DNA from: a virus
DNA length: 23,676 nucleotides
Direction: 5' to 3' (one strand)
Virus record (IMG/VR): IMGVR_UViG_3300049489_000413
Location: 1-23,676 of that record
The notes below the pieces were generated by a model. That model was not told where the DNA came from and searched no databases. It was given only the letters and a program-made list of their open reading frames with translations. The position numbers and the translations under genes are program-made. Positions 1 to 23,676 of the stretch are shown here, piece by piece; within the stretch, counting starts at the first letter, position 1; the number at the start of each line of letters is the position of its first letter.

Positions 1-106
1 GAGGCGTCCCGCCCGTTCCGGCGGGCGGGACGACGTAGATGACCTCGGTCGCGTCAGCGCCGCAACCCACCAGCACGAGCGCGATGATGCTGATTTGCGT
101 TTTCAC
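1..106 (-). CDS. Small lipoprotein, partial (C-terminus beyond window)
   Basis: The gene starts with GTG at 106, which overlaps the stop of the preceding gene in a GTGA junction. The 35 visible residues begin MKTQISIIALVLVGC: a short hydrophobic stretch ending in a lipobox (LVGC at residues 12-15). This predicts cleavage before Cys15 and lipid anchoring in a membrane. The mature part continues GADATEVIYVVPPAG and is proline/glycine-rich. Small phage lipoproteins with proline-rich mature parts are often outer-membrane spanins of Rz1 type, but no partner inner spanin is obvious, so that role is only a possibility. The codons for VVPPAGTGG overlap an 11-bp perfect hairpin. The gene was too short for routine ORF finding; the lipobox and the overlap are the reasons to believe it. 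Confidence 0.6.
   Translation of the reverse strand, partial: MKTQISIIALVLVGCGADATEVIYVVPPAGTGGTP
5..32. repeat. Perfect 11-bp inverted repeat inside the lipoprotein gene
   Basis: The arms CGTCCCGCCCG (5-15) and CGGGCGGGACG (22-32) flank a 6-base loop. No T-run follows on either strand, so it is not a typical intrinsic terminator. It lies within coding sequence. It may be an mRNA hairpin, or a by-product of proline/glycine codons in GC-rich DNA. Confidence 0.6.
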
Positions 107-348
107 AGGACCCCCGTCGCGACCAAGACCAACATGGCGGACACAAAAATAGCGTACAGGAACGTGAGGAGGCTGTACCGCCGTTCGCGGTCGAGGCGCC
201 ACTTCAATACCGCCACCTCATGCGCGAGTCCGATCTGCCAGCGCGGGTCGGTCGGCGCGATTGTGGCGTCACGCGTCAGCGCGTACCCGCCCAGATCAGG
301 ACCGCTCGGCCCATCGTCGTTGTGCGTTCCATTATCATTTGCCGTCAT
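103..348 (-). CDS. Small tail-anchored membrane protein, 81 aa
   Basis: The ATG at 348 overlaps the previous stop (ATGA) and has an AGAAGG ribosome binding site 5 bases upstream, so the start is well supported. The first half is polar and rich in Asp/Gly/Pro. Residues about 45-57 (VAVLKWRLDRERR) are helical and basic, and residues about 58-80 (YSLLTFLYAIFVSAMLVLVATGV) form one membrane helix at the extreme C-terminus. The basic flank before the helix predicts the N-terminus in the cytoplasm. It sits between an HTH regulator and a lipoprotein. A holin-like or host-envelope role is possible, but no family is recognised. An inner spanin normally has its membrane helix at the N-terminus, which does not fit. 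Confidence 0.7.
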   Translation of the reverse strand: MTANDNGTHNDDGPSGPDLGGYALTRDATIAPTDPRWQIGLAHEVAVLKWRLDRERRYSLLTFLYAIFVSAMLVLVATGVL

Positions 349-608
349 CGTAACCTTCTCGCTTTCGGCTCCAGTTTTAGGAGTATGCGGTCCAGCAGTT
401 GGTGAACACGCTCGTGGCTGATCCCAAGCGCGTGCCCGATTTCGATATAGCCGTGCGGACCGTCGTCGGCCACGTCAAGCACGCATGACTCAGATGCGCG
501 CGGGAAGTCCTGAAAGGTGTGGTATTGGCAGTTCAGGCACGGGCAGGGTCGCGGAAGATCCCGACATCCCGCCCGTGTCGGTGGTGGTTTAGGTGGGCGA
601 TTCCTCAT
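345..608 (-). CDS. Sigma-70 region 4-like HTH regulator, 87 aa
   Basis: Residues about 54-78 (YIEIGHALGISHERVHQLLD) match the region 4 helix-turn-helix of sigma-70 factors (pattern L-E-I-G-x-x-L-G-V-S-R-E-R-V-R-Q-I), which reads -35 elements or similar sites. The N-terminal part holds a cysteine cluster (C15, C22, C24, C27, H30), perhaps zinc-binding. Small proteins with this CPCxxC...ESCxLDVAD...HTH layout occur in phages and GC-rich bacteria as stand-alone DNA-binding regulators (family knowledge). I chose the ATG at 608. A longer reading from GTG at 635 would run through the promoter and has no SD. With the ATG start the mRNA leader is only a few bases and lacks an SD. The gene lies directly behind a palindromic promoter, so autoregulation is plausible. 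Confidence 0.75.
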   Translation of the reverse strand: MRNRPPKPPPTRAGCRDLPRPCPCLNCQYHTFQDFPRASESCVLDVADDGPHGYIEIGHALGISHERVHQLLDRILLKLEPKARRLR

Positions 609-613
609 CGCTG

Positions 614-651
614 TGTATAGTCTAGTATACAGCACGCGTGCTGGTACGCAA
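614..651 (-). promoter_or_regulatory. Promoter with two palindromes upstream of the HTH gene
   Basis: On the minus strand TTGCGT (646-651) and TATACT (624-629) are 16 bases apart. Transcription would start near 617, only about 9 bases before the ATG at 608, with no SD, so translation would be nearly leaderless. The spacer contains a perfect 14-bp palindrome, CAGCACGCGTGCTG (630-643). Overlapping the -10 is a second near-palindrome, TGTATAGTCTAGTATACA on the + strand (614-631), which recurs at 9017-9034. A repressor bound to either site would block RNA polymerase. Confidence 0.6.
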
Positions 652-658
652 GGGGAAA

Positions 659-1273
659 TCAGCCGCGCCAGAGCACAATTACCTTTTTTAGCGCCTCGCG
701 CTGGTGCTGACGCAGCGCCGGGTCGACGTCAGGGCGGCAGAACCGATACGCCACGTCCGCAAGCGCACGCGCGTCGGCGTCATCGTTCCCGTTCGCGTCG
801 TAGTCCCAGAGGCGGAACACCTCCCGCATCATGGTGGACTTGTCCGCCGTCCCGTTCGCGGCGGTGTACTTCTTCAGGCTCGTTGGCGCGATCTCGATCA
901 GGCACGCGGCCCGGCGCGCGCACAGGCGGTACAGGTACCCGAGCGCGCCCGCGACCTCGCGACCGTTCCGGGCCCCCATCGCGAACCCCTCGATACAGAC
1001 CGTCAGGTCGATCAAGGGTGCCATGCTCAAGCGCTCGAACACGGCCTGCTGCAACACGTCAAGGCGGTCCAGTATCCCGCGGGGGAAGTCTTGTGGGGTC
1101 GTGGCGATCTGGTCCGACCAGCAGACCTGCCCGTCCTGGTCGAGAAACACCATGGCGGTACAGGATAGACTCGGGTCAATCCCGCAGTACCGGGCCGACT
1201 TGAGCCGCTCCCGCACGGCCACTTTGCTGTCCGGCTCGATCGGCATCCACCGCGGGCGAGGTTTCCGCTTCAT
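659..1273 (-). CDS. RuvC-like Holliday junction resolvase, 204 aa
   Basis: This is an RNase H-fold endonuclease of the RuvC group, predicted to cut four-way or branched DNA during recombination and before packaging. The acidic active site is visible: D33 in GIDPSLSCT (RuvC GIDPG), E95 in VCIEGFAMG, and a C-terminal acidic cluster D164/D165/D167 in NDDADARALADVAYR. The RuvC-typical basic loop APTSLKKYTAANGTADK, which contacts DNA, lies at about 129-145. A C-terminal stretch rich in Arg/Lys/Gln follows. The ATG at 1273 overlaps the dCTP deaminase stop in an ATGA junction. The gene ends an operon with gp46/gp47-like proteins and RecA, which agrees with a role in joint-molecule resolution. Confidence 0.88.
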   Translation of the reverse strand: MKRKPRPRWMPIEPDSKVAVRERLKSARYCGIDPSLSCTAMVFLDQDGQVCWSDQIATTPQDFPRGILDRLDVLQQAVFERLSMAPLIDLTVCIEGFAMGARNGREVAGALGYLYRLCARRAACLIEIAPTSLKKYTAANGTADKSTMMREVFRLWDYDANGNDDADARALADVAYRFCRPDVDPALRQHQREALKKVIVLWRG

Positions 1274-1866
1274 CGAATCCCATCCTCTCGGATTTGTGCG
1301 AACACGCGTGATAGCGTCGCGCCCATCTGGCCCTGGTAATGCCCGCCGCGCCCGTAGGTCTGCTGCACCACGTCGGCGAAGTCGGGCGCCTCAACGACGT
1401 CGCTGAAGCGCAGTTGTCCGATCCGCATCCCGCAATACAGGACGAGCGGGTACGGGGTCAGGTTCCGCAGCTCGAGCGTGACCTGCCCACAAAATCCCGG
1501 ATCGATGTAGCCCGCCGTCGCGTGTACGAGTACGCCCACGCGCCCGATCGAACTTTTGCCGTCCAGGACCGCCTGCACGCCCGCCGGGATCTGGACCACC
1601 TCAACGGTACAGCCGAGCACGAACTCGTTAGGCTCGAGCACGAACGCGCCATCCGGCTCCGCAACGTCGGACCGGTACCAAGTCCGGTCCTCCTCCGCGA
1701 GGTCGATCATGTACGCCTCGGGCCGTCCCGTGCGATCTTGGGGTCGTCTCCAGAAACTTTGCCCCAAGCGCACGTCCAAACTCGCCGGGTTCAGGAGCCG
1801 TGGACTAAACGGGCGGACAATTTCGTGACGAAATTGCTGCTCCAGAATCTTACTTGCTGCCCACAT
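1270..1866 (-). CDS. dcd: dCTP deaminase, 198 aa
   Basis: The enzyme deaminates dCTP to dUTP (some members go on to dUMP) and feeds thymidylate synthesis. The dUTPase/dCTP deaminase fold is clear. GKSSIGRVGVLVHATAG (103-119) matches the family RSSLGRLGL block. YIDPGFCGQVTLELRN (120-135) carries the catalytic glutamate (E132). GMRIGQLRF (146-154) and QTYGRGGHYQGQ (169-180) complete the substrate-binding blocks. An open frame continues upstream to 2100, but that extension overlaps the zinc-ribbon gene. ATG 1866 lies 3 bases after that gene's stop and is preceded by a GAGAAAG site, so it is preferred. The gene links nucleotide supply to the replication and recombination operon. A dUTPase gene lies at 22769. 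Confidence 0.93.
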   Translation of the reverse strand: MWAASKILEQQFRHEIVRPFSPRLLNPASLDVRLGQSFWRRPQDRTGRPEAYMIDLAEEDRTWYRSDVAEPDGAFVLEPNEFVLGCTVEVVQIPAGVQAVLDGKSSIGRVGVLVHATAGYIDPGFCGQVTLELRNLTPYPLVLYCGMRIGQLRFSDVVEAPDFADVVQQTYGRGGHYQGQMGATLSRVFAQIREDGIR

Positions 1867-1868
1867 TT

Positions 1869-2159
1869 TTACTTTCTCGGCATCGTGGCGCGACGTCGCG
1901 CGCAATCGACGCAGAAGCGTCGGATGCCCTTCGTCTGATTTTGACACAACCGGACCCAGCACTTGTGATCCGGGATCGACAACGTGGCCCCCGTTTGATA
2001 GCGGTGCTGGCGACTCGCAACGTCGTGGCGGGCGTAACAGACCGAGCACAACGTCCTCTTGCTCGCGTCGGCCTGCACGGCGCAGCCGCATTGCGCACAC
2101 GTGGGTGCGAGGTCTCGGATCTCAGCCTCGGTCAACATACCAGCAGGCTGGCACGACAC
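1869..2159 (-). CDS. Double zinc-ribbon protein, 96 aa
   Basis: Two cysteine pairs of CxxC type form one putative zinc ribbon (CAQCGCAVQADASKRTLCSVC), and a second set (C-x4-C ... FCVDC) follows further on, with Arg/Lys-rich ends. Such ribbons usually bind nucleic acid or protein. The GTG at 2159 overlaps the preceding stop by one base; an ATG eight codons in (2138) is an alternative. Neither has a clear SD, so translation probably depends on coupling with the upstream gene. No specific family is recognised. Its place between the gp46-like ATPase and dCTP deaminase suggests an accessory DNA-metabolism or transcription role. Confidence 0.7.
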   Translation of the reverse strand: MSCQPAGMLTEAEIRDLAPTCAQCGCAVQADASKRTLCSVCYARHDVASRQHRYQTGATLSIPDHKCWVRLCQNQTKGIRRFCVDCARRRATMPRK

Positions 2160-3877
2160 TATAGCGAAGTCAATGTGCCGCTGTCGAACCTGTAGTGCAG
2201 GTCAGCCCGCAGGTATTGCGCCACTGTTGCGTCGTGGGAGATCACAACACAGCAACGGCGTCGCGCCACTTCGCGCAAGATTGAGCAGGCTTGCACGGTC
2301 CCGACGTCGTCGAGCAAGTCGAAGACCTCGTCCAACCAGAGCGTACCGGGCTGCATCCCGGACGAGATTGTCGCGACTTCCGCCAAGGCAAGCAGGATTG
2401 CGGTATCGACTCGGCGCCTCTCCCCTTGACTCAGCGCGGCGTACCCGAGCCCCCCACCCGCGCCCGTGACCTGGATCCCGATCTCGTCCGCGGTGCCACC
2501 ATCCCGAAGCGGGCGCGCGCCCGTGATTTCGATCTGGATTCGACCTGACGCGGTTTCGAGTTGGCTCAGCCACGTGTTCGCCAGCACGGTCGTGGCCTCG
2601 AGCGCGCGCCTGAGCACGATCGCGCGCGCGCCCTTCAGCCCCAACACCTCGCAGCAATGTTGCTCAATCGCGAGCGCGTCCGCGAGCGCGGGGCGCTCGA
2701 ACTCGTGACTCACGAGCGCGTCCTCGGCGGTCCGCAGAGCCGCCTGCGCGGCCTCGAGTTGGGCCCGCCACCTCGCCATCGCGGCGTCGTGCTGCTCCTG
2801 CGCCTTCGCGGTCCAGGTCTGCCAAGACCGGCGCACCTGCATGGCGGTCCGCCACGCCTGCGCGGCCTCGCGCGCGCGCTGGATTTCATCCTGGCAGACT
2901 TGCTGAATTTGGTCCTGCTCGGCCAAGAGGCCCTCGCGGATCCCGGCTTGCTCCTGCACCGCCTTCGCGGTCGCGATCACGGTCGCGCATGCGTCCCTGA
3001 AGGCCGAATCCGCAGCATTGACAGCGCCGTACTCCCAATCGCGACCACACGTCGGGCACGCCCCCGCGCGCATGCGCGTCACGACGTCTTCAGCACCACG
3101 CCGCCGCGCGAGCGCGTCCTGGTGCGCCTGCGTGGCGATTTGCAATTCGGACGTGCCAAGGCGTCGGAGTCGATCCGAAACGGATTTGCTTTGTCGAAGA
3201 CGCAACTCGGCCGCGTCGCTATTCGGTGGCTCCGCGCCCGGATCGGGAGGTTCGGGCGGGACCTCAAGTTCCCGCGGGCGCGACTCCGCACACTCGCGCA
3301 CGCGTGCGTGCGCAGTGCTGACGTCAATCCTGAGCGTCGCGGTGTCGCGGTCGTGGGCCTGTAGGTCCGTCGCGGCGGCGTCGCGCGCCTGCTTGGCCCG
3401 CTTGAGCGCGTCGTCGAACCGGGTCAGGCGCAGGAGCGACTCGATGATGTGCTTGCGCTCGGAGTCACGCGCGCTCGTGAAGCAGGCCGCGTCCGCGCTA
3501 CTGAGCACGTGCGTGCGGGACCAGAGATCCCAGAGCCCGACATCGTGCCGGATCAGGACGCGTCCCTGCTCGACGCCCCCCTTATGCACGACCGTGTCGC
3601 CCTGCTGGATCGACATCGAGAGTTTGCCCGACTTGCGCACGACCGAAACGGTGCCGTACTGGCTCGCGACCCTGATGGACCCGTCAAGGTCTTCGGCCCA
3701 CGGGTGCGCGTCCCGGATCGTTTTCCCCCAGTGCGCATACGCGACCGCTTCGATGCAGGTAGACTTTCCCGATCCATTCCGACCCGTCAGGAGGACGAGC
3801 CCGGTCTTGGGGAGCGCCACGGTCGTTTTGTCGTGAACCGTTACGGTGTCGAGCGTGATTGAGGTTACGGTCAGCAT
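2159..3877 (-). CDS. SbcC/Rad50-like ATPase (T4 gp46 type), 572 aa
   Basis: This is the ATPase subunit of a DNA-end processing complex that partners the nuclease encoded next to it. Visible elements in order: Walker A GRNGSGKST (32-40), first coiled-coil arm, zinc hook CPTC (274-277), second coiled-coil arm with long Ala/Glu/Gln/Arg helices, ABC signature LSQGERRR (482-489), Walker B LWLDEVFD (513-520), and H-loop VVISHD (544-549). At 572 residues it is close to T4 gp46 and far shorter than bacterial SbcC, which points to the phage form with short arms. A proline-rich insert (PPEPPDPGAEPP, about 207-218) sits in the first arm. The ATG at 3877 overlaps the end of the nuclease gene and has a GGGAG site upstream. 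Confidence 0.93.
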   Translation of the reverse strand: MLTVTSITLDTVTVHDKTTVALPKTGLVLLTGRNGSGKSTCIEAVAYAHWGKTIRDAHPWAEDLDGSIRVASQYGTVSVVRKSGKLSMSIQQGDTVVHKGGVEQGRVLIRHDVGLWDLWSRTHVLSSADAACFTSARDSERKHIIESLLRLTRFDDALKRAKQARDAAATDLQAHDRDTATLRIDVSTAHARVRECAESRPRELEVPPEPPDPGAEPPNSDAAELRLRQSKSVSDRLRRLGTSELQIATQAHQDALARRRGAEDVVTRMRAGACPTCGRDWEYGAVNAADSAFRDACATVIATAKAVQEQAGIREGLLAEQDQIQQVCQDEIQRAREAAQAWRTAMQVRRSWQTWTAKAQEQHDAAMARWRAQLEAAQAALRTAEDALVSHEFERPALADALAIEQHCCEVLGLKGARAIVLRRALEATTVLANTWLSQLETASGRIQIEITGARPLRDGGTADEIGIQVTGAGGGLGYAALSQGERRRVDTAILLALAEVATISSGMQPGTLWLDEVFDLLDDVGTVQACSILREVARRRCCVVISHDATVAQYLRADLHYRFDSGTLTSL

Positions 3878-4971
3878 GAAAGGTACTCCCGGCAGCGCCG
3901 CAATACCGCGTCGGCGTGGGCGCCGAAGCGTTCACGTGCGACCATCTCGCACGCTTGAAGGATCGAGTCTTCGCCGCGCGCCTGCTCGACGTCGGCCTCG
4001 AGACGGTCACGGTCCTGCGTGATCGCCTCGACGGTCCAGCCCGCAATCTCGCCCGCCTGCTCGAGCGCGCCCAGCAGGTCCGCCGCGGGCGCGACCGTAT
4101 TGGCGGCACCTCGGAAGCGGATAAACACCGCGTCGGTCGCGCAGGACTGGCGCAACTCTGCGATTTCGTCCACGCCGGTGCAGACGTAGAAGCGTGGGCC
4201 CGGAATCCTGTACCGGTGCAGGACCGAGCCCGTGTCGGTGTCGATCAAGTACGCGAACCCGAAATCCGGTCCCGCGTTATCCCAGCCGGTCGGGACAAGC
4301 CCGCCCACCTGGACGATCCTGACCTCGAACCCGCCGACCTGAATCGTCCAAGCGTTGCTGTCGTGCCAGTGCCCCGATAGCACGAGCGGGATCTTGTTCT
4401 GTGCGGCAATCTCGGCGCACTGCTGCACCGAAATGGCATCACGAGCGCTCAGTTTCCAGTCCGGAACGTGCTGCCCAGCCTCATACAAGCCCGCGTGCAG
4501 GAGGAGCGTGGTCGGCTGTACGCCTTCCAGGAGCGCGTCCCCGACCAGCAGGGGTAGCTCAACTGGTAGCCAGTCTTGGATCGGGTCAGACCTGTACCCG
4601 AACCCGATCACGCGCCCGAGCGCGCCTGATGTCTCGATCACGGCGTGGCGGTTCCACCGGCTGATCTGCACGGCGTGGTCGTGCAGGGCAGCAGAGCTGC
4701 GATCGTGATTGCCCACGAGCACGATCGACCCGGCCCGCCACGTCTTCGTGGCGTCCATGAAGGCCGTCACGAGTTGTGGCGCGGGCCGCGCAGCGTCGAA
4801 CACGTCCCCGAGGAGGTAGACCGGGCACCCATGCTGCTCTGCCAGGTCGCCCACGCACGCGAGTGCGTCTAGGGTCAAGCGTGCGCGGCGGTTCACCCCC
4901 GCGACGGTCTTGCCTCCCCCGACCGGGAAGTTCCACAAGTGCATGTCCGCAATCACGATCGCGGGCTTCAT
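3871..4971 (-). CDS. SbcD/Mre11-like nuclease (T4 gp47 type), 366 aa
   Basis: This calcineurin-like metallophosphoesterase is the nuclease partner of the gp46-like ATPase; the pair resects DNA ends to make 3' tails for RecA. All metal-binding motifs are present: D9-x-H11 (IADMHL), GDVFD (55-59), GNHD (87-90), H159 in LLLHAG, and GHWH (200-203). A C-terminal helical region (about 290-366) would hold the ATPase-binding part. ATG 4971 is chosen over an upstream in-frame start because it overlaps the preceding stop as ATGA and begins right at the first conserved strand (MKPAIVIADMH). The stop overlaps the ATPase start by 7 bases, so the two are translationally coupled. Confidence 0.93.
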   Translation of the reverse strand: MKPAIVIADMHLWNFPVGGGKTVAGVNRRARLTLDALACVGDLAEQHGCPVYLLGDVFDAARPAPQLVTAFMDATKTWRAGSIVLVGNHDRSSAALHDHAVQISRWNRHAVIETSGALGRVIGFGYRSDPIQDWLPVELPLLVGDALLEGVQPTTLLLHAGLYEAGQHVPDWKLSARDAISVQQCAEIAAQNKIPLVLSGHWHDSNAWTIQVGGFEVRIVQVGGLVPTGWDNAGPDFGFAYLIDTDTGSVLHRYRIPGPRFYVCTGVDEIAELRQSCATDAVFIRFRGAANTVAPAADLLGALEQAGEIAGWTVEAITQDRDRLEADVEQARGEDSILQACEMVARERFGAHADAVLRRCREYLSC

Positions 4972-5561
4972 AGCGGGTCCGCTTCCGTGTCGAGCGTGGA
5001 CGAGACCGCGCTCGCGTGGACCTCCCACGAACCTGACCCGAACGACGCAAAGCCCGCGGACTCCTCGCTCTGGTAGAAGAACCGAAGCCCCGACGCGCGC
5101 GCGATCTTGAGCACGAGCGCGGCCACGCGGGCGCTAATGCAGTACCGGTCGTCCTGGTCCGGATCAGCGGGCGTGAACGTGGCCAAACTCTCCAGGCAGT
5201 CATCCGCGATCGCGCCCATAGGGGGCACGAACGTGCCCCGCAGGGACGAATCGATCGCGTACAGGTACACCCGCACGATCGCGCCCGTTTGATCGCACAC
5301 GAACTTGGCGACGTCGTTCGTGCCCATCCCGGCCTGCACGGCTTTGACCCAGTCGGCCGGCAAGGCGAACCCGCAGGACAGCCCAGTGCCGTCGTCGGCC
5401 TGGAACGTACACGTCACAAGCGCGTGTGCGTCTTCGTCGCGCGCTTGCGCGATCGCGATCGCGCTATCGAGCCGGCGCACGTAGATCGTTTCCGCCTTCG
5501 TGGCCAACAAGGCGGCCAGTTCGGCTTTCCCACAACTCAGAGCATTATCACGAAATTGCAC
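4968..5561 (-). CDS. Unknown protein in recombination operon, 197 aa
   Basis: No family is recognised. The protein looks like an alpha/beta fold with several strand-like stretches (HALVTCTFQADDG, AIVRVYLYAIDSS) and a C-terminal half containing ARVAALVLKIARASGLRFFY. It has no membrane segment, nucleotide-binding loop or zinc site. A TTG at 5573 extends the frame by four codons, but GTG 5561 has an ideal GGAGG five bases upstream and is preferred. Its stop overlaps the Mre11-like start as ATGA. Being coupled to the nuclease suggests it acts in the same DNA-processing pathway, possibly as a clamp or accessory factor, but this is inference from position only. Confidence 0.75.
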   Translation of the reverse strand: MQFRDNALSCGKAELAALLATKAETIYVRRLDSAIAIAQARDEDAHALVTCTFQADDGTGLSCGFALPADWVKAVQAGMGTNDVAKFVCDQTGAIVRVYLYAIDSSLRGTFVPPMGAIADDCLESLATFTPADPDQDDRYCISARVAALVLKIARASGLRFFYQSEESAGFASFGSGSWEVHASAVSSTLDTEADPL

Positions 5562-5562
5562 G

Positions 5563-5664
5563 TCATCCTCCAAGATTCACAATCAACCAAATCGCCAGGG
5601 CGCCGAATAGCGCCCAGCAGACCAGGTCCAGCAACACGATCGCGATACCCTTTAGGTCATCCAC
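5563..5664 (-). CDS. 33-aa single-span membrane peptide
   Basis: The frame starting at GTG 5664 encodes MDDLKGIAIVLLDL followed by CWALFGALAIWLIVNLGG. After an acidic N-terminus almost everything is one hydrophobic helix. The start overlaps the stop of the preceding gene, and a GAAAGG site lies about 9 bases upstream. The 3' end provides the GGAGG used by the next gene. A longer frame from 5787 overlaps the 73-aa gene almost fully and is less likely. The role is unknown; tiny membrane peptides in phage early operons often target host envelope functions. Confidence 0.55.
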   Translation of the reverse strand: MDDLKGIAIVLLDLVCWALFGALAIWLIVNLGG

Positions 5665-5878
5665 AGTGCTGAGCCTTTCGGGCACGGGCGAGTTGCCGAG
5701 CGTGCGGTGAACCTGCCGGTACCCACCTACTAAACCACTCCCGCTTGACGCTGTCGTACACGTGCGCGCGCACGAACCCGCGCTCACGCAGGAGTGTCGG
5801 CATCATGGGCAATCGCAACAGGAACGCGACTGCGCCGCGATACCGACGCGGAACCGACCTATGAGACGGGGCCTTCAT
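5657..5878 (-). CDS. Small basic protein after RecA, 73 aa
   Basis: The ATG at 5878 overlaps the recA stop (ATGA), which strongly supports the start. The protein is very basic (MKAPSHRSVPRRYRGAVAFLLRL..., many Arg, few acidic residues) and ends RQLARARKAQHCG. A short hydrophobic patch (AVAFLLRLPMMP) is present but too short for a confident membrane helix. No family is recognised. High charge and co-translation with RecA make a nucleic-acid-binding accessory role possible. Confidence 0.65.
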   Translation of the reverse strand: MKAPSHRSVPRRYRGAVAFLLRLPMMPTLLRERGFVRAHVYDSVKREWFSRWVPAGSPHARQLARARKAQHCG

Positions 5879-7731
5879 AGTGCGATCTCCTGCGCGATCT
5901 TGGCGAACAAGTCCGCGTTGTTCTCCAGCGCGGCCCTGGCTTGCGCGAGCCCGACGCCAATACGCTCATCTTTGTACGTGTACGTGTTTCCGGTTTTCTT
6001 GATCACTTCAGCCTCAATCGCAACGGTCAGGGTTTCCGACACGGTGTCGATACCTTTCCCCCAGATGATGCCGAACTCGGCCTCCTTGAAGGGCGGTGCC
6101 ATCTTGTTCTTCACCACCTTCACGCGGGTCTGATTCCCGATCGAACCCGTGGCGTCCTCGATCTTGCCGATGCGCCGAATATCGAGGCGACATGACGCGA
6201 AGAACTTGAGTGCGTTCCCGCCTGGGGTCGTTTCCGGGTTCCCAAATTGGATCCCTATCTTCATTCTGATCTGGTTCAGGAACAGGAGCGCGGTGCCGGT
6301 CCGGTTCGCAATAGCGGTCAGCTTCCTGCACGCCTGGCTCATCAGGCGAGCATGTTTGCCCATGTGCGAATCCCCCATGTCGCCGTCGAGTTCATCCTGC
6401 GGCACCAAAGCCGCAACGGAGTCGATCACGATCAAGTGGAGTTGTCCGGTTGAGCACAGCACCTCAATCTGGTCTAGTGCTTGCTCGGCCGAATCGGGTT
6501 GACTAAAAATCAACTCCGGCATGGGCACCCCAAGCGCGGCGGCGTAGCCAGGATCGAACGCGTGTTCGGCGTCGATGAAGGCGGCCTTGCCGCCGTTGCG
6601 GTACACGTTCGCGAGCGCGTGAATCGCCAGTGTGGTCTTTCCGCTGTTGTGTGTCACGAAATTCGCCGCAATATAGTTATTGAACGGCGATAGCATCTTG
6701 ACATCGAACACCTCGCGGACACCGACAGGTTCGATACTGCGAATGATGTCCTCGGTGGCGACAAACCTTAGGTTATTGTGTCGGTCGAGCGCGTGCATGC
6801 GTCCGTGATCTTCCGCAGACAGTACCACAAGGTTTTCCAACCTGTCGTCACCCTCGTCCTCGTTGAGGTGATGCACGTGGTCATCACGCGATAGGGTGCG
6901 AATATGCTCAGGCAATGCGTCCGGTGAATTTAGAAGTTCAACGTACTGTTGCAACGACACACCGTTCATGTGTGCCTCCACGACAGCACGCGCACGCAGG
7001 AGCCTGTGATAAACGTATTCGCGCCGTTCACCAGTTGTGCGATTCGATACAGCAGAAACGACCTTTGCGCCCGCTATAGGGTGCTGCCGCACGTACAGAT
7101 AACCACGGCGTGACGCAGCGCGCACTCCAGGTTCCGCAGTAAATGGCGTACTTGCATGTACCAGCACGACATCGCCCGGCGACAAGTCGCAGAGTTTGAC
7201 GTAGGTCGACCCGGTAAAAAATCGGTGATCCGCCGTGGCGATAATTGAATGCCCGCCTGCGGTGATCAATTTCCAGCATGGGCGAGAACCGACCCGTACA
7301 ACGTCCACAATCTCGTTATGGAATATGCGGTCATCCTCATTAATGGATGGAGCGGTAAATACCGTGTTGTCCGGTAAGCGCCGATCTTTCCCACGACTAG
7401 TGCCAGTAGCCGGCTGACGATTGAAGCGCTCCCATAGCCGACGAAGTGTGCCACCCTTGTGATTTACACGACGACCATCGGGGCGTCGCATAGCATATTG
7501 GATGTACGTGTCGCCGTCTAGGCAGGATTCCGGTCCGAAAACCTCGACGATGCGCCCGCGTGGGTATCCGCCGCATCCAATCGCGCGGTCGAGCAGGAGT
7601 GACCCGGTCGGGATCGCGCGCACGGGCGCGGTTGTCCTGGTCCCGAAGACGCCACACCCCTGCTTGCCCAGCAGGGTCAGGGCTTCCGCGAGCGTGGGGG
7701 CGGACTTGTCCTTCTCTTTATCTTTTGCCAT
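5875..7731 (-). CDS. recA: RecA recombinase precursor with intein, 618 aa
   Basis: RecA forms ATP-dependent filaments on single-stranded DNA and drives strand exchange. The precursor holds an intein at residues 70-362; after splicing the host protein is 325 aa, close to normal RecA length. The N-extein ends EVFGPES and the C-extein begins SGKTTLAIHA, so the Walker A loop GPESSGKT is formed only after splicing. Further RecA marks are DAEHAFDPGYAAALGV, Walker B LIVIDSVAALVP, the MAW-like LMSQACRKLT, LFLNQIRMKIG and the L2 loop GNPETTPGGNALKFFAS. The ATG at 7731 has no SD and follows a tRNA-like structured RNA directly. RecA lies between the SSB and the nuclease pair, an arrangement typical of a recombination cassette. 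Confidence 0.96.
   Translation of the reverse strand: MAKDKEKDKSAPTLAEALTLLGKQGCGVFGTRTTAPVRAIPTGSLLLDRAIGCGGYPRGRIVEVFGPESCLDGDTYIQYAMRRPDGRRVNHKGGTLRRLWERFNRQPATGTSRGKDRRLPDNTVFTAPSINEDDRIFHNEIVDVVRVGSRPCWKLITAGGHSIIATADHRFFTGSTYVKLCDLSPGDVVLVHASTPFTAEPGVRAASRRGYLYVRQHPIAGAKVVSAVSNRTTGERREYVYHRLLRARAVVEAHMNGVSLQQYVELLNSPDALPEHIRTLSRDDHVHHLNEDEGDDRLENLVVLSAEDHGRMHALDRHNNLRFVATEDIIRSIEPVGVREVFDVKMLSPFNNYIAANFVTHNSGKTTLAIHALANVYRNGGKAAFIDAEHAFDPGYAAALGVPMPELIFSQPDSAEQALDQIEVLCSTGQLHLIVIDSVAALVPQDELDGDMGDSHMGKHARLMSQACRKLTAIANRTGTALLFLNQIRMKIGIQFGNPETTPGGNALKFFASCRLDIRRIGKIEDATGSIGNQTRVKVVKNKMAPPFKEAEFGIIWGKGIDTVSETLTVAIEAEVIKKTGNTYTYKDERIGVGLAQARAALENNADLFAKIAQEIAL
6646..7524 (-). mobile_element. 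Intein with HNH homing endonuclease in the RecA P-loop
   Basis: The 293-residue intein starts with the catalytic Cys1 (CLDGDTYI), has block B GGHSIIATADH (intein residues 90-100), and ends with block F-G YIAANFVTHN (284-293), followed by Ser+1 of the C-extein. All residues for self-splicing are present. An HNH domain (intein residues 216-244: HVHHLNEDEG, then RLENLVVLSAEDHGRMH) makes it a full mobile element able to cut intein-less recA alleles. The DNA is visibly richer in A/T than the flanks, a sign of separate ancestry. The insertion lies between GPES and SGKT, the most conserved point of the ATP site. Confidence 0.93.
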
Positions 7732-7790
7732 TCGGGCCGCGGGCGGGTCTCGAACCCGCCACGTCGCCGTGCGTCCAGCACCGCGGCCGA
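7732..7790 (-). ncRNA. Compact tRNA-like three-helix RNA before recA
   Basis: Reading the minus strand, GGCCGCGG (7781-7788) pairs perfectly with CCGCGGCC (7735-7742) as an acceptor-like stem, extendable by TCGG/CCGA with one bulge. Directly inside its 3' arm is a textbook T-arm, GCGGG-TTCGAGA-CCCGC (7743-7759). Next to it CACG-GCGA-CGTG (7760-7771) forms a hairpin with a GNRA-type loop. Only nine unpaired bases remain, so there is no room for both a D-arm and an anticodon arm. The structure ends at the recA start codon, which has no SD. It could be a degenerate tRNA, a processing signal or a translational control element. Confidence 0.5.
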
Positions 7791-7804
7791 CCTCGTCAGA
7801 GGTC
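7789..7804 (-). other. Hairpin across the SSB stop codon
   Basis: GACCTC and GAGGTC flank a 4-base loop that includes the TGA stop. There is no T-run after it, so it is not a standard terminator. It lies just upstream of the tRNA-like fold and may help shape or process the SSB-recA intercistronic RNA. Confidence 0.4.
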
Positions 7805-8593
7805 TTCGTCCGAGATCACGACCGGCGCCTGCGCGGCGGTCGGGCGCGAGAACCCGACGCGGGGAGCAGCCTGCACGGCCGCACCGCCGCTCAGGCGCGC
7901 ACCACCATGCACGGTCGTGTGCGGGTTGCGCATGCGCTCGCAAAGGTCCTCGAACCACTCCGGGATCGACATATCGATCAGGGACGACTTGTCGGGCTGA
8001 TTCTCGATCAGCATTTGGATCTCTTCGTCGGTCTCGGCGAGCCTGCTGGACTGCCGGACCGCCGCAGCGCTGTACCGGGTCGCCATGCCGGACCCGGTCT
8101 TGACGACCTCGATGTCGAACCCGTTGTGCGGGTCCGTGAAGTTGCCACCGCTGCTCTTGGACGCGCGGATTTGCTGAAGGTCCTTCAGGATCTGCCGACC
8201 GATGTCGGCCGTTTGGGCGCCGGCGTCCTCCTCGCCGCGCACGAGGACGTTCCAGAGCGCCTTCGCGGTGACCTTGTATTCCTCCGCAGCCCTGATAGCG
8301 GCCGGCTGGCGCGAGGCCAGCAGGAGCGAGATCAAGTCGCAGACCTGGCAAGGCTGCCCAAACGAGCGCGCGCACGCGATCGCGGTCGCCTTCTCCTCTC
8401 CGGGCTTCTTGACGAAGTGCTGCCCGTAGGCCAACACGAGCTTGTCTTGGCTTCCTCGAGCGAGCGGGATCGCGCGCACGAGCGTGGAGCCCTCCGGGAA
8501 CCGGAATACCCCGCCCGCGCTGATCTTCGACATGCCCCGAAGCGCGTCCGCGAAGTCGTCAGCGCTGGAGTCTTGATAAACCTGAATTGCCAT
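7796..8593 (-). CDS. gp32-like single-stranded DNA-binding protein, 265 aa
   Basis: This protein is predicted to coat single-stranded DNA during replication and recombination. It has the layout of T4 gp32-type SSBs: an N-terminal arm, the motif GGVFRFPEGSTLVRAIPL, and a zinc-binding HC3 set H59, C74, C82, C85 (IACARSFGQPCQVC) inside the OB-fold. An acidic C-terminal tip, VISDEDL, resembles the protein-docking tails of SSBs. The region before the tail is Ala/Pro/Gly-rich and probably flexible. ATG 8593 is the first good start; its SD is weak. It lies immediately upstream of recA, which it would assist or compete with on ssDNA. Weak overall similarity is usual for this family, so the call rests on the zinc motif, the tail and the context. 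Confidence 0.82.
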   Translation of the reverse strand: MAIQVYQDSSADDFADALRGMSKISAGGVFRFPEGSTLVRAIPLARGSQDKLVLAYGQHFVKKPGEEKATAIACARSFGQPCQVCDLISLLLASRQPAAIRAAEEYKVTAKALWNVLVRGEEDAGAQTADIGRQILKDLQQIRASKSSGGNFTDPHNGFDIEVVKTGSGMATRYSAAAVRQSSRLAETDEEIQMLIENQPDKSSLIDMSIPEWFEDLCERMRNPHTTVHGGARLSGGAAVQAAPRVGFSRPTAAQAPVVISDEDL

Positions 8594-8609
8594 GTTGTGT
8601 GGTGTGCTT

Positions 8610-9011
8610 TCAGCGAATTGTGATAGGGGATTCGGCGCGGTAGTTCGCGCCCAAGCTAATAAGCATATCGCGTTTACTCAGGAGCGCCAACACGATCGCC
8701 TTCGCGTGTCCGAGTTCGTGCTCGGCCGCGATCTCGGCCGTGTTGGCCTCGATGACGTCAGGGTCGGTCGCGACGTCGTGTGCGGTCGCGCCATCGGACT
8801 TGTGTCCCGCGCGTCGGAACTTGAACGTTTCCGACTCGACGCGCTTCCGCTCGAGTTTGGCGAGTTCGACCTTCGCCTGAAGGTCCGCCACGGTCGCGCT
8901 CCACCACGCGACCGTGGCGGGCAGGTTCGTGAACTCATCATTCAGGTTCGACGGGTCGATCTCGACCACGCCCTGTAGGGCACCAAGTAGTTCGGTCACG
9001 CTTTTGTGCAT
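8610..9011 (-). CDS. Helical protein upstream of SSB, 133 aa
   Basis: ATG 9011 is chosen because the upstream frame runs through the 106-aa gene and the promoter. The protein is mainly helical, with the core DPSNLNDEFTNLPATVAWW followed by a long helix QAKVELAKLERKRVESETF. Proteins with this D-L-N-x-E-F ... P...A-x-W pattern and a following coiled coil are common beside SSB or recombinase genes in phages (impression from memory, not searched). Translation would be leaderless or nearly so: the -10 element ends six bases before the ATG and no SD is present. It is the first gene of the SSB-RecA operon. A recombination accessory role is inferred from position. Confidence 0.75.
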   Translation of the reverse strand: MHKSVTELLGALQGVVEIDPSNLNDEFTNLPATVAWWSATVADLQAKVELAKLERKRVESETFKFRRAGHKSDGATAHDVATDPDVIEANTAEIAAEHELGHAKAIVLALLSKRDMLISLGANYRAESPITIR

Positions 9012-9016
9012 AACCG

Positions 9017-9045
9017 TGTATAGTGTACCATACAGGGCCAGTCCA
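9017..9045 (-). promoter_or_regulatory. Palindromic, apparently leaderless promoter of the SSB-recA operon
   Basis: TGGACT (9040-9045) and TATACA (9017-9022) are separated by exactly 17 bases on the minus strand. The expected start of transcription (about 9010) coincides with the ATG at 9011. The + strand sequence TGTATAGTGTACCATACA (9017-9034) is a near-palindrome identical at 15 of 18 positions to the one at 614-631, and both lie exactly five bases from their ATG. This suggests a shared operator controlling both genes. Confidence 0.6.
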
Positions 9046-9055
9046 GCGAAATCGC

Positions 9056-9376
9056 TCAGCCGAGTTGCTTGAGCACCTTCACGAGTTGCTTCAGGATCGC
9101 GGGCAACTTGGCCAGCTCGGCCAGGCTGACGCGGTCGTCCTTCACGATCACGCCGAGGGCCTTGAACGCGTCCCAGAGCGCCCGCACGGCCGGGACCACC
9201 TTCGCGGGCACGACCGCCTCGACGACATCGACGGTCGGGAGGTCGTCGATCAACTTGTGCAAGCGCTGGATCGCCGGCGTGGCCCGACCGCTCAGGAGGG
9301 TCAGGAGCTTGATCTGCTCGCACTGGCGAAGGATCTCGGTCAGCTTGGTGTTCAGGTTCTTGTTGGTCAGGGACAT
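9056..9376 (-). CDS. Small helical Leu/Lys-rich protein, 106 aa
   Basis: The ATG at 9376 follows the polymerase stop by one base and has GGAG seven bases upstream. The sequence is helical and rich in Leu, Ala and Lys (TKLTEILRQCEQIKLLTLL, ELAKLPAILKQLVKVLKQLG), with several predicted amphipathic helices and no membrane span. No family is recognised. Its tight link to the polymerase gene suggests a polymerase or replication accessory, or simply co-expression. A promoter for the next operon follows its stop. Confidence 0.7.
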   Translation of the reverse strand: MSLTNKNLNTKLTEILRQCEQIKLLTLLSGRATPAIQRLHKLIDDLPTVDVVEAVVPAKVVPAVRALWDAFKALGVIVKDDRVSLAELAKLPAILKQLVKVLKQLG

Positions 9377-9377
9377 T

Positions 9378-12008
9378 TCACAACTCCACGGACTTGAGTG
9401 ATCCCCACGCGGGGCCGGTCTTGCAATCTCCGACGAGCGGCACGCCCATACTGGGCCACGACTCCATTACGGATTTCGCCATCTTGGCGACCTTGAGGGT
9501 CTCGGTTTTGTGACACTCGATCAGCATCGAGTCATACACGGTCAAGATTAGCTTGGCCGGTAATCTTTCGCGAACGATTCTGGCCTGTACCTCGCACAGG
9601 CTCGCGTTCATGAACTCGGCGGCGGTTCCCTGGATTGGGGTGTTCCAACTGGAGCGCTCAGCCGTCCCGCGATCTGGTGATCGCTCATCCGAATCCGCCA
9701 CGTCGTACAGGGGGCGCCACCGGAACGCGTCGCCGTTCCACCAGGTTCGGCAGTAGCCGTTTCGGCGCGCTTCACGCAGGCGCTCTTGGAGCCAGGCACG
9801 CAGGACCTTGAAGTTCCCCAAGATCGCGTCGTGGATCGCCTGCGCTTGCTTGACCGGGATGTTGAGGTCCTCAGCCAACCCCGCGACCGTCTTGCCGTAC
9901 AGGGCCCCGAACACGACCGTCTTCGCGCGCGAGCGCAGCGGGTGATCGGCATCGATGTCCTCCGGCTTGAGCCCGAAGATGTGCGCGACCTGCTTCGCCG
10001 CAGTCAGGTGAAAGTCCACGCCGCGCTGGAACAGGTCCAACATGACGGGGTCGCCAGAGAGCATACAGGCGACACGCAATTCCTGCTGGCTGAAGTCCAG
10101 CTCGATCATGTCGCAGTCAGGCGGGACCGTGTAGACATCGCGGGCGAGTTTACCAGCCGCACTCTTGGGGCGCGGGATATTGAGCGCGTTCGGGTCTCGA
10201 CATGACGGCCGCCCTGTTTCGGTCCCGGAAACATTGTAGTGTGGGTGTACGCGCCCGTCGTCTTGGATGAACGCCAGCATGGCGTCCGCGTACTGAGAGC
10301 GGAACTTCTGCGCCTGCCGCCACGACTTGATGTGTGCGATCACGGGGTGCTTGATTCGGTCCAGCACGCTAGCGTCGAGGGCACGCTTCCCGGTCGCGGT
10401 CGGCTTTACGCCCTTCGGGTATGGGATCCCGAGCGTGTCGAACAGGAGAGCGCCTAACTCGTCCGTACTGTTCGGGTTGAACGTCCCCCACTCCCGCATG
10501 CCGTCCTCGGCGGCGGCGATTTGGGCGTCCGTGTGGGCCTGCAAGTCCGTGATGGCCTTGCGGCTAACCAGGATCCCGTTCTGCTCCATCACGGTGAAGG
10601 TGGCGGCCAGGTTGCACGCCATGTTGTTCCACACGGGCTGCATGTCGCCCGCCTCCGTGACCCAAGACGCTTCAAGGCTTTGACGCAGGATGTCGGCCGA
10701 CACGGTGTCGCGGGCGCAGTACGCCAACAGGGTCATCTCCGGAATGGCGCCGAAGCAATACTGCTCCGGCTCGCGCCCAGCAAGTACGCGCTTCAGCGCC
10801 GTATCGAATAGGGCCGGGTTGGTCCAGACCTCGCGCACGGGCGCCTTCATGGTCCGGCCGCCTAGCGTCAAACCGTTGCGTTCCGCATACCTGACGTGCG
10901 CGTTCAGTTCCGCCGTTGCGGCAGCCTTGTCCTCCTCGATCTGGGATTTACCGCCCCCCATCCCGATCCTGAACTGCTGAAGCGCCAGCGCGGCAAGGGT
11001 GTCGGGTTGCTGCACCTTGCGGACCAGTTCGGTGCAGAACTGCACGTTCTCGACCTGCCGCCCAAACTGCCCGTGAAACCAAACGCAGTCGTACTTGACC
11101 GACTGGTTGCTTTTCGCAATGTCGGCGTTGCAGAACAGATCCCGAATCGCGACCTGCCAGCGTGCCGTGTAGAAGTTCGTGAACACGTAGGCGTGTTTCG
11201 TCCCGTAGGGCGTAATCGCACACGCGAGCGTGGTCGCGTCTTCGTCGCACGCGCGCCCGAACGTCTCGAAGTCAAACGTCATCCCGCCCGCGCCCCGCAC
11301 GTCTTCGATCAGTCGTGCCAGCACGTCATCGGAATCGACACGCGTCCACCAGCCCGATTTCACGAGGTCGCGCGCGGCGTTGGGGAGTTGTGCGACCGGG
11401 GTATTCAACGCCCACGCGACATCACGCGCGAGAGAGGCCCGATGAAAACTATTCCGCGACGCGTGCCCAGGGTGGTCCAGGAGGATCGCGGGCACGTGCG
11501 AGCGATCGGGCATCTCGTAGTAGATCACGCCGCGCCGGACCGCCCCCATGTCGGCACCAGATCCCACGAAGGCCGTCATGGCGTCGGACCCGAACAGGAG
11601 GATCCGCTCCGGGCGCATCTCCTCGATCGTGTTGACGAGGTAGCCCGAACACGCCCGGATACACTTGCGCTTCTGGACCGTGCCGAGTGTGCGTTCACCG
11701 CTACACCGCATGGCGGCGTCGAACACGATCATGCCCGGCCATGGATCGACCATCGACCGCAGCACGCGCCCGTACTCTGATGTGAGTTGGCGCTTGCGCA
11801 GCACGTCTTGCGCGGTCGGGGCCCCGCACACGCACATGAGCGTCGGCGCATTCGCGGTTCTGGCCTGCCTGGCCTCCGCAGGCAAGCACGCGCGCTGACC
11901 CGGCTTCGCAAGTGCGCACAACCGACACTCAGGGTCGTCACCACGAGCATTCACGTTCGCGATGGCGAGTTCGGGTAATCCGTGGGGGTACAGGGGGAAT
12001 TTCTGCAT
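9378..12008 (-). CDS. polA: Family A DNA polymerase with N-terminal UDG-like domain, 876 aa
   Basis: This is the phage replicative polymerase. Residues about 25-205 resemble family 4/5 uracil-DNA glycosylases: C28xxC31, CGAPTAQD (61-68), C102 and C116 as candidate 4Fe-4S ligands, RILLFGSDA (135-143) and LDHPGHA. The 3'-5' exonuclease has D246/E248 (FDFETF), D307 (VKYD) and Y430/D434. Polymerase motifs: TETGRPS (596-602), motif A LDFSQQELR (D638), O-helix R692-K696-F700-Y704, and motif C VYDS (D826) in place of the usual VHDE. There is no 5'-3' exonuclease domain. ATG 12008 has AGGTGAG seven bases upstream. A longer frame to 12197 crosses the tRNA and is rejected. SPO1-group phages also carry a UDG-like domain at the polymerase N-terminus (recalled knowledge). 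Confidence 0.95.
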   Translation of the reverse strand: MQKFPLYPHGLPELAIANVNARGDDPECRLCALAKPGQRACLPAEARQARTANAPTLMCVCGAPTAQDVLRKRQLTSEYGRVLRSMVDPWPGMIVFDAAMRCSGERTLGTVQKRKCIRACSGYLVNTIEEMRPERILLFGSDAMTAFVGSGADMGAVRRGVIYYEMPDRSHVPAILLDHPGHASRNSFHRASLARDVAWALNTPVAQLPNAARDLVKSGWWTRVDSDDVLARLIEDVRGAGGMTFDFETFGRACDEDATTLACAITPYGTKHAYVFTNFYTARWQVAIRDLFCNADIAKSNQSVKYDCVWFHGQFGRQVENVQFCTELVRKVQQPDTLAALALQQFRIGMGGGKSQIEEDKAAATAELNAHVRYAERNGLTLGGRTMKAPVREVWTNPALFDTALKRVLAGREPEQYCFGAIPEMTLLAYCARDTVSADILRQSLEASWVTEAGDMQPVWNNMACNLAATFTVMEQNGILVSRKAITDLQAHTDAQIAAAEDGMREWGTFNPNSTDELGALLFDTLGIPYPKGVKPTATGKRALDASVLDRIKHPVIAHIKSWRQAQKFRSQYADAMLAFIQDDGRVHPHYNVSGTETGRPSCRDPNALNIPRPKSAAGKLARDVYTVPPDCDMIELDFSQQELRVACMLSGDPVMLDLFQRGVDFHLTAAKQVAHIFGLKPEDIDADHPLRSRAKTVVFGALYGKTVAGLAEDLNIPVKQAQAIHDAILGNFKVLRAWLQERLREARRNGYCRTWWNGDAFRWRPLYDVADSDERSPDRGTAERSSWNTPIQGTAAEFMNASLCEVQARIVRERLPAKLILTVYDSMLIECHKTETLKVAKMAKSVMESWPSMGVPLVGDCKTGPAWGSLKSVEL

Positions 12009-12105
12009 CTCAGACTCACCTAAAGGGCCGTCTCTCCGGCTGTCACGCCTTGGATTCGCTGACGCTGCGGTCCGCGTTTGGATACCAGGTAGGTCAACTC
12101 GACGG

Positions 12106-12174
12106 TGCCCCCACCGGGACTTGAACCCGGAAACCCGCATACAGGGTGCGGTGTCCGACCTGGACCGTGAGGGC
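12106..12174 (-). tRNA. tRNA-like gene, candidate anticodon CTG, atypical loop
   Basis: On the minus strand a full cloverleaf folds in 69 bases. Acceptor GCCCTCA (12168-12174) pairs with TGGGGGC (one G-U pair), and A73 is at 12106. The D-arm is GTCC-AGGTC-GGAC, the anticodon stem is CCGCA/TGCGG with loop CCCTGTA (12140-12146), the variable loop has 4 bases, and the T-arm is CCGGG-TTCAAGT-CCCGG. Positions 34-36 read CTG, which would decode the Gln codon CAG. However, position 33 is C instead of the near-universal U and position 37 is a pyrimidine. Positions 8-9 are CG and the D-loop is short. CCA is not encoded. It may be a divergent phage tRNA, a pseudogene or a tRNA mimic. Confidence 0.65.
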
Positions 12175-12178
12175 GAGC

Positions 12179-12200
12179 GCGGTGATGCGAACACCACCGC
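12179..12200 (-). terminator. Strong UUCG hairpin between the 359-aa gene and the tRNA
   Basis: On the minus strand GCGGTGGTG-TTCG-CATCACCGC forms nine pairs (one G-U) closed on a TTCG tetraloop. It begins seven bases after the stop of the 359-aa gene and ends four bases before the tRNA. There is no T-run, so it is more likely an mRNA-end stabiliser or tRNA-processing boundary than a classic intrinsic terminator. Confidence 0.55.
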
Positions 12201-12206
12201 ACCGTG

Positions 12207-13286
12207 TCACGCCACGACGGGCGCGAGCTTCATCAGCACGGTCGCGACCCGGTTCGACAGGTCGCCCCCGAGCGCGTTCAGGACCGGAACATGCGGCTGC
12301 CACGCCGCCAGGACCCGCACGGCCTCGACCGGATCCCCACAGTCGATCAGCCCCAGCGAGATTGCGGTTCTGATCAGCGGCACGAACGCGTTGGCGAGCA
12401 TGATGTCGTCAGGGATCTCCGGAATGGACGCATCCTCGACGTCGTCGATCCCGAGCGTGTTCGCCTGCGCGATGCTGGCAGCGGCCTCACTGGCGGGCAG
12501 GGCGTCCTGCTCGACCTTCGTGACCGGAAGGTCCTGAACCTCCGGCGGGAAGTCGTCATCGTTCGGATCGGGCAAGCCCAACAGGGCCGCCACGCATTGC
12601 TCCTGTGTCTGCATGGTCACGACCTTGGCGGTCTCGACGTGCTTGACCGTCCAGGTCTGATCCGGGTTCTGACGCCCACGGAACGCGGCACCGTGTGCAT
12701 TCCAGGTCAGGACAGATCCGGGTGCGACCGACGTGGCCGGCGCGGTCGCGGTCTTGACCGGCGGCGCGATGGGGGAGGACTTCGGCGCCGCTGGCACAGG
12801 CGACGCACCACTCTTCTTCGCCACTTCGGCCTTGATGGCCGCGATCTCGTCCTTACTCCACCGACCGCGCTTCTGCGGAGGGCGAATACGCGCAATCTCG
12901 TCGGGCGTCAACTTCGCCAGCAGGGACGCGATGTCGTCGGAGTCGCCCGGCTCTGCCGCGCTTGCGGGCGGGGTGGGGGGCTCCGGCGCGGCAGGCGCGG
13001 GCTTTTGCGCCGCCTCGACTGGTGCTGGTTCGACGTGCTGCACGACTGCGGGCGCGGGCTTTTGCGCCGGAGGCACCTTCGTGGCCAAGACGGCGTCCAC
13101 ACGCGCGACCTCGGTACTGGACGAGGGAAGCACCGGGAGACGCACCGGTGCGGCCGAAGACTCCACGTTCGCGACCTTGCCCAGAAACTCCAGCGCGGCG
13201 CCGACGCTGCTGAACTGAATCGACACATCCAGGACGGTCGTGCCGTCCTCCGAAACCGACATACCTGCTTGCCTGATCGTCATCAT
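12207..13286 (-). CDS. Pro/Ala-rich multidomain protein of unknown function, 359 aa
   Basis: The start is ATG 13286 or the next ATG (13283), both behind a strong GAGGAG; the second has better spacing. The protein has an N-terminal beta-like segment (TTVLDVSIQFSSVGAALEFLGKV), a long low-complexity Pro/Ala linker (about 68-115) with the unit QKPAPA twice, a basic helical patch KRGRWSKDEIAAIKAEV (about 138-154), a second linker, a small central domain (VLTWNAHGAAFRGRQNPDQTWTV), and an acidic C-terminal helical region. No family is recognised. The first half of the basic patch recalls SANT/Myb or recombinase-type helices, but too weakly for a call. It has its own promoter with an operator-like palindrome and stands before the tRNA and polymerase, so it may be a replication organiser. 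Confidence 0.75.
   Translation of the reverse strand: MMTIRQAGMSVSEDGTTVLDVSIQFSSVGAALEFLGKVANVESSAAPVRLPVLPSSSTEVARVDAVLATKVPPAQKPAPAVVQHVEPAPVEAAQKPAPAAPEPPTPPASAAEPGDSDDIASLLAKLTPDEIARIRPPQKRGRWSKDEIAAIKAEVAKKSGASPVPAAPKSSPIAPPVKTATAPATSVAPGSVLTWNAHGAAFRGRQNPDQTWTVKHVETAKVVTMQTQEQCVAALLGLPDPNDDDFPPEVQDLPVTKVEQDALPASEAAASIAQANTLGIDDVEDASIPEIPDDIMLANAFVPLIRTAISLGLIDCGDPVEAVRVLAAWQPHVPVLNALGGDLSNRVATVLMKLAPVVA
12994..13069. repeat. 19-bp direct repeat, two copies 57 bp apart
   Basis: GGCGCGGGCTTTTGCGCCG occurs at 12994-13012 and 13051-13069. On the minus strand both encode AQKPAPA in the linker of the 359-aa protein, and the 57-bp period keeps the frame. It looks like a coding-sequence duplication in a low-complexity linker. 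Confidence 0.8.
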
Positions 13287-13319
13287 TTACTCCTCTACAC
13301 AACCACAACCAACTCGCTA

Positions 13320-13348
13320 TATGTAGCGGACCTAATACGTCCGCGCAA
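13320..13348 (-). promoter_or_regulatory. Promoter with operator-like palindrome in the spacer
   Basis: TTGCGC (13343-13348) and TACATA (13320-13325) lie 17 bases apart on the minus strand. The spacer is the inverted repeat GGAC-N7-GTCC followed by GC, the same arrangement as the spacer of the promoter at 19492-19520. Transcription would start near 13313, giving a leader of about 27 bases that carries the GAGGAG site of the 359-aa gene. The -10 is a poor match, suggesting an activated or phage-modified promoter. Confidence 0.55.
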
Positions 13349-13355
13349 GGGGAAT

Positions 13356-13607
13356 TTACAGGGTCTCGACAATTCCGGGATCTTCAACGCGCTCGAGCGC
13401 GTCTTCGGCCGGCTGAGTGTCTCGCGATCCGTCCGCCGTCATGGCGAGCGTCTTGTTGACGTCGCTCAGGATACCGTCGATGGTCAGGAGCGATGCTGCA
13501 CCGACCAGCAGGAGCAGGGTTGCGGCCTGATCAAACGAGCACCCAAACGCTTTCGCGCCGTTCTCGATGTCGCCCACAACCGAATCAGGAATCTCGACCG
13601 TCACCAT
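13356..13607 (-). CDS. Small ribbon-helix-helix-like protein, 83 aa
   Basis: ATG 13607 has GAGG five bases upstream and overlaps the zinc-ribbon gene by 7 bases; an upstream start at 13682 is unlikely. The N-terminus MVTVEIPDSVVGDIENGAKAF looks like the strand plus first helix of ribbon-helix-helix DNA-binding proteins. It is followed by an unusually hydrophobic helix (AATLLLLVGAASLLTI) and an acidic tail. It could be a dimeric repressor; the promoter and operator of the next gene begin eight bases past its stop. The hydrophobic stretch leaves a membrane-associated alternative open. Confidence 0.6.
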   Translation of the reverse strand: MVTVEIPDSVVGDIENGAKAFGCSFDQAATLLLLVGAASLLTIDGILSDVNKTLAMTADGSRDTQPAEDALERVEDPGIVETL

Positions 13608-13786
13608 AGGGACCTCTTTTCCGCGCACGCGGCGCAAAACTTGATATTTTCTGGCGGCACTGGACGTCCGCAGCACAGACACGCGCGCGCGCCGGCGCGC
13701 AGGAGTTCGATCTCGCGTTTGGTCAGGTCAGCGTTCCGCCGCGGATTTGCGGCCTTACCGCGCTTACGCCGTCCTGTAACGAACAT
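13601..13786 (-). CDS. Small zinc-ribbon protein, 61 aa
   Basis: The ATG at 13786 has GGGAG five bases upstream. The N-terminal half is basic (TGRRKRGKAANPRRNADLTKREIELL) and the C-terminal half carries one zinc ribbon (CLCCGRPVPPENIKFCAAC, residues about 37-55). Tiny zinc-ribbon proteins of this type are frequent in phage early regions and usually bind nucleic acid. It overlaps both neighbours, so it is translated in series with them. The specific function is unknown. Confidence 0.75.
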   Translation of the reverse strand: MFVTGRRKRGKAANPRRNADLTKREIELLRAGARACLCCGRPVPPENIKFCAACAEKRSLW

Positions 13787-14459
13787 GGCCGCTCCCTAGC
13801 GCAAGAGGACCGCCCAACAGCGCGCCCGACGCCGGCCCCTGTAGGACCTCCGCGATCGTGGCCTGCCTGCATACCCCGTCCGCTTCGACCAGGCAAGTCT
13901 GCTGCGCCGGACGAAGCACCTGCGACGCGTCGATGTGCCAGCGATTATGCCGACGCCCGACCGATTGCCACAGCGCCAACCCGGAGACGCTCCTGTATGG
14001 TGCCCCGACGTCATGCCAGCCGTAATTGACGGCCGTGTCGCCCGTGATGTTTCGGTCCAGGATCCAGTCCTTCCCGACCGAGCTTGTTGGGCGCCCAGGC
14101 GTGTGCGCCACGCGCGCGTCCACGGCGGCGCTGTAGGCTTTCGGATCCGCCAACGCCGTGATGGTCTTACCCACACGCGTGATCGGCACGAACGCGCTCG
14201 CGCTGGCACGGTGGACGTCGTCCACCATCAGGGACGTCAGGAGCGTCCACCCCTTGTCATCACAAATCCGCTGCGCCGACGTCGCGCTCACGCTAGCGCG
14301 CCATGGCTGATCGGGAGCGTCGGGGCTGTAGATCAGCAGCGCGTCTTGCGCGACGCGCCACCTCACCGTAACGCCGCCATGGGTGCTGACCATGTCGATC
14401 CATGTTGGTTCGACAAATCGCCCCTCCTGCACGGCCTTGAAGGCATCTTCGTACTTCAC
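13764..14459 (-). CDS. Two-domain protein with DUF2829/Tad2-like N-terminus, 231 aa
   Basis: GTG 14459 overlaps the primase stop as GTGA. Residues 1-75 follow the DUF2829 pattern: an opening helix with a conserved Gly and Trp (MKYEDAFKAVQEGRFVEPTW), a middle strand region (ALLIYSPDAPDQPW) and a closing helix ending in D-x-x-W (SAQRICDDKGW). DUF2829 proteins include the Thoeris inhibitor Tad2, which sequesters a signal nucleotide (family knowledge). The C-terminal part (about 115-231) has a second, conserved-looking core: GKDWILDRN, VNYGWHD, GLALWQSVGRRHNRWHIDASQ, suggestive of a His-containing enzyme or tail-associated domain that I do not recognise. The domain call is by eye and needs a profile search. 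Confidence 0.55.
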   Translation of the reverse strand: MKYEDAFKAVQEGRFVEPTWIDMVSTHGGVTVRWRVAQDALLIYSPDAPDQPWRASVSATSAQRICDDKGWTLLTSLMVDDVHRASASAFVPITRVGKTITALADPKAYSAAVDARVAHTPGRPTSSVGKDWILDRNITGDTAVNYGWHDVGAPYRSVSGLALWQSVGRRHNRWHIDASQVLRPAQQTCLVEADGVCRQATIAEVLQGPASGALLGGPLALGSGHVRYRTA

Positions 14460-15403
14460 TGAATTGATCTCCTCGCTAACTCGAACAAGGCCGAACGATC
14501 GACCTCATCGGGATCTTCTTTCGGGGACAGCTTGACCGTTCCGGCGCGCTGGCCACGCAATCGCAACCGCATCGCGAGCGCGTAGGCTTCCTGCCAGGCG
14601 TCGCCATCCAGCACGACGCAGACCGGGCGCCGGGCCGCAACGAGTTTGTCGATCTGGCTCGACATCGGCTTCCCCAGCACCGCAGCCGCGTCGGGCCACA
14701 ACGCCAGCGCGTCCATGGTGCCCTCCACGACCAGGACAGGCGTGTCGGTCTCGACCCAAAGCGCCGGCTCGTTGTAGAGGTAGGCGTCCCGGTTTAGGCC
14801 CTTCGGGTACATATAAGGGCGCTCATGCGGCCCCAATACGTACCGGGCTACCCACCCGCGCCACTTGGTTCGATCGGCGCGCTCGTCGTACTCCGGAAGC
14901 GGTACCACGACGCGCCCACTACAGCGCCCGCGCAGGCACGCCGCCACGCCAGCCTCGCGCACGACGTCGATTGGGAGCCCGCGGCGCCGCTGCTTTGTCT
15001 CGGGATCGCGCCCGGTCCCGGTCATGTACTCCCGGTAGATGTCCAACTCGGCCATCTCGATTCCGGGCTGCTCGTACAACGCAAGTGTGCGGATCCCCTC
15101 AACGGGCTCTCGAGGCTTTGGGCGCGGCTTCGTGATGCCCTCGAACACGTCAGACGGGTCGAGCCCGTAGAACGCCACCATGTCGGGCAGGAGCGAGATG
15201 TGCTCAGCCCTGAGGAACCCATAGGACCCGCAGCGGAAGCACGACCACTTCCCCGTCTGCGTGTCGAGCCCAAGCGATTTCTTTTTGTCCGGTGACCCCT
15301 CGGTGTATTCGCACAATGGACAGGCTGCGCGATTCCACCCAGCCCGCAGGACCGCACCCGCGAACGCGCCCGCGACGAGTTCAATCTTGTCACCGTACCT
15401 CAT
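14456..15403 (-). CDS. DNA primase with zinc finger and TOPRIM domain, 315 aa
   Basis: The enzyme makes RNA primers for lagging-strand synthesis, working with the DnaB-type helicase encoded just before it. The N-terminal zinc ribbon has C28xxC31 and C55xxC58 (AACPLC ... WSCFRCGSYGF). A TOPRIM domain follows: E227/D231 in LVVEGTMDALAL, D266/D268 in CVVLDGDAW, and KEDPDEV (295-301). At 315 residues it is about half the length of bacterial DnaG and lacks a long C-terminal helicase-binding part, which is usual for phage primases. ATG 15403 overlaps the helicase stop (ATGA); the upstream extension to 15532 has no merit because it lies inside the helicase gene. Confidence 0.93.
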   Translation of the reverse strand: MRYGDKIELVAGAFAGAVLRAGWNRAACPLCEYTEGSPDKKKSLGLDTQTGKWSCFRCGSYGFLRAEHISLLPDMVAFYGLDPSDVFEGITKPRPKPREPVEGIRTLALYEQPGIEMAELDIYREYMTGTGRDPETKQRRRGLPIDVVREAGVAACLRGRCSGRVVVPLPEYDERADRTKWRGWVARYVLGPHERPYMYPKGLNRDAYLYNEPALWVETDTPVLVVEGTMDALALWPDAAAVLGKPMSSQIDKLVAARRPVCVVLDGDAWQEAYALAMRLRLRGQRAGTVKLSPKEDPDEVDRSALFELARRSIQ

Positions 15404-16773
15404 GCGGGAAGCCCCGGATCTCCCCAACGGAACCGCTCCGCCCGCGTGACCACACGGGCCTGCCCGAAGTCGGCCGGCAGGGGTGCCGACCCCTGGCGCC
15501 CTTCCGTCAAGCGTGACTTCGCGACGAACCACGAAACCTCTCGCGCGAGCCCATCCTCCGACTCGTGCGCGCTAGCGGTCACGCACGTATCGACGACCCG
15601 GATCTTGTGCATCGAATCCGCGACGTGTTGAATATCCACGAGCGCGGTCGCCTTATTGTCGCGTGACTTCGACTGGCTCGCCGACCACACGCGTGTTTTC
15701 AGATCGACCGCGATGTCGCGTCGCAGCCCCTCGTACACGTACATCATGGCCAGGTAGGTGTTGTCCGCCTTCACGCGCGCGTCACCTAACTTGTCCGCGT
15801 AGTCGATCACGACCAGGTCAACCGCGCGCCCGCGCCGCTGCTGAACATTATTGACCCACGCGGTCACGTCCTTCACTTGCGTGGTCTGGGGCGCGAAGTC
15901 GGCGAACTCGACCGTGCCCATAAACTGCTTCGCGTACCTGAAACGCTCCTGCGCGCGCTTGCGGTCCGCCTCAATCTCGAGCATGGGCGTGATCGGCACC
16001 CCCACGACGTTGCTGATAATCCGCGCCTTCTGGAGTACGAGCGGCAACTCCAACGTGGCGAAGCACGTCAGGGACGCGGGGTTGTGGAACGTCTGCAAGA
16101 CCGTTTGGTCGATCAGGTACATGGACTTGCCAGCGCCCGGCCCCGCCACCACGATCGAGAGCGTCTCCGGGTGGACACCGCCGCCCATGATGTCGTTGAC
16201 CTCAAAGATCGGCGTCGGCAGGCGTGACGCGGCCCCGTACCGGGCGATGTCGTCGAACGCGGACTCGTCCAAGACGTCGCACGTGATTTGGGTCGTCGCG
16301 CCGATCGAGTCGATCGTGTCGATCAACGTGCGGGTGCGGTCAAACTTGCCCTTCTGGTAATCGTCCAGGGCGGTCTCGGCGATTTTGCCGCTCACACGTG
16401 CGCGAACGAGCGGGACGAGTTCGCCCACGACCATTTCGACGGTCGGGTTGTGCTTCTGGACGGTCGCGTCCGCGTACTCGAAGAACTCCGCGATCTCGCA
16501 CACGTTCTCGCGCGTGAGGCGCCCATCGTGAACCTGCCGGGATAGACGCTGGCTGACCTCCAAGACGCTGGATGGGCCAGCCCCGCGTTCGTTCGCGACC
16601 TGTCGGCACGTCTTCAGGAGCGTCTTGGCCCACTTGTGCTCGAGCGCGCTCGGGTCCAGCATGGCGCCGATTCGGGTCCAGAATGTCGGCCTGGTGCAGC
16701 ACCAGTACAGCACGACAGCCTCAAATTCGGGCTCGAGGTTGTACGTCGTTGCGGCTGCGGCGCCTACCTCCAC
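15400..16773 (-). CDS. DnaB-type replicative helicase, 457 aa
   Basis: This is a hexameric RecA-fold helicase that unwinds DNA at the fork. Residues 1-160 form the helical N-terminal domain. The motor domain has Walker A GPGAGKSM (211-218), the catalytic glutamate in ATLELP (E242), Walker B LVVIDYADKL (320-329) and the sensor SASQSK. The start is GTG 16773, which overlaps the end of the preceding gene with a G-rich SD just upstream. The length matches DnaB (about 450-470). The primase gene is translationally coupled behind it; the unknown 293-aa gene ahead of it is in the usual place for a helicase loader. Confidence 0.93.
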   Translation of the reverse strand: MEVGAAAATTYNLEPEFEAVVLYWCCTRPTFWTRIGAMLDPSALEHKWAKTLLKTCRQVANERGAGPSSVLEVSQRLSRQVHDGRLTRENVCEIAEFFEYADATVQKHNPTVEMVVGELVPLVRARVSGKIAETALDDYQKGKFDRTRTLIDTIDSIGATTQITCDVLDESAFDDIARYGAASRLPTPIFEVNDIMGGGVHPETLSIVVAGPGAGKSMYLIDQTVLQTFHNPASLTCFATLELPLVLQKARIISNVVGVPITPMLEIEADRKRAQERFRYAKQFMGTVEFADFAPQTTQVKDVTAWVNNVQQRRGRAVDLVVIDYADKLGDARVKADNTYLAMMYVYEGLRRDIAVDLKTRVWSASQSKSRDNKATALVDIQHVADSMHKIRVVDTCVTASAHESEDGLAREVSWFVAKSRLTEGRQGSAPLPADFGQARVVTRAERFRWGDPGLPA

Positions 16774-17645
16774 AGCACCACCCCCGCCTCAACACGCTGC
16801 TTCAAATTACACCTTATCTGTTCTGCTTCAACTTTTACGATCTCGAGCATGTCCGCGAACGACCTTCCTGGCCAGTGCTGCTCCAAAACGGTAATGGCCT
16901 CAGTTGTGGATTCAGGGCGTGACAGCACAAGGTCGATCTCGAATAGGCCATATCGCTCTACGGCTTCGCGGTGTTGGGGGCCCATCAGGAGCGTACCGGC
17001 GCCGCCGAAGTTGTCGTTCCGCCAATCCCAAAACCACGAGAGGCTTCGAGGCTTATACATCCAATCGCCGAATACCCACGTCGGACGCGGTCTCGCCCGC
17101 GAGGTTTTCCCGTACTGGTATGCCGCCCACGCGAATGCGGCCCACGCCGCAGGCGCGATACCGTTCCGGCGCAGAAACTCAGCCGCGGCCCTGATGGTCT
17201 CGGCCAACACGACCGTCCAGCCAGCACCGAAGTCGATCTGCTTCCCGGTCACGCTACGGTGCTGCTCCCGCACGGCTCGGGTCAGGATCTCGTAGTCATC
17301 CCGGTCGTTGACGACGGGTGGGAGTTTGGGCGCCGGCGGAATCCTCGCGACCGCAATACCCCAAGCCGAGGGCGCAGGCGGGCATGTACTACCAAGTAGG
17401 CTCCTGTACTGCTGAAGCGTCGTTGTCGTGCCCCCGTCCGTGACGGTCTCGAACATGGGCGGACGGGCAGGCAGGAACGACTCCACGAGGTCGAAGCCCT
17501 TGTGGAGCAGACCCGAACGCGCCAGCCGGTTCTGCTCGACCGCCCAAGCGCTAAAGTCGATCGTGACGTCCTCGACGGCACGCCGCGGACGCGAAATTGT
17601 AAGTCGCGGCCCAAATGGGGGCAAAACACGCGCAAGATCGTTCAT
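16764..17645 (-). CDS. Unknown protein upstream of the replicative helicase, 293 aa
   Basis: ATG 17645 follows a GAGGG site. The protein has an N-terminal charged part, a Pro-rich middle (CPPAPSAWGIAVARIPPAPKLPP), a helical Ala-rich segment (AETIRAAAEFLRRNGIAPAAWAAFAWAAYQYGKTS), the aromatic stretch WVFGDWMYKPRSLSWFWDW, and a C-terminal helical part. No nucleotide-binding loop is visible, so an AAA+ loader of DnaC type is excluded. A non-ATPase loader or scaffold for the helicase is possible by position. The C-terminal codons overlap the helicase start. Confidence 0.7.
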   Translation of the reverse strand: MNDLARVLPPFGPRLTISRPRRAVEDVTIDFSAWAVEQNRLARSGLLHKGFDLVESFLPARPPMFETVTDGGTTTTLQQYRSLLGSTCPPAPSAWGIAVARIPPAPKLPPVVNDRDDYEILTRAVREQHRSVTGKQIDFGAGWTVVLAETIRAAAEFLRRNGIAPAAWAAFAWAAYQYGKTSRARPRPTWVFGDWMYKPRSLSWFWDWRNDNFGGAGTLLMGPQHREAVERYGLFEIDLVLSRPESTTEAITVLEQHWPGRSFADMLEIVKVEAEQIRCNLKQRVEAGVVLWR

Positions 17646-17689
17646 ACACCCTCGACGAGGAACACAACAGCGCGGCGCGAATCGGCACC

Positions 17690-18118
17690 CTACCGCGTGC
17701 GTCGGACCCGCGCAAGTTCATCTTTACTCAACCATGCGGCCGGTCCGATGTCCTTCCGGCGTCGGTAGCGAACACGCGGCACACGGCGCATTTCCGGGTA
17801 CAGGGCAGCGAAGAACTTACCCGCCTGCTCGTCCAGTTCGTTCTCGCGCTGGACACGCTTGAGCGCGCGTGTGCTTTCGCGGACGAGCCAGACCCGATCC
17901 CAGTCCTGTGCGGTCTTGAGCACGACCGCGAACTCGCGCTCGAGGTCGAGCACGCGCACGACCGACGTGCGGGTTCGCCACACCCGTTCAACGCGCCCCT
18001 CACGACACGCGCGATCGAGCCCATACTGCGTCACGCCCGGAATCATGACGGCCCAACTGTACGGGCAATAGCCGGACTGGATCACGCGCCAGATTGGCGC
18101 CGGGACGTTCAGAGACAC
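17690..18118 (-). CDS. Basic protein of unknown function, 142 aa
   Basis: GTG 18118 overlaps the end of the UvsW-like helicase by ten bases and has GGGAG close upstream. The segment GVTQYGLDRACREGRVERVW (about 28-47) could be a winged or AlpA-type HTH, followed by a strand and helix region (VVRVLDLEREFAVVLKTAQDW). The C-terminus is very basic (RRVPRVRYRRRKD ... LARVRRTR). DNA binding is likely from charge. No family is recognised. It is translated together with the helicase upstream. Confidence 0.7.
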   Translation of the reverse strand: MSLNVPAPIWRVIQSGYCPYSWAVMIPGVTQYGLDRACREGRVERVWRTRTSVVRVLDLEREFAVVLKTAQDWDRVWLVRESTRALKRVQRENELDEQAGKFFAALYPEMRRVPRVRYRRRKDIGPAAWLSKDELARVRRTR

Positions 18119-19467
18119 TCCCGCACCTCGACCGCGTGCCCCTCAGCCTCGAGGACGCTTACGCGCTCGTGGGCGTGCTTCTCCAGCAGGGCGTGCCCGT
18201 AATCCATCACATCCCACCACTCGAAGCCGGACTTGTCCGCATGCGTGCGCATCCCGCGTCCGAGTTTCTGCAAAACCGCCACAGCGGCCTTCTTGCCCGA
18301 CCCGTTCACGACAGCGGCCAGTTCTGGCACGTCCACGCCTTCCTGGAAGACGGTCGTGCAGACCACGACGTCGATGCCGTCCTGGACGAGTTGCTTGAGC
18401 GCCTGCTCGCGTTTCTTGACTGACCAGTCACCAAACACGAACTTGGCCCGCATGCCGCGCTTCTGCACCTCAGCCAAGACCGCGCGACCGTGCCCCTCCT
18501 GATCGCAGAACAGAAACGCTGGCTTGGGCGCGAGCGCGGCCATGTCGGCCAGCAGGGCATTCCTGGCGGCCGACTTGACGACCCCGTCCCGGTAGACCTC
18601 CATCCAGGACGCCGTCACGTCAAGGTCCTGCCTGCACGCCACGAAATGGCAGGACGGCATCGTGAGCTGCCCCGCCGCCGCCAGCGTGGCGAGCGGGACA
18701 TCTGCGACGATTGGGCCCACCGACGCGAACAAGCGCAAGGTCTCCCACTCCCCGCGTGCGGTCGGGGTCGCGGATAGGCCAACACGCAAATGCGCGCGCT
18801 TGAACGCCTGTGTGACGCGAAAGAACGTGTCGGCCGGTTGCGCGTGAACCTCGTCGATGATGATCCCGCCCACGTTCGCGAGAAGGTCACGCCAAGTCGG
18901 CGTCCCCAGCGCGAGGTGACGGTGCATCCCCTGAAAAGTCGCGACCGTGAAGTTTCCGGTTCCGCGCTTCCACCCGTCAGCGGTCACGGTCCCGGCTGTG
19001 TCGCCCAGGCGCCCCCTGTACCGCTCCGCGAACGCGCCCACGAGTGAGGAGCGGTGACACAGGTAAAGCCACTCCACGTTGTAGATATGCGTCAGCGCGA
19101 GGCAGATTTCGCCCTTACCCGCGCCCGTGGGCGCCTTCACGGTACCGCGACCATGCCGCCGAACCAGCGTCTTGATCACGTCCTGCTGGTAGGGGCGCAA
19201 CCACGTCGCCTCGACACCGGGGATCGACGTCGGGATCTCGCGCATGTCCTCGACTTCGATCTTGACGTCGTCCCGTCGCGCAAGCGCGCGCGCGACCGGG
19301 ATGAAGCCGGTCGGGATCGTGTAGGTCGCGATCGAGCACACGCTACGCCGGACAGGACCATCCGGCGTATCGTATTCGTGCGTGCTGATCTGGTCGAGCC
19401 ACTCCAGTTCGTCCACCGTCGCGGACGCGATAGCGGACCAACTGGCGTCATGTACGCGGATTTTCAT
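18109..19467 (-). CDS. UvsW-like superfamily 2 helicase, 452 aa
   Basis: This DNA or RNA-DNA branch-remodelling helicase, like T4 UvsW, would convert recombination intermediates and unwind R-loops. Motifs: Q-like WLRPYQQDVI (89-98), Walker A APTGAGKGE (112-120), motif II IIDEVH (203-208), motif III LSATPTAR (231-238), motif IV region FLFCDQEGHGRAV, motif V VVCTTVFQEGVDVP and motif VI QKLGRGMRT. The N-terminal 80 residues are a separate small domain, as in UvsW. ATG 19467 has AAGG eight bases upstream and fits the promoter; a TTG at 19491 would lie on the transcription start and is rejected. It is the first gene of the replication block. Confidence 0.92.
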   Translation of the reverse strand: MKIRVHDASWSAIASATVDELEWLDQISTHEYDTPDGPVRRSVCSIATYTIPTGFIPVARALARRDDVKIEVEDMREIPTSIPGVEATWLRPYQQDVIKTLVRRHGRGTVKAPTGAGKGEICLALTHIYNVEWLYLCHRSSLVGAFAERYRGRLGDTAGTVTADGWKRGTGNFTVATFQGMHRHLALGTPTWRDLLANVGGIIIDEVHAQPADTFFRVTQAFKRAHLRVGLSATPTARGEWETLRLFASVGPIVADVPLATLAAAGQLTMPSCHFVACRQDLDVTASWMEVYRDGVVKSAARNALLADMAALAPKPAFLFCDQEGHGRAVLAEVQKRGMRAKFVFGDWSVKKREQALKQLVQDGIDVVVCTTVFQEGVDVPELAAVVNGSGKKAAVAVLQKLGRGMRTHADKSGFEWWDVMDYGHALLEKHAHERVSVLEAEGHAVEVRECL

Positions 19468-19491
19468 AGGCTTACCTTGGCGGTCCTGCAA

Positions 19492-19520
19492 GGTATAGCG
19501 GACTCGTTATGTCCAGTCAA
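19492..19520 (-). promoter_or_regulatory. Near-consensus sigma70-type promoter with operator-like spacer
   Basis: On the minus strand TTGACT (19515-19520) and TATACC (19492-19497) are separated by exactly 17 bases. The spacer is GGAC-ATAACGA-GTCC-GC, an inverted repeat that matches the spacer of the promoter at 13320-13348 in layout and at 12 of 17 positions. Transcription should begin near 19485 and drive the helicase and replication genes. It sits in the gap between the lysis/tail genes and the replication genes. Confidence 0.75.
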
Positions 19521-19523
19521 GCA

Positions 19524-19907
19524 CTATGTCACGACCACGACGGCGCGCATGTACGCCCAAGAGTCACCCGAGATCACCGCCATGAAGGTCCCGACGTACC
19601 GACCCGGCGCGACCGTGGCCAAGTCCGTGCTGGCGATCACGAACGTGGCGACACCGTCCTCGAGCGTGGCCCCCACGGTAAAGACCGGCATGACGTCGGT
19701 CGTCTTGCTCCACAACGAAAGCGTTGCCTCGTCGTTGACGCCGAAGACGACGTCGTCGCCGTTCTGGTACGTCATCGCGGTCGCGATCGTGATGTCCTCA
19801 CCCCGCGCGACGTCAATCTGGCGCACAGATTGGATGACCTCCTCGACGGACGGCACCGGCGGTTGTGAGCCGTCTGCCAGCACGGCGGCGAGATTGCAAA
19901 CCCGCAT
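19524..19907 (-). CDS. Small beta-rich protein after the lysozyme, 127 aa
   Basis: GGAGG lies five bases before ATG 19907 (a GTG codon directly ahead is less well spaced). The protein is rich in strand-forming residues (ITIATAMTYQNGDDVVFG, PVFTVGATLEDGVATFVIAS, GRYVGTFMAVISG), ending YMRAVVVVT. This is the look of a small immunoglobulin-like or BppU N-terminal-like domain found on tail tips, but it is not close enough for a firm call. The start overlaps the lysozyme stop by one base. Location at the end of the structural block fits a minor tail or baseplate part. Confidence 0.65.
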   Translation of the reverse strand: MRVCNLAAVLADGSQPPVPSVEEVIQSVRQIDVARGEDITIATAMTYQNGDDVVFGVNDEATLSLWSKTTDVMPVFTVGATLEDGVATFVIASTDLATVAPGRYVGTFMAVISGDSWAYMRAVVVVT

Positions 19908-20557
19908 CACGTCCTCCGGAGGGCCGTCAGGGACGGGGCCCAGTTGAAATCACAATCGACCCCATTCGGGAGCGCGAGCCCGCCATCGCCGTCGAACTGC
20001 CAGATCGCGTACTGCTGCCAGGGCCACGGCACGCGCGGGATCCCGTTGCGGGGCCGGTAGTGCGCAACCCAGAGCGGGCGCTGCCCGAGCGCCTGAAGGT
20101 ACTTCGACGCCTTCGGCATCGCGCGAAACTGGTCCAGAAAATTCGGGTACGAGTACACCAGGCACCGGCAACCCCAGAGTTGTTCGGTCTTCTCGACGAA
20201 CCGGACCGCGCTCCGGATTGCCTCCAGGGGCTTCGTCTCGCCTCGGATGATCTCGAAGTCGAGCGCGGGAAGCAGGTTCGTGCTCGCGCCTGCGACGTCG
20301 TGAAAGTTTTTCGCCTGCGCGATCGGGTCGCGCTCGGGTAGGAAGTAGTGGTAGGCGCCCAGGAACACGCGGTCACGCGGACACGCCTTCGCGGATTCGG
20401 CGAACTTGGGATCCTGGTACGAGATCCCTTCGGTCGATTTCAGGTAGGCGAACTTGACCTGTTCCGCCATCGCGCCCCACGGGATTGTTCCCTGGTGCCG
20501 GCTGGCGTCGATGCCGAGGTGATAGCCTTCACGGGTCGGGAGAATCTGTTGCGTCAC
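19907..20557 (-). CDS. GH25 lysozyme (endolysin), 216 aa
   Basis: This muramidase cleaves the MurNAc-GlcNAc bond of peptidoglycan to release progeny. GH25 marks: GIDASRHQG (D17) at the first strand, FAYLKSTEG, FLGAYHYFLPERDPIAQA, the catalytic pair D100/E102 in ALDFEI, LVYSYPNF, and WVAHYRPRNGIPRV followed by YAIWQFDGDG and DCDFNW. The whole protein is the catalytic barrel; there is no wall-binding domain and no signal peptide, so export needs a holin. GTG 20557 overlaps the previous stop (GTGA). The preceding gene, a coiled-coil membrane protein, may help it cross the membrane. Confidence 0.95.
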   Translation of the reverse strand: MTQQILPTREGYHLGIDASRHQGTIPWGAMAEQVKFAYLKSTEGISYQDPKFAESAKACPRDRVFLGAYHYFLPERDPIAQAKNFHDVAGASTNLLPALDFEIIRGETKPLEAIRSAVRFVEKTEQLWGCRCLVYSYPNFLDQFRAMPKASKYLQALGQRPLWVAHYRPRNGIPRVPWPWQQYAIWQFDGDGGLALPNGVDCDFNWAPSLTALRRT

Positions 20558-21114
20558 GGTGCCCCTTGCTCGGTTGGTTGAATTTTTATGTCCGCAATCG
20601 GACTCGCGATCGTGACCGTCGAGCCCACCACGGTCGCGATCGCGACCACGATCAATACCCCCAGGGTAGTCCAGACCGACGTCTTGACAGCGAGTCGGTG
20701 CGATGTCGTCTGCACGACCGCGTTGTTGGACTGAACCGCCTTTGTGGCGGTCTGTTGGGCGACCTTTTCCGCGAGCGCCTCAACGGAGCGGTGCAGTTCG
20801 TCGTCGTTGCGGATCAACTGATCCGCGTTTCTCTGCAACTTCGCGATCTCGTTCCAGCGCATGAAGTCGGCCTTGCGGCGCTCCTCCTCTTCTTGGCGCT
20901 GCTGTAGGATCTCCTCGCGGTGCTGCTTGTCGGATTCGACAAACAACTTCCCGAGCGCACGAAGTTCATCCCGGATGTTGGTCTGGTCGGATTTGTACTC
21001 ACGCTGGTGCGACGCGAGCGTGTTCGCGAGGTCGGTCTGACCTGCCCGTAGGGCTTCGACTTGTCGCGTCAGCGCGTCCAGCCCGCACTGGCCGGCGTCC
21101 TTCACGACGCACAT
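20554..21114 (-). CDS. Coiled-coil protein with C-terminal membrane segment, 186 aa
   Basis: Residues about 10-135 are a long coiled coil (LTRQVEALRAGQTDLANTLA, REEILQQRQEEEERRKADF), followed by a single membrane helix (VWTTLGVLIVVAIATVVGS) and a short polar tail. This layout, with the gene directly before an endolysin, resembles XhlA-type haemolysin/holin partners (about 90 aa), though it is much longer. It is likely a lysis-cassette membrane protein; a tail-associated role is also possible. ATG 21114 has GGGAG eight bases upstream; an ATG at 21129 inside the previous gene lacks a good SD. Confidence 0.7.
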   Translation of the reverse strand: MCVVKDAGQCGLDALTRQVEALRAGQTDLANTLASHQREYKSDQTNIRDELRALGKLFVESDKQHREEILQQRQEEEERRKADFMRWNEIAKLQRNADQLIRNDDELHRSVEALAEKVAQQTATKAVQSNNAVVQTTSHRLAVKTSVWTTLGVLIVVAIATVVGSTVTIASPIADIKIQPTEQGAP

Positions 21115-21116
21115 GA

Positions 21117-22769
21117 TCAAAACTCCCATCCGGTGGTGTAGAGGTTCACGGTCGCGCTTGTGACTTGGTCTCCAGGTGACAACGGCGTGGATCGCACACC
21201 CAGCGTTTCCCCGATGTCGATTCGGAGTGTTCGTGACTGTGACGTCATGGTGGACCCGACTGCGGGTTGTAGATCAATCACAACCTCTTGCAACGTCTTG
21301 GTCTTGATGTCCCAAGCACCGGACACGGTATCGAACGGTCGAACGTGCCCAACCTGGTAAATCGTGCCAGTTGCAGTGTCCTCAACCGTCCAGAGCCCGA
21401 CGACGCCGGGTGGCGGACCTACAGTCGCGATACTGGACACCCACATGAGCGCGTACAAGCGTCGCGCACCAGACGGAAAGTGCGTCCCGACCCCTAATAC
21501 ACCAGATCCGGTCGCACCATCGTTACTTGCCGTCAACGACAGTGATAGGTCCGGTGCCGCAACCATATCGGCCCAAATCCCGCCTGCGCGGTACAGCCGC
21601 ACACACCCGCGCGTACTTGCGGCCTGGTTGGTTGTACGAGTAGCGCTCAAGAGGTAGGCCGGCGCACTCGCGAGCCCGCTAGTCGTCGGGAGCGCAAGCG
21701 CGGGCGTGTACGCCCCTGCTGTCGCGCTTGCGAGCGGGGCCTGTACGAGTAGGCCAAAAGTGTTCTGCACGCGCCTGGGCGAGCCCGTTTGGGCGAACCT
21801 GCTCCAGCGCGGATACCCACCTGGGAACGCGGCGAACAACGCGCAGAACGTGTCGGCTGGCGCTGCCGAAACAGAATTGTGCGCAGCCTGACCCTGAAAA
21901 GTACCTTGCGCGTCTGCGGTCCCACGCGTCGCCAGTGCGGTCGGGTTGTTGCAAAGCAATTGTCCACCAGCGAGATAGCCGCGTTGTTCCTGAAGGCACA
22001 CACCTTCCCAGTACATCTCCGTCATGGTGTACTGCGTCACGAAGTTGTCCGAGATGATCCTTGAAGGCTGATACGTCCCCGCCTCCGCGACCGCGCGCAC
22101 GCGATCACTCAGGAGGGGGCGAATATCGTACACGTCACATTGCGCAAATCCGGTCGCGCCAGAATTTACGTGTACGGCCGCAATCGGTAGCCACCCCGTG
22201 TCGGGCGTGGGCAAGCCCGCACTGGCGGTCCCGGTGCGATACCGGAACTCAAGCGCGGGCTCGGCACGCTTGTCCAGTAGGGTCGCCGATGGGGCACCAG
22301 TCGACTCGTCATAGACGTCCCGGCTGACCTGCGCGGTCACGCCATCGAGCGGGCGACACTCAACGAAATCCCACCGGATCGACCCAGCCGCGTTCGCGAC
22401 GAACGGCATCGCGGTCGTGCTCGTGACGGACCCAGAACACACCACGACCGCACTCTCGTCGCCCGCCAGCGTGGCCGGCGAGTAGAACGCAACCGCGCCA
22501 GCATCGACGAGCATGTACCCAGTGTTGTTCGGGTTCACCAGGAGCCCGTACAGGACCGTGCTGGAGTAGTTGTGGCCGGTCGCGCCCAGGACCGGTGTCG
22601 CGAGCGACCCGGAGTCGCGTCCGCTCGCACTTACGAGCGGGTTCATGACCGCCATCGTGCCCAGCAGAGCCGTCAAGCCAGGCTGGCTCGCCCGCTGCTG
22701 CATCACGTTCAAGTCGTCAAGCAGGAGCGCCTCGAGGTCGTTCCACACCACGCGCGGGATATTGCTCAT
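21117..22769 (-). CDS. Tail fibre or baseplate-type structural protein, 550 aa
   Basis: The N-terminus (MSNIPRVVWNDLEALLLDD, then LNVMQQR) resembles the attachment start of many phage tail-spike and baseplate proteins, in which a short helical segment carries D-L-x-x-x-Q-x-R. The rest is rich in Gly, Ala, Ser, Thr and short strands, ending in a repeat-like beta region (TLRIDIGETLGVRSTPLSPG). There are no enzyme motifs, Cys clusters or membrane spans. AGGAG lies eight bases before ATG 22769, which overlaps the dUTPase stop by one base. The call as a structural protein rests on composition, size and neighbours; the exact tail part is not determined. Confidence 0.65.
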   Translation of the reverse strand: MSNIPRVVWNDLEALLLDDLNVMQQRASQPGLTALLGTMAVMNPLVSASGRDSGSLATPVLGATGHNYSSTVLYGLLVNPNNTGYMLVDAGAVAFYSPATLAGDESAVVVCSGSVTSTTAMPFVANAAGSIRWDFVECRPLDGVTAQVSRDVYDESTGAPSATLLDKRAEPALEFRYRTGTASAGLPTPDTGWLPIAAVHVNSGATGFAQCDVYDIRPLLSDRVRAVAEAGTYQPSRIISDNFVTQYTMTEMYWEGVCLQEQRGYLAGGQLLCNNPTALATRGTADAQGTFQGQAAHNSVSAAPADTFCALFAAFPGGYPRWSRFAQTGSPRRVQNTFGLLVQAPLASATAGAYTPALALPTTSGLASAPAYLLSATRTTNQAASTRGCVRLYRAGGIWADMVAAPDLSLSLTASNDGATGSGVLGVGTHFPSGARRLYALMWVSSIATVGPPPGVVGLWTVEDTATGTIYQVGHVRPFDTVSGAWDIKTKTLQEVVIDLQPAVGSTMTSQSRTLRIDIGETLGVRSTPLSPGDQVTSATVNLYTTGWEF

Positions 22770-23206
22770 CAGACCGCTCCTGTAGAGCCGAACCCGCCGG
22801 ACTGGCGAGCCGTTTCGGACAATTGCGCAACCGGTACGAACTCGGCCCGGACGACGGGCGCGATCACGATTTGGGCGATTCTGGTCCCTTGCGGAATCGT
22901 CGCCGGAGCGGAACCGACGTTCAGGAGCAGGACCTTGATCTCGCCTCGGTAATCGGAGTCGATCGTACCGGGTTGGTTCAGGACAATCACGCCCGCCTGG
23001 CTCGCCAACCCGGACCGCGATCGAATTTGGCCCTCGTACCCGGCCGGAATCGCGAGCGCGACTCCGGTCGCCACCATGGCGCGCTCACCGGGCAGGAGCG
23101 TGACGTGTTGGCAGGAGCGCAGGTCCGCGCCGGCCGCCCCCGCGGTTGCGTACATGGGGCAATCACGCGCGTCCGCGTGGGGCAAAACCTGCATTTCGAT
23201 CTTCAT
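22769..23206 (-). CDS. dut: dUTPase, 145 aa
   Basis: The enzyme hydrolyses dUTP to dUMP and pyrophosphate, keeping uracil out of DNA and supplying dUMP. All five motifs of trimeric dUTPases are present: AGADLRS (25-31), RSRSGLA (62-68), NQPGTIDSDYRGEI (77-90, catalytic D83), GTRIAQIVI (107-115) and the C-terminal arm RQSGGFGSTG (134-143). The length is typical. ATG 23206 overlaps the preceding stop (ATGA); the longer frame to 23293 runs through the glycine-rich gene. It is unusual to find a nucleotide enzyme embedded between two tail-type genes; it would be expressed with the structural genes. Confidence 0.96.
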   Translation of the reverse strand: MKIEMQVLPHADARDCPMYATAGAAGADLRSCQHVTLLPGERAMVATGVALAIPAGYEGQIRSRSGLASQAGVIVLNQPGTIDSDYRGEIKVLLLNVGSAPATIPQGTRIAQIVIAPVVRAEFVPVAQLSETARQSGGFGSTGAV

Positions 23207-23676
23207 AGCGTGATCGATCCTGCCACACCGGTCGCACCAGTTCCACCGGTCACGCCCGTGTTCGCGACAGGCGCAATCACGGTCGAACTGCACGGCGATA
23301 GGGACGTGACCGCGCCCGTGCTGAAGACGATCAACTCGGCGTCACCGCGCGCACCGCCGCCGCCGCCGTACCCGCCAGCGCCAGTTCCGAAGCCGTCGCC
23401 GCCGTTGCCGCCGTTGCCGCCCGGCACCGAAATCCCGCCCGCCACGGTCGCGCCTACACGGTACCGGCAAGCCACGTAGACGTGCCCGCCGCCACCACCA
23501 GCACCGCCGCCACCGCCACCAGTGTTACCCACGACCTCGCCCGCGCCGCCATTTCCACCTGCGCCGCCGGTCGCCTGAATGACCCCAGCGGGTGTGGTGC
23601 CGTCTGTCAGGATCACGTTCGCGTGGATGATTACCCCACCCCCGCCGGTGCCGCCGCCGCCGCCACTTCCACCTTT
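23203..23676 (-). CDS. Glycine-rich tail or adhesin protein, C-terminal part
   Basis: The frame is open to the window edge, so the N-terminus is missing. GTG 23616 is an internal valine-type codon, since Gly-rich coding continues upstream of it. The visible 157 residues contain long glycine runs (for example GGAGGNGGAGEVVG, TGGGGGGAGGGGGH, GGNGGNGGDGFGTGAGGYGG) separated by short strands (HVYVACRYRVGATV, ELIVFSTGAV), then a collagen-like GVTGGTGATGVAG. Tail-fibre tip proteins such as phage S16 gp38 fold comparable glycine-rich motifs into a polyglycine-II bundle (family knowledge); this may be a related adhesin. It overlaps the dUTPase start. Confidence 0.7.
   Translation of the reverse strand, partial: KGGSGGGGGTGGGGVIIHANVILTDGTTPAGVIQATGGAGGNGGAGEVVGNTGGGGGGAGGGGGHVYVACRYRVGATVAGGISVPGGNGGNGGDGFGTGAGGYGGGGGARGDAELIVFSTGAVTSLSPCSSTVIAPVANTGVTGGTGATGVAGSITL

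Follow-up and report, generated by a model that had tools for sequence, protein, structure and literature searches.

Two matching 18-bp near-palindromes as putative repressor operators at predicted near-leaderless promoters of an uncultivated phage

In the PaaR2/YdaS switch of CP-933P, a prophage of E. coli O157:H7, 18-bp palindromes lie over PRM933P and PR933P, and paaR2 is leaderless, as is cI (PMC8630535). The phage locus described here resembles both Lambda OR/PRM-cI and CP-933P in having short palindromic operators over promoters that adjoin a gene with leaderless translation, the operators, promoters and near-leaderless starts all being predicted here. In those two systems the operators form a cluster flanked by divergent genes, and their repressor is known, whereas the phage studied here has two single sites 8.4 kb apart, carries all its genes in one direction and offers only candidates for the regulator. 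The principle, a repressor placed over a promoter with a near-leaderless start, is classical and ordinary for phage gene control. There is also a likeness to the stoperators of cluster A mycobacteriophages, where one repressor (here predicted) serves several sites across the phage genome, although the stoperators are 13-mers without symmetry and occur in far larger numbers, unlike the two symmetric 18-mers, found at gene starts only, that we call element A. The fragment also encodes a small protein that, from its modelled structure, may resemble the ribbon-helix-helix (RHH) repressors of the P22 Arc type; at the sequence level this protein (13356-13607) showed no homology to Arc. The Arc operator lies between the -35 and -10 sequences, and the same placement is predicted for a second operator-like element (element B) in the fragment.

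The window analysed is the entire IMG/VR record IMGVR_UViG_3300049489_000413 (23,676 bases), a genome fragment of an uncultivated phage with a GC content of 64%. All genes in the set picked from the list of open reading frames lie on the minus strand, and the set amounts to a block for the replication and recombination of phage DNA, comprising a RuvC-like resolvase, a dCTP deaminase, an SbcC/SbcD-like pair, RecA with an HNH intein, a gp32-like single-stranded DNA-binding protein, a UvsY-like protein, PolA, a primase, a DnaB-like helicase, a second helicase and a dUTPase, some of these names (among them SbcC/SbcD, primase and dUTPase) being given from reading of the sequence only. The genes are tightly packed, with the listed gaps totalling 568 bases (2.4% of the window), and no classical phage repressor is present in the fragment. 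Just before recA, positions 7732-7795 (minus strand) contain a GC-rich stem that includes a sequence resembling a tRNA T-arm (GGCGGGTTCGAGACCCGCC), for which neither ARAGORN nor Rfam called a tRNA and whose folding is no better than that of shuffles. At 12104-12174 (minus strand), ARAGORN predicted a tRNA-Gln (CTG), without Rfam confirmation. The features discussed below are listed in Table 1.

Table 1. Coordinates of putative operators, predicted promoters and associated genes in the window.
Feature	Position	Strand	Sequence	Remarks
Putative operator A, copy 1	614..631		TGTATAGTCTAGTATACA	7/9 self-complementary pairs; 5 nt before ATG at 608
Putative operator A, copy 2	9017..9034		TGTATAGTGTACCATACA	7/9 self-complementary pairs; 5 nt before ATG at 9011
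Predicted promoter, sigma4-like gene	624..651	minus	TTGCGT-16-TATACT	-10 at 629-624; expected leader ~9 nt
Predicted promoter, uvsY-like gene	9022..9050	minus	TTCGCT-17-TACACT	-10 at 9027-9022; expected leader ~4 nt
sigma4-like gene	345..608	minus		Behind copy 1; 87 aa; HTH at residues 54-79; Cys-rich N-terminus
recA	5875-7731	minus		Interrupted by intein carrying HNH endonuclease domain
ssb	7796-8593			Between uvsY-like gene and recA
uvsY-like gene	8610..9011	minus		Behind copy 2; distant UvsY-like recombination mediator; then ssb, recA
RHH-like protein	13356..13607	minus		83 aa; modelled as ribbon-helix-helix; may regulate A or B
Operator-like element B, copy 1	13328..13342		GGAC-GTATTAG-GTCC	Within TTGCGC-17-TACATA spacer, ahead of gene 12207-13286
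Operator-like element B, copy 2	19500..19514		GGAC-ATAACGA-GTCC	In spacer of TTGACT-17-TATACC, before helicase gene

Both copies of element A sit in intergenic gaps that are promoter-sized, filled by the sites and have a GC content of 52% compared to 64% for the contig. A sequence-only reading of this DNA had described the pair as near-palindromic, agreeing at 15 of 18 positions, overlapping a -10 element and standing at the same distance from an ATG with no Shine-Dalgarno sequence, and these observations hold, with exact coordinates and sequences and with -10-like hexamers predicted at both sites. No Shine-Dalgarno match of at least 3 nt is present at either start, against 18 of the 23 other starts examined where one is found. 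The four half-sites (TGTATACTA, TGTATAGTC, TGTATGGTA and TGTATAGTG) all match the consensus TGTATAGT with at most one mismatch, so that element A, with the full consensus TGTATAGTnnACTATACA, fits a symmetric dimer; an asymmetric block, ACTATACAC, is also the same in both copies and at constant distance from the ATG. No third comparable site is present within the 23.7-kb fragment, and Rfam found no RNA at either copy. A perfect 14-bp palindrome (CAGCACGCGTGCTG, 630-643), which overlaps operator copy 1 by two bases, lies between that copy and the predicted -35.

When the roughly 23,600 minus-strand positions are ranked by promoter-like score, TTGCGT-16-TATACT comes 8th and TTCGCT-17-TACACT 14th. 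Both -10 hexamers fall within the palindromes, yet they are shifted by 5 bp from each other relative to the palindrome, suggesting that promoter geometry may differ between the two sites. The start points, and with them the leaders of 4-9 nt, are predicted by placing the start about 7 nt past the -10. Since element A overlaps the predicted -10 and promoter core, where a bound protein would occlude RNA polymerase, a repressor is likelier than an activator. The earlier proposal of a near-leaderless regulon under one repressor or activator is thus best kept as a two-site regulon with a dimeric regulator, its activator variant being the less likely one.

The same reading had put forward the helix-turn-helix gene behind copy 1 as the regulator of both sites, for which we find a weak case. 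Its product (345-608) just passes the curated score for Pfam Sigma70_r4 (24.5 bits against a cut-off of 24.1) and has weak PDB matches to SigA region 4, but it is too short for region 2 and is therefore not a full sigma factor; the single-sequence model was too poor for use. As sigma-70 region 4 normally reads one -35 element, a TGTATA palindrome is not a site that this sigma4-like protein would obviously recognise. RHH proteins, in contrast, are dimers that bind repeated half-sites, which makes the product of 13356-13607 at least as good a candidate. Its single-sequence model has a pLDDT of 70.8, and the top Foldseek matches are mostly RHH repressors and antitoxins (Arc, CopG, VapB, AmrZ), with probabilities up to 0.99, a best E-value of 0.19 and none below 0.001; no Pfam or PHROG family match was found. 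Candidate regulators of element A are then this RHH-like protein, the product of a gene outside the fragment or a host protein, with the sigma4-like protein itself less likely. Behind copy 2, the uvsY-like protein matches the profiles phrog_1069 (4e-9), phrog_2058 (1e-8) and phrog_231, UvsY-like (0.014), and tblastn gave a match to the 'recombination DNA binding protein' of Lbab1.

Searches of IMG/VR with the sigma4-like protein, the uvsY-like protein or PolA found no close relatives. Four distant syntenic relatives (L019, L073, L095 and L096) were found through RecA, an alignment of SSB and a scan of genome contigs for PolA, and all four have the gene order polA, uvsY-like, ssb, recA, sbcD, followed by sbcC where the contig reaches (the L073 contig ends within sbcD, and the L096 ssb was assigned by position and sequence reading). 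Their uvsY-like proteins share 30-34% identity with the one described here. The palindrome is absent before the uvsY-like gene in all four, the best consensus match anywhere in their loci having 5 mismatches, and Shine-Dalgarno-like sequences precede this gene in L073, L095 and L096. Element A control thus appears not to be conserved as far as these distant relatives, and its absence there does not show that the site is functionless. Absence of the motif elsewhere in the genome and in relatives had been named beforehand as what would refute the regulon; half of this is seen, as the motif is absent from the rest of the fragment and from the position before the uvsY-like gene in relatives, the former covering a fragment only and the latter being distant. 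Across IMG/VR, the operator pattern gave only AT-rich, chance-like matches or unrelated contigs. One unrelated virus contig (L005) carries the perfect consensus twice, at 13853-13870 and 13923-13940, 70 bp apart and ahead of an ORF that may encode an HTH; it has no genes in common with the window, and family searches of its ORF yielded nothing firm.

We consider it probable that element A represents twin repressor operators, each read by one symmetric DNA-binding dimer, at two near-leaderless phage promoters. A single type of dimer would bind both sites through the consensus, host RNA polymerase would start about 4-9 nt before the ATG to give near-leaderless transcripts, and the bound dimer, covering the -10 region and the start point, would keep both the sigma4-like gene and the uvsY-ssb-recA block from being transcribed, so that the two would be switched jointly in the absence of the repressor or upon its release. 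The occurrence of only two copies in the 23.7-kb fragment, the absence of the site before the uvsY-like gene in the four relatives and the 5-bp offset of the -10 hexamers all count against this reading.

That two AT-rich promoter cores look alike by chance is very improbable. The -10 region is AT-rich in any case, and when symmetry is ignored, identity of at least 15/18 at equal start-codon distance is reached in 3 of 400 upstream shuffles, which is weaker evidence; pairs of weak palindromes agreeing at 15/18 are also not rare in the GC-rich coding sequence of the same window. A pair as similar and as symmetric as element A, in contrast, arose in none of 3000 gap shuffles, and the combined score for identity and symmetry was reached in none of 400 upstream shuffles. 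The consensus search has an expectation of 0.00 matches (whole-window shuffles give none), and a symmetric half-site matrix, built from the two element A sites themselves, scores these at 30.4 and 29.7, where 30 shuffles reached at most 13.1 and the next site in the window has 7.4. The significance of element A is based on symmetry, AT content and position jointly, not on identity alone, and the pair is confirmed as real and non-random. A palindrome that is simply coding sequence is extremely improbable: both frames are open upstream and through the palindrome (LYTRLYTAM and LYGTLYTVM), but all three differences within the 18-mer alter amino acids, and the ATG at 9011 agrees with the N-terminus of the homologue in L095, so that copy 2 is non-coding and the coding palindrome was rejected.

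An extended promoter element for a phage-specific RNA polymerase or sigma factor, instead of an operator, would account for the identical block and equal ATG spacing at both sites, and a sigma4-like protein is encoded directly behind copy 1. We regard it as unlikely, since it leaves the symmetry of both copies unexplained, the gap promoters at 13287-13355 and 19468-19523 are without the block and resemble ordinary -35/-10 promoters, and no gene for such a polymerase was seen in the fragment. A T7-like promoter (CACTATA) was considered as well and set aside. Also unlikely, and if anything slightly more so, is binding of both sites by a regulator of the host, such as a repressor of the stress or SOS type, that would tie the phage recombination genes to the state of the host; recombination functions do lie behind site 2 and the fragment is without a classical phage repressor, but a literature search on TGTATA/TATACA operators returned nothing specific, and the element A sequence is not known to match any LexA box.

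Beside the twin operators of element A, the window contains a second operator-like pair. GGAC-N7-GTCC occurs only twice in the window, both times in a gap and followed by GCTA (GGAC-N7-GTCCGCTA), and each copy lies inside a promoter-like sequence, within its 17-bp spacer; 2 of 3000 gap shuffles show a pair of this type. A further shared sequence, CCCCTTGCG, is found only twice in the window (647-655 and 13344-13352, minus strand), once in the gap of the sigma4-like gene and once in that of gene 12207-13286, each time at the predicted -35 and shortly after the upstream stop codon. These elements could be joined in a two-operator programme, in which A would control the sigma4-like factor and the recombination block, B would control the helicase and gene 12207-13286, and the sigma4-like protein, acting at CCCCTTGCG, would redirect host polymerase once A is released; we hold this larger scheme to be very unlikely.

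Our analysis proposes a concrete circuit of gene control in an uncultivated phage group, in which a small sigma4-like regulator and the uvsY-ssb-recA recombination block appear to be coupled through one operator, and two other promoters appear to share a second operator-like element. This coupling and the second pair deserve the most attention. If true, the circuit would reveal the timing of replication genes in a phage of this kind.

Follow-up and report, generated by a model that had tools for sequence, protein, structure and literature searches.

Our analysis confirmed that a class 1 intein with an HNH domain lies inside the Walker A motif of the RecA protein encoded by a viral DNA stretch of 23,676 nucleotides, the whole of which we call the window. 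Judged by comparison of intein sequences, it seems to belong to a lineage of class 1 HNH inteins whose members, with few exceptions, sit in the Walker A motif of ATPases of at least five kinds, and of which we found no description in the literature searched.

An HNH intein splits the P-loop of a viral RecA

The minus-strand open reading frame at positions 5875 to 7731 encodes 618 amino acids followed by a stop codon. Residues 1 to 69 and 363 to 618 of this precursor are RecA, and residues 70 to 362 form an insert of 293 residues. The RecA equivalog model TIGR02012 scored 403 bits against a cutoff of 325.3, PF00154 matched the exteins with an E value of 4.6e-104, and both exteins are intact. 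Once rejoined, they read GPESSGKT, as does the uninterrupted P-loop in most of 80 related viral RecA loci; some of these loci read GPESGGKT. The first-pass annotation had placed an HNH intein splitting the RecA Walker A at 6646 to 7524, and these boundaries proved exact (GPES/SGKT, the slash marking, here and below, the insertion site). The features are the following.

5875..7731, minus strand: recA precursor gene (RecA with intein), 618 aa; open reading frame, PF00154, TIGR02012
7525..7731, minus strand: N-extein, 69 aa, ending in GRIVEVFGPES; aligns to uninterrupted RecA
7525..7536, minus strand: first half of Walker A, GPES; comparison with uninterrupted RecA loci
6646..7524, minus strand: intein, 293 aa, CLDGD...FVTHN; Pfam Intein_splicing, AlphaFold2 model, Foldseek to solved inteins
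7495..7524, minus strand: splicing block A with Cys1 (CLDGDTYIQY); Cys1 in 66/66 Walker A members (see below)
7447..7464, minus strand: NHKGGT, signature of the RecA/UvsX/AAA+ subclade, between blocks A and B; alignments
7213..7254, minus strand: splicing block B (GGHSIIATADHRFF), T97 and H100; TxxH
6793..6906, minus strand: HNH endonuclease motif (DDHVHHLNEDEGDDRLENLVVLSAEDHGRMH), H219/N231/H240; HNH_3, PHROG HNH
6646..6717, minus strand: splicing blocks F and G (Asp274, His292-Asn293); Asp274 and Asn293 in 66/66 Walker A members
6634..6645, minus strand: second half of Walker A, SGKT, its Ser being the +1 splicing residue; uninterrupted RecA loci
5878..6645, minus strand: C-extein, 256 aa, remaining RecA core and C-terminal domain; PF00154, PF21096

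Cys1, block B, the HNH motif, the terminal VTHN and Ser+1, all named in the first-pass annotation, were thus recovered. A profile search for Hint and HNH domains, the failure of which it had named as a refutation, gave a Pfam Intein_splicing match just above cutoff (7e-9, 36.0 bits versus 35.8) and matches of the HNH part to PHROG HNH families (2e-7) and, below its cutoff, to Pfam HNH_3 (4e-4). H219, N231, and H240 are all present. With Cys1, the TxxH of block B (T97/H100), VTHN/S, and a Hint fold, the insert is a class 1 intein; class 3 inteins have no nucleophile at position 1, where Cys1 is found here. An AlphaFold2 model of the intein, built with 27 family sequences, reached a pLDDT of 91.6, and Foldseek matched it to solved inteins (6frg, 2imz, and 4o1r) with a probability of 1.00, the Ssp DnaB and Mtu RecA inteins ranking best and Npu DnaB also being matched. 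A model of the whole precursor was poor (pLDDT 71.6) and was left unused.

Elsewhere in the window, a tRNA-like hairpin element of 54 nucleotides lies immediately upstream of the recA start (7735-7788, minus strand). It scored far under cutoff with the tRNA-Sec model (E 0.094) and may be what remains of a tRNA or a structure resembling a terminator. A family A DNA polymerase is encoded at 9378-12197 (minus strand), and its N-terminal part weakly resembles uracil-DNA glycosylase (E 6.5e-4, below cutoff). A tRNA-Gln (CTG) at 12104-12174 (minus strand) overlaps the 5' end of this listed open reading frame, so the gene probably starts at an ATG near 12005.

Related inteins occupy Walker A in many phage ATPases

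The IMG/VR searches for relatives were seeded with intein sequence only (the insert, alignments, and a DNA pattern for NHKGGTI), and host genes were therefore not selected. The first search, with the window insert, returned five relatives; the alignments and the NHKGGTI pattern brought more. With a profile of 31 members, 83 full-length inteins, all distinct, were recognized in the loci retrieved, the P-loop clade having been sampled from viral contigs by short peptide patterns and its HMM trained on members. Including the window intein, 66 distinct full-length members are in Walker A of phage ATPases. The hosts comprise RecA, UvsX-like, AAA+, primase-helicase, SF1, SF2, and SNF2 proteins; Pfam named RecA, AAA+, ResIII with Helicase_C, PIF1/UvrD-type SF1, SNF2, and DEAD_2 with Helicase_C_2 hosts, and one host carries a zinc ribbon of the DnaG type. 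Closest to the window intein is L126 (53% identity), which interrupts the RecA of another phage at the same codon.

At a threshold of 140 bits, 58 of 59 members were found in Walker A. The site falls between residues 4 and 5 of GxxxxGK[ST] in 47 of them, as it does in the window intein at GPES/SGKT, between residues 2 and 3 in 10, and between residues 3 and 4 in one. The sole exception interrupts an apparent portal protein at GAS/SGETY, named from its sequence, with no Pfam hit. Lowering the threshold to 110 bits gave 66 of 70 in Walker A (55, 10, and one at the same three positions). All 66 have Ser, Cys, or Thr as their +1 residue. In the 11 shifted cases, a K, R, A, V, or G occupies position 5 of Walker A and could not act as the +1 nucleophile; the site lies instead at a nearby upstream Cys or Ser, as in LA/CGKGKT, AP/CGAGKS, and GPE/SGGKT. 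We infer that the P-loop sets the neighborhood of insertion and splicing chemistry sets the codon. Carriers use both TCN and AGY codons for the +1 Ser, so that no strict DNA target is visible; with no nucleotide signature past the amino acids, such a target was rejected.

Presence of the intein is sporadic, as it was absent from all 80 related viral RecA loci examined. Two phage contigs each harbor two members in different ATPases, one in RecA and an SF2 helicase (L097 and L116), the other in RecA and a DDQG/CGKT protein (L095 and L229). No nearly identical intein-free allele of the window phage was found, and homing was therefore not seen directly. Querying 50,697 records of isolated phages with five different members revealed no close relative. 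Likewise, no member of the lineage turned up when 84,980 bacterial and archaeal genomes were scanned twice with peptide patterns, the only hits being an intein in PolA and one in a terminase, the latter with an HNH open reading frame; an origin of the lineage in host genomes was discarded on these grounds.

Several of the loci deserve separate mention. L107:2885-5908 encodes a primase-helicase-like phage protein with a zinc ribbon and a family intein at GPPS/CGKS. In L062:2328-4376, the intein of a viral RecA is a different one and sits at SGK/T, the classic P-loop site, so that different inteins have invaded the P-loop of phage RecA at two positions. Three genes, encoding a UvsX-like protein, an SF2 helicase, and an apparent portal protein (L094:4806-7850, L165:3518-6307, and L166:1-4632), contain two inteins each, a family HNH intein and a second one; in L094 and L166 this second intein has a LAGLIDADG domain. 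The terminase intein at L147:3897-6089, from a Bacteroides genome, has an HNH open reading frame (5261-5941) inside the intein gene in another frame.

Intein phylogeny does not follow the host protein

In a tree of 31 inteins, the 20 members hosted by RecA, UvsX-like, and AAA+ proteins formed a clade with 100/100 support, in which the host types were mixed. Forcing the RecA-hosted inteins into one clade cost 81 log units (p 3e-6) and forcing the UvsX-hosted ones cost 88 (p 1e-5), and both constraints were rejected. Since a single clade of AAA+ hosts was not rejected by the AU test (p 0.17), there may have been few jumps from one fold family to another; RecA plus UvsX was not rejected either (p 0.12). 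RecA and UvsX-like proteins are homologous, which makes exchange between them easier than with AAA+. A minimum of one jump between the RecA/UvsX and AAA+ folds, and of one involving helicases in either direction, is needed.

In a tree of 82 inteins, obtained by a quick search without bootstrap and with an incidentally collected outgroup, the Walker label needed 2 changes versus 14.8 for shuffles, and keeping the 66 Walker rows together improved the likelihood by 21.6. Inteins at ThyX and other sites fell outside the Walker clade, the portal-protein intein being the exception. The window intein was placed within the Walker clade in both trees.

The HNH domain is conserved in relatives

H219/N231/H240 are intact in 60 of the 66 Walker A members and the HNH is reduced in six (L002, L098, and L236-L239); L002 has lost 25 amino acids within the HNH motif and keeps its splicing blocks. 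Such HNH-less forms are expected from a homing cycle. In three close pairs the HNH segment was more conserved than the whole intein (92 versus 77%, 76 versus 63%, and 71 versus 58% identity), and the HNH domains of L227 and L234, 92% identical, differ with a dN of 0.05 and a dS of 1.23. Judged by these comparisons, the HNH is under purifying selection in relatives of the window intein; for the window intein itself, synonymous sites were saturated against its nearest relatives in the dN/dS analysis. This conservation, within close pairs and across the family, fits a putative homing element specialized on P-loops.

The lower GC of the insert had been taken as a sign of later acquisition. The GC content is indeed lower (54.6% versus 64.2% for the window), but all 31 carriers have an intein of lower GC than its exteins, which means that overall GC by itself cannot date the acquisition and loses weight as proof of a recent event. 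Third codon positions give moderate support: GC3 is 0.57 in the window intein versus 0.77 in the exteins, the third largest gap among the 31, which suggests incomplete adjustment of the intein to the window genome.

A probable mobile intein specialized on Walker A

We consider it likely that the insert is a mobile class 1 HNH intein of a phage-borne lineage specialized on Walker A, for which we infer splicing, cleavage, homing, and target recognition as follows. The recA gene would be translated as an ATPase-dead precursor, from which the intein would be excised through an N-S shift at Cys1, transesterification to Ser+1, and cyclization of Asn293, restoring GPESSGKT. During co-infection, the HNH domain would nick or cut intein-free P-loop coding DNA, and repair would copy the intein in. 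We propose that the element is hard to lose, because alteration of the P-loop or imprecise deletion kills the enzyme, and that its relatives could reach RecA, UvsX-like, AAA+, SF1, SF2, and SNF2 proteins because these share the motif.

How the lineage came to favor this loop can be read in two ways given the lack of a strict DNA target, namely tolerant recognition of the P-loop or survivorship where loss is lethal. We tentatively entertain, at somewhat less than even chance, that the endonuclease recognizes degenerate P-loop coding DNA and so invades non-orthologous ATPases, the codon being that of the nearest Cys/Ser/Thr; homing would then act at the level of the motif rather than the allele. 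Shared survivorship appears rather unlikely to us: HNH inteins would land widely and persist only in P-loops with a +1 C/S/T, through selection against loss. Site codons that are unconserved past the amino acids, a site that follows the available nucleophile, and the persistence of related inteins elsewhere (ThyX, portal) all agree with it, but independent survivorship predicts that Walker A members scatter among other-site inteins, and they form one clade. That single clade favors targeting without proving it.

By analogy with the P. horikoshii RadA P-loop intein, which compromises the ATPase before splicing (PMC8529194), there is good reason to expect that the window precursor would be unable to bind ATP. 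The first-pass annotation went further and suggested that splicing acts as a switch for recombination-dependent replication. A regulatory role, in which slow or conditional splicing would time RecA activation in phage replication, finds precedents in the conditional splicing of P-loop inteins in P. horikoshii RadA (PMC5790916) and M. smegmatis DnaB (PMC6195587); moreover, the insert separates ATP-binding residues and HNH-less members persist. We nevertheless regard it as improbable, and the suggestion found no support: the same family occurs in many unrelated ATPases, including helicases and AAA+ proteins, and even in a portal protein, insertion is sporadic, neither a sensor feature nor a conserved extein partner came to light, and the HNH is kept by most members and, in close pairs, is better conserved than any other part of the intein. 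The many host proteins, the coexistence of HNH-less and HNH-bearing forms, and the conserved HNH point first to a selfish homing element. An intein that still splices with an inactive HNH and is inherited vertically has little probability in our judgment. The subthreshold HNH_3 score and the degenerate HNH forms in the family (L002-L004 and L098) would suit it; the complete H/N/H set in the window and the purifying selection in relatives do not, and the disagreement between intein and host groupings argues against purely vertical inheritance. Finally, although the window is an uncultured viral fragment, an assembly or annotation artifact is practically inconceivable and is refuted by independent contigs in which homologous inteins interrupt the same codon and the frames stay open.

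Relation to known inteins

The M. tuberculosis RecA intein (RecA-a type; NF007072) is likewise a class 1 intein in RecA, and its solved splicing domain was among the best structural matches. However, positions 68-252 of the NF007072 model align unbroken to window residues 360-544, through the P-loop, so the Mtu-type intein sits elsewhere and the two do not share a site. Its endonuclease is of the LAGLIDADG type, versus HNH in the window intein. The RadA P-loop inteins are inserted at GK/T, in contrast to the window intein between residues 4 and 5. Those of P. horikoshii and T. sibericus also interrupt the P-loop of a RecA/Rad51 recombinase and compromise the precursor ATPase (PMC5790916, PMC8529194), but they are mini-inteins without endonuclease.

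Class 3 inteins of TerL1-c/e and DnaB-b share common ancestry across different ATPases (PMC5050341). Like the window intein, the class 3 DnaB-b and mycobacteriophage TerL inteins lie in the P-loop or ATPase domain; their chemistry is that of class 3, DnaB-b lacks an endonuclease, and TerL1-c/e sit elsewhere in the ATPase domain, whereas the window lineage is class 1, carries HNH, and occupies one P-loop position across many families. The nearest relatives in isolated phages, the mycobacteriophage ThyX (TdS) HNH inteins, have the same architecture at about 25% identity, but are inserted in the ThyX RHR motif and fall outside the Walker clade. Among solved inteins, Ssp and Npu DnaB gave the best sequence and structure matches (best sequence E value, 3.5e-4), although they reside in another host protein and the solved chains lack HNH.

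P-loop inteins and HNH inteins are already known, and inteins favor P-loops, those of RecA and RadA included (PMC5874633). In the literature searched, the coverage of which was incomplete, we found no description of an HNH lineage that keeps to Walker A in different ATPase families. The clustering of inteins in P-loops has long called for an explanation, with regulation, difficulty of loss, and targeting as candidates, and one lineage in the same loop of many ATPase families represents a natural experiment on it. Class 1 inteins that naturally adjoin SGK, CGK, and TGK in very different folds may also help to make ATPases conditional.
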